This document shows, in pieces, positions 1-64,000 of a DNA stretch of 64,000 bases. How positions within the stretch are numbered: the stretch's first letter is position 1; each line of letters opens with the position of its first letter. This stretch comes from Dictyophora rubrovolvata (lineage: Eukaryota; Basidiomycota; Agaricomycetes; Phallales; Phallaceae): assembly GCA_029959195.1 (NCBI GenBank), contig CP114121.1, positions 992,001 to 1,056,000 on the forward strand, in the 5' to 3' direction. The notes beneath the pieces were generated by a model. It was not told the origin of the DNA. It worked only from the letters and a program-made list of their open reading frames with translations, and made no database searches. A program made the translations under genes and the position numbers.

Positions 1-46
1 TGTCGCACCTGGTCTAAACTAACTACTTGCCTCGTGATCTCTGCAG

Positions 47-1127
47 AAACACAAATTCGATCCTGGGAAAACTATCGAATTTTCTACCTATACCTTGCGA
101 TGGCGTGTTCAGGAAAGAAAAAATCTTCAGTCTCACTCAGAGCGGGATAGCATCCAAAAGTGTATAAGAAGTTTGCCCATCAAAACTCGTGATATTTTTG
201 GACGACCTGCCGTCGTGATAAAACCATCCGTTATCCAAAATAACGTTTCGGAAGTTAAACAAGAGATAGTCTCTGTGTATGAAAAAATTCGTCAGCAAAT
301 GGCTTTTCGGCACAACTTTCAAGAATCTGGATGTGTTCAATTTGTCATGATAATTGACACCAAGAACGTCTCGCTCAGCAGTTCAGTAAGCCACTAACTT
401 ATTCAGTTTTTATAATATATCAATCTCGATAGATCCTTGGTGTCATATCTTGGTTTGTACGTGAAGTGGCACCGAGATTTCCGGGAATGTGTGCCGCTGC
501 TTTTGTGATAAATTATACTAAGTCATATGGGCTACATAATTTCGTTAAGTGAGTTCATTAACCTTGTTCAATAATTTCTGCGTATTTATTGGGGACATGT
601 AGACGATTACTCCCAGCTAATGCACGGGCAAGAATCTACTTTCCCGATGCATCCGAATTAAATTCATGCTTTTCTTGCCCACTGCATTTTGGTTAGCTCT
701 TTGCTGTGCCATGTTTATTTTGAGAACACGCGAAACTGATATACATTCTCTGTTTCAAGACACCTATGGAAATTCTGATGTCCCAGAAAATCTGACCAAC
801 ATGAACGCGGGGCAACCGCCTGTCGCTGAGGAAGAATGTTTGAAGATCATATCTGCATCTTCTAATAGCTCAATTACAAGCGGCAATCTGTCACAATACC
901 TTTCACCCATGTCTGTTTTCAATCCCTACTTTGGCTATCCTACCATCAGCATTCCGGGATCTTCTGCACCTCTCTTGAAGAATGGTCGTCGACGTAAAAG
1001 GGATCTGGCTCGTACCTTAATACAACTGTGGCTGGTCAAACTGAAGAGATTGACAGATAAGACGTGGCCTTGGATTCTGGTAACAATTGTACTTTGGGGT
1101 GTTGGTCTAATGGACAATTATAAATAA
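47..1127 (+). CDS. CRAL-TRIO (Sec14-type) lipid-binding protein, 5' partial
   Basis: Sec14-family proteins bind and exchange phospholipids or other small lipids. The exons I can follow are 47-385, 433-548, 603-691 and 760-1127; the frames join cleanly over three short introns. The first visible exon follows an acceptor (CTGCAG) at 41-46, so the N-terminus lies outside the window. Visible CRAL-TRIO features are a DIFGRPAVVIKPS strand, then ILGVISWFVREVAPRFPG and the end of the fold around RIYFPDASEL. The C-terminal part is a linker, a basic patch (GRRRKRD) and a hydrophobic segment (WPWILVTIVLWGVGL) near the end, so the protein is probably tail-anchored in a membrane. The next gene is on the same strand after about 750 bases. 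The family is secure from the order of conserved blocks; the lipid ligand cannot be predicted. Confidence 0.8.
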
Positions 1128-1882
1128 GTATATACGGCTTTATATTAATTATTGGGTCTTGTCGTCCTGAGGTATTGTTTGCCATCGACTATTCTGAATT
1201 CATGTCAGAATAATAGTTCAATACTTTTAGAGTGGGTCCGGTAAAATTTGAATAATTGTCAGGAATTTGAATTCGCAGTTTCTAAGCGACGTTTGGCACT
1301 AGAGTGGCAAACTACTATGGAGTAGAATCATCGCCACTTGTCAGGGATCATGCATCAAGGATGTCGAGCGATGTGAACTTTAATGTTTCATGTTATTGAC
1401 AAATTGCGAAACATCTCGATCGGGCGAGCTTCTTAAGCCAGTCAATACTTCTGTGCTGAGCTGCGGGCGACATTTTCAATTGATGCATAGAACTAGCGAG
1501 TTACCACTTAGTAATGTAGAAATAAATCCTCAGCGTTGGAACACTAATGGAACACTATACGGAATGCGATTGGTTAGCATGTACCGCTTGTTTGTCTCGG
1601 TCACTTTGTTATATGAAAACTGTTTCATGTCACCTAAAACTATTATCTTTGTCCTTGAAAAGATAATCGCTCATGGCGTTGGATATCGATTGTTACTCGG
1701 CGATATGCGATCTAGAGCCCGTGGACAGCGAAGTCAATGAATTACGTAGGAATCATTAGGTAATCACACAGAACAGACTCCGCCTTACGGGTCCTTTTCG
1801 ATCCCAACGCGAACGCGTTCGACCACCTTTGCACAGTCACGCGACAATTTGATAAATTTGGTCTCTCTTAAGGTCCAAAGGA
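1128..1882. other. Intergenic, no gene seen
   Basis: This stretch separates the lipid-transfer gene from the Fun30 gene. It has a plus-strand open frame at 1390-1740, but its protein resembles nothing I know, has no splice context and has an odd composition, so I leave it out. The last part should contain the promoter and 5' leader of the Fun30 gene; I see no clear TATA box. Confidence 0.5.
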
Positions 1883-4800
1883 ATGTCTTCAAAGTCGAGT
1901 GTTGAGCAGCAAAATCGGGTGATTATAGTCTGGTTTCGTTGATAATGATTTGTGTTAGAGCTCCTGACCAATTGTGCCTATTTCTCAAATAGAATTCAGC
2001 GCTGGCAGCTCTCCGTTTCAAAAAGAATGTTCGAAAGCTAGCTTCAAATAATGTTATACACAATGGAGCTCTACCCGCCTCTTCCACTACTACTCCTGCC
2101 TATCAAGTTCCAACCCAATCAAGGGATGCCACTGCTGCACGTGCTTCGTATATGAGCAATAGTATATCCAAACCGTTGCTTGGAAATGTTCTCGTTCCGG
2201 ATTCGAGTCCTATAAACTCCAAACCGTCGTCTACATCTTTAGCAGACGTCATTTATAAACCCCATCAATCCAAGTTCTTCAGTAATACGGAGATGGCTCG
2301 GTCAGCTCAGCTGCCTTCATTACCTACGATACGACGTGAGCCCGACCCGCTATCCGCGCCCACAGGATTTACAACTTCCCAGACATTGTTATCGGTCTCA
2401 CAATCAGCCGACGGTGTATCCACGAAAAACTCACGAACATTAGAGGATGACAATGATCACGGTCCCCCACGCAAACGAATCAATCGGGGGGAATTATCTT
2501 CAAGTCCTATTGTCATAGAAAGTTCTCCCGATTCCAAGATATCAATATCTTCAACACCTCCTTCAGTTGCTAACAAACAGTCCTCGGACTCGGAGTTACC
2601 AGATCCTCTCGACTTGTTTAAATCCCAAACACCTCCCAAGCCTAGAGTTGTTCGTGGTCCTCGTCTGGCGGATCAGTCAACATCAGTAGAGCTCACCAAA
2701 CTTATCCTTATAAACCCCAAGCACGATCCTGCACGCGTAACTGCAGCTTTCACAGTCTGCGACGGTGATGTCAAAGCTGCTACATTGTTAATGGAAGACG
2801 AATCATGGACCCATGAAGTTCCGCAGACTCCCGCCAGCTCTCAAAGCATTTTCGCATCGCAAACACCTGACAGTGCCAATAGACGAGCCGCGGAGAAGGT
2901 AAAAAGGAAGCAGTCTATGATATATGCGAAAAGGAATGAGTTGGCAGCCGCTCATGAAACCATTGTTCCCTCCAAGCATGAGGCCGTTACATCCACCGAT
3001 AGTCCGATTATCTCAAAGCCTTTCAAGAGAAAGGCTGTAAAGAATGTTGTAGCCTCCAGCGCGTCTGAAAACGAATATTCCGATAACCATGACGAGGATT
3101 TTGGTTCACAATTGCAGAGTCAAGCATACTTTGACCAAGCTTTAAAGTGGTTGAACGAGTGCGAACCCTCTGCTATAGTTGAACTAGCAGGTAGGCATCT
3201 TATAGTTTTTCAAAAGGAGTGCTGTATAACTTTTTTCTCCAGGTGTTACGCAGCAACAGGCGAAGACCTTAGTCTCACTACGGCCCTTTGAAGATGTCGA
3301 CGATTTCAATACCAAACTTTCTAGGAAGAATAAGACGGGTTTAAGCAGAAACATCCTTGGGTATTGTAAAGAGTTGTTTCAAAGCTATAATACCGTCGAT
3401 GATCTCTTAGAGAAGTGCGAAAAGATCGGCGTAGAACTTCGGAAGGCTATAGACAAGTGGAATATTGGAAATGCAGGGGCTTCTTCTTCGAAACTTGCTA
3501 TAGATGAGGATGATGGTAGTCTTGCCCTTTTAGAATCGTTACCTGAAGATTATGAAAGCAACGGAGATTTCATTGCTAAACAGCCTTCGCTGTTATCTAA
3601 GGTTGTTCAATTGAAAGAATATCAACTTCTTGGTGTCAATTGGATGTATCTGCTATACCAGCGAAATTTAAGCTGTATCCTTGCGGATGAAATGGGTAGA
3701 AATTGTCCTCGACTTATATCTAGAGCTTGTGGTCTAACTCGGTTATTTAGGTTTAGGAAAGACCGTTCAAGTTATTGCGTTTCTTGCACTCTTAAAGGAA
3801 CGTGAGGGCCACGGGAGACACTTGATCATTGTTCCGTGTGTTTTTTTCGCTTTCGCGGTTAAGGCTGCGCATATACTTATCGCTTGTAGATCTTCCACAC
3901 TGGAAAATTGGTTGCGGGAGTTTGACCGTTTTGCTCCCTCCATCAATGTTCAGGCCTATTATGGTTCGCAAAAGGAACGTGAAGGTCTCCGATTCGAATT
4001 GAGAAACAAGGCTTGGGATGTTCTTGTGACTACATATAATCTTGCCCAGGGTGATGAGCGCGATCGGAAGTTTTTCCGGAAGTTCGAATGGATTGTAAGA
4101 TTGCTTTTAGTGTCATCTTTAGGAACAAATCTTATTCCTTCAACAATAGTGCTGTATATTTGATGAGGGTCATGTTCTGAAAAACTTCGAATCCCAGCGT
4201 TATGGACAATTAATGAAAATCGAATCGAAGTGGCGTTTATTGCTCACCGGAACGCCTTTGCAGAATAATCTACAAGAGCTTGTGGTACGTCGCTTTCCCG
4301 ATTCCCAAATTATCCAAAATCCCCCCCTTAACACAAATATTGCAGTCATTAATGAACTTTATTTTACCGGACTATTTTAGTGGGGTCGTTGATACTTTAA
4401 GGACAATTTTCAAAGTGAAAGCGGATAGACAGATTAGTCTCCTGGCGAGAGATAGGGTTACCCGAGCTAAGAAGATGATGGCCCCGTTCGTTTTACGACG
4501 GCGGAAGGACATGGTACGCCCTCGTTATGACTCAAAGACAGGAATTTCTTTAACGACATAACTACCCAGGTCTTAAAAGATCTGCCTAAGAAGTCGGAAC
4601 GCATCGAATGGTGCGAGCTAACACCGTTACAAAAGTCTATTTATCGTGATACCATGCAGCGATCTCGGAAGGCTATTCTCGAACTCGCTCCTACTGAGTT
4701 GGAAGACAACGCAGAGAATACTAAAGGAAAGAAACGGCCTCGTGAGACGAAGAAAGCCAAGGATACTTCGAACAACGTTCTGATGGATCTTCGAAAAGCT

Positions 4801-5816
4801 GCTTGTCATCCTATGCTATTCCGGCGGCTCTTTGAAGATTCCACTCTCAAGGTCATGGCCAGACAATGCATGAAGGAACCGGAGTTTTGTGATAGCAACT
4901 ACCAGTACATCGTTGAGGACATGGAGGTAATGACAGACGCGGAGCTACAAACGTTTAGTTTGAAATATAAGGTATAGAATCAATCTTTTGAATGCTTAGT
5001 TTTATCAGCTAATGATAGTCTTTGTAGTCGACCCGAAAGTTTGCGAAAGATGTCAACTGCTTTGAGGATGCTGGAAAGGTTTCGAGATTGTTGTCGTTGT
5101 TAAAGGACTACCAAGATCAAGGAAGAAGGGTCCTTATATTTTCACAGGTACGAAGAATCTTCCTTCAGCACGTTTAGATGATTCATCACAGTGTGGTACC
5201 CCAGTTTACACAAGTCCTCGATATCTTACAAGTCGTGTTGAAGAATAGGAAAGTGAAATTTCTTGTTCTCACCGGCTCTACTGCCGTTGATGTACGACAA
5301 GCGTTAGTGGATGAATTCAATGAAGACGAGACTATACCTATTTTCCTCCTTTCCACCAAGGCGGGTGGTATGGGTATCAACTTGACGGCGGCCAGCGTTG
5401 TTGTCCTTTTCGATCAGGATTTTAACCCGCATAATGACCGTCAAGCCGCTGACAGGGCGTATAGGATCGGCCAGAAACGAGACGTGGATGTTATCAAGTT
5501 TATCACCAAATCAACCATCGAGGCAAGTGATTTACGCTGGTTATAGTATGTAAGACACTCCTCTAATATAATGTAGGAGGATATGTATCGTCTTGGGCAG
5601 ACAAAACTAGCATTGGACGAAGCTGTGGCTGGAGATGACTTGGGCGACGGGCAGAGTGATGAAAAAGCCGAAAAGAAGATGAGGACCTCCCTCTTGAGCG
5701 CTCTTCGAGAACAATTTGAACGAGAGGAGCTGCAGGAAGGTACAAGTCGTGGTGATTCATCTGTAGCTGAAGTAGACGAGGACGTTATTACGGTTGGAAT
5801 CAAGGACATGAATTGA
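1883..5816 (+). CDS. FUN30: Fun30/SMARCAD1-type SNF2 chromatin remodeller
   Basis: Fun30/SMARCAD1 remodels nucleosomes, promotes long-range DNA end resection and supports silent chromatin. I start at ATG 1883: [12 protein letters not shown] joins over an intron (1919-1992) to [16 protein letters not shown] Ser/Thr-rich N-terminal third contains a CUE-like ubiquitin-binding segment ([17 protein letters not shown], about 2690-2790). The ATPase follows: [27 protein letters not shown] (Walker A, rebuilt across the intron that starts just after GATGAAATGG near 3700), [10 protein letters not shown] (DEGH box at about 4160) and [11 protein letters not shown]. The helicase C lobe gives [25 protein letters not shown] and [17 protein letters not shown]. 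About eleven short introns, all GT-AG, keep the frame to the stop at 5814-5816. The CUE plus a DEGH-containing SNF2 core separates it from Ino80, Swr1 and Chd families. Tail-to-tail with TRAPPC1 (87 bp apart). Confidence 0.9.
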
Positions 5817-5902
5817 TTTAGATATTTCAATTGTTGTCTCTGTTTGGTTGTTGGAATGGATGCTGTGTTAAACCATGGTACATAAATATTGGATTTGATA
5901 TA

Positions 5903-6682
5903 CTAATTGAAACCCGACTGGTTCCTTAGCAGTTTATCTACCCCGTTTCGAAAATGCTCGTTGTCAATTCCATGTTCCCTCGAATCCATCTCAGACAGTG
6001 GATTACGAACCACGAACTCTAGGAACGGCCCAGTGTAAATTTGTCGCAGCACATATTGCATCGTTTCTGTCTGAGGATCTGTGAACAAGGCAAACTTATA
6101 TCCAGACACTGTTTCGAAGAGATGTAATTTATATGTTGACGTTCGACATGCCACGAAGTGGTCATCACTAAAACGAAAAAAAATGCTTTAAACACCCTTA
6201 TGCTGGTCAAGTCGGAAAAGAAGAGACGAACCCTCCTGACAATTTTTTTACCATCTGTCTTAAAGATGAGATGACGCCATAAACTAGTTTAGCTTCTTCA
6301 TCAAATGGTAAGACGTTTGACGCGCCAGGTGGATGTGGAGTTTCTGAAGTCTTTGGAGGAACAGGTAGAGGTGACGGCGGCGGAGGGGGTGTTACGGGAG
6401 ATGCAGCAATGAGAACGCCGGAAGAGACATTAAGAGAACTTCGGGGATGTAGAAATGTGATAGTTTGGCCGTTGGTATCGTGAGGACGAGGAGTAGTTGC
6501 GCGAGACACTGCGGGTAGAACGTTCCCTTCTGCGGCAGGTTTCAGTGGTTTTGTTCTATGCCAATCTTGGTAGAAAACACAATTACAATGTCTGGAAATC
6601 ATTCGAAGTTCAGCAGGGTCTGAATTTCATAAAAAGCACAGCTAAATTACCTATCGTATATGTACAGGCTGTAAATCGTCAT
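5903..6682 (-). CDS. BET5: TRAPP complex subunit TRAPPC1/Bet5 with a proline-rich insertion
   Basis: Bet5 is a longin-like subunit of the TRAPP core, the guanine-nucleotide exchange factor for Ypt1/Rab1 in ER-Golgi traffic. Exons are 6651-6682, 6232-6591 and 5903-6167; they sum to 218 codons plus stop. The start is the tiny first exon, MTIYSLYIYDR, spliced to HCNCVFYQDWHR, matching the family's N-terminal strands. Then come KLVYGVISSLRQMVKKLSGG, FVACRTSTYKLHLFETVSGY and LEFVVRNPL. Human TRAPPC1 is about 145 residues; the extra length is a Pro/Ser/Thr-rich insertion of about 75 residues (6290-6545) between the first hairpin and the KLVYG helix. It shares a 131-bp upstream region with TRM112 on the other strand. 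Confidence 0.93.
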
Positions 6683-6813
6683 GACACTGGTAGGCGTGAC
6701 TTTTGAGCTGTCACAGAATCGAGAGCTCTTTTTGCGAATACATTGTGCGTTGCAGAGTTCAAGTTTCTATTTGGTGTATGCGAGGTTTCTGACTTCAGTA
6801 CAACTGCACAGAT
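6683..6813. promoter_or_regulatory. Bidirectional promoter between BET5 and TRM112
   Basis: Only 131 bases separate the two divergent start codons, so both genes must draw on this stretch, or on each other's leaders, for initiation. I see no strong TATA box. The function follows only from the arrangement. Confidence 0.6.
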
Positions 6814-7381
6814 ATGCGGTTAATAACCCATCACGTGCTTGCGTGTCATGCAAAGGGATGCACGTCGAATAATTTCCCTCTCAAGTTCTCCGAAGTGGAA
6901 GTTAAGACTTCAGAGGCAGAATTCAGTCCGGAGTTTATAAAAGGGTTTTATCCAAAGATCGAGTGGAATGTTTTGGTCGACACTGCGAAAGAGGTCCGTT
7001 ACCACGTTCCTTTGTGCGCCGTCGTTTTGAATTATTTCTCATCGGCCGTTTATGTAGCTCGGTGAAACGTCGTTGCCCGAAGAGCAACCTAATGTGGACG
7101 ATTTGGACGAAGAAACTATGAAGAAACTACATCATGTATTGATGGAGGTGAGTTCAGTTTCATTGTTGGCAAACAGAAGAAGCTGTCATTATTAACTGCT
7201 GCAGATTTCCGTGACTACAGGCAAGATGACTTGTCCGAATTGCGGGCATGTCTATCCCATTATGAGTGGGATCCCCAACATGGTAAAGCCTTCTTTTTCT
7301 TTTATGCCAACCTGTGTAACTGTTTTTTTCGATTGCCTCTCTTTTCCTTGATAGCTTCTGGCAGAACATGAGATTGCATAG
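6814..7381 (+). CDS. TRM112: Trm112 methyltransferase activator
   Basis: Trm112 is the small zinc-binding obligate partner of several methyltransferases (Trm9, Trm11, Mtq2, Bud23), so it serves tRNA, rRNA and release-factor methylation. Exons are 6814-6993, 7058-7147, 7205-7282 and 7355-7381, giving 124 residues, close to the usual length. Visible hallmarks are [16 protein letters not shown] at the N-terminus, [50 protein letters not shown] and a terminal [12 protein letters not shown]. The two cysteines of CHAKGC and the CPNC pair are the zinc ligands. All introns are GT-AG and short. It reads divergently from BET5; the checkpoint-kinase gene follows after 390 bases. Confidence 0.97.
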
Positions 7382-7771
7382 CATCAGCGTAAAATCAAAT
7401 AAAGGGGATCGCTGATTCAGTGCCTTGGATCTTGAACAATCATCAACTCTATGTTCTTTTTTCTTTCTTTCTTCCTTTATTTTCAAGCGAACAAACGAAT
7501 TAAACTTATGTATTACTTTGAAACATTAATAAAAGAGTGATAAAGCATCCGAGTCCCTGCACTGCCTCCGTCGGCTATTTTTGTTCCACGACCCAGTTTG
7601 TCGTTCTGCTCCGCCGAGCTGTTTCTTAGATAAATTTGCCACATTCAAAATTGTGTTTGGACTACCTCAACGCACTTTTTTCTCTTTCTTCGTCGTCCCT
7701 TCTCACCTGCTGTCACTTTGAACGCGACATACGACGCGTTTAATAAACCTTTTTCCGCTTTCGCTACTGCA
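7382..7771. other. Intergenic; promoter region of the FHA kinase gene
   Basis: No gene is seen. A pyrimidine-rich stretch at about 7675-7720 (TTTTTTCTCTTTCTTCGTCG) precedes the kinase start, as is common upstream of fungal transcription starts. Confidence 0.5.
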
Positions 7772-10270
7772 ATGGCTACTTTTGGTTTACGCGGACAGGA
7801 ATCACATTCATTCTCAACCGTGGATCATTCCATTAATGGCGACGACCATCCCACTCCGCGTTAGTTCGTATATAGAAAGCCATGAAATGTTTTATTGATT
7901 TTAGTTTCGTTGCTATATAGTACTGTCAAGCGAATCGAGCTTCAACATTCCAGCGCCAGAAAACGATGAGGACGTCGAACCGACGCAAGCTCAGAGCCAG
8001 CAAAGACAAACGTCGTATAGTTTTGATGAAAACAACCACCTTGTGGCTGTATTGACGTCCCTGGGTCCTAATAATCGTGAATACGAGCTGAAGAAAGATC
8101 AGCCTGAACGTAAATGGATTATAGGTAGAGGCAAAGAGTGCGACATTATTATCGGGGACAATCAAATCAGTAAATTCAAATCGTTTGTGCTTTTGTTGAG
8201 ACTGGTTTTCTGAACGTTCGTAGGCAGCAAGCACTGCACTTTGACTTGGAACGGGAGGGTGGGTCAACAATCCGAGATAACTCTCGGAGATACCTCGACA
8301 AACGGAACGAAAGTTGACCAGTGTTTCCTGAAACACGGTACAACCATCCTACGCAGCGGTGCATCAATCACTTTAGCAAATACTCGCATGTCTTTTCCTA
8401 AACTACCTTGATGCCGTCTAATGCCCTCATTTAGGCCTAATTTACCGGGATATTGAAGGTTTTTCACCTCGCTGTGCCAAGACTATTTGGGCCAAATATG
8501 ATATTGGTGTGGAGTAAGCATCTCCCTTTGTTTAACAATGCACGTTTCGATGTTTAACGATGGACCCGCACGCGCAGACTAGGCAGAGGAGCGTTCGCGA
8601 AGGTCAATGTATGTGTTGAACGCGAAACTGGTAAAGAATATGCTGTCAAGATCATCGACAAAAAAAGATTTTGGACTGCGGGAAAGGCCATTAGACGTGA
8701 AGTTGCGATCCTCCACGAGCTGTCTCAATTCAGACATGTAAGAATGATGGCTTAATGAACGAATGAGACAAACACTCACACTTTTCTAGGAGCATATTGT
8801 TTCATTATATGAGTGTTTCGATGAGCAGGAATCTCTTTGTAAGTCTTTTTTTGTCAAGAAACTCCTGCTACTAAGCCTCTCTCATAGATCTCGTCTTTGA
8901 ACGACTCAACGGTGGTGATCTTTTGACTTATATCCTTAAACGTGGACCTATCCGTATGTCCTGTTCGCTGACTCCGTTTTCAAGTTTTCACTTTTTTTAT
9001 GGTTTTCAGCGGAAGATAGAGTTCGTTGGATGGCTGCGCAGATGTGTCAAGCTGTTGCTTATATCCATCAAAAAGACGTAGCACACCGAGACCTCAAACC
9101 TGAGAATGTCCTTTTAACTGATGACAGTGACTGGCCTAAGTGTAAAATTGCCGACTTTGGCTTGGCTAAAATCGTCGACGGTCAAACGCTTTTGACAACA
9201 ACATGTGGTACACCTGCATACCTGGCTCCCGAAGTTCCCTTACGACCCGACACCGCGCAGGCTTACGATTATAAAGTAGATAGCTGGAGTTTGGGAGTTA
9301 TTCTCTTTTCCATGTAGGCTAGGTTGCCCGTTCAATTAGCTAATGTTCCTAATTGTTCTTTTTTTTTTTTCAGGCTGACAAAATGCGCCCCTTTCGCGGC
9401 AATTTATGACCAGAACAAACCTGAGCATGAGCGACTTAAGTATTTCCGGGAACGGGTGGTTCAATGGGACATGTTGGATAATTGTCATCTGAGTGCACCC
9501 GGTGCGTATTTTGTTAATGGTTAAATAGATGATTATGACTATGATTTCTCCCGACAGGTGCAGACTTCATTCGATGCCTTCTTCAAGACGACCCCGTTAA
9601 AAGAAGTTCGGTTGAAAGCATGTTGGACCACGAATGGATTGCTAAATACGTCCCTTCGTACTCGAAGATTTTCCCGTCGCCTTTGGGTGAGATGTCACCA
9701 GCACCCTCCTCAACAGACCAAGATACCTTGGCATGTTCTCAAAGCTTTCAGCATCTCAACCTCTCAGATGGTTTGACTATGCCAATCCCTGGATTGACAG
9801 CGGCTGGTTCAGACAATCTTGAGCCAACGCCGCCACCCATTAACGTTGAGGTTCCAAGCTTTTCTTCTGACTCTTCAGTGACAGTCAAGATGCCGGGGGC
9901 ATTTCCCAAGGGGCGAAAACCCCCGGTAGCTTTGCTTCCCGCTATCGCTGAGGGTGATTCCGAAGCCCTTTTAGCAAATACAGAGTCAACGGTGACTTTG
10001 AAACGAAAGGATTATTATTTGGTGGCGGGCAGCTCTCCCCTTTCGTCGCTGTCTTCTTCTGACGACGAAGAGGAATCTGATCCTCCTGAGCGGCCAAAGA
10101 CGGTTACCCGTCGTCAACCATTAAACCCCAAGAAACGTATTGGCTCTCCCCCACCCGATACCATTCTCCCTAAAGCCAAACGCCCTACTTCAAAGGGTCG
10201 GTCTAAGACCACGACGAAGACGACGGCAATTCGGAAAAGCACCCGAACTCGTTCGACTAAAAAGTTGTAG
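7772..10270 (+). CDS. CHK2: FHA-domain checkpoint kinase, Chk2/Rad53/Cds1 type
   Basis: Chk2-family kinases are activated by ATM/ATR-type kinases after DNA damage; the FHA domain binds phosphothreonine. The start at 7772 (MATFGLRGQES) gives a short exon ending at an intron from 7860. An SQ/TQ-containing stretch (EPTQAQSQQRQTS) could be phosphorylated by ATM/ATR. The single FHA domain shows WIIGRGKECDI, SKHCTL and TSTNGTKVD. The kinase domain has ELGRGAFAKV, AVKIIDKK, HRDLKPENVLL (catalytic Asp), DFGLAK, CGTPAYLAPEV and DSWSLGVILFS, so it should be active. The tail of about 200 residues is Pro/Ser-rich and ends in a basic stretch (SKGRSKTTTKTTAIRKS), a likely nuclear signal. One intron (8386-8434) appears to use a GC donor. 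The single FHA resembles Chk2/Cds1 more than budding-yeast Rad53, which has two. Confidence 0.92.
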
Positions 10271-10424
10271 ATTTTACCATCTTGAATCAGTTTGCTTTTG
10301 GTTAGGCATTGTTCTTCTTCAGTTTTCGCTGTGCCGTTTTGTTTGCAAAAGAAAAAAAACCCTTCAATTCAAACTGCCTAAGGGGCGGTTCCAACAGCAA
10401 TATCGATTAGACCATTTAAAATAC

Positions 10425-11400
10425 CATTATTCCAATTATCTCCACTATCTTGTATATTATGGCATCCCATCAATCGAAATAAAATAATGTTTCTTATTTA
10501 CCGAGGCTTCAGTTTTGAACGGATGCTTTTTTTGATCACCTTACATAGACCGTATCTGCTTCTGCCACCCGTATCTTCTTCTCTTTCTCAAAACTATGCG
10601 GTGCAGATATTCCAAAGCCTCCATGAACTTTTTGAGACGTTCTACGGAAAACCCGACGCGGGATGTCTCCCCTCTTGATGACATAACTCTGTTGGTAGCC
10701 AACAAACCTCGAGACCCTGGGCCCAAAGAACGCCTGGCCTGTTACCAACATTCATTCTAGCTTCAACTTTTACTCCTATTCAATGCATATCCAGTGCAAG
10801 GGTAGTACAGAATGTCGGGGATATGAATTGACGGGCCCGGTAAGTTTTACAAGAGAAAGGCAACGTTTCAGTGCCACTGGCAGCGTCTTCGTCTTCAGAT
10901 CGACTTTGATGAATTTGTCCGAATAATATCCTGCACGTGGAGATAATGGTTCTATTTCATCATCTGAATCTGATACTGGAGTTCGAGGAGTGTCATCTTT
11001 ATAACTGTACTCGGTGGAAGTTCAGCAAGGGCCGTAATTGTGAGTGATAAGTGAATGGGATAAGGTAACTATGTATTATCTTTCAAAAATCACCGTATAC
11101 ATACAACGATTGACAGGAGAACGTCTAGGCCATGTGCACGCTGCCGCAAGGCTGTAACCTCCAGGGCCACTCAGTTGGCACTGATGCTGTAAATCCCAGT
11201 GAAAATCAGTTACTGCGCTCTAACCTATGTCAAGCTTGGTTGCGTGTTAATACGGAAACACGGGGCCTCTTCTGATAGGCTAATAGCCGCAGGTTTTAAT
11301 TTTTGACTATCGCTTCCGAAACTATCGAGCCAAGCCTGAATCAGGCGTGCTTTTCAAGTGAAAGTTTTCGCTTTTTTTACCCGGGCGGACCGTAAGTCTT
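10425..11400. repeat. Segmental tandem duplication, copy A (decayed)
   Basis: The block starts with TCCAATTATC near 10431 and matches the block starting at 11501, offset by about 1,070 bases. Shared landmarks in order are the TTGTATAT tract, a strongly conserved coding core with ATATTCCAAAGCCTCCATGA (10608 and 11708), and the AGGAGAACGTCTA / AGGAGAACATCTA segment (about 11115 and 12198). Similarity falls off away from the coding core. Confidence 0.75.
10546..10985 (-). pseudogene. Frameshifted copy of the unknown gene at 11656-12117
   Basis: On the minus strand the first part reads DDEIEPLSPRAGYYSDKFI, closely matching DDETEPLSPRAGHYSDKFI of the intact copy. The frame is then lost: the counterpart of the IPDILYITP strand is found in another frame (IPDILYYP) and ends in stop codons. 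The last part (SRVGFSVERLKKFMEALEYLH) is open again in a third arrangement. At least two frame breaks plus stops make this a pseudogene of the neighbouring duplicate. No product is expected. Confidence 0.75.
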
Positions 11401-11494
11401 TTGGGTTGAGCCAAATCTTCGCGCAAAGCTTTGAATGCCCTTCCCATAATACTAGTAGAGACGTGCGTCCGCGTCACCGTTTTCTCCTCCCGGC

Positions 11495-12490
11495 TATTAT
11501 TCCAATTATCACCATCATCTTGTATATAGTTACATTCCATTAATTAAAACCAACAATGTTTTCCATTTTGTCTTTTGATTTATTTCATCAGCGGCGTGAC
11601 CGGAAAGAAACCAGAACGTTACAAATACACCACTAAACTGTATCTTCTTCCCGCGTTACTCTGTATCTACATCTTCTTCTCTTCTGGAGGTTATGCTTGG
11701 ATGCAGATATTCCAAAGCCTCCATGAACTTTTTGGGATGTTCTACCGAGAATCCGACGCGAAATGTATCCCCTTTGATCTTGATAACATAGCTGTTTTTC
11801 CTGTTGGAAGCCAAGAAACCCCGAGACCAATCTCGGGTCCAAAGAATACCCGTCACCGACAGTCCTTCGATTTTTACTCCTATCCAACGCATCTCCGATG
11901 CCGGTGTGATATACAGGATGTCCGGGATAGGAATTTGGCGAGTAGGTTTCAAAACAAGATAGTTAATCAGGGTTAAAGTTTTTGTCTCTGGATTGATCTC
12001 GATAAACTTGTCGGAATAGTGCCCCGCACGTGGCGATAATGGTTCGGTTTCATCGTCTAAACCCGACGTAACAAGGACCAGTGACTCCTGGTTCGAATGT
12101 CTATGAGGTCGCAACATATAGGTGAATGAGATAACTCAGTTGTTGTGCATTGTTTTTACAAGAACCGACTTAGATATTTATGTTAAACGAATTGATAGGA
12201 GAACATCTATGGTCTAGGCTCTAGTCTATAGGTCATGTGCTCGCTGACACGAAGGCTAGTGGGAACCAGGGCATTCGGTGCAAATCAGCTGCTGCGCTCG
12301 GACTTAGGCTAAGATCTGTCAAACCGTGCTAGTGTCGCCTCTACACGGATATACATACGAGGACTTTCCGGGTAGCCGCCGGTTTTGGCCGTTGCTTTAG
12401 AGCCGGATGCAAAAACTCTCTGGTTGGCAGGCCATCTCTCTCCAGTAAAAGTGAAATTTTAACTGGTTGAGCCACATGTCTTTTGCCTGA
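11495..12490. repeat. Segmental tandem duplication, copy B (holds the intact ORF)
   Basis: This is the partner of the block at 10425-11400; it carries the same order of landmarks in the same orientation and an intact reading frame. The downstream end is diffuse, around CTGGTTGAGCCACATGTC (12460-12478), compared with GGGTTGAGCCAAATC at about 11402. Confidence 0.75.
11656..12117 (-). CDS. Small unknown protein, intact member of a duplicated pair
   Basis: I do not recognise this family. The single-exon frame encodes 153 residues starting MLRPHRHSNQES. The N-terminal part is acidic (DDETEPLSPRAG). The core alternates hydrophobic strands (FIEINPETKTLTLINYLVL, IPIPDILYITPA, WIGVKIEGLSVTGIL, FRVGFSV) and closes with an amphipathic helix (EHPKKFMEALEYLH), an order that resembles a PH-like fold. 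The evidence for a real gene is that the core is conserved with the decayed neighbouring copy, and that the minus-strand frame, not the overlapping plus-strand frame, preserves the protein-level similarity. An upstream exon is possible. Function unknown; the PH-like fold is only an inference. Confidence 0.55.
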   Translation of the reverse strand: MLRPHRHSNQESLVLVTSGLDDETEPLSPRAGHYSDKFIEINPETKTLTLINYLVLKPTRQIPIPDILYITPASEMRWIGVKIEGLSVTGILWTRDWSRGFLASNRKNSYVIKIKGDTFRVGFSVEHPKKFMEALEYLHPSITSRREEDVDTE

Positions 12491-12539
12491 AATTTCGATC
12501 CGCATGGAGCTCGGTCTTCGCACTCGGCGATACTACATA

Positions 12540-15500
12540 AATGAGGCAGATTTGGAGTTAGAAAGTGTCGTCACATTTTGGTTTTACTTCAGAACAAGGT
12601 ATTGAGCCTGGCATTGCTTAGTAACCCTTACAGGTTTGTCTCGATTTCGTCGAAGGCTGGTCGAGAAGGAAATTTCATGAGCGGCTGAAGACTCTGTGCT
12701 TCAATACTATAGAAGTCCCTAATTTCGGTGTCTATGGAATTCGGTGGGACCCCGAGGAAGTTCTGGGATTGGGATCGTAACCAATCTTCCAACTTTGGTT
12801 AGTAGTATAAATATCGTATCATTGGTGCCGAAAATGAGCCTGAAGCCTGTTCGATTTCGGCATTTAATGGACAGTTGCGATCTTCTTTAAGGTATGGAAA
12901 AGTACCTGGATTTAACCCTGATTGATGACCAAGCGCCAAGCCATTACCCTTTGGACTCTTCCCGTGCTTTCAGGTCTGAAGCTAGTAAAGAAACACACGA
13001 TGATCCATTAGGAAAGATTAGGTTTATAACATAATTTCGTCTTCAACTGTTGACTCGTTAAGATAAGCGTCTCCCGTGGTCTGCACGGATATGTAGGTGT
13101 TCTTTACCAATTTCGAAGGTTCGAGACTCAATTTGATGATTTCATTGTGACTCTACCTGCAGCGCCCATGTCTTCCTTTTGGGGTCGGTCTATCATGAGA
13201 TAAGTACATGCTTGTACTTAGCATACAAGGTCAAGTTATACAAACATATATGTCGGACAAATATTTAGGTATGTTGTATGTTGTTCCTGATAACTCGACT
13301 CAGGGACTATAATTATTAATTAGTTGAATTTCTGGTGATAGCTTCTTGATATATTTGACGGCTGCTATCTCTTGGGAGAATGCAATGCGTGCCTTTCAAC
13401 CGTAGTAGGGTCTCAGGCTGTAAAGATGCAATTGGCTTAGCGTTTAGGTCTGATAGGGGGTTAATAAAGGGCCAGCAGGTAATATGTATCAGAATTGAAT
13501 TGTCGATGCCAATATCCCACTGATTTCTTGGATAACTTTTAAACGACAGTTTTCCTCTCACAAATTCAGACTTAATTGGAATGAGGAGCGGTGGCGGAAG
13601 TGAACAAGGACTAGCTGCTCAGGGGAGTATTCAAGCCACGAACTAGTGCATTGTCTGTTCCATTTAAACTTATTTTTTTCCCACTTACGTATTCATGAAT
13701 TCTACAGAGAAGAACGACGCCGGTTAAGTCCAATGGCAATAAATTAACTGCTGACTGCTGTACGGCTTCAGGTTTGAAAGATGTAAGTAATCGAGTGAAG
13801 TGAGCGATGATTTCGAAGGTCTTTCGGTGTCCTAGGTGAACTCATAGAAGGACCATTTACTGATGGAATCAATTTAGACATTTTCCTATAACCATGGCTA
13901 TCAAAGGTCGCTCCTTTTGCCGCCCCCCAGCCTTACGGAATTATTCGGGGCCACCTACTAATTCATTTAAGGGCGAGATTGGCTGACCATACTAAATTTC
14001 GATTGGGAGAGTACACATTTTGGCTTGATCACGATATTCTCCTCGCCTCGGAAGAGAGTTTGATTACCCGTTATTCATTTTACGGGGAATCAGACCGTCG
14101 GAATCTTACTGACACCACTGACAGCAGCTGTTGCCACAGCTTTAAACTTTCAGCTGAAGCAACGTATGTACTGTCCAGATTGGTTAGCCATGCATTTCGG
14201 GGTCTTTCTGGGCTGTCGCCATCAAAATTTCTTTTCACGTGTCTTAGTGCTGTTGTTTAATTAAAGGCTGTGGTACGTTTGGTTAAATCCATGGCTTACC
14301 CTGGGGATGGCTAAGACTGAAACGCATCGTCCGGAACATCACCTTTTTTGATTATCTGGAGATCAACGTGGGTTTGAAGTGTGACGACTCAGAAGTAATT
14401 TATCGTTTATTAGCGTTAATCATCTGAGCTAGAGAGCTTCGTTGAATGTAATATTACCATAGAATATACTGATGAACACATGGGCTTAGTCTTTGTTCTC
14501 CAATTAGTTCCGAGTTTGATTCTCTCTCTCTCTCTCGTCACCACTTTAAGGTCCAATTGTTAGGCAATCATTTTGCACTGTCAGAGCTTTGAGATCCGAA
14601 GGTCCATTTTTTTTGCCAGCCTACGTCGGTCATGGTTAGATTTTGTGTCGATCCGATATGGTCGTGGAATCGATATTGTTATCAAAGTGAGCACTGTCTT
14701 TTAATCATTAATTCCATGAAAAGAAGACAATGGGATTGGTGTTGCTTGTGTAGAACTTAATTTATGGCTTACATTAGGAGGTCCAACCGAATTACGACAT
14801 AGTGTGAACTCCAATGCTGAATATATGCTGCACACGTGCTCTGAAACTTGGCTGCTTTTTCCTCTTCGCTTCCATATTAGGCTTCTCAGGGAGATTGTTG
14901 ATATACCTTTTAGGCATTGAAAAAAAAAGGATGTTAATATCGTAAGGAGAAGTAAATCTTATTTCATTTCCCAGGGTATAAGCCTCGAAATGAAAGTCTG
15001 AATGTTTTGGGAAGATCCTGACTAACCGCCAATCCCTGACTAATAATTCTTCCAAACACTGTCTGTGTCACTACTTTGTATGGACGACCTTAAGTCCAAC
15101 AAAATAAACTGAATTTTGGGTTTCGGACATGGAAGGGATCACTAGTAGCGAAGCGGTCTCGCATCTCAAGCTTCAGTCGTCCAGTAGGAGCATTGCAGAT
15201 GACGGATGTCGATTAACTCCGAGTGAGAATGATCAGTCATCTCTTAGAAGTATGCCGCCGAAAACTTTAAAATTTTTCAAGTCTTGGGAAGCCCGATAAG
15301 GTCGGAGGACTTGGGAACTTGGAAACGTTAACTCGATATATTCATAGAACTGGCACTAGCATGTGCGTTTCGCCAAAAAGTAGTATATATTTTTACAGAG
15401 TAGTTATATACCAAGCTTATGTTTACTTTGAAGGCCCGATAGTGTCTGATAGTCTGATAAACAGTACGTATTATTGTATACGTAGCCCCTAGATATATGC

Positions 15501-16900
15501 TATCGGACTGGTTCAGGGTTGTCATGGCGTTACGTTACGATAACTAGGCAGGGAATTCTCGAAGGATAAATAAAGTTTGTTCAATCGACATCGGTGGCAT
15601 AATCAGGTTCAAATTTTTTTTAATACTATAGCGCATAATTGTCAAGCCTTCAAATAAGCCCGGATTTCCAGCGCAGTACCCGAGTCCATCGATATCGCAT
15701 CCCAATTGAAAATGACGCATTGTCCGAGATCGCATCAAAAGAAGCCGCGATAGAATAGCAAATTCAAAAATCCCTAAGGATCCGATGTCCGACGCCCAGT
15801 CTCGTTCAAAGTTGGCATCATTAGATTGGCTTGGAACTCGAGGTTTATTCCGAATTTAATTTGAATATTGCAAGCACAAGGCTGGTTTTGCTATGGTACA
15901 ATACTACCATCTATCATATAGATATTTCCGAGTTGCGACATCCCTCCCTACCGGTGATCACGACAACTAACCTGTATACAATCGTGTTGTCAAGAAGTCA
16001 AAATTGCGCAGGCCCGTCGTTGACGATAAGCTGACTGGTCTAGGCGTAGTGTACGAGTTACATGATGGTACTTCTGATGCTCAATCTGTTATTTAATTTA
16101 TAACCGAGGTTGGCCCAATTTGACGCTTCCGGACATAGCTTGACCTTTGGTTCTATTATCAAGCACATCTTAGTCTACAATCAACGTGGCATTGCAGAAT
16201 TTGAATTGCGTAACTTAGGCTAAATTTTACAATAGAGCTTGGATTATTATAAGCTGTGTGGTTTTTATTTTTCGGGGCTGAGTGTCTTGCAATTGAAAAA
16301 AAAAATAGAGTTACCTGATCAGTAAGCACACATGGAAAAGATTGTTTCCTATTACCTAGGGTCCCATAAACCAGTAGTACGGATACAAGCGACAGAACCC
16401 TACGGTCTTCGGATTGTTGCCTTTACGATTTGGCCGATCTGTCTCGTCTCTGACAGTATTGGGATTTTGTTGCGAGATTATTGCTCATTTAGAATAAACC
16501 CAAGTACATAGTATATTGTATATTACATATCTACGATGAAGTACGACTCTATATGCAATGCAGCAAAAGAAAAGAAAAAGATAGTAGGATGAGAAGTGAA
16601 TAAACGAATTTCAAAATCGGGTAAATTGTACGTCCATGATAATGGAAAGAAGTATACAACGGTAAGAAGATGAGCGCGTGATTAGAAAACAGCCTGTGAT
16701 AGAACAGAGCGGAAAAGCAGAGCAAGCGATAAAACCCAGGTGACCCTAGAACAGCATATAGCACAGCAAAATGGTGAGGCGACAACAAGCATGGACTTTT
16801 GGGAAATATGTGGAAAGAAATAATACAATTGAAAGAAGACGGTCTCGAAACCAACGTAAAAGTTGATACGATAAGTGCGAAAGAGCTGGAGTAGTCCATA
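12540..16900. other. Gene-poor stretch, no supported gene
   Basis: Only short open frames occur here, for example minus-strand 13316-13561 and 14792-15055 and plus-strand 13979-14260. None shows a known domain, a spliced continuation or a paralogue in the window. There is a short CT microsatellite near 14521-14535 (TCTCTCTCTCTC) and several A/T runs. The stretch looks like decayed non-coding DNA, perhaps old repeat remnants, but I find no terminal repeats, transposase or reverse transcriptase signature. The last few hundred bases are probably the 3' region of the transcription-factor gene. Confidence 0.5.
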
Positions 16901-17201
16901 GAGGCCATGAAAGGCGTAGCGAAACGGTAGAAAGCATGTTCAAGCAAAATCTTGACAAAAACACGGGGGGCCTTGGGAGAAATATATGGTTACAATCGAC
17001 TCTGCATAATTGAATACTGACAGTTGAATGAGCGAAGGTTGAATAGACAAGTGACGAGATGAGGGTGGACGAGGGGTTACAATGATAAAATAGGCCACTG
17101 AGATATGCAATAAATGACGAGAGGGGCGAAAGGCGAGAGACGCAAGTGGAGACGGCGAGAAGTGACCGGGTAAACAGAAGCCCCGTCAGCTCTCGCGGGG
17201 A

Positions 17202-20200
17202 TTACGGTGCATATCCTCCGCCATATCTATATGCATAACTGTAGGACTCGTACTCGTTCCCTGATGCTGGATTAGCGTAAACTTGAGCTTGAGTATGGTC
17301 GAATCCTATTCCGGACATGGGATCCGTCGCGTAGCCATTGACCGCATGCACTTCATATGGTTCTGCGGTTAGGGAGACGGAGTGATGTTGTATTTGATGT
17401 TGCTGCTGCTGCATACCTACGTCATATGAACCCGTCTCCGTTTCATATTCGACACACATATGATACGAATCCGTTACTGACTGAACGCCCGGGGCATAGT
17501 ACGGATGCATATCCATAGAAGCTGTTCCCATGTTTGGATGTGCGACAGTCATAGATCCATGTGCCTGCTCCATCATGTCCGGCGAATATTCCATGACGTA
17601 CATACCGTCATGAGAGTTGAAGACGGGAGATACCTGGCTGCTGTGGTACGCCTCATTATCCCCTTCTTGAAGCATCGTCACATCCGGGTTCGTATAAGGA
17701 GAAGTTGTCGAGTGGGGATGTATATCGTCAGAGTTTTTGACACTCTCGTCCGGGGTGGGATAACCATGTTGAGTGTGATGTTGCTCGACGATGGGAGAAT
17801 GTACGTGTCCATGGGCGTAAAGCCTATATGAGTCATAAGGGGGGATCGTCACCTGCACCTGAGTTGGAATCGGGTATGTTTCATTAGATGAAAGAGATAT
17901 GACATTGGCTGGGTCTTGTAGGTCTACAGGAACCGTAGGTGATAGGGAAGATTCGACGGAAAAGGAAGGGGGCTGTTGAACTTCGAGTTTTATTTGTACT
18001 GGGATGTCGGAATTCATGTTGGTGGGCGTTGGAGTCAACGAACTATTGCTCCCTTCTGAATCGATGGGGGACCCGATCTCGCCTCCATCGTTTTTCGGTT
18101 CATTCACAATTTCTTCACCACCTCCTTCTCGTTGAACGATCTCTTCTTCCATATCGTCATCACTCTCCAGGAGGTCGCCAGGCCTTTCATCTTCGTAGAG
18201 AGGGTCCAACTCCAATTGAGGTTGTTGTTGTTCGTCCTCAACCTCCACGCGTACATCTTCATTCTTGACAACGACAGCTGCGGAAACAGAAAGCGCGTCA
18301 TCTTCAGCAGCCACTCCCGGCACGTCTCTCTTCTTGCCCTTGCCCTTGCCCTTACCCCTGGACTGAGTTTTCCATTTATTATCAGTCGTCGAGGTTGTCC
18401 ACTTGAAACTACTCGTCATACTTTTCATCCCACCTTTGGAACTAGCAATCGCACTAGATGTAGGTGCGAGTGCGGGTGTCAAATTAGCGTAGGTGAGATG
18501 TTTGGGAGGTCGCCCGCGACCACGATTAGGAGGTTTAGTGATTACAATGGAAGAGGAAGAAGGGCCGGACGTCGTCAAGCTTGGGTTATTGGAGGTGGTA
18601 GGAGAAAGTAAAGGTCGCAGTGGAATCGGGTCTGTAGACGCGACCGTTGGAGAAACCACTTCACCATTTCCTACCTCGTCTCCGTCGTCTCCCTCCTCTG
18701 GATCAACCTCTCCATTGCCATCCATATCCGCATCATCATCATCATCCATCCCACCCTTATCATCGCTCTGATCCTTATTCCCATCTTTCTTGCTTTTCTC
18801 AGCGTCTCCACCTTTCTTCGCCAACTCCTTTTCCTTCGCCTCCTTCTCTCTCGCCTCTTTTTCCTTCTCCTTCTTGCTCTTTCCCTTTCTTACACCTCGT
18901 TTAGATTCAGTCGGCCGTTCGCACGCAAGTCCGCGTCGAGCACATTGACTGAACTATGTCAACGCAGGGTTAAGTATGAGATTGAGAAGTTGGACTCACT
19001 TGCAGGGACCTTCATCACCCGTTAAGGTTTGCAGCGGAGGCGATGAGAGCAATACGGGAGGCGTTGACACAGAAGGAGACGTTGGTGAAGTGGATGATGT
19101 TGAAGTACTATTATTACCTTCAACGGTCGACGATAGCTTAGGACCCGAGTCTTCTGTGCCTGTTGTCTCCGATAGCGCTTCTCCCTGTCCCTCCCCCTGT
19201 TCTAACTGTACAGCAGCCGTCGTAGTCGTAGTCGGCGTTGCCGCCTGTTGCTGAGCTTGAGCTCGGGCTTGTGCTTCCTGCGCCAGCGCGATTGCCTCCG
19301 GTCCCGGTCCGCAGGCAATCTTCCGCTTCCGACAGAAATAACATGCCATGCGTGGTTTACGCATCGCCATTGCGTTCGGATTGGAAGATGGTGCCGCGCT
19401 GAGACCGGGGGTTGGAGTGTTAAAGTTGTTGAGCACGCCAGTAGTAGTAGTAGATGATGCCGCGGCTCCTGGAACATTTTGACCGCCGTTCGCTGAGACT
19501 GAAAACGTCGACGTGGTGTTTGGTGGTGGCATTTGTGTTGCTGCCGGGCCTGAAAAGTTGAGTGCTGGTGTCATGCTCATGCCAATGTTGACTGACGTGG
19601 TGAGCATCGTTGAGGTAGGACCTGATGAGGAGACAGCGACAGCGGCGGTCGCGTTGGTTGTTTTTTCGCTCTTTTCCTTTTTTCCAGCGTGCCCTCCCGG
19701 AGCTACACCGTTAGGAGTCAATGCCCCAGGAGCGATAACTAGTCTCATGACGCTTGAACTCGTTTCTGGGGCACATGTTGGTCCGGGGAGGGCCTGACCG
19801 CGAGAAAGAGGATAAGAGCCGAATAGACCAAAAATAGGAGCCGGGGTTGCTATATGTGCGGGAACGGGATCTGGAATGGTGATTGAAGTGAGGCTTTTGT
19901 TAGGCCTTTGACCTTGTGTTTGAGTTTTTGTCGGCGAAGGAGCTACTAATACTGGTGTTAATGCCAATGCAGAGGGAGGTGGTGATGGAGAAGATGTTGG
20001 TATAGTTGTTGTAAGAGTATGATTTACGCCAGAAACAGGACTGGAACCGGCTGGTGTTTCGTCTCTGCTTATGGGGCTATCGTCTTTCCTCTTCTCTTTT
20101 TCCTTGTCACCAACGCTGATTGTCGGTCTGGCATTGGCATAAGGGTGGAAGGCCTTGAATGGTTGTTCGCGTTCACGGCGAACAGGGCGGGTTAAACGAG

Positions 20201-20915
20201 GTGGAGGAACGTGGGTCATTGGAGAGGACGGTTCGCAGGGCGATTGAATTTGGGAATGAGGCGGGGGGATTTGGATTTGGGGTTTAGACGACGATGGTAT
20301 CGATTGAGATGGGGAATAAGTTAGAGGTTGTTGCTGAGATTGAAGGGGATACGACTGGGCATGCTGTTGCTGTTGCTGATGATATTGTTGTTCGGGTGCC
20401 TGACTAGAATTCGGCGGTGTCGATTGCTCCATCCCCCATTCGTATTCGTAATCACATGAATACTGTCTTTCAGCTGGAGTAATATCGCCATCATGAATGT
20501 TGACATCAGCATCGGGGGCATCTGGACTCTGGGGACGAATGAGAGGATCGGTGAATATTAGCTCCTGTTGCGGCGAGGAGGTAAAATATGACATGGTGGG
20601 TGGGACGGTGGTGGGACAAGTCATGTATCCAGGGGTAGGGGTATCGATGGTCGTGCTAGGTGTGGATACGCTGTATAATCATAGGGTTTAGAATCTGAAA
20701 TACAATAGATAGCACAAACACGCTTTGGAAACGCACAATTGATAGTGACTCGGCTGTGCACTCCTGGGCTGCTGATTTTGACCTCGGATCTGGATCTCTT
20801 GTTGAGTCTGCTGATCTTGATATTGGGAATGGGGATAGGAGTGACGAGGAGGGAAATCAGTCCGGAGATGTACTTCAGACTGGAATTCGAATTGGTATGG
20901 GTAGTGGGAGTACAT
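17202..20915 (-). CDS. Large low-complexity Zn2Cys6 transcription factor with split zinc cluster and apparent frameshift
   Basis: Zn2Cys6 proteins are fungal DNA-binding transcription factors. Predicted exons are 20737-20915, 19000-20670 and 17202-18949, about 1,200 residues. The start MYSHYPYQFEFQ begins a Gln/Tyr-rich region. The first half of the zinc cluster, ACYFCRKRKIACG, ends with its third cysteine at 19311-19313. The fourth lies at 19002-19004 and is spliced into CNQCARRGLACERPTE, giving a 102-residue Ala/Gln/Ser/Thr-rich loop where the family normally has roughly 5-12 residues. The long C-terminal half is acidic, then Pro/Ser/Tyr/Met-rich, as in activation domains. With the acceptor that keeps the zinc cluster, the frame breaks in a TTTT run at 18900-18903. 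Removing one T restores PTESKRGVRK and connects to the 540-codon open frame. This may be a sequencing error or a genuine lesion. Targets unknown. Confidence 0.75.
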
Positions 20916-21640
20916 GAGGGGGTCTCGAAATAGCGTGGGGCTGGAGCTGCAGTTACGGTACAGTTGGACAGCGGTGTCAACGACGATGGAGCACAAGAGG
21001 GATTATTTGACACAGTCAAGGGTATGTGGTGATATAATTTTTTACAAGTGGCAGACGATGGAATACGATATCGATGTAAACGTAAGATCGGTGTCGGCCA
21101 AGTGTGGTGTAGGACGTGAGCGTGATATATCTGTATCTTGCCTACCTATACGTAGAATATACTGTAAACCCTCGCAGTTTCATAGCAGAAAAGAAAGGAA
21201 AAGACGCACCACGAAAGTTTGTGACGAAGAAAACGACGACCACTGACACGCCCTCTTGAACCGAACGAGTGGGTGACAAGAGCAGAGCCTGGAGTAACGC
21301 TAAGGGCGAGGAGACTATTGTGGAGAGTAAGCACTACTTGAAAGAGTAGTAAATAGTGAATAGAGGGTTAAGGATGTCCAAAAAGAATCGAGGACTCACA
21401 TCGTACACACACAGACCACACTTGAATAAATACCTAAGCAAGTAGCAGAGCGAACACACGAACATTCCATAAGTAATAATGCAGTAATTATAATAGTAAA
21501 GTGTCACTTCCTTCTAAAACCCGGATATGATAAAATGTAATGTTAAAATAAATAAATAAAATATAATTATTAATATTTCATACAGTTCTCACACCCTCGA
21601 AATTTCGGATTTATTTCGAGAATTTCGTATTTTTTGGGTC
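20916..21640. promoter_or_regulatory. Upstream region of the Zn2Cys6 gene
   Basis: No convincing gene is seen. An alternative in-frame start for the transcription factor exists at 20994-20996, which would add about 27 residues. At 21540-21580 there is an A/T-rich tract with AAATAAATAAATAAAATAT. No clear TATA box could be assigned. Confidence 0.35.
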
Positions 21641-24600
21641 GCTGTCTGGACAGACTTCTATCACGCACGTCACAACGTCACACACCATCAGGGTTTTCTG
21701 CACTAGACGCTGAGATCATCTCGCGAGTCAGACGCTTGGCTTTTTTGTTGACCGGAATCTGTGGGAATACAGTCACATGTCACATGTCACAAGGCTGTCA
21801 CTGAAATGCTGTGCACAACTTTAAGGTTTACCGTATCGACCAAGTTGCAATTTCAAACCTCCAATCCTTTTCAATAACCTGACTTGTTGTCGTCAACACA
21901 TAAAGGGTGTTCTACTTTGTATTATTTGAAAAAAAAAAACATCCCAAGCATTTCAGCCCGCCAATTCACCTCTCATCAATATTTAGTAAACGCCAGCCTG
22001 CTACGCTTGAACTAGGTCTATTTAAATCAGTCTAATAATTTTTCCCGAAACACTATCTTTAGTCCGTATTCCCCATCCATCCAACATCTTTGCAGCCTCT
22101 TCTGTGACATGCTTTTCATTGTACGGATCATGATTCATGACATCAACCGAACGTTCACTGAGTTGAGCTAGGACCATCGACGTCTTATCCTTTTCACGTG
22201 TGTACACTTGGTGGTCAGTTACATGCCTATCATCCTCCAACTCAAAGTTCGACTTCCTTCGGGGCGATGACATGGCCAAATAAGCGTAAGTTTCCCCAGG
22301 CTCATAAACTAATCGCACAGACAACAGATGGGAAAACCTCTGTTAGCCCTGAGTCTAGACTCTCGGCCAGCCTCTTCTGTTGAAAGGTCAACGACAGAAT
22401 CTGGAGCGCTAGAGTGTTCAGGCGTTCTCCCAGATCACCAGCAATGACCACAGAAGAGAAGACTTGTTAACCACCCCCTACTTGAACATCTTTTTGCGCT
22501 GCTTGTGAGTCGGATATGGCTGACTCTGGGTATTTGTTAAATGCGTTTTGAACTCAACGGTGGAACCTTTTTGGCTGAAGGTTCAACCCAGTTATTTGCG
22601 AATCCTCGTCCCCCGAGTTGCGCATATTGAAAACAAGCCTTGCAAGAGGTAAGAAAAACTTGATCGACGATGACGAAACTTTAACTTAATTCAAACACGT
22701 TCCCCAATGCCACCCTCAAACAGAAGCTTACATCCCTAGGTTCGGTCACTGAGCCCAGGGATAGGGATGTAGTACTGGAGAGTCAACAAGCCGGCCGTTT
22801 TGACAAAAAAAAGCATGGTTTTCACACCGGTCCAGTGTATGTCAATTATGTAGGATGTGATTTTTTACGGTCAAACTTTATACTAAAAGCTCGAGCAGCT
22901 AGTTTAGCACAGTAATACCTTGTTCTACACATCACTCAGTCATTACCAAACCTACAAAAACTTCTTGAGATGTGAGAGATTCGAGGCCTCCTAGGCCTTA
23001 GGCGCCAGGGTTGAAACCTTTCGTCCTGCAGGGGGAATTCCCTTGGAGCAACTTGAGGCGCTTGGATGTTCAAATCAAGGTCGAAGTATGTACAGGGACG
23101 TTAATGCGCGCTCTGCACCGAGAGAAGCCATCTGACCCTGACCTTGCTGTATGCTATATCATTAGGAAGATCTTTGCATAAAATTTATTACATCCGGCGT
23201 CCGAGACGTATGGGGAAATTTGTTGCGGATGCTTGGCAAGTAAAGAGGATTCATTGAGGTTCAAACTAACACAACAGGAGTTGTTCAGCTATACATAGAC
23301 GAGCTTCATTTTCAGTCACACGAGCCTCAGAATGGCCTCACCATTGAAGATTGAGTTCGTACTCTAAAAGGCACGAGCGTTGGATGGAATATTTTCGGCG
23401 CAACGGACATCATGCCAGAGCCAGACAAGTTGATTGAGCTGTCAGTCCATCGACAAGCACAATTTCGGTACCGACGCCGGTGAATTTTTTTCGCCTCTCC
23501 ATATCCTACTCTCTAAGAGGTATAGACTCCTATCTGGCAGATTGTCTGGTTTCGATCTCGTTGTCTCCGACTCCTGAACTAGGTTGAATCTCGCATTTTG
23601 ACGCCAAGGTTGAAGGGATTCAAACTTGTTTGAGCTGGTTAAAAATAAACTTATGAGCCTCCTCAGTCTATAAATATGATCTGAGCTCTTAGCTCAACAG
23701 TATTATATACGTACCGGTTCGGTTATCAACTGAGATGCTGTGAACTCGTGTACAATGGCCTGAATTCAAAACTCATTCCATCAAATCAGAATCATCTGAG
23801 ACATATGTGAGTGGCCATGCTGTGCAAGAATTCATATATGACAATCAGATAGGACAGATTGACATAATAGTGCACTTTCATTCGAATCGTATCAAGCTGC
23901 TCAGATCCAGCAGCGCGAGACGAGATGAAAGTTGGCATTACTTCCCAGTCTTGCACAATTGCAAAGTACCAGCCAGGCGCTTGAGAGTGAGGGAAGTTGA
24001 AATTGTATACGCATCCCCCGCTGGCGCATATAAAGTTTTAATTTCCTCATTCAAGTTGTCTCAAAAAAATAAAGTAATGAACTGAGGGTATGCCGGATTC
24101 AACTTCGCTAATATAAAATAAGTCTATGAAGTCTTCAAGTACGTCACTCACTAGAACTGTTTATTGGCTACGACTCTCCAGGCCGAGTGGTTGAACAAAG
24201 CCTGAACTCAGCAGTAACGTAGAGGCGTTCCGCGTGGATGAACAGGCCCTCGACCAGTGAGGATGGAGCATTAAATGCCTATCTGATACCTGACTCAAAA
24301 TAAAATGATGCTTTCAGACTGGTCAAACTGGAGATTCCTGGCTTATTATTTTTCCGTTTCTCACCCGGCATACGAAAACCTGGATCTTGTATGACTTAGC
24401 TAATTTAAGTCCTCCGATTTTGAGTGGGGCTTATTGCCTGCTTTATGAATTGATAGACTGTCATGAGTGGTAAACCAATCACTCAATAGAAGGAGAAGCA
24501 TCTGGCGAATCACGACGTAGAATGAAATTTCATGTTAATGAATTCGGATTCGAATTCAATGCGTCAAAACAAAGCTACAGTTGACAAATGTGAGATCAGA

Positions 24601-27600
24601 ATCATCAATACAGCATCCTACCTAGTAATAGCAGGTGTGAACTTGTGTGAACTTGTGTGAACTGTCTAAAGATAGGCACTACAAGGTTTCCGATTTTGTA
24701 CTTTTGAAATTAACAGATTCCAGTCTGATTTCATTGCAAACTGCAAGTATTTGTACTTCTCCTTCAGCCAAAATGACGTCCTTGCCCTTAGACACATGTG
24801 TCTATCTTGTGATGTTTTGTTCTAATGGGCACTGATCTTTCTTTTTACGGTGTTGATCATAGAATTGAATGCTGCATCGGAAGCTTGATTACCAATTGCA
24901 AGCCTGGCCACAATGCAGCCTAATGCAGCCTTAGCAGAACGTGCACATGTTTTTTTTTCTTTGAGCGCACGCTGAAGAAGTTGACACGCCGATCGAGATT
25001 CTTATTACTGAGGCTATAGCTTAGTTGCTGTTTTTCTCTGATGAAATTAGGGGAAGCACTTACATAACGCTATTATATCTATGAGAAAAGGAAACGTCTG
25101 GACGGCGACTCTGAATTTGACCAGAGGGAAAACTTCGATTTCCCAATGTGTGGATGAACTATCCCCTTTTGCTTGCCCGTTGATTATTATGTTGACTTCT
25201 TAGTAACTATAAACATTGGCCTCATTTTCAGGGTCTTTTCTTCCCTTTATTCTTATTCTATAGCCTTTCATCTCATCTTTCATTCATAATAATATTTGGG
25301 TCTTGTTTTTCTGGTCTGTTCAGTGGAGAAATGTTTGTGGACGAATTGGTTTTCCTAGAGTTGATTATGATACTCCGAGTCAGGGTGAATTTGAAAAGGT
25401 TTGAATCGAGGTGCCACTGGCAGAGAATATTCACTAGTTCGAGTTTAGAAACCATCAGTCATGATATGGCGAGTCCAAATGTTTAGGAGGTCGGAACATC
25501 AACTAACAGTGAGATTTGGTATGAGCTTGACAAATTATGAATTAGGCTGAAGGGTGTGTTTTCTCTTTCTCGAAGTTGGCCTATTAATAACACTAATTTG
25601 AATAAGGTTCAAGTTGACATGGAAGGTCTGAATCCACCTGCGGCTGAAGATTATTCCTTAAAGCTCGCGAAACGTTTACGGCTGCAATTTCAGATCAAAA
25701 GATGTAGGAGATGGGGATGCATTAGACGTTTAAGGATGACTTGACTTCCATAATAGCCAAAAAATTCGTACGCTTTTAACTTGAGGTGCTGTTTTAAGAG
25801 TCGGCTTAAGCTTCTTGAGACCTTTTTCCATCATCATTGCCAAGTCAAGGTTTCTTGGGGGTGCACACAATTAAAACCACGTTCTAAAAGGCTGATGTCT
25901 GTTTTAGTACATCTCACGAGGGACATGGAGGAGTCCCTGAACGCCGGTGAGTTTGCATTTAGCTAGAAGAACCTGGAACTTTGAAAGAACGTTTTTATTG
26001 GCATCTGTTTTATCATATATGGAAAATGTGAATGTACTAGTAGTAGTTCATTGGAACTTTTTAATAAAATCGAAACTTGTTCTTCTCCGGCGATGAGGTT
26101 TAAAATAATAATAAAGCTCGGATCCAGAAGGCTGTGGATTCTCAGCGGAACAAGCTATAGTTATTGGGCAACGTCACCGGTGCTCGTTGCACACACGTGT
26201 GACTTTCGATAGCCAGGACAAAAGACAAATATCCCGGGCCGGTCAGAACTTCAATGTAAACGCTCGCGCATGCATACACGTTGCCAGTGTCGTCGCCGCA
26301 TATACGCATGCTTTGGTTTGTCGCGGAGGTCATAATTACGTTTGGTTTTGGCAAATCTCGAAGTTGTACTATCCTCTCTTTAAGCAATGTACTTATTAAT
26401 AGAATAAAGCGTTGTGTCCAAATCCCGAAGTTTGCAATGTCCAGCAATGATCATGGTCAACTTAAACCGGCACTCCTTCCTGTCAGCCAAAACCGGCTAG
26501 CCAATCTTACTTGACTGATTTATAAGAAAATCAAATCGGAGCAAACTATTTTTGAAGGAGTTCGATCTTAGAAGGGGGCAAATGTCAAGTCTACTTTTAT
26601 CGGCGAGATAATAGAATTAGAGTCGTCTCAAGCGCCTTCGGTCAACCGGTACCACATCTCCCTTTCAGGCAGGTTTGTCCAAAAATTATCTCAGGCCCAT
26701 ATAACCGTTGAACCTGATCTAGATAATTACTGAAAGGCAGGGTCGACAAGCTGATATTTCCTGTATAGGAGTGTATAGGCTCCTGTGTTAGTCGGACACT
26801 GGCCTAATCTTTCACCACGAATAACCGGTCGGCCTTTTATGTAATTTTGGTGGTCTCTGTCCTCGACCCTGTCGGCATTTTATAGTTCCTGTTCATTCCG
26901 TATGGCGATTGAAAGTACAAAGTCTCGCACTGCATAGTAACAACCGGAAAGAGCTGTCAAACTTGAATTTTATACGACCAGAGTCCATAGCATTACTGTA
27001 ATCGGATATTTTGAATCAGGTGGATTTGAACGGCTTTCGATATATCATTTCATGCAGACAGATTTCGATTTTTAGAACAGACGCTGGCATCGTTGAGATG
27101 GGTGTCAATAATTACAGTTCAATTACGTGGACTGACCCCGGGCAAATACTCAACAACTTTCCGATCCGAATCTTCCGTACAATTGACTACGAGAGTACCC
27201 TATAGGGTTGCAAGTAAAAAGTCGAACATTATAAACAATCACCTAAAACATGCCCTCGGGTTCCGAGAGGCTTCCAAGTAACTGTGTAATATTGAAATAG
27301 GAAGATTTTGACCTTCGTTGTAACTATAATCTGTTCTCTTCCACTTCAAATCAAGCATCGTAATTACAGAGAAACGGAACATAAATATAGTTGGAATCGT
27401 ACCGAACAGAAGTCACTGACAGTGGCTCTGAATTTTCAAAAACTTTTGAGCTTCATTTGTCTTATCGAGTGATAGATTAAATGAGAACTCTTAGTCCATT
27501 CGACTGCATTGCATTGGTTTTAAATTTCAAAAACCAGACATATCAAGTGTCTTCTGGATAACGTTTGGAAATGAATATCACGATCTTGACTTTGATGAAC

Positions 27601-30600
27601 TCTTCCTTGTCCGGAAGGGATACTGTGCTCGAGCTCGGACGTCGACTAGTCAGTGGCACTCCTTATCTCTCCGTGTTCCCTTACGACTGCAAAAGCAAAC
27701 GGGTCAAGACATCTTAAAAGATAGGTGAAATTTTGAACTGAAACGTCGACAAGCCGGCATATTATTCCTGTCGTGCACGACGTCCTCACCAACATTTCTC
27801 CTTGAACATGAGAAAATTAGCAACTTGGAATTATTCCGCGCTCAGCGCATATATTTCATAAACGGGTCTTAGAGTATGTTTAGTTTGGCGAGATGATTAA
27901 ATTCTTGGTTCTTCCAAAAAAATGCAAGATGTGTTCGAATGAATTCAACGGAAAGAATTCAAGCCACCGTCTCGCGTCGGGCTTCTGTGCCGGAATCCAC
28001 GATTAAACCACGAATCAGCAGGGTCCAATGAACTTCCCCTACGCCCTAGTGTCAGAAACGAAGGGAGATCTTTGACTTCATCAAGAGCCACCAAGGAACA
28101 TGGAAAGACAAAAATTCATTTTTAACTCAAGTCACAAGCAAATCTGCCATCATGGCACGTCGACCGCGAGAAAGACATCATTATTGTAATTACTATCGGC
28201 TGCGGGTGCTTTTCATTGAGTCAACAATATATAGCACCCTTGGTTTATAATGTTAGTCAGCGTCGATTAGGGATTGGGAATTCGTGTACCTGCGGTGGAG
28301 ACCCGAGAGTTGAACCTTGAGCCTTGAAGGCACGCCTACGTTGACAGGAAGAACGACGTTCCTTAATCAAGCGAGAACAAGGGACTAAAGGAAACAATAC
28401 ATTTTAGGAGTTATGTATCTCATTACACACCACCATACTACAAGTAGCTTAATTAAAATAAAGGTGAACTGTGGAGATTAGACTTTCAATATGCATTCGA
28501 ATGGTGGCGTTCAGGCTCTTTTACATGGATGAATCGGCATTCAAAAGTAATTATACTCTTAATGGTCGGACGACCACACTGTATATGCCACCGACAGTGC
28601 CGGTGTTGGGTGGCATGCCAGTGCCGTCCGGTATGGAAGCATTCTGAATTCCTATCAATCAAGTTGAGCTTCTTGAGGTGGCAGCGTTTACATCCGAAGA
28701 CATCATGATTCACAAGCCTGAGTTTCCATACTATTGCCAAGGAATCGAAAGAATTCGAGAGTCAAGAGTGAGGACCCTGACAAGATAATATTAAGGTTTT
28801 AGTGGGTAAGTAAATGAAATAATAAGATCTTATTTGGAGGTCTTCTTTTCGTCCTTGGACCTACATATATACGTAGTTTACAGGGTCTGGCAGTTAGCCG
28901 ATGCGGCGAATGATATGACATTGGTAGCTAGAATGATTATGTCCTGGGATTGATACCTACAACTACGCATAACACTACGATTGCATAGTTCCTTTCATGA
29001 ACATAGCCTGTTGTCAACTTGAGCTACAGACCCTATGGTCTAGTGAGATCGGCCCGTACAACTTCGGAGAGCCACTCGTATCACACGTATAGAAATGACA
29101 GTTACCCCAGTACTTGGATTTTCAAGGGTTTTTTTAGCAAATCATGACCGTTGTATAAATGACAAACGAAAAACCCGTTCAACGTTCTGATTGGCCCCCC
29201 TTCGGATTTTGGTAAATGCCGTTCCCGAGAGCCTAAGGCGGCCGCTTGGTCTTCAAGGTTTTCATCGGCTGTTTTGGGTCCCTTAACCACCGAGAGATTG
29301 CCAGACATAGTCATATTCAATTCAGGTACAATATCTGACGGGTATTTGAAAAAGGATTTGTTGGGTCCTCTAATACGGTTACCTAGTGGATGGCACGCTC
29401 CCGCATATAGTCCTGTCGCATATATTTAGTATTGCTACACTTGCTAGTCATGCCCTGTCCCAAAGTGTTAATTGCCGATTACAATACTTGGCATTGTTTA
29501 ACGTCCAATGTTACCCGTCGAAAACATGAAGGATTTACTAATATTGAATGCCAAATACTCCAGTTCAAACCGTTTCGAAAGACACGGAATCGGGATTGAT
29601 TTCGGGGGAAGAGATCACATGTCCTAATACTTCAAGTTTAGAAGGCCGACCCCAATGCTTCCTATATCCAATCCCCGTTTTCCGATGTACGAGATGTATG
29701 ATACGGGAATCCAGTCCAGGTCCCTGCGCTTAATTTTATACAATTTTCAGATCCGAAGTTATTCTGAGGGACGGGATGTGGGAAATAAAATCATCAACAA
29801 GTATTATTTTTGTAATGGAACCAAATACAGATGATCTCAAATATGCGAGGAGGACGTCGTTTTGAAAAAATGGCAAAAAAAAGATGCTTGTTCTATTCAC
29901 TAGTAGCAATGATGCCTCTTGCGGAACGCAACCGTTCAGTGAACTAGTGACACAGGGTAATGAAAATCAGCGTCGGCACGTCGCAATTTGAAAAAAATGT
30001 TTTTAAATTAAAAAAAAATCATTACTTCGGATAGGGTCTACCTTCCGCGGTGGCAGATCTTCGACACCGAATTTCCAAGGGCTTAGACTTCGAGATCCTA
30101 CAGAATTCTTTCCTCAACCAACCTCTTTAGGCGTGTGGATAGTTCTGAATCCGTGGTGCATTGAGCGCTGTGTGGCTTAGGTTTATATTCATTTTGAACA
30201 TATAATGACTTGAAGAGGTGAAACTCAAATTAGTACCTGTCCGTTAAGATATGTAAATTGAGATGACTCAAAAACACCTACGTAAGCACTATATCGGAAT
30301 GCAGCATGTATGGTATAGATCCCGAGGTATGCGCATGCCTGTCAATGCACCGTGTGTATATGCAGCCTAGAGTATAATGATACTGCCACTATACCTACAA
30401 AAATGCACCCTGTTTGGCGTTTCTATGTATTGGTTCTGTTTGTGAACAATTCCCATGCCATCGGTGTAGATGATTTCTCTGAAACTCCTCATACGTACGC
30501 TCCAGTGTTCCTTTCCGCCTATGTTTTCCGGTCATAACTGTTTCCCAAGCCCTCTTTTCCCACTGCAATCAATATCATTTCTGACAAATACCCTTGGTTC

Positions 30601-33094
30601 AAACTTTCTTGAGACGTAACTAATGTGTAGGTTAAATGACTTAAGACCATTTTTAATGAATCAGTATGGAAACGTGTCCAACGATCAACATGATGCTCGT
30701 TCACTAATTCCATGACTCCAATTTGACACAGCCCATACATATTTAATTCCGGGACCGTTTTATCCTTGTTAGCGTATTAGATAGCTCAATTGCTGTCTCA
30801 TAATCAGCGTACTGGAAGCCAGTTGGGGTTAATTCAAATTTTTGCTTTTCCCCGAGGTTGAATGTAATCGCATCAAATCTATAAATACATCATTTTCATT
30901 ATTCACCTGGCACAGTCATACTCTTACAATCATCAAAAATGACCTCTGACTGATCCTAAATCAGTCCAAGCTTTGAAAAAGAAAGCAGACACCTAGGACG
31001 CGTCACTACGAGCCGGCTATATTTGGAACATTCGAGGTGATTAGAACACCAAAATCGAGTAATCAAGGGCAGCTTTCGGGAGAAATTCTCCACTTTAAGG
31101 CTAGCTCTTACGCAGGCAAACGTGTATCTACATTTTAGGTAAAGTGAACCGGACAAAATTGGAGCTGGGTTACTCACCATAAGCTTCGTATCGTGATTCA
31201 AAGTAGAGTAATCCCATATGCAGGTAATCTAAACTTAGTTTTGAATCCCATTAATGCATGAGTCTCAGGGTCCCAGTCACGCAAAAAACAGCTGATAAAA
31301 GATAAATCTGTCAGTCAAGGACTATTCACATAAACGTAATTTGAAATTCGGAATTACATAAAACCTACTTCAGAAGCGAAAGAGATGAGACCAAATGACA
31401 ACCTATTCAGTGTTAAATGAGACTTGTCAAAATCTGCCAAACTTAAAACCGCGAGGTCGACAATATACTTACTCACCTCAGGCTGTCCACGAATATGCCA
31501 TATAAGCTGAATGTATAATCCCGAAGGGGACGCATGGAGTAATGTGTCCGATTTCAAGTCATGGTATCCTTATTAAACACATTCTGTGACGATTTTACTA
31601 TCGGAATCAGGTTTTCTTTTTCGGCGGGGTTATGGGTTGCTTATACATACATAAGTAGTTGTAACGTCATGTGAGGATTCTCATATCAGAATTCGATTGT
31701 TCGACTGATGGGTAACAGGTGACAACAAATGTACAGTCTTCAACATAATAACTGACTGACATTGAAACGCAACCCCGAGCGATTATTGAAGGCTGCGGGT
31801 GTGCCCACCTGTTAGAGGTTGGGAGCAGCACGGCACATTATCATGGAGACTCGCCTTAGATCTCGGACACACTTCACTCCGGAGTAAAACAATGTATAAT
31901 ATATGATGACAATGCATCTTTTTTTTGCGATGAGGCTGGCATACTGCTAACCTTGTTTTACACTTATCCTCCACGTTTTCTACAAACAAACACGTGTAAT
32001 GTGTCCGGATAATAGGCCCGAAAGGCCGTTTGGTTTTATCGGTTAATGGTGAAAGTAGTAGGCGTGCGGTTTCCTCATATAGGTTGAAGCAGAAGGACGT
32101 ATGTTTCCACTTGTAGGAAAGGTCGGGGATACTTGGACACTTATCGAGAGCGATAGAATTAAAGGTGACTGATCCTGGCGTTTCATCTGCAGGAGAAGCA
32201 TAGCCAATCATCGATCAAGAAATTTCACAAACAAATGAGTCTAAAATAATGGAAGTTGTCAATTTAGAACTGATGAGACACAAAAGCATTAAGCGAATTT
32301 ATGGATACAAACAATGAATTATCCGAACTCACGTTGAAGGACAGCGCGAAAATGCTGACTTGTATAAATAGTTATACTATTCAACGATTTAAAGGGAACA
32401 GGCAACGTGACCGTGAGCTTAGACATGGAGTGGGGCTTTTCTAAACTGCAGCTTGTAAAAGAGGACTAGATCTTAGAATCCTCTGCCCAGACTAATGGCA
32501 TTGTGTAAGTCAGGGCTTCTAAGGAACGCTTCGTATCTATATTTCGTCAAAGAACAGCACCTAAACGTAAGCGACGATAAGCCCAGAAGACAGGCATGGT
32601 CCAAAAGTGGTGTCCTATGACTGCAGTTCTTGTTCGGACGCCCGTGCAAACAATGAGCTTTGTCGCTAACCGGCCTGTTAAATAGCGGTCAATTTATGCG
32701 AGATCATTGAAATTGACAATAGATTAACATTGGTACATGTCGGGTGAATTCGACACAAAGAAAGTCAGAGGCTAACAGTGAAATTCGAGGATCTAAACCG
32801 AAAATGCAAGGACCATTTGCGACAGGGGAGGAAGAGCCTTCGCGTTCTTTTCTGGGCGCTTTCGGAATAACTTGAACCTCCGGCTATAAGCTTTCACACC
32901 AATGAGTGATGGGGCAAAAATCGCGCGTAGCACAAGGTGGGGTATAATTTTCTCAAAATTAAAAAAAAGAAAATGACTAAAAAAATAAAGGTATCAATGC
33001 ATAAGAAATACACGATTATGGAGGTCCATATTTGCTATCAACGATACATAAGCTTTGGGTGGGAGAGTACTATAACTTGTTGGCAGTTTGTTGT
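21641..33094. other. Gene-poor island of about 11.5 kb
   Basis: Nothing here can be supported as a functional gene. Minus-strand open frames at 22022-22324 (100 codons) and 31783-32211 (142 codons) look somewhat protein-like but have no recognisable domain or splice partners. Promoter-like relics occur: TATAAATA at 23669-23676 followed by ATG-CTG-TGA at 23735, and TATAAATA at 30880-30887 followed 52 bases later by a four-codon frame. A short shared word of the form GTC(G/A)ACAAGC(C/T)G occurs near 22783, 26752 and 27745. Base composition is unremarkable. The region may be decayed transposons or dead genes, but I see no terminal repeats or enzymes. Confidence 0.5.
24635..24663. repeat. 10-bp minisatellite, about three units
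   Basis: The unit GTGTGAACTT occurs twice in full and a third time without its last base. It is a short tandem repeat inside the gene-poor island. Confidence 0.9.
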
Positions 33095-33623
33095 TCATGT
33101 ATCGTGTCTTCCCAAACGACCGGCGTCCTTACGAATGTTTTTCGCTTCGCTGTGTTTAGCTCGGGCTCTCTTGATGCTATTATCAACAAGTACATATGAG
33201 CAATCTGTCACTGTTTAGTTCGAAAAGAGTTACGCACTCTTGGAGAGCAGCAGCTTCCAAATCCTTCACATGTTGTCGGGCTTCTCGTACGGCGCCTCGA
33301 GCCATATCCAACACTCTGTCTGCTTCACTTTCGGCATGTTCAGCGTCGGTGACCTTCTGACGGCCCGCTTTTAAAGCAGGATCGTTGGTCAGAGCATGTG
33401 AAAAAGCCGGATCAACCGAATTGCTTCGGAATTTCGAGAACAAGCTTCCGGATCGTCGAGATCCCGTGTCAGTGTGGTTGAGAGAGCCACCAGAGGAATG
33501 CGATCCAATGCTGCCTGATCTGCGAGAGAAACGCGACGCAGTCTGATTGTTGCCTGCGGCCGTGGAATGGAACTGCTGATCGTAGTCTTCGGAAGAATCA
33601 CGTTTATTTCCGAAGAGGGGCAT
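33095..33623 (-). CDS. Small Ser/Gly-rich protein with a C-terminal basic coiled coil
   Basis: Two exons, 33238-33623 and 33095-33176, encode 155 residues: MPLFGNKRDSSEDY at the start, then a Ser/Gly/Arg-rich disordered stretch (FSRRSGSIGSHSSGGSLNH), a basic LFSKFRSNS segment and a long Ala/Glu/Arg-rich helix (DAEHAESEADRVLDMARGAV). Splicing of the 61-base intron (donor GTGCGT, acceptor ATAATAG) continues the helix as IKRARAKHSEAKNIRKDAGR and ends LGRHDT. The same layout (MPLFG start, Ser/Arg linker, helical tail ending GR-LGRH) is, from memory, common in small Agaricomycete proteins of unknown function. No signal peptide or membrane segment is seen. The role is unknown; the helix suggests oligomerisation or partner binding. 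Confidence 0.8.
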
Positions 33624-34629
33624 GTTTTTTGAATGGGTATTGAACTTGAGTAAGCGTTTTACGGAAGAGAATTGGTTCGAGCTCTGATGATGCCTTCGTT
33701 TTATAATAAACTTTGGGGTGTAGGTGGAGATTCCAAAACGTCATGCTCCCTTCACGCTACGCAAGTGCGGAGTCAAATATAATGTTTGGAGCGTTGTCAG
33801 CCCTATCGTCTACGTATGTGTATCAACATGGTCTGTTATTACTGTATGCGTGGATGAGGCCCAGGGCTTGTAATGCTAAATGAATCAATAGTTCACCACT
33901 GAACCTTCACTCAAGCATTACATGTTTTTCTTCTCAACTGCTGCGGTACGCAAATGGATACTCTTGAGGTTGATTCAGGAACAAGTCGACTCCACTTCAG
34001 GGTCAACGTGGAGCTTCCGGAGAAAAAGATAGTCAATGTTCCGCACACGAATATAGCGCCCTCCGAGTCTGAAACCTGCAGATGGTTCGAGCTCCATAAG
34101 GAGATAACTTCCTAATCAACCCACACTTGCACTCGGCTTGTGCATGTGCCGTCACCGTTAGCCAAGTGCCACTTCAATTCAAAAACCCAATATCAGCTCC
34201 AACTTGGTCTCGAGGTTTCAATAGAAGCCCTCGTGAGAACACGTAAAGAACCATTTCACTTTGCGAATCAAGCGCTGCTTTAAATATCAGCTCGAAGGCA
34301 AAAATTGCATACTGCACTAGTACGTATGTATCATCGAAAACTGGAACTCTTTGCCTTCTTTCTCTCCAGCTGCATTTTTTTGTAGAATATATTCCAAACG
34401 AAGATCGACAAATTGAGAAGAAAAGCGTCAAACCATCTGGAAATGAAAGTGCCAAAGCAGATGACTTGTTGGGCGCCTATCAACAATGACATCACCATTT
34501 CCAAAAGACTGCACCAGCGCTGCACAACTACAAGCCAGTACAAGCCCCACGTATGAATGACCCTCATTATTTATATTTATACAGTAATATTAAATATTTT
34601 TTATTTCCGAACCTTGTCATCTTTCAGTC
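33624..34629. other. Intergenic; transporter promoter, upstream part of a duplicated block
   Basis: No gene is seen. From about 34313 the sequence has a counterpart near 37986, upstream of the second transporter copy: CTGCACTAGTA, then ACTGGAACTCTTTGCC, and GACATCACCATTTCCAAAAG at 34489 versus 38246. A TATA-like stretch (TTTATATTTATACAG, about 34569-34583) lies about 45 bases before the start codon. Confidence 0.55.
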
Positions 34630-37355
34630 ATGATTCTCAGCGATAAACGTCCATCACCAGCGACGAGCTCGCCAACGACAAGCTTCAACGAGAAACAGCA
34701 ATTGGCCGAAAAGCAAGAATACAAGGACGAGAAAGTAGAACGACGTCAACTTATCGATCCAGCAGCCGAAAACGTCAATGCTCTTCTTGTTAATCCACTC
34801 TCTGGATTCACATACGACGAACTCGATGCCCAAGGTCGCGAGTTTGCTAAACGGTATGAACTAGGTCATCTGGAAGAAGAGTTTGCCAAAGGCGCAATTA
34901 TTGCACGGGACCCTACCAATTTCGAGGAATTACCAATACTTTCTTCTGGAGATAAAAACACGCTTAGAATGGAGATTACGCACAAGTGGCGTCAACCGAA
35001 AGACCTTTATTTTCTAGTTATTGCTTGTTCTATGGCTGCTGCCGTCCAAGGAGTCAGTAGTTGTCTTCGACACAATTCACTGAATAATACGCTCATATTT
35101 GTTTAGATGGACGAGTCTGTCATAAACGGCGCAAATTTGTTTTTTGCCCCTCAGTTTGGTATTCCACAAAATAGTAGTAAAAATCAATGGTTATTAGGGG
35201 TCGTCAATTCAGCTCCATACGTAAGTACGCATGCTACTTCTTTAGACGCCTCATTCTTATTCAAAAAAGATGTGTTCCGCTTTACTTGGATGTTGGCTAT
35301 CTGTTCCGTTGAACAACGCATTTGGTCGACGCACAACAATATTCATTACTGCGCTGATCAGCTTCTTGACCTGTTTCTGGCAAGGGTTTACAAACAGTTG
35401 GCCGCACCTTTTTGTACGTTCTCGACATAATGCAAAAATCGTCGCCTCACTTCTTTGTAGGCTGCGAGATTTGTTTTGGGGCTCGGCATAGGTCCTAAAT
35501 CGGCGACCGTACCAATCGTAAGTATAACCCGTGTTAGATTTGGTCATATTTATGTTCATATGTTTTTTTAGTACGCTGCAGAATGTGCTCCCACGGCCAT
35601 TCGAGGCGCACTGGTAATGATGTGGCAGATGTGGACAGCTTTTGGTATCATGGTTGGTTACGCAGCTGAGTATGGCTACTTTCGTATTATCTCAGAAAAC
35701 ATTTTCCCATATTCCCTTGCAGCTTGGCGTTTTTCAAAGTTCCAGATACCCATAATATTAAAGGCTTGAACTGGCGATTGATGTTGGGCAGCGTAAGCGA
35801 CTCTACCAATTGTATACATCCTTTGTATCTTATGGATTATCGAAGGCCGGTGTTCCTGCTCTTATTGTTTGCATTCAAGTTTTTTTCTGTCCCGAATCGG
35901 TAAGTTTATCAGTTCAACCCGGTGTACATCACTTAATTCAGTTAACCCAGCCTCGTTGGCTGATGTCCAAAGGACGCTATGGAGCTGCCTTCAAATCCCT
36001 TAGGCGTCTGAGAGGACATGATTTATTAGCCGCGAGAGACTTGTTTTGTAAGCTTTTTACTGACAAGATGTGTCTATCATAAAATTCTGAATACCCTCCA
36101 GATATCCATACATTACTTCAAGTCGAAGAGCAAGTTGTCAGGAGCAGAAATTTGCTGAAAGAGATGATAAGCATACCCCGAAACAGACGAGCAGCAGTTG
36201 CCTCATTTATCGTGATGTTCATGCAACAATTTTGCGGTGTCAATGCTATCGCGTATTATTCTTCAACTATATTCCAGCAATCCGGATTTAGCAATGTGCA
36301 AGCTCTTCTTTCGTCATTTGGTTTCGGATGTGGTACGTTTTATAGGCTGTTGCGTCAACTCTTTCAAATTGAAACATTTTCTATTCTGCAGTCAATTTTT
36401 TGTTCGCAATACCCGCAATTTACACTATTGATACATTCGGAAGGAGAAACCTCTTGTTAACCACATTCCCCCTTATGGCTATTTTCTTGTTTTTAACTGG
36501 CTTTGCTTTTTTCATTCCAGATAAGCAAGGTCGTGTTGCCTGTAATGAATTCATTCATTTCTTTCCTGTGTCAAGTTCAGATTTAACCTGTTTCCAGTGG
36601 TGTCTGTCGGCATATATCTCTTTGGTGTTTGCTACTCACGTAAGTCGCTTTTCAAGCCATCGTGAAGTGGAATATAGAAAACTTACTTGTTGATTAGCGG
36701 GAGAAGGACCAGTTCCTTTTACGGTACGCGCTTCACCACGTTCGACTGCGTTGGTGCCATTTCATAACAGGGCGTTTTCTTTAGTATTCTGCAGAAGCCT
36801 TTCCTCTATACATTCGTGCTACCGGAATGAGTTTTGCAACTGCGACTACATGGTTTTTGTACGTACAAAAAAAATCTTGGCGTTTTTCTTTCCAAATTCA
36901 TTTCGCTTGTTCTCTAGCAATGCTGTCGTTTCTTTAACTTTCCCGGCAATGCTTGGAGCTTTAACTCCTCAAGGAGCTTTTGCATTTTATGCAACGTGGA
37001 AGTATGTCATTGTATTGTACTCTTGCTTGACTATGACTGTGCATTCTGACACTGTTCTTTTTCAGCATTATCGGCTTTTTCCTCGTCCTTTTGTTCCTTC
37101 CTGAAACTAAAGGCTTGTCGTTAGAAGAACTCGATCAGGGTAATCCCCATTCGCCATTTCATTTTAGATTTCTCAGAACTAATTGTTGGATTAGTATTCT
37201 CTGTACCAACTAGGAAACATGCGACGTATCAAATGAGATACCTGCTGACAAATCTTCGTCGGTGGATTTTCCGGTCCAAAGTCCCACCCCCCCAACAGCT
37301 GTATAATTTCGAAGGAATACAGAAGACGTATGCCCCACCAGCTGGTGGTCATTGA
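34313..37355 (+). repeat. Tandem duplication unit 1 (promoter plus transporter gene)
   Basis: This unit is paired with 37986-41126. Exon and intron positions, the upstream region and the 3' end (GCCCCACCAGCTGGTGGTCA before the stop) all match. In the exon-encoded block from [10 protein letters not shown] to SSFGFG only two of 56 residues differ. Confidence 0.9.
34630..37355 (+). CDS. MFS sugar/polyol transporter, intact tandem copy 1
   Basis: This is a sugar-porter family member of the Major Facilitator Superfamily, a 12-helix plasma-membrane proton symporter or facilitator for hexoses, polyols or inositol. About fifteen exons join in frame from MILSDKRPS (34630) to the stop at 37353-37355. 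A soluble N-terminal region of about 130 residues precedes helix 1 ([14 protein letters not shown]). Family signatures are [48 protein letters not shown], the [12 protein letters not shown] motif, [49 protein letters not shown] and [13 protein letters not shown]. All the usual charged loop motifs are present, so it should be functional. The substrate cannot be read from sequence. A near-identical copy follows at 38369-41126, about 1 kb downstream. Confidence 0.93.
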
Positions 37356-38368
37356 GTAAATTATGCGGATTGTAGTGACGTCGCCAGGGCGGTATTTATT
37401 TCCAAACTTTCAGAACCAACAGCTTAACTTAATTGTAATAACATTATATAAATATTAATCGAATTAAGGAACTCTTCCAAAAAAACGACATTTCGTTCTC
37501 TAAAGCTGTTTTAATCGTCTTTCCCTTTACGCTAGCCGTGATCTTCGCCAGGCATAGCATATAATCTAATCTACCGCGGCATCGGCGCCTCCTTGAAATA
37601 TCTGAAGAGGAATGAAAACCATTTGGCTCTAAAAAATTGAAGAAGCAATGGCACTTGAATACATATCATCAGAATCGGGGGCGTTTCCTACAGGATTGTC
37701 CTACTATTCGCATTCATATATTCAGGTAACAAATTTATGACATAGGCATGTATAGCTTATAAGAGTTTTAATTTTGAAATCAAGGCCGTGCCGTTATGTG
37801 GCACTTAACTGTGATTAGCACATTCGTGAACTACGGATGACGAGTGCCAGTGTGGAGAGGGTTTGAGGCATCGTCTCAATGCATCAATCAGGAAATTATC
37901 TCCATTTGAAGAATTTCTCACTTGGCGCACCGACAGGCGCTGCTTCCGGTGTCTGCTTGAAAACCATCGAGTCACTGCTGTAATACTGCACTAGTATTAT
38001 CATTTATGTACTATAAGTATTATTAGTATTAATCCAGATTGCTCATAATTTTATCGGAAACTGGGACTTTTTGCTTTGATTTTTCTTTGCAATTCTTTAG
38101 ATATTCAAGAATTCCTGAAGCCATTTGGAGGGGAAAGACGTACCGAAGGGGAGCGCAAAACCATCTCGGAATTGAAAGTGCGGACTTGCCGGAGATGGAG
38201 TTGATGGGCTGGTCAATGGGCGTTAACTTGAGCATGAACAACTGACATCACCATTTCCAAAGACTGCGTCGGCATCGCACAACTGCAGGCCCCACGTACG
38301 ACTCTCATTATTTATACAGCAATGGTAAGTATTTTTTTAAATTTGGAATCTCGCCACCTCTGAGAATC
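37356..38368. other. Spacer between the tandem transporters
   Basis: No gene is seen. The second half (from about 37986) is the duplicated upstream region of copy 1 and carries the matching TTATTTATACAG element at about 38307-38318 before the start codon of copy 2. Confidence 0.6.
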
Positions 38369-41126
38369 ATGACTCTCAGCCATGAACTTTCATCACCGAC
38401 GATCAGTCAGACAACGAGCTCGCTTACGCCAAGTTTCAACGCCGAGAAACCGCAATTGGCTGAAAAGCAAGAATACAAGGATGAGAAAGCAGAACGACGT
38501 CAACCTATCGATCCAGCAGCCGAAAACGTCAATGCTCTTCTTGTTAATCCACTCTCTGGATTCACACACGATGAACTCGATGCCCAAGGTCGCGAGTTTG
38601 CTAAACGGTATGAACTAGGTCACCCGGAAGAAGAGTTTGCCAAAGGCGCAATCATCGCACAGGACCCTACCGTTTTTGAGGAACTACCGATGCTTTCTTC
38701 TGAAGATAAAAACGCGCTCAGGATGGAGATTGCGCACAAGTGGCGTCAACCGAAAGACCTTTACTTTCTAGTTATCGCTTGCTCTATGTCTGCTGCCGTT
38801 CAAGGAGTCAGTAGCGTCTTTGACACAACTCAACGAATCAATACATTAAAAATTTATAGATGGACCAGTCTGTGATAAATGGCGCAAATCTGTTCTTTGC
38901 CCCTCAATTTGGCATCCCACAAGATAGTAGTAAAAATCAGTGGTTATTGGGAGTTGTCAATGCATCTCCATACGTAAGTAATACGCATACTACTTCTTAG
39001 TCCGAGACCTCATTCTTACTCAAATAGTTGTGCTGCGCCATACTTGGATGCTGGCTATCCGTTCCGTTGAACAACGCACTTGGTCGACGCTCAACAATAT
39101 TTATTACTGCGTTGATAAGCTTCTTGACTTGCTTCTGGCAAGGGTTCGCAAACAGTTGGCCCCATCTTTTTGTGTGTTTTATGTGATAATATATAAAGGA
39201 CGTCAGTTCACTTGATTGTAGGCTGCGCGATTTGTTTTGGGGCTCGGCATAGGACCTAAATCGGCGACCGTACCAGTTGTAAGTACAATTCAGTATTATT
39301 ATAAAATTTGGTCATCTTCAATCGCACATACTTGTAGTACGCTGCGGAGTGCGCTCCAGCGGCCATCCGAGGAGCACTGGTAATGATGTGGTAGATGTGG
39401 ACAGCTTTTGGTATCATGGTTGGTTACGCAGCTGAGTACGTCTACATCCGTATCACCGAGAGAATATCCCCCATAATTTTTCCTTTCAGTCTGGCTTTTT
39501 TTAAGATTCCAGATACCCATAATATCAAAGGTCTGAACTGGCGACTAATGTTGGGTAGCGTAAGCGACTCATTCCATTGTTCGTTCGCTTTGTATCTGAC
39601 TCATTGATAATCTTAAAAGGCCGGAGTTCCCGCTCTTATTGTTTGCATTCAAGTCTTTTTTTGTCCTGAATCGGTAAGTTATCCGGATAAAAATGAACGG
39701 ACGCTTAACTTAGTCAACTCAGCCCCGTTGGCTGATGTCCAAAGGACGCTACGGAGCTGCCTTCAAGTCTCTAAAACGTCTAAGAGGGCATGATTTACTA
39801 GCTGCGAGAGATTTGTTTTGTCAGCTTTACCGTTGGCAAGAATACCGCTTAATTGTGAAATTCTGAATATTTCCCAGATATCCATACGTTACTTCAAGTT
39901 GAAGAGGAAATCAGCAGAAGCAAAAATATGGTGAAGGAGATGATAAGCATACCCCGAAACAGACGAGCAGCGATTGCCTCATTTATCGTGATGTTCATGC
40001 AACAATTTTGCGGTGTCAATGCTATCGCGTATTACTCTTCAACTATATTCCAGCAATCCGGATTTAGCAATATGCAAGCTCTTCTTTCGTCATTTGGTTT
40101 CGGATGTGGTAAGTTGTACGGATTGCGCATCAACCCTTTTTCAAATTAAAACATTTTCATTTTGGCAGTCAATTTTTTGTTCGCAATACCCGCAATTTAC
40201 ACTATTGATACATTCAGAAGGAGGAATCTCTTGTTAACCACATTCCCCCTTATGGCTATTTTCTTGTTCGTAACGGGCTTTTCTTTTTTCATTCAAGATA
40301 AGCAAGGTCGTATAGCCTGTAATGAATTCATTCATTTTTTCCTGTGCCAAGTTGAGATTTAATCTGTTTCCAGTGGTGTCTGTTGGCATATATCTCTTCG
40401 GTGTCTGCTACTCACGTAAGTTGCTTCTCAAGCTAAATATCGTGAACTGAAATATAGAAAACTTACTTCTCGATTAGCGGGAGAAGGACCGGTCCCCTTT
40501 ACGGTATATACTATTCACTCAGTCGCATTGCTATTTCATAACATGTTTGTTTATTTCAGTATTCTGCGGAAGCCTTCCCCTTATACATTCGTGCCACCGG
40601 GATGAGTTTTGCAACTGCGACTACTTGGCTTTTGTATGTGCAAGTTTTTTTGTTGCGTGCTCTACCTTTAAATCCAGCTCCCTTGTTCTCTAGCAATGCT
40701 GTTGTTTCCTTGACTTTTCCTGCGATGCTTGGAGCTCTTACTGGCCAAGGTGCCTTTTCATTTTATGCAGGATGGAAGTATGTCATTGTATCTTCGTTTG
40801 ACTATTAGACCGGGCATTCTGACGTCGATCCTCAGCATCATCGGCTTTTTCCTCGTCCTTTTGTTCGTCCCTGAAACTAAAGGCCTCTCGTTAGAAGAAC
40901 TTGATCAAGGTAAGCCCAAATCGTTATTTCATTTAAGATTTTTTAAGGCTAATTGTTATTTGAAGTATTCTCTGTACCAACTAGGAAACATGCGACGTAT
41001 CAAGTGAAGTGCCTGCTAATAAATCTGCGTCGATGGGTTTTCCGGTCTAAAGTCCCACCTCCCGAACCGTTGTATAATTTCGAAGGAATACAGAAGACGT
41101 ATGCCCCACCAGCTGGTGGTCATTGA
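38369..41126 (+). pseudogene. MFS sugar/polyol transporter copy 2 with one in-frame stop
   Basis: This copy has every exon of its neighbour and usable splice sites, from MTLSHELSS (38369) to the stop at 41124-41126, but carries TAG at 39392-39394. Copy 1 has CAG (Gln) there, in the signature [11 protein letters not shown]. The change is a single C-to-T transition and would end the protein at about 240 residues, after roughly the fifth membrane segment. One later donor has also drifted (GTCAGC where copy 1 has GTAAGC, near 39820). No frameshift or deletion was found, and the C-terminal [13 protein letters not shown] is intact. It is therefore a young pseudogene, a null allele of a still-segregating gene, or a sequencing error. 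If the stop is false, this is a second functional transporter. Confidence 0.8.
39392..39394 (+). other. Premature TAG stop in transporter copy 2
   Basis: The codons read ATG-ATG-TGG-TAG-ATG-TGG, against ATG-ATG-TGG-CAG-ATG-TGG in copy 1. This is the only disabling change I found in the copy. Confidence 0.9.
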
Positions 41127-41722
41127 GTACATTATACGAGTTACTGTCCGACCCTATCGTGTCGGGGTGGTATTTATTGTTAGTCCTCCATCGCGTAAAT
41201 ATTATGTTAATTCTGACCGATCCGAATAGATACATAGATCACACGTATTTATATGCACAGATAGTATTTATTAGCTCCCTAGACGTCTAGGGGATACGAC
41301 CGACCTGGACATTGTACTATGTAGATAATATGCTTCCCACGTTCATTAGTTGAAGGTCCAACTGTTAATGCCGACGGCTTCGATCTAATTGTAATTTGTA
41401 GCACTTATAGTAATTCAAAATTTCAAATTGATTTCAATAGTTACGGCCTTGCATTGTTAAACCAACCGGAGAGTTGGGAGCCTCGACAGAGCTCACGTGA
41501 CGTCATACTTTCTACGATTTATTCGAAAATATAACCAGCTGGCGTGTTTCAGTGATGCGAACTCTTGAATAAAAATAAGGATGATAGTAAGGCAACGTGG
41601 TTCCAATTTAAAATAGTTTCAAAGATGAACATTGGGCTACTGCTTTGTTATTTATATAAAACAATACATCATTATTTAAGCCCTGAATGGATAGTTCGCA
41701 CGTTTTGAGGGATTTGCACTGA
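41127..41722. other. Intergenic, no gene seen
   Basis: A spacer between the converging transporter copy and methyltransferase gene. It holds short open frames only. Confidence 0.6.
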
Positions 41723-43734
41723 CTACCTCCACATAGTATATACACGTACGACCCTCACGAGTTTATCAACATCGTATTTCTTCGCGAGTTCTTGGGCGAT
41801 AGATCCATGGTCGCCACTCCAGGGGGATTCATCTCCTTTGAGTTGACCTACTGTGCTCACTGGGCGAATCGTCTCCTTTCTTTGATCAATTAGAAAACTT
41901 TTCTCTTCTGATTCGTCATCCGAATCATGATCAAAACCACACCGCGAAATGTTGAGATTGAGACGGTCCGACATCGTTCTAAATACGATATATGAGTGTA
42001 AGTAAGAAAAAGCACAAGGAAAATAAAACCGACCGTTCGTAAGTCCACAATGATTCTTTCCATTTCGAAGTCATTTTCACCATCTCGGGGTGTTTAAGCT
42101 CCTGTTACGTCGGATCAACCTTAGTTATTGGAGACTCTAGACTGGAACTTTTACTCACTTTATCTTTCCGAATGACAATCATCGCACACAGTACGCTTTG
42201 CATATTTCTTGTAGCATGTGCAAGGATTTCTTCATTTGTACAGGAAAGAGAACGGTTGAGAGTGGGTAGAACTAGCCCAACGGGCTGTGGCCTCGGCGGT
42301 AATGGCCGCTGAAAAAAAATTATCAGATCTTCCGGCTGTGAATGATATTGAACAAAAATTACCTCTTCATCACCATTTTCTAAAGAAAGGCTGGAACTGG
42401 AACCAGAGCTCAATCGTACCCGACTCATGATACGAGCCAAAGATTTTCCACCTTCATGTGTACCGACACTACTTCGACCCGACCATCTTCTGCCAGTATT
42501 TTTCTTCTTGGGATATATGGGTCTCGTTTCAGAAGAAATCCCGATAGGAATAACGTCCTGATGAACCGTCTGAAAATGTTTTTTCAACATTCCAACCATA
42601 AACTCATAAGTATCCAGAGGAAGCTGACGACGAAGCAAAAATTTGACGAAACGACGTTCCAGCGCTTCGCATATGAACTTGTCTTTCTTCGTCAGGTTTG
42701 TGTTTTCCGGATCTGTGAATGTAACAAAATCGTCGTCTATAATTTCAACCAGCCCGGCACGTGCGGTAACCCGGCGAACTTCACTCATAACCTCGTCCCA
42801 CTGCAATTGATCGGATGTAAGCAAAATATATATCTTGTACCAAAAATCTCACCACCCACATTATATTCTGGAATGCACCATTTTAGATTCGCCATTCGAA
42901 CCATGTTAAAAACGCCGTCTAGAAACGGAAGTTGGTCCAGCAAAAAATTGAACGTTATAAATTTGATGTTATTCGCCAGACTAACGCCGTATTCTTCAGC
43001 TAGCTCTGTTCGCGAAGGCCATAATTTTTGAAGGTCAATTCCGTAGAATTGGGTTTCTGTCCAGCACTGAGCGGAGTCGATAATCCATGTACCGTCTCCG
43101 CAGCCTAGATCGAGGACCCTCTTTGGATGTCTGTGATCGAATTGAAACCGGTGGATGCTAGGGCAGCCGGAGTAAATCCTTTTCAAAAGCTTGTGTGAAT
43201 TATTATCGCTGAAAGAAGAAAAAAAGGTGCGTTAGATAAAAAAAATCGACCAATAAATAAAAAAGCTTTGGCGGACTTTGTAAATGCGGTGACATCATAT
43301 GGCAACGGGTAGGGCACTAATTCCGCGGGATGAGTTCCGATACAATGTCCGCTGTTATCGATCAAAGGTTTCTTATAAAAGAAAGCCTTCCGCGCCATTT
43401 CTGCTTTCCTCAATCGCTCCTCAACCACTTCGTCTGGCTGATTCTGCAGAGAAGCCGGCTGACTATCGAAGAGGATATCGTCTAACCATTTCTCGAACGT
43501 GTATGACTTGAAGTTGAGCCATGGCTTGTGGATTCGGAAGGCATGAGCGTCCTTTAGATACATCTCCTGACGCTCTGCAGACCCCCGGTCGAAAATTATC
43601 GATTCCAGGGGTTCTGCATTCTGAACTGGCGTGGAACTTTTGGAAGCTGAATTTGAGTTGCTCAGGGTTTTGTTTTCCCTGTTGGGCTTGATGACAGCAG
43701 TGGACTGCCGGTTTGTGTCTCTCATGGTAAACAT
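41723..43734 (-). CDS. SAM-dependent methyltransferase (class I)
   Basis: The N-terminus (MFTMRDTNRQS) leads through a Ser/Asn-rich linker to a helical region (SAERQEMYLKDAHAFRIH). After an intron comes HRHPKRVLDLGCGDGTWII, the glycine-rich SAM-binding motif I, followed by TQFYGIDLQ (motif II) and FNMVRMANLKWCIPEYN joined to WDEVMSEVRRVTARAGLVE. The C-terminal half is a family-specific extension (FVKFLLRRQLPLDTYEFMVG) with a Ser/Arg-rich loop. Two further small exons, spliced from GTGAGT near 42158, give ELKHPEMVKMTSKWKESLW and the terminal MSDRLNLNISRCGFDHDSDD part, ending at 41723. Total is roughly 560 residues in six exons. The methyl-acceptor substrate is unknown. A longer open frame upstream of 43734 reaches 44028, but its residues look like leader sequence. 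Confidence 0.85.
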
Positions 43735-44136
43735 GGCGGAGGAGGGGGAAGATGTGGTACGGGGCTGAAGGTCGAAGGGTTTTAAAGGTAGCAGGCAGAA
43801 GAATCGTCCCAACGAAACGCTTGTAATCTTAATTGTCTGTCCAAAATAGAAGTTTTCAACACTAATTGTTGAGCGAAGGACTGTCGATGCGCCCTGCGGG
43901 CCAACAACAATGAATGGATTCATATGTCCTCGTCCTACTTTGTCGCTGAGGACATCGTCCTTAAGGTCATTGTGAAGCAAGTATGTTGTTAAATGAATAC
44001 AGTAATAGGGGAGATAAACTTGCAGCAAACGATCGTATTAGCCTAGACTATTAGGATATTCCTTGGTTTAATCTGAAGGAAATTGTTTCCTAGCGAGTTA
44101 TCGTTTCAAGTCACGAATTATCCTTCTAAATACAGA

Positions 44137-44487
44137 TTACTGCTCAGAAATAATCGTAACAAAATTCAAAACATACGATACGGGTTGCTTGCGAGGTGAT
44201 TCAAAAGCGTACAGCCTACTCAAAAACAATCCATCATACATATAGCGCAGGACGACGTCGAAGAAATCGATGCAGATAGGAACATGAACCAGACAGACGA
44301 GGCTGGTTCCAATCCGGCACAGGCACATTGTGGTTTGATAATCCGTTTTTGCAAGATGTATCCTTTCGACGCAGTAGGCTTGAATGCACTGTGCTCCACC
44401 CGAACCTTGAAAATAATTTGAGGTGGTGGAGTGATGATGACTCTCTTGGCCCCGGCCCCCGTTCATTAAACCTTGCCCATTGTCCAT
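44137..44487 (-). CDS. Doubtful small ORF, unknown
   Basis: A single open frame of 116 codons begins MDNGQGLMNGGRG at an ATG preceded by a purine-rich leader. It has a Cys-rich hydrophobic middle (TSLVCLVHVPICIDFF). I recognise no domain. It lies between the 5' ends of the methyltransferase (minus) and the WD40 gene (plus) and may be merely leader or spacer DNA. Confidence 0.25.
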   Translation of the reverse strand: MDNGQGLMNGGRGQESHHHSTTSNYFQGSGGAQCIQAYCVERIHLAKTDYQTTMCLCRIGTSLVCLVHVPICIDFFDVVLRYMYDGLFLSRLYAFESPRKQPVSYVLNFVTIISEQ

Positions 44488-44771
44488 GCTTAAGTTTTAT
44501 TTTCCTGCGTTAAAGCTACGGGTTGCTGGTAAATTGTTAATAGAGTGAAAGAATGTGATAAATAGAATGTCCAAACAGAATTTGAACTTGGACTGGAAGC
44601 CGTCCTGTCCGGGGCTCATCTGAGTCGTATCATTGGACGGGAGGCTGAGTGACGAGTCGATGTCACAGTCTAGTAACGTCTGCGAGTCTGGTCTATAGTC
44701 ACCTCGAGGATCGCAGACTGCCAACTTGCTCGTTCCCTTCTTTAATTATTACTACATAAAATCAAAACTTC

Positions 44772-46238
44772 ATGTCTCAAACCACATACCTGCAATATGA
44801 CTCGCCGTGTAAGCAGAGTCTCCATTCCGTTGGCCAATTGTCATTAAACTTGTTTTCTTACTACCTTCTCCGTCGCTCTCCATGATTAGGGACTGTGTAT
44901 GCCATGGACTGGTGCAAGACGTGGTCGCAAGGGCAGACTCGTCCGCGCACTGCTTTCAGAATGGCTATTGCATCGTACAGCGAAGACTATCGCAATCGTT
45001 TGGCTGTCGTTGGGTTGCAAGACGAGCGCTCGTTGGTCGATGATGAATTACATGGGCCGGGTTACAACGACTTTGTTGTCCTAGCTGAAACTGTTCACGG
45101 ATATCCTGCCACTAGACTACAGTGGCAGCCTTCGTCTGCGTCTGCGTTTAATTGGGCTGTCAAATCTTCCGCTACCGAGTTATTAGCGACAACAGGCGAT
45201 GCCCTGCGCATATGGGATTTTAGTTATGACGGGGAGTCAAAAGGTACAAGCTTTGTTGGAAGACATCAAAATTCGCCTGCGTATTCTCTATCACAGCGTG
45301 TAGCTTTATCTGGAGTAAGTTGTGTTATGCTACTGCTTGCTTTTCGTCTAAAAAAATGTTGCTATTAGTCTAAAGCACCAAGCTCTTCATCAGGCCCTCC
45401 ACTAACATCCTTCTCCTGGAACACGGTCTTACCTAGCCATATTGTAACCTCTTCGATAGATACAACATGCACCGTCTGGGATATCAATACTTCTTCAGCG
45501 ATCACACAGCTCATTGCACATGACCGTGAAGTTTACGATGTCGCATGGTTACCAGGTTCGACGGACGTCTTCACCTCTGTCGGAGCTGACGGCAGCTTGC
45601 GCCTATTCGATTTACGATCACTGGAACACTCGACGATCCTATATGAAGCCTCGTCCGTTCGAGCCAAGGAAAACGCCAAAACCGCGTCTCCCCAAACCAG
45701 GCCCATGTCGACACCCCTGTTGCGGATTGCTTTCAATCCGTCGGATTCCCATTATATTGCTGCTTTTCATGCTGACTGTGGGGATGTTCAAATATTAGAT
45801 ATGCGTAGTCCCGGTGCGCCTGTTATTGAGATTAAGGCTCACAAGGCGCAGGTCAATGCTATTGGGTGGGGGAAGCAGGAAAGCATGTTGGCTACAGTCG
45901 GTATGTTCGTCTTTAAAGGAAAAGGCTTGAATGATTGCTAATGATATCATTACGTTGCAGGCGATGATTCACAGGTGTTAATCTGGGACCTTTCACCGCA
46001 AGCCATTGCATCTCCACGAACCCTGACTACAAGACTCGGTTCTTCTCCACGACCTGATGCCAAGCGGCGAACGATAACCGATCCGGTACTCGCCTACACA
46101 GCTCCATGCGAGATTAATAATCTAGCCTGGTCGCCCGTATTACACCCAATGAATATACCCGGAACCGGAAACATGTTCACTGGTGGAGAGTGGTTAGCCA
46201 TCGCTGCTGGCAAGTCGGTCAAAATACTCAAAGTTTGA
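44772..46238 (+). CDS. DCAF7: DCAF7/WDR68 (AN11/TTG1-type) WD40 protein
   Basis: DCAF7/WDR68 is a conserved WD40 scaffold that binds DYRK/HIPK kinases and can act as a CUL4-DDB1 substrate adaptor. The start is a 37-base first exon (44772-44808), [12 protein letters not shown], whose last base forms the Trp of DSPWTVYAMDW across an intron ending at 44889. This matches the family's N-terminal APWTVYAMNW. Repeats then read [82 protein letters not shown]-like [28 protein letters not shown] and VKILKV at the end. An inserted Ser/Arg-rich loop ([14 protein letters not shown]) follows the penultimate blade. Four exons, all GT-AG. Identity is very clear; its partners in fungi are less studied. Confidence 0.93.
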
Positions 46239-47400
46239 TCATTGTGACATTTGCATTTTTTTGTTATTATATCATTGTAATATTACTCAAGTCATTCTAT
46301 ATTAACTGATCGATTTGAAAATGCTTTTTTTTCCTAATGAACTGCGTCATTTGCCTTTTTCTTCTTAGCTCGTTCCAACAATGAGACCCCAGCGCTTCTG
46401 GCCCATCAGTGAAAATCCTTATCAACCCTAATCCTGGGAAGAGTTTAAGCCGGATTTCCTATTCAGAAGATCTTCCCCTGGGCCATGGCATTGTTCATAC
46501 AGGCTTCTTCAAACGCCATGGCTACTCCATATTTGGCATGATTTGAGTTTCAGAAGGGTTGTTATCATTCAGTACGTTATGAAACCTGAGGAAGACGAAT
46601 TGAGATTAATCAATCTTTCACGTACGCTAGTAGCCCCTTTGCAAAGATGCTCTTTCGAATTCAACGCCATGGTTAAGAAAACATATAGCTTTCTCTCACT
46701 TTTTATAAATAGCAGCGCATTCCTCAAAGCCATCAAGTTACACCCTTTTCACGAGTCCTTTGGAAATCTTATCAGCCTACGCTATACTACCTACTATGGC
46801 TAGTGTTATGAGTCTTAACAGTACCTCTCAAACTTCTTTCGAGTCTTTCTCCGAGCACCGGTTGATGTGGAATTCAGATATTAATTCTCCCACCGGTGAT
46901 TCTTCCTTTCCCATGTACCTATAGGGAAATACCTAAATTTGCCATAAAAGTCTCTTCTATCTTTGAATCAAATATATTTCATGCTCCTGATGCCAATTCA
47001 GGCTATGATTCCCAAAGTTTGTCTTTTTTCTTGATTCATCTTATTATCGCAGGTACTTACATAGGTTAATTCACCCAAAATGTCAGATGATTTGAATTTG
47101 AAGCTTGAAATAGAAGACAAGACGGTGCGCTATATCACTAAAGATTTGTTTTTCCCACTTTGACAGTTCCGGTTTCAGAGAACCCTTTGTTGCCTTATTG
47201 ACCCAAGGACGGCACATTTTCTTCGCAAGTTTGGTTCCCAAATAGACGAAAATGGAACACCCTTTCACTGCAATCTTGGGCAGTAACGTCGTCCTATATT
47301 CGTGTTCATTCTTCTTTAGTGAGAAAAAGTTCCGTCGAAATGGTGCTTTTAACCGACATATCAGAACATGCCACCAGCTTTCCTGAAGATCGGTTCCAAG
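46190..47400 (+). repeat. Tandem duplication unit 1: DCAF7 tail, spacer, zinc-finger relic
   Basis: The real 3' end of the WD40 gene (GTTAGCCATCGCTGCTGGCA, then TTTGATCATTGTGAC) and its downstream sequence are echoed at 47490 onward. Shared spacer landmarks include TATCATTGTAATATT (46270 versus about 47560), AAGCCGGATTTCC/AAGCCGGACTCCC (46450 versus about 48146), GCCATGGCATTG/GCCATGGCACTAT and finally a related zinc-finger frame. Confidence 0.7.
47080..47400 (+). pseudogene. Decayed C2H2-like zinc-finger gene, copy 1
   Basis: ATG 47080 opens MSDDLNLKLEIEDKT, followed by a GTGCGC donor and a CTTTGACAG acceptor. The next frame reads FLRKFGSQIDENGTPFHC, which parallels FLHQFGAEPNEDGISFRC of the copy at 48530. 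It then meets stops and a shift before KKFRRNGAFNRHIRTCHQ, a zinc-finger-like helix. The breaks argue against a functional product. The plus-strand relation to the second copy is stronger than the overlapping minus-strand open frame. Confidence 0.55.
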
Positions 47401-47489
47401 CATGCTTCATTGATCTAGGCTGGTCGTTTGGTAGACGGATTCTGTTGTTGTTCAAGTTCTTGATCATCCAATGAATTCACCTGTGTTAG

Positions 47490-47560
47490 CTGTTGTGGCC
47501 AGTGGGAAATTTGGTTGAAGTGCTCAAAAGTTTAATTATTGTGACCCACCTGTTTTGTTA
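47490..47560 (+). pseudogene. Relic of the duplicated DCAF7 3' end
   Basis: The stretch TTAGCTGTTGTGGCCAGTGG, followed by TGCTCAAAAGTTTAATTATTG, aligns with the last codons and stop region of the WD40 gene (46191-46245). A frameshift destroys the VKILKV ending. No upstream WD40 exons accompany it, so only the tail was copied or retained. Confidence 0.65.
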
Positions 47561-48529
47561 TCGTCATTGTAATATTTTCCAGTTAGCCAATCAGTTCGAA
47601 AAGATTCATTTGCGAATGCTCTTTTGACGGAAAAGATAATTAGATTGCTCAGCGCTCAGGCTCCGCCTGTCATGCACGTCATGCGCGAATGCACTAAGGC
47701 TATCTCGCAGAATAGTGGGGTGCGCGCGCTCTGTAGATCGATCATCGATGCCATAAGTACGTTAATCGAGGTTGTTATGGCTCTTCCATTTTTTTGAGGT
47801 CATCTGCTATTGAACAGGCTAAGTTTTGACAAAAACCAAGCGAATCTCACGTTACGTCAAAGATGGTTTTAGAAAGTCGAGTCATGTAAGTTGACAGGAT
47901 GCTGCCAGTGTGTGCACCAACAGTTATCATAAGGCTTCAACACGCAGTTAGAAGGCCCATAACCGTAACCAAATGACACGTGCCAGAACGCGGCGACGCC
48001 AATGATGGCACGAGAAGTTGTTAATAGCAAATTCTTCTCCACGAGGCTGTTGATTTAATTTTCTCATCTCCTTGCCTGTCCAAATGACCTTAGTGCTCTA
48101 GCATCTCGACGGAAATCTCAATACACGAATGATCCCATGATGCCCAAGCCGGACTCCCCAATTGGAAAAATCATGATGTTCGCTATTTCTTCCTTTGAGC
48201 CATGGCACTATTGTTCGTGATACTTATGGGCTTATGATTGAAGTTGAACGCCATGGCAGTTCCCTTAATTAAATACACAGCACTATCAATGTCAGTCAAC
48301 ATAGCTTTGAGACTTAATAAGGATGACAAAACGCGTAGCCCTTATCAAATTGCTCAGCCATGGCTAGGGAGAAAAACTATAAATCGATCTCAGTAGCGTT
48401 CCACATCCCTCGTCAATTTTCAGTGACAATCTTACCCTCAAAGTCAGCAAATTAAATCCCTTTCACAATTCCATCTGCCTCTTTTCCTTCGCAATTTGAA
48501 CTGAAATCTTCCACATCATAATTAGCATT

Positions 48530-49054
48530 ATGAGCGAGGTGCGTTATAACATCGAAGTTTTTTTCCGCTTTGACAACTCCAGATCAGATAGCCGACCATT
48601 CCTTTATCGACTTGAGGGAGGTTTTCCCCGATTTCCTCCACCAATTTGGTGCTGAGCCCAATGAAGATGGAATTTCCTTTCGCTGCGGTCTTAAGCGATG
48701 CACCCAGCCTCATCCACCTGATTTTGCAACACAGGAAGACCTAGACCGGCACATCCGTGAAAATGTCAATGACCGTCCTTTTGCGTGTTTTTGGTAGATG
48801 ACTCCATTCTCAGCTATACGAGCGGTGCTCATTTTGTATTTTTCTCAAGCAAGGAGCGATTTAGGTCTAAGTCGGATTGTTTGCGACATGTCAAGTCAAA
48901 AAATAATCCAGACAAATATATGTGTTCAGTCACGGGGTGGTAAATATTTCACTCAGCGATCGTCGATGGCTCTCTGCTCATTTTCTTCAGCGAAGAAACA
49001 TTCAGTCGGAAGGATGCCCTCAAGCAGCACTCCCTGAACCGCCACGCTTACTGA
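48530..49054 (+). pseudogene. C2H2 zinc-finger gene, copy 2, frame-broken
   Basis: ATG 48530 (MSE) is followed by a GTGCGT donor and a CTCCAG acceptor. The main frame reads LREVFPDFLHQFGAEPNED, then CGLKRCTQPHPPDFATQEDL and DRHIRENVNDRPFACFW, a zinc-finger pattern, and ends in TAG at 48794-48796. In a second frame comes SKERFRSKSDCLRHVKSKNN, in a third GGKYFTQRSSMAL, and in another TFSRKDALKQHSLNRHAY with its stop at 49052-49054. These are successive finger helices in different frames. The exon-one phase also fails to join the main frame. Introns could explain part of this, but I found no consistent set, so a pseudogene is more likely. Confidence 0.55.
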
Positions 49055-49541
49055 AGTACTGAACGTTGAACGTTGAACGCTTGAGCAGTGAGATCTAGTG
49101 AGAGCCTAATCATTATGTAAACGTTAAAAAAGACAATATGTAAATCGGATTTTGTTGGAACATATAATATTGATGCTGCTCTAAGGAGTCAGGCCGTCTT
49201 GAATCTGTTCGGTCCAGTTCAGAGTTTCAACAATGAGTGTTACTTGGTCCAATGAAGCTACCTCGAAACACTCACCTGAAGGGAATTCAAAGCTCTAGGT
49301 AAAAGCGATATATAAGCAAATAATTTACGATTGGCAACGAATTGGCAACGATCGGTAGGCATGTGAAAAAGTGTGACATTTGTATCGTCACGTGTTTTTC
49401 TTTTCGCCACCATCAAGGCTGAGCAGACCTGCATGAGTCCCTTGCAACACATTATAGAGGTGATAATATTTTATTTGCGATTCATGGTATAACCTGAGAT
49501 GCTCATGAAAGCGCGTAGTATGCTAAAAGCGGTCGCGCCAA
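49055..49541. other. Intergenic, no gene seen
   Basis: A spacer before the HLTF-like gene. It has only short frames and a CGTTGAACGTTGAACG direct repeat near 49063-49079. Confidence 0.5.
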
Positions 49542-52500
49542 ATGCCGTGGAGATTGCATAGATCGTTGTATTCCACAAGACTGTTTAAGATACGGGTCGG
49601 TGTATATCCACCCACAATATGGTGTAACGACTGCGTGGTTTCACTGGTATCTTCAGTTTCTTTTTCAGTGATTTTGCAGTCCACTTAGTCGATACTGGAT
49701 ATAGGGAATGCTCCTCGAAAGCACTACCTAAGTTGGCCAATGTCAGGCTGGAACAGGTTCCCGGTTTTCGTCAATTACGGTATTTTATACTATTCTAGTC
49801 AATTATTGTTTCTGAATTGCCGCGATAGTCAAGAAGATCAGGAGCGTGTTCGCGTTGATGTACAAGCTCGTAGGATTTCGGCGGTTCCTTCGAGTAGTCG
49901 GACGATTTCCGAACCACCCAGTAGTAGCCAACCTGCTAGTAGCCAGCCCCACGCCATTCATGAAGCCGAGGGTTCAAGAGGTCAGAAGCGTAAGCGAACG
50001 CAGGAGGTCGGGTCTCAACAGAACAGAGACAACAATGCCGCAGCAACAAACGAAGACGATGAATACTTTGATCCTTCTCAAGACGAGGAGAAAGATGAAT
50101 TATATGTCTCATTACCATCCAAAATAGTAGGCGTTCAGTATTATGAAGGTAATACTATCAAATACAGTAAGCTCTTTTTTTTCTGATCAATTAGTAGGAC
50201 TTGTAGGCGTTGGAGAAGAAGTAACTTTGATTCGAGAGCACAATAGTCAATACGACAAGAACGCCATTCAAGTGTTGAATATCTCGGGAGAGAAGGTGGG
50301 ACATATCCCACGCAATGTTGCTGGAAAACTTGCCCCGTTGATTGATTCAAACCGAGTGGTCGTTGAAGGTACACTATCCATCTTGTCTTGTAAATTTCCC
50401 TAATTCTGGGTTAGGCGTTATACAGGGTCGTTCAACGCAGTATTCGACATCTCTGTAAGAACTCAACTCTCTACACGTCCTCCATGCATTTATATGCTCA
50501 TCCAGGACACTGAGAATATATGGAGCTTCCTATCGACGGCCTGAATTAGAGCCTTTGCTAGTTTGGGCTACTCCAAGGCAAAGAGGTATCGGTTGTTTAT
50601 GTGTCAGTCACGTTGCTACCAAGTTGATATGCCAATAGGTTTCACGGATGCAATGCGGCCGAACGGCCATCCGGGTCTTCCTTCCAGTTCTCAGATCGCG
50701 TCGACTCAAGCAAGTGCTGGTTCGAGCAGCAGTTCCGAGGCACAACGACAAAGGATGATTGAACTTCAGAGAGCAGCCGAATTGAAATCGTTGTTAAATT
50801 CGCTGGAAAAGGTGGACGACGAAGGAAGACGCGCATCTTTACTTGACATCGTTTGTCCAACTGGGGTATATATGCTTTATTTCTACATTTGAGAGATAGT
50901 CTAAAGGCGTACCTAGGACTTGCTTAATCTGCCTACCCATCCTAATTCTCCTTCAGTTGCAAATGGACAACTAAAAGTTGATCTCCTTCGTCACCAAGTC
51001 AGCTCCGCTCTCTGTTTTTATTTTATTTTGCCGGGAATTACTTCTGATCTTGACTGTTTTTAGAATCAAGCACTTCAATGGTGCATTGAGCGAGAAAACC
51101 CCGTTTTGCCCCGAAAAGAAAACGATAGACCTGTGCAATTTTGGCAATACAAGGTTGGACAAGATAAGAAGGTATGAAATATGTCTAAGGAACAGAATTT
51201 TGCTGACGATCGTATACAATTGCATTAGCCCTTTTATCTTAACCTGGTTACACATACTCCTCAAACAAATCCTCCCGAATTAGGACGGGGCGGTTTGATG
51301 GCAGACGCTATGGGGTTGGGCAAGACACTTACCATGCTTGCCTTAATTACCGCAACGAAGGCTGACGTCTCCGAACACTTCTCTAATTCCACTTTGATAG
51401 GTGCGCAAACCCTACTTTTCAACCCCTCTCCTGCTGAAGTTCCTCAGTCGTTCCTGTTTCGGTAATATCTAATTGGAAGACACAAATCAACGATCATTTT
51501 ACCGAAGGCTCCTTGACGTATCATGTGTACCACGAAGCTGGTCGTGCGATTTTACCAGAAAACCTAGCTAAATATGATGTTGTGGTTACAGCTTACCCTA
51601 CGGTTACGGGCGATTTTACTTTTGCATCGAAAGGTAATGAGGAAGGTGCCTCTAGTAAAAAGAAAAAGCTCGATCAGGGTCTATTTGGGATTAAATGGAA
51701 GGCAAGCGATGTCGCACATAACACCTTATCTTGAACTCACAGCAGAGTAATAGCGAATAATCTTGGACGAAGGCCACACGATTCGGAATAATAAGACAAA
51801 AATGTCTGTTGCTGTTAAAAACCTAGAGGCGGAGCGTAGATGGGTGAGTAGAAATTATGGATAGTAGCGTCTGTACTCTTATGTGATGTTTCTTTCGACA
51901 GGTTGTTAGCGGGACACCAATTATAAACTCCCCTAAAGTGACTTTATTAATATTCTCTTCTTGTGACATGAGCGACTAATCAACGAAATTAGGACCTGGG
52001 GTCTTTGCTCGGATTTCTTCGAATTTGTCGCCCTTTGGACAATGATGAATATTACAAACGCCTAATTATGCGTCCCATTACTCAAGGTGCTCCTGAGGGT
52101 GCTGAACTTCTTAAGGTAAATTCATTCATAACTGTAGTCGCCGATTAATTTACCGATGTGTTTAGGCCCTTATGTCTCATATATGCATTCGCAGAACAAA
52201 AGAAATGCAAAATGAGAAGGGGGAGTATCTCGTACCATTACCTCCTGTAGAAATGACGCTTGTTCCGGTGAAGTTGGACGAAGTTACTAAGGTAAGAAGT
52301 GATGATCTTGAAAAGTTATCGAATTTTTATCGTCCTTTTTCTATAAGAAATTATACGATGAAATTGAGGCGCTCTCTCAACAAAGATTTACTTCAATGAT
52401 GGATATTCATTCACGATCTGGGAGTGTAAGGACACGTTCGAATTTTCATCTCATACCGGCTTAATTGACTTTATTTAGATGCCCACTAATGTCCTTTCAT

Positions 52501-54331
52501 TGCTCACGAGACTGCGACAGTTGACTCTGCATCCCGGACTTATCCCTCCCAATTATTTGGACCAGCTCCGCGCTATGGTAGCTTCAAGTGCCGACGCTCA
52601 CGCACCTCCACCACCTGCAATTCCAATTACACCCGAGGACCGAATTCGGTTGCAGAATGTTCTAGCGCGTGCGATTGAAGACAGTGAAGAATGTCCAGTT
52701 TGTTTCGAAATTTGTGAGTGCACTTTTGAATTAAACAATGATCTTGTTTTTCGATGTGATTGAATCAATCACTTTTTTTAGCGAATGAACCGCGGATTAC
52801 TCCGTGCGCGCATATATTCTGCTTAGCTTGCATCACCGAAGTTATTTCGAGGGATCCTAGGTGTCCTATGGTAATTCCTTTTACGACGTATTCTAGACAG
52901 AAGTGATTAATATTTTGTTCAGGATCGTCGTACCATCAATATGTCGGACCTAATTCCTCCTCTTCCTCCGACTGATGCAACACAAGCACCACCAACAATG
53001 GACGAGGACGAGGACGAGGACGGTCCAGCTTCTTCAGCTAAAATTGATCAGCTGATTCATCTACTTCAACTCACACCACGAAATGAAAAATCATTGGTTT
53101 TCTCGCAATTCACGTCCTTCTTGGACAAGGTGCGTGTGTTCGTCGTTTAATATTGAATTCATGGTATTGATTGTTTTTATTTTTCAAGATCGCGGAGGCT
53201 TTAGATGAAGCGGGGTGAGTACAGAAAATGATCTCCGAGTGAATTGATATTCTAACCGCAGTTAAGAATTGCCTACGTTAGGTTTGACGGTCAAATGTCA
53301 GTTGGGCGCCGTCAGAAGGTTCTTGAGAGGTTTAATCAGCCCTTGGAGGAGATACAGAATGTGGAATTAAGCCGGAATGCTTTTTCGATCACTCAGTCTA
53401 CTCGGAGTAAACGAAATAAGAACGGTTTCACCGGTGAATTTGATGGAGCTGGTGGCAAAGATGATGATTTTGTGCCCCACGATGACGACGATCCTTATGA
53501 AGACGTGTCCGAAGACGAATGGTCGAAGAAAAGCAAAGGCAAGGGGAAGTGGAAGGGAAAGGGAAAGGAAAAAGGAAAAGGAAAACAGAAGGTCAACAGC
53601 AAATCCAAGTTAAAAGACGATCTTGATTATACGAATGAAGTAAACCCAGCTATTATGCTGATATCGCTGAAAGCTGGTGCATTGGGACTTAATTTGACCG
53701 TTGCCAATAATGTGAGTCCTAAATTTTAATTGTGTTTCTTTGTATTTATTCCTGTGAATAGGTTTATCTGTAAGTTCGCCTTCAAAAGATAGCAAAACCA
53801 ACTTGTTTACATGAGTTTTTGATTACTCAGCATGGATCCGTGGTGGCGTATGTACAATTTTTCTTTTGCGTGTCCCCCACATATCTTTATTTTGAGTAGA
53901 GGAAGGCATTGAAAGTCAGGCGATTGATCGTTGCAACAGAATCGGACAAACAAAGCCTGTCCATGTTTACCAATTGGTTGCAGAAAATACTGTGGAAGCC
54001 AAGGTATGTACATGGCTTAATATTCTCTATTATGGATTTCAGATAAACTTCAACGACACATTAGGTCCTTGAAATCCAAGAACGCAAGAAAAAGTTGATA
54101 AGAGAGGTAACAGATTTCCGGAACGGTTTATACCTGTCTGTCTGATATCGTTTTCAGGCATTTTCCGGACTTAAAAGTACAGAAACTCCACGTTTGAAGA
54201 AAGAGGCGCGATTGCAAGGTAATTAGCATTTCATTAACCGTGTCCTTAATTGCGATACTGACGTATCTACTTTAGATCTTATAGAGCTATTCGGAGCTAG
54301 ACGAGATGCTAATCCTCAGACTTCCGCCTGA
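49542..54331 (+). CDS. RAD5/HLTF: HIRAN-SNF2-RING helicase, HLTF/Rad5 type
   Basis: HLTF/Rad5 proteins remodel stalled forks and polyubiquitinate PCNA for error-free lesion bypass. Domain order: a HIRAN domain ([20 protein letters not shown] then [18 protein letters not shown]), a linker, [18 protein letters not shown] (Walker A), [22 protein letters not shown], a RING ([22 protein letters not shown]), and helicase C ([42 protein letters not shown]). The RING sits inside the ATPase, as in the family. The last zinc ligand appears to be Asp (CPMD), and helicase C carries an insertion of about 100 residues with an acidic patch and a Lys-Gly-Lys run (53350-53630). About twenty exons; one intron (51702-51753) uses a GC donor. 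The 5' end is uncertain: a spliced frame reads back through [19 protein letters not shown] to a candidate ATG at 49542. Confidence 0.88.
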
Positions 54332-54667
54332 ATTTTTTTTCCAGCTCAAAGAAACAAAATGTATAATACTAGGTATGGAAATATAATCTGTAGTGTCTCT
54401 ACTAGTTGCGCGCTCGCTAAACATCATCTCTTCCCATATAGTGCTTTTCAAAATCGTTCTATAATATACTTTCTTGTGACTAGTATAAACCGTGCCACAT
54501 ACATAATTCTTTAGCGTATTTTCGGGTCTAATACACAAAAGATAAATAATATGGGAGGCATTGGGAGCTACATAAAATAATCTGTCATTGAAGCCGAGGG
54601 CCCGAGTCACCATTTGGTTTACGTAATGGGACTTTGTGTGGTCTGGCCACCAGTGTTCACCCAGACT

Positions 54668-56287
54668 ATGTCTGCTAAACGACCTTCAACAATAATTGAT
54701 TCCGAGCATTTACCGAAAAGACGATTCAAAATCACTGAAGAGAACGACTCAACATCGAAATTTGGCGTACTTCTATATGACGAACTGCTGTTACTGATAT
54801 TTTCATATCTTTCGTATACCGACTTGTGCAGTGTACAAAGGATTAACAGCAAATGGTCTCGATTATCGCTCGATAACCAGGTACATACAATCTAATTCTG
54901 AATTCGTCGGGCGTTATTGAAACAGTTTGGATACCATCCGGGTAGTTGTGGAAGAATCTTTACCTGAGAGAGTTTGACAGGCCTCGGCTTAGGGGGAGCA
55001 GAGGCTTTCCGTCATTGTCCATGGTACGGGCGGATGGCAGACCCGTCAAAGCGCTTCCAACCAAAGGTCATGTCGACCATCTCAAAGATTGGAAATGGAT
55101 GTTTCGTATCAGCTGCAATTGGCGGACAGGTATGTGTCTTGCTGAGAAGCTGATCATACCACCTCTCATTAGAGACGTCAGGCCGGTCGCAAGTTGGAGA
55201 AATATCGTGGTCAGGGTTGAGTTCTCAGGCTGGAGATTTTCCAGCTCATATCGCTTTAGCTGGGGGTCTTATCATTGCTGCATCACCACTGTTATCGACA
55301 CTTCCTCGGCTCATTCTCCAGGCGGGAGAAGAGACTGCAATCGTGGCTTCGCCGGATAATTTGACCCCCAGGCGTATTACAGCCATTGCGTTAGATCAAT
55401 CCCAGCCAGCCGGCCGCGACTACCGGCTCGTTGTATTCTATTCCACTGCCACATTTAGTCTATTCCTGGTCCGTCCTTTGGTATTAGAGGAATCTAAAGA
55501 GATAGCGACATGCACTTCGTCCGATAGACGAGCAAGGTCGGGAACGATCATTCAAGCAGCCTATCACCATCCATTGCTCGTCGTACTATCTTCCCGGTTT
55601 GATTTATCCATTTATGAACTGCAAGCTTCTGAGACTGGGGAACATTACGAAATACGCCTCCGACAGACTCTCACCTCATTTACATCTCATCTACCAACAT
55701 CTCTCACTCTTTCAATGCCATCGTCTGATATTTATAGACTTCTTCTTGCTTACACTGTTCCCATTTATCCAGAACACTGGACTGCTGGTATCACCGAGGT
55801 GATGATCTCATCTTTTACTGTACAATCCTCCCATTCGACTACCGCATTCGATCTGGGCTCCACCTGGGTCCCGTTGACTCCTGAATTATCTGAGGTTTTG
55901 AATGAACAGAACGACCTCAAGCTGGCAAGCGTTTCGTCGGTTTCCACGGACGGGCGCTATGTGGTCCTTGCCAGCAGGTCTACGAACTCGATACAACTGT
56001 TTCGCTTGTTTAGCAAATCGAAAAATCAGGGGATTAAATTGCTATTCATACGAAATTTACACGGACATTCCAGACCTGTTCAGGCGCTTGCCGTGTCGGA
56101 TGGTCGTTGCGTCAGTCTATCCCGAGATGGGAAACTTTGGGCTTGGGATATCGAACGAGATACCAATGTGGAAATACGGACACAAACTTATCGTGATGCG
56201 CCCGTTTCTTCGAAAGTTATCTTTGATGAACGTCGTATTCTTGTGGTGTCAGGTGATCGTATTATTATCAACCGGTTTGATGTATAG
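54668..56287 (+). CDS. F-box protein with a beta-propeller-like C-terminus
   Basis: F-box proteins recruit substrates to SCF (Skp1-Cul1) ubiquitin ligases. The start MSAKRPSTIIDSEHLPKRR is followed by the F-box: LLYDELLLLIFSYLSYTDL, CSVQRINSKWSRLSLDNQ and, after an intron, LWKNLYLREFDRPRLRG. A further exon junction (HLKDWKWMFRISCNWRTE to TSGRSQVGEISWSG) leads into a long single exon with repeating strand patterns, ending in recognisable WD-like blades: HGHSRPVQALAVSDGRCVSL then RDGKLWAWDI, and RRILVVSGDRIIINRFDV. The whole is about 500 residues in three exons. An in-frame ATG at 54626 would add 14 residues. The substrate is unknown; the propeller is an inference from the pattern. Confidence 0.82.
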
Positions 56288-56492
56288 AATTCGAGATATA
56301 AATGGGTTTTTTGGTTTCTGCTGTATAAATAACGTAAATACAAAGTTCCACATTATTCTTGTCGCTCCCAGAAGCTTCAAACAGCCTCTCGGACAGTCTA
56401 AGCTTCTGCCAAATTCCGAACTCCGATTCGCATAAAAATGTCGATCAGGTGTGTAGCGCTGCTGTCTCCCAACCTTCTTCATACCCACTGTC

Positions 56493-58072
56493 ATGGTTGT
56501 CGCTCTCGCTGTGTGGTCCTTGGTTATTGAACCTGGTAAAAAAATAACTCATGAAGTTTTTCGTGATATCAAAATCACCAATGCGGCTCTCGGTGCCAAG
56601 TTGGAAGACGAAAAGGCTCGTTCGACCTTGAAAATTTTTTACACCCCGCCACCTACGTCTGATGACGAGGAGGACGAAGAGGAGGAGAAAGACACCAAGA
56701 AGACAAGCCCTAAAAAAGGAGAAAAAGAAATTTCGACCCTCAAGGAAGTTACTCTTTGTTCTTTGATTCCCAACACGGTATGTAATGGTAAAGACTCGCG
56801 CGATTTTAAAGCTTATTCGTGTTATTTCAGATCGAACAGGTTGAGTTTGGCCGCTATTTACAACGCTGCAGTGACTCTGAATATCATTTTAGGCAACTTT
56901 AGACCTCACGTTTGTTGAAGATGATATTGTCCAGTTTGAAGTTGTCGGCAAAAAGTATGTCGAACTTGTGTCTCATCTACTAAACTTTAGGTATTTACAT
57001 GCTATTTTAGCTCCATCCATTTGTTTGGTAATTACATTGGTGAGATATTTTTAGACTCACGACTGCTGTTTGCGATACTAATATCTATTGCAGATCAAGA
57101 TCCTATGGCGGATATGCCACCTGAGGACGATTATGATGAGGATGATGAGGAATCGGTAAATCTTCTCGATGTCAGTTCTGATGTCGAAATTGACCCCGCC
57201 GAGTTGGACGGTTTAGATGATTCAGATGATGATGCGAAGTTCGTCCATTACCATGTCGTGTCTTCGGCCACTGTTAAATTTTTCTTCTTCTCTACAGCCG
57301 GTTCGAGGAACTCCCAGACGATGAACCCGTAACTGGAAAGAAACACCGTCGCGAAGAAGACGACACCATGGATGGCGATGTGTCCATGACGACTGAGCAA
57401 GCGGCTAAGAAACTCAAGGGCGAGTCGGGTGAAGCCAAGTCAAAGAAGAACAAGAAGAAAAACAAGAAGGAACAGAAGGATGAAGCTGAGAGCGCCACCA
57501 ATGGTCAAGAAGCCTCCACCAGTCCGGAAAAGGCTGCTGATGATAAGAAAAAGAAAGGCGGCGCGGCTGAGCTGAAAGACCTGGGAGAAGGCTTAAAAGT
57601 TAAAGACGTAAAAGTTGGTTCCGGAAAGCAAGCCAAACCCGGTAACACAATATTAATGAGGTGAAGATTATTGTCATGCTTTTTTTACACCGTCCCTGAA
57701 CAAGCCGCTTTTCAGATACATTGGGAAGCTACCGTCAGGAAAGGTTTTCGACAGCAACACCAAGGGGAAACCCGTAAGTGTTACAGTTGTTGTCTTTATC
57801 CATAATCGTTAATACTCTTTCTTCTTTTTAGTTTACTTTCCGTCTGGGCAAAGGCGAAGTTATTAAAGGATGGGATCTAGGCGTTGCCGGTATGCAAGTT
57901 GGTGGTGAACGTTTGATTATTGTTCCGCCCGCACAAGGCTACGGCAAACAAAAAACGGGTGATATCCCACCCAACTCTACCCTTCATTTTGGTAAGTTCC
58001 TTGATGTGAAAGCTATAGGGGATGCTCAGTTGTAATGTTTGTATAGAATGCAAGCTGCTCGAGATTAAGTGA
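56493..58072 (+). CDS. FPR3/FPR4: Nucleolar FKBP-type prolyl isomerase, Fpr3/Fpr4 (FKBP39) type
   Basis: Fpr3/4 proteins are nucleolar histone chaperones and peptidyl-prolyl cis-trans isomerases. The N-terminal nucleoplasmin-like domain starts [18 protein letters not shown] and runs through acidic loops ([15 protein letters not shown]) to [13 protein letters not shown] is encoded by a 9-base exon (56831-56839), then [20 protein letters not shown] and [14 protein letters not shown] second acidic tract ([18 protein letters not shown]) and a Lys-rich nucleolar stretch ([14 protein letters not shown]) follow. The C-terminal FKBP domain has [71 protein letters not shown] and ends LLEIK. All isomerase-pocket landmarks are present. 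Domain order and length match the family. Confidence 0.95.
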
Positions 58073-58330
58073 GCGGGTGAAACAAAAGGGAATGCTTACC
58101 TTCTTCCCACAAACATTTCATTGGCTAGTTCCAATCGTATTTCACTTATAAAAGATATAAACCTTTGATAACTGTCTTTATTTAACAAGGCAATTTGTTA
58201 TACATACTTATCTTTGATACATATACGATATATCATAGTCGTCATTTTTAAATTTGACTATGACAATTTTTGCCTAACTTTTCGTGCATCACAGCTGTGA
58301 CATAGCGCGACACCGGTAGTTTGAACTTGA

Positions 58331-59514
58331 ATGCAGGCAGCAGACTCAGGCCCGCAAGAAGAACCCGACTCGAACGAAACTCTCAAAACGCTACAAAACT
58401 ATGTAACTCACCTAACTGATTTAGTGGATCAGGTAAACTCGTTAAGAAACCAAGCGCATTCTCTGCTTGCACCCTCGGCTTTTGCGCGAACAGAGGCCGA
58501 ACAGGGTTTCGAACAAATTAACAGCTTGCGTACGATCATCAGCGAGCCTGTCACTCAAGATTCTTTTAAAAAAGCATATGATTCATTTTCTAAGAACCCG
58601 GAAAATGTTGGAATTTCGGAAGCTCGTAGATTACGTCTGAAAAGAACGTGCGTCTTCTTCAGAACCTAACTTGTATTTCGCAACCTCACTTGCCTTTGCG
58701 TGGAATAGACGACCGCCAAGTCCTGAACCAGAGTCTCCACGACCTGCGACTGCTACCCACAGTGATCTTATATTCCCGCCCATTTCAAAACCGGCTCTTA
58801 CGGTGTCTGAGCTGCCATCGTATATTCGAGAACACAACAAGAGTAGTTTTCCAACCAAAATTTACATATGGACACACGCTCGTCCGGATACCAGTCAACA
58901 GAACAAGTCACCACTTTTGCAAAATAGAATCGCACTCCGAGTTAGCATTGCAGACGTTTTGTACGCCTATGTCAGATGCGAAGTCGAAGGGGCAGATGAT
59001 GAAGATATACGTATGATTGGGGATGTTACGAAGGGGAAGTTATTGGTTGAAACTGCTACAGTTTTCGGGCCCAGAGAACGAGTAAGCCGGCGCTCTCTTT
59101 TAGTGGCCTTTTAGTGCTAATGAGCAGCAAGAAACTACCCCATTCACAGTCTGAATTCACCGTCTTCCAAAAAATATCTCAGCACATTGCGTGGATGATC
59201 CGGGCGCAGCCTGAAGTGGAATTGCAAAACCTCATCGTATGTACTTTTCACTGAGGCACTGCTTCCATGGATCCTACTCTTTTTACCAGAATCTTTTCAA
59301 TGCATACGAGTCTCTATTTGTTTCTCAGTGTACAGTCTGCCAACGCATCCTATCAGAAGAAGGGCACATTCCTCCCGTTTGTCGCATATGGACTACAAGT
59401 CGTAAACCTAAAGATAATAACAGTAATAACCAGAACGCCGCGAATGGGTCAGTCGTAGAGGAGCTCGAGGGTAAATGGGAACCGCGACATCGAGCATGTG
59501 TATCAATTTATTAA
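58331..59514 (+). CDS. MED27: Mediator complex subunit 27 (Med27)
   Basis: Med27 belongs to the Mediator tail/upper-head region, linking activators to RNA polymerase II. The start MQAADSGPQEEPDSNETLKT leads into an N-terminal helical, coiled-coil-like region (LVDQVNSLRNQAHSLLAP). A middle segment (LPSYIREHNKSSFPTKIYIW; RVSIADVLYAYVRCE; MIGDVTKGKLLVETATVFG) follows. The C-terminus has the family's zinc-ligand pattern: CTVCQRILSEEGHIPPVCRIW, then an Asn-rich insertion, then RHRACVSIY. Human MED27 ends similarly with a CxxC, a Pro-Pro, a Trp and an HxxC. Three introns (for example AGAAC|GTGCGT and CGA|GTAAGC) join in frame. It converges on LSM2 with about 200 bases between. Confidence 0.8.
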
Positions 59515-59711
59515 AGAAATATCGCATTGTGAAACCATGACTTTGTATATTATGTTTTTTTTTTATGTATCAGGTATATAAATACATTTTTTGACCCGAT
59601 CAGCACCGGTCATCCGTACAAAACAACATTGACGATTAGTTACGAACACACCGCTACCATGAATCGAATTATTCATCCAAAGCTGTTAAGAAGGTAAATG
59701 ATATCCTTGTG

Positions 59712-60233
59712 TTAACGTTTAGTTTGCGCAGCAGCCTCTGTTTGAAAGACGTCAGGTGTGCTGCTGAGAAGGAAGTGGCTTATAAACAACAAACCTCGTC
59801 GAGTAGCGTCTTCTAGAAGGTTTGTATCCATAGCTTTAGCAGGAAGCTGAACGTATCTTACAACTGAACCTCGAATAAAGCAATTCTTTACGGCCATCTA
59901 AAGCAGAGATGGTCAGCTTGTTTATGTTATGGTGAGGTGAAGGTGAAGGGGTACCATGTGAGGATGACGAGCTTCGTCCACAACGCTGATATTGTCTAAG
60001 CGAATGTTCAGGAATCTTGAAAACGTATGATTATGTAAATTCGTGAACAGTAGTAACCCATTCCGACGTACTGGTCTACAGACTTGAGGACGCCGGTAAT
60101 GCACAAGTCATTTTTTAGTTCGACAGTAACAGTTTGGTCGGTCAACGTTTTGAATACAGAGAATATGAGCTAAAAGGTGGAATTTAGTCAGTAAATAGGG
60201 TATATTCTGTTTTGGGGAAGATAACCACACCAT
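59712..60233 (-). CDS. LSM2: Lsm2 (U6 snRNA and mRNA-decay Sm-like protein)
   Basis: Lsm2 is part of the Lsm2-8 ring on U6 snRNA and the Lsm1-7 ring in mRNA decay. Exons are 60231-60233 (the ATG alone), 60072-60169, 59955-60015, 59795-59897 and 59712-59737, giving 96 residues, the normal length. The spliced protein reads MLIFSVFKTLTDQTVTVELK, NDLCITGVLKSVDQFLNIRL, DNISVVDEARHPHM, then MAVKNCFIRGSVVRYVQLPA and LLEDATRREAAAQTKR. Sm motif 1 (FLNIRLDNIS) and Sm motif 2 (FIRGSVVRYV) are intact. The isolated start codon has a good context (GCGCCATGG). Confidence 0.95.
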
Positions 60234-60253
60234 GGCGCACACCTCGCTGCACT

Positions 60254-60409
60254 TCAACCTTGTTCAAGTTTACGGTTTGCGGCCGCGTTTCGATTGGACG
60301 GCGGCTTAGTCAAATCCATCTGATCACCGCCTAGTTTGTCCGATCTTATTCGAGATCTCAAAGTCTTCATCATTCCGGACTTTTTCTTTTCTTTTCGTGT
60401 TTTCGACAT
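60254..60409 (-). CDS. Candidate 51-codon upstream ORF near LSM2
   Basis: On the minus strand, ATG 60409 opens MSKTRKEKKKSGMMKTLRSR, a very basic frame that ends at TGA 60254, 21 bases before the LSM2 start. It is in the probable LSM2 leader and could be an upstream reading frame, a tiny separate gene or chance. No homologue is known to me. Confidence 0.2.
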   Translation of the reverse strand: MSKTRKEKKKSGMMKTLRSRIRSDKLGGDQMDLTKPPSNRNAAANRKLEQG

Positions 60410-61247
60410 GCTTTACGTGGTGGAATGCGTTAGTTGATTTTTAGATGGACCTATTCAACGTTCTTGGGACTGATTCTTGCTCTTTTCGTTATGAACAGGA
60501 ACAGGAATTCTCGCGTTTACCACTGTCGGAGCTGGTTTCAACCTGTTTTTGTTTTTATATCGCGTCATACAAGCACCCCGGTAATATGCTGTAATCCCAC
60601 CCAAAAATTGGCATATTGAAGAATCATTTTATCTCACTAAAGGAGGATCAAAATCCTCCTTCGTCGCGTCGTGTTAGGACAGGGTTCTTTTCAGATTTGG
60701 AGCTATGTTTGATCACATATTATCTCATGTCCTTTCTCATTCCGAAGGAACCTTCGTATTTTATACAAATATTTGTAGTCATTAATCATTGCTCAACAGT
60801 TATTTGTGCGGTACGTGGCTTATGCATGTTTTATGTCTCAGAGGTCCTTACATACATATATAGCGGTTTGCAAGGATCATACAATGGGTTTAGTACAAAG
60901 CACGATATTAAAATACCTTTTGTCCCAGTTATCGTATTCTCATTGGCATGCATCTCATGTGCTAATGATTAATGTCATTAAAATCACCTTCATCACAGAT
61001 GCGGTCAAATCTTGTATGCCTACCTTCTTCGCCCAGGCACCTTGTCGCCGGGTTATAATGCACTGTGGTATAATCTAATGCATCCGCTGTCTTTGTATCA
61101 GTTTGCACGCCATGGCTAATCCGTATTCTTAGGATTCAAAAGGCATCAAAATCGCACGAAGAAAGAAACCATCAGAATAAATAAGAACCTTGTAAGAGAA
61201 GGGTGTTTCTAGGTCGAATTCTGTGATGTCAGAGACATCAACAGTTC
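60410..61247. other. Intergenic, no supported gene
   Basis: Plus-strand open frames at 60434-60619 and 60616-60972 exist, and ATG 60445 (MDLFNVLGTDSCSFRYEQEQ) looks mildly protein-like. I could not find a consistent spliced continuation or a known domain. Confidence 0.4.
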
Positions 61248-63038
61248 CTAAGGACGACGAATTGTCGGAGGGAATTGTTGACTAGGAGTGCGTAAACTCT
61301 CAGTGAGTAATTGATGCAACAATATATGCACTTGAAAACAACTTACATATTTTGAAAATACTTTATCCAACATGCTCTTGAGCTTTCCCCATTCAAACAC
61401 TTTGACATCCTTCTCAATGTTGCGTGGTCTCGGTGGAGGAAACTCCATGATGAGTCGGAAGAAGTCTTCCGTACCCGGCTTAGACTTGCTGACTGTCAAA
61501 GGCTTGAAGCCTTCCAAATTTCGCCTGATGCGATTCTTCTCCTCGACCTCGAACCGACTGCCGGACAAAGACTCTAGTAGATATATGACATCGACAGAAG
61601 TGATGAAAAAGTCATCAGTGTCTTCTCGGTAGATGCAGGAGACGACAATGGTGTTCTCTTTGTATGACTCTTGGGGGACTACGTTAAAGAAAATCTCGAA
61701 CATGTTGCCTACTTGACGTTTCCAAAATTGAACAAGGCGTCTGTTGGCATTCAGTTCACTTTCAGTCCTATTAGGAAAGGAAGAATCAATAATGGTATTG
61801 TACGTCGAGGGAAGAGACACATACCAAGAGTGTTTCATGGTTTCCAGGTTATTACGAAAGACGACGAAGGCTGGTTCAGCCATTTGGCTTCCGAGTTGTG
61901 AGGTGCGAACCAGCGACTTTGTTGTTATATCATTTGGGGGAGAGGATGAAGGCATGATAGTCAAATTGGAAACTGGCCTACTGGTTTTTGGTGGCAGAGC
62001 AGAGTCATCAAGATAAACTTGGGGGTCTGATGCAACAGAGAGGCATCGAAGACTTGTCGTATTATCGTCAACTGGAGCCTGTTTTATAAGCGTTGTCGAC
62101 AGTGGGGCTGTCTCAGTATGTAAGCTCTTTGCGGGTAGACTTGGGTAATCATGTGTCGGCGTGGAAGGTGACGGACCAGGAGAATCTGAGTAGTCTAAAA
62201 AGATACATCAGGTATATCTGTGTAAATATCTACCAACGATCAAAAAAGCGTTTCAAAAAAGAATAGTAAATCATGTATAAAGGATGGGCGGAGACTCGGC
62301 TCGAAGCATTGCAAGTCTCGCTGGGAAAAACACTTGAAGCCGAAACTCCGAATTAAGGGGGAGGGGAGAGATACATATGGCAAAGGGAAAAAAAGGAAGG
62401 GAGAAGGAGGGAAACTTACTGTCGTAGGAAAACGCTCCGAAGGTAACCGAATCAAGCACACTGCCATTTGAATCCAAAGCCTGAATACTTAGAGGCCATT
62501 CGAGTCGACCGTCAGGTCTCGCGGTTGCCAAATGAGCAGAGACGCAGTCTATAGAGGGGACGTAGGCTTTCATGGTCCAGCTGCCTTGAAATTGAGTATA
62601 TGAGTCGTCAGAATTTGCTTCGACAATGGTCGGGCGTGGTACATCTCCAAACACAAGACGCAGTCGAACTGGACCTTGATTGTTGGTGGAAAAATCGAGG
62701 TAAGTGGTAATGCAGGTGCCGCTTTGACCGGTGGATGGCGTGTAAGAGTGGACGGTGACCATCCCACCTTGGGAGACGACAGATCCGCTGTTTGCCCCTG
62801 GAGCAATTGCCACGGACGACGAAGCTGTTGATGCCATGGCCGGTAGAGAATGAGTACTTTGGGTGGGCTGGGAAGTGGAAGGGTAGGTGGTGTACGTGTT
62901 CATGGGGTAATTGGCCAAGTACTGCTGCAATTCGGTTTCAGGCGATGGATTTGGGGAATGCAGAAGGTGGGGAGATATCGAAGAAACAGGAATTTGAATA
63001 TGAAGAGAAGGGGGTGGATAAAACGTTGCAGTGGACAT
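61248..63038 (-). CDS. Medusa (MedA/Acr1/Ren1/Med1)-like developmental regulator
   Basis: Medusa-family proteins are nuclear regulators of conidiation, filamentation and virulence-related development in filamentous fungi. The start MSTATFYPPPSLHIQIPVSS begins a Pro/Ser/Thr-rich region. A TIG/IPT-like strand pattern follows (MVTVHSYTPSTGQSGTCITT, then VRLRLVFGDVPRPTIVEAN). Next come a disordered linker (YSDSPGPSPSTPTHDYPSLP) and the conserved C-terminal block: ANRRLVQFWKRQVGNMFEIF, TIVVSCIYREDTDDFFITSV, DVIYLLESLSGSRFEVEEKN, RIRRNLEGFKPLTVSKSKPG, FPPPRPRNIEKDVKVFEWGK. This block matches what I remember of the MedA family. Four exons; an intron after CACTCTTG (about 61830) removes an otherwise open in-frame stretch. 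It ends SLRTPSQQFPPTIRRP. The assignment rests on the C-terminal block. Confidence 0.65.
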
Positions 63039-63875
63039 AAATAATATAAAAAAGAGAGAAAAGACGAAAAATTATATTGATTGCAGAAGGTAGTGGCAAG
63101 GAATATAAAGCATGTGCTAAAATCCTGGTGTCGGATTAGTCTGCGTTGTGAAAAATATCAATTTATAAATATTTTATGCATCCTCTCTCGTCCCCGCCCA
63201 CCTCCTCTGCCTTTTGCCTGTAAGGGTAAACACGCCAAACATGGACACACAGCCACGTGCTCTCCTCCTTCGGCTCCAATCCAGGGTCTACTCACTTGCG
63301 CCATGGTCCCGGTTCCGCAGCTGGACGCCACAAAGTCTCCGCTTACCTCAATCTGTCATCCGCATGTCCACTTGACCATGTCTTGATTTTTTCAAGTTCG
63401 AGGCCACGAACAAAGGAAAGATGAAGGGCGGGATGGTCGGACAAACCCTCTGCATTGTATGACCGAAATAGAAGTTATTATTCATTAGTAAGATGGACGG
63501 CAAACAAAAATAAATAAAAAAGATATATGTACTGCCCTGTCCTCAGCTCCCCGCACTGACGCGTTGTTTATGACCGGTAACCATACAGTCCGGCGTTGGG
63601 CAAAAAGTCAGGGATCTCGTTCTGGACCTGTGACCTTGGAAATTTTCGGATCGGGAATTCCCTAGGCTCCGTTAACCAGTCGCGACACGGACAACGTTCG
63701 ATTATATCTGTATCGGACAATATATGTCCCGTGCTTATCGGCATTAGCGATAGATTGTCGGGCTTGGCCATGCTCCTGAGCCAAAGCACTTGGAAAAAGA
63801 TTTTAGCTTGGCCTGGTTGGATTGAAGCTATACTGACTACGCACTAATGAATATCCACGCCGGAGCATGTTAGTA
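63039..63875. other. Intergenic, promoter side of the Medusa-like gene
   Basis: No gene is seen. C/T-rich stretches (CTCTCGTCCCCGCCCACCTC near 63185-63205) lie about 150 bases upstream of the minus-strand start and may be part of its promoter. Confidence 0.4.
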
Positions 63876-63988
63876 TATACCTTGACATCAGTGGGGATGT
63901 TGGGAAAAGAAATCGGATTTAGCCTAGTCTTATACCTTGACATCAGTTGTAATGTTGGGAAAAGAAAATCGGATTTAGCCTCGAGTCT
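63876..63988. repeat. Two tandem copies of a repeat of about 55 bp
   Basis: Both units begin TATACCTTGACATCAGT and contain ATGTTGGGAAAAGAAA, ATCGGATTTAGCCT and a closing AGTCT. Unit 1 is 63876-63930 and unit 2 starts at 63931. They differ by a few substitutions and short insertions. The array may continue beyond the window. Confidence 0.9.
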
Positions 63989-64000
63989 GGAGTATCGTAA

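Follow-up and report, generated by a model that had tools for sequence, protein, structure and literature searches.

A gene on the minus strand of contig CP114121.1 of Dictyophora rubrovolvata probably encodes one zinc cluster of the Zn2Cys6 type that closes around a tolerated, mostly disordered loop, the link between its third and fourth cysteines (C3 and C4) having grown to 102 translated residues. The window, as used here, is the whole stretch of 64,000 nucleotides that was analyzed (positions 992,001 to 1,056,000 of the contig), and coordinates are those of the window unless a contig is named. The six cysteines lie at residues 446, 449, 456, 559, 562 and 569 of the open reading frame, with the spacing C-X2-C-X6-C-X102-C-X2-C-X6-C. 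Read on the minus strand, the first half of the cluster, ACYFCRKRKIAC (19311..19346; C1 19343-19341, C2 19334-19332, C3 19313-19311), corresponds to positions 2-13 of the Pfam family PF00172 and carries the C-X2-C-X6-C pattern of Zn2Cys6 proteins in CYFCRKRKIAC; the second half, CNQCARRGLAC (18921..19004, minus strand; C4 19004-19002, C5 18944-18942, C6 18923-18921), is interrupted by a putative intron and displays the family pattern C-X2-C-X6-8-C given the predicted splice at 18999-18949. The first-pass annotation of this DNA had placed C3 at 19311-19313 and C4 at 19002-19004 with 306 open bases between them, coordinates that proved right: the loop DNA, 19310-19005, comprises exactly 102 codons with no in-frame stop. 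Both halves had also been called canonical, which holds for the C-X2-C-X6-C spacing found twice, but for the second half only after removal of the putative 51-nt intron 18999-18949, of which there had been no mention.

Once the loop was trimmed, the domain aligned with positions 2-38 of the 39 in PF00172 (28.6 bits, E 1.6e-6), passing the curated Pfam cut-off for Zn_clus of 21 bits; because both halves align in this way, they are not chance pieces. When the loop was kept, the match fell into two stretches and scored 19.2 bits, below the cut-off, and the spacer of 102 residues departs from the 5-12 residues of the strict C3-C4 motif, both failures being due to the loop. The relatives of the trimmed domain in the PDB were PUT3, HAP1/CYP1, LEU3 and PPR1 (9 distinct sequences, PUT3 being the best, E 8.8e-4). 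Between C2 and C3, the region corresponding to Arg-X2-Lys-X-Lys reads RKRKIA, so that the Arg and the first Lys are kept and the last Lys is Ala. No family was detected when each exon was searched alone against Pfam at E up to 10, and a genome-wide PF00172 search, which scores only the best first-look candidates, gave 34 matches at E up to 10 without this gene among them. A standard Pfam search can therefore miss a regulator of this kind, and counts of Zn2Cys6 regulators may consequently omit a hidden class.

Two frames of the minus strand are involved, one open from 20678 to a stop codon at 18998-18996 and the other ending at 17202. The loop frame is continuous with the former, a frame of 560 codons whose stop codon falls inside the putative 51-nt intron. 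The coding part of exon 1 would span 19000..20594, starting at a likely ATG (context CCACCCACCATG) in the frame open from 20678; the putative intron (18949..18999; GTGAGT...TTCAG, splice score 12.5 bits) would split the Asn codon directly after C4, and exon 2 would extend to the stop codon (17202..18948), with further in-frame introns possible. Removal of 18999-18949 joins the two frames into GPC-NQCARRGLACERP, while without splicing the frame hits a stop immediately past GPCK; from the sequence, this splice is presumably a real junction. The product would be a large, mostly low-complexity regulator of the Zn2Cys6 type, of about 1,113 residues with 20594 as the start of translation and no additional splicing in exon 2. 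Directly after the cluster we found a Lys/Glu-rich segment (18744..18920, minus strand; 21 K+R and 16 D+E in 59 residues), followed by an acidic one (18624..18743, minus strand; 16 D+E and no K+R in 40 residues) which is a possible activation region, and by a GRGRP core within NRGRGRPPKH (18507..18521, minus strand), which we take to be AT-hook-like. Two in-frame GT-AG stretches of exon 2 on the minus strand, 18355-18278 (78 nt, 13.2 bits) and 17605-17477 (129 nt, 15.2 bits), have intron-like scores, so that additional or optional introns may be present in exon 2.

Translation of the loop (19005..19310, minus strand) gives a sequence that is Ala/Gln-rich, then Glu/Gly-rich and finally Ser/Thr/Pro-rich. 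It has no F, W, Y, H, C or M and is the sole such window of 102 residues among the 1,039 in the protein, a uniqueness that arises in part because Cys bounds the loop; no Cys or His that might substitute for C3 or C4 is present in it. By charge and hydropathy the loop lies barely on the disordered side of the boundary (0.434 vs 0.445), and even by the standards of this protein it has a low composition entropy, with 0.6% of windows being lower. Structure prediction, carried out on the single sequence of the exon 1 part only and with an identical outcome when repeated, gave a mean pLDDT of 56.4 and a pTM of 0.25, and at that mean pLDDT the model was too poor for a fold search. In this low-confidence model a helix covers the first cluster half (residues 6-16 of the piece) and a single helix is predicted for the Ala/Gln-rich stretch at loop residues 4-23 (19242..19301, minus strand), with no helix or strand in the rest of the loop.

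The chance of finding the loop frame open was estimated with first-order Markov models, giving P = 0.037 when the model described the loop itself and P = 0.012 when it described presumed non-coding downstream DNA; the openness of the frame is thus weak or mild evidence for coding. Synonymous codon use gave the loop no coding support: its score was -0.053, no better than the -0.058 and -0.018 of the other two forward frames and unlike the rest of the gene, where other windows of 102 codons, which lie inside the training set, scored 0.041 +/- 0.023; uniform recoding gave -0.039 +/- 0.035. The GC content of the loop (0.57) compares with 0.52 for exon 1 and is above that of all 22 reference introns (0.23-0.50). 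We infer that the loop is translated.

The first-pass annotation had suggested that part of the loop could be an unrecognised intron, and had named an in-frame candidate, 19117-19010, which has a branch-like site. For comparison we collected reference introns from 29 neighbouring kinase-homology exon pairs of the genome, keeping the 22 that scored over 3 and dropping 7; training was restricted to GT donors with a consensus prior, replacing a version that drifted to GC donors, and the set therefore leans to consensus donors. These introns measured 47-86 nt and scored 8.8-19.5 bits, or 3.1-18.2 bits when each was left out of the training. The loop contains six in-frame GT-AG pairs with a length of 40 nt or more, which could shorten it without a frameshift; the best reached 5.2 bits, above two of the 22 reference introns when these were left out (3.1 and 4.6), and the lack of coding support from codon use agrees with an intron as well. 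However, the candidate 19117-19010 scored -0.3 bits and, with 108 nt, is longer than any of the 22 reference introns, and both it and the best of the six compare poorly with the 8.8-19.5 bits of the reference set and the 12.5 bits of the gene's own intron; the GC content of the loop points in the same direction. Furthermore, the first GT of the loop occurs at 19211, 33 codons past C3, so any single removal within the loop leaves a spacer of at least 57 residues (57-87 for the six pairs, 66 for the named candidate), and combinations of two introns never brought it below 38. Since these are the shortest spacers left by single and paired GT-AG removals, no hidden GT-AG intron, taken alone or in pairs, restores a normal cluster. 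That the loop, wholly or partly, is made up of one or two introns and that the mature spacer is shorter is on these grounds distinctly unlikely.

As a control, in-frame pairs of at least 8.8 bits were counted in exon 1 before the cluster (0/62) and in exon 2 (6/178), the latter indicating that such scores occur in presumed coding sequence, unless exon 2 has real introns. A looser count of splice motifs in the window and in the reversed sequence displayed no clear excess (e.g. 9 vs 10, 30 vs 22, 71 vs 67) and was set aside. Two pairs that are not confined to the loop scored within the reference range: 19360-19251 (110 nt, 9.1 bits), which extends outside the loop, breaks the frame and would remove the first cluster half, and 18999-18954 (46 nt, 10.0 bits), a shorter version of the intron that would frameshift the second half; splice forms that destroy the cluster may therefore exist. 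The expansion of a repeat, also put forward in the first-pass annotation, found little support, as searches for tandem and dispersed repeats gave only short, weak arrays and the sole tandem array of the loop consists of 2.7 copies of 6 bases. Of its three options, tolerance of a giant loop by the cluster has the strongest support, given by the canonical halves, by the absence of a normalising splice in the loop and by published precedent.

In the mechanism that we favor, the two canonical halves would pack into a single binuclear cluster, the basic stretch after C2 would contact DNA, and the loop would protrude as an arm that is mainly disordered but may have an Ala/Gln helix at its start. In Gal4, one zinc ion is shared by C3 and C4 as ligands; if this applies here, the price of the loop is chain entropy, and no ligand is lost. 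Zinc binding, DNA binding and regulation by the gene product are presumed from the sequence, and the loop would be an expansion that the cluster tolerates, not a module under selection. The opposite proposal, a selected regulatory module in which phosphorylation or partner binding governs the closure of the cluster and its binding to DNA, is in our opinion unlikely; it draws on S/T-P sites that are denser in the loop than elsewhere (5 in 102 residues, 4.9 per 100, vs 31 in 999, 3.1 per 100), on the helix-like Ala/Gln stretch of the low-confidence model and on the long spacers described in both Saccharomyces cerevisiae Sut1/Sut2 and their Candida glabrata counterpart (see below), although the difference in S/T-P density comes down to five sites and much of the remaining protein is also low-complexity. 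It seems quite improbable that the halves have ceased to form a binuclear cluster and that the gene encodes a degenerate regulator whose binding to DNA, if there is any, goes through the AT-hook-like motif and the basic segments: the unmodified domain does score under the Pfam cut-off (19.2 vs 21 bits), and exon 2 has an AT-hook-like core and a Lys-rich segment, but all six cysteines are kept with X2/X6 and X2/X6 spacing, whereas loss of cysteines would be expected in a degenerate cluster. Finally, we consider very improbable a conditionally assembled cluster, whose halves, belonging to a single chain or exchanged between two chains, would close only when the arm is folded, bound or phosphorylated, DNA binding being the switch; should this be true, profile-based surveys can overlook split clusters, and fungi may have others of this kind. 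The case lends itself to a test of the passivity of the loop by comparing proteins with the loop in and the loop out.

Within the same genome, C3-C4 spacers could be read in one frame for 18 distinct clusters and were of 5-11 residues in 17/18 and 21 in the remaining one, in a count that detects only spacers of 4-40 residues, so that other giant-loop clusters would escape it. The count was derived from 30 loci cut from the 34 PF00172 matches, which gave 19 rows, two of them for the same cluster, while 11 loci gave none. The cluster with the 21-residue spacer, which no other of the 18 exceeds, is located at about 1864961-1865113 of G000:C7 (L018/L030). No close paralogue of either half was detected in the 28.2-Mb genome, the one match per half being the gene itself. 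A pattern search gave three matches, one being the gene itself and the other two a second sequence present in two identical copies; in one of these copies (L033) the match lies in no frame of at least 100 codons. A further pattern search of the genome remained at chance level (39 matches vs 38 in the control). Collections of prokaryote and viral contigs, which are uninformative on fungi, gave 0 pattern matches each, and none of 175 stretches from a separate search of the prokaryote collection was confirmed. In mushroom relatives whose half motifs are similar the spacers are probably short, a point to which we gave no weight.

Other features of the window include a strong match to DUF7082 (61251-62207, minus strand; 203.3 bits, E 2.3e-60), WD40/beta-propeller-like exons on the plus strand (45369-45938 and 55154-56284), and a protein kinase match with one internal TAG (G000:C5:1001009-1001329, about 9009-9329 of the window, plus strand; 111.7 bits).

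Very long spacers have been described in yeast, so the view of the first-pass annotation that a giant spacer falls outside the family holds for the strict motif of 5-12 residues and not beyond it. Sut1 and Sut2 of Saccharomyces cerevisiae, which are much smaller than Ecm22/Upc2, have a C3-C4 spacer of over 60 residues and are still counted as zinc cluster proteins, as described in PMC5412356; CgZCF36 of Candida glabrata, a Sut1 homologue, has one of 77 residues, and the same report gives R-X2-K-X-K as the Gal4 motif between C2 and C3 (PMC4025492). A DNA motif for Sut1 was obtained in vitro with protein-binding microarrays (PMC3334620). These long spacers and the Sut1 motif make a single cluster with a protruding arm plausible. 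In mushrooms, the survey of Pleurotus ostreatus lists 66 zinc cluster proteins of 15 types and a longest C3-C4 spacer of 15 (PMC7295025); by its own description it dropped sequences that lacked six Cys in the region of the zinc cluster domain, and giant-loop members could be hidden from it. Our literature search for a basidiomycete zinc cluster with a giant loop found none, and published cases may nevertheless exist.

Compared with the Gal4-type clusters of PUT3, HAP1, LEU3 and PPR1, the protein has the same C-X2-C-X6-C halves, with Arg after C2 and Lys three residues on; it differs in its spacer (5-12 there vs 102 here) and in the third basic position of Gal4, which is Ala here. The Pleurotus ostreatus set belongs to the same family and also comes from a mushroom, with a spacer of at most 15 in that survey against 102 here. 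Closest in layout are Sut1/Sut2 and CgZCF36, Zn2Cys6 proteins with a very long C3-C4 spacer whose yardstick of over 60 residues is exceeded here; the likeness noted is one of spacer length, the protein described here having about 1,113 residues and a spacer of 102 against the over 60 and 77 reported for them. It shows how far the C3-C4 link may stretch, beyond the Sut1-type cases compared, and by analogy with these it appears to be a known oddity taken to an extreme, not a new kind of protein.
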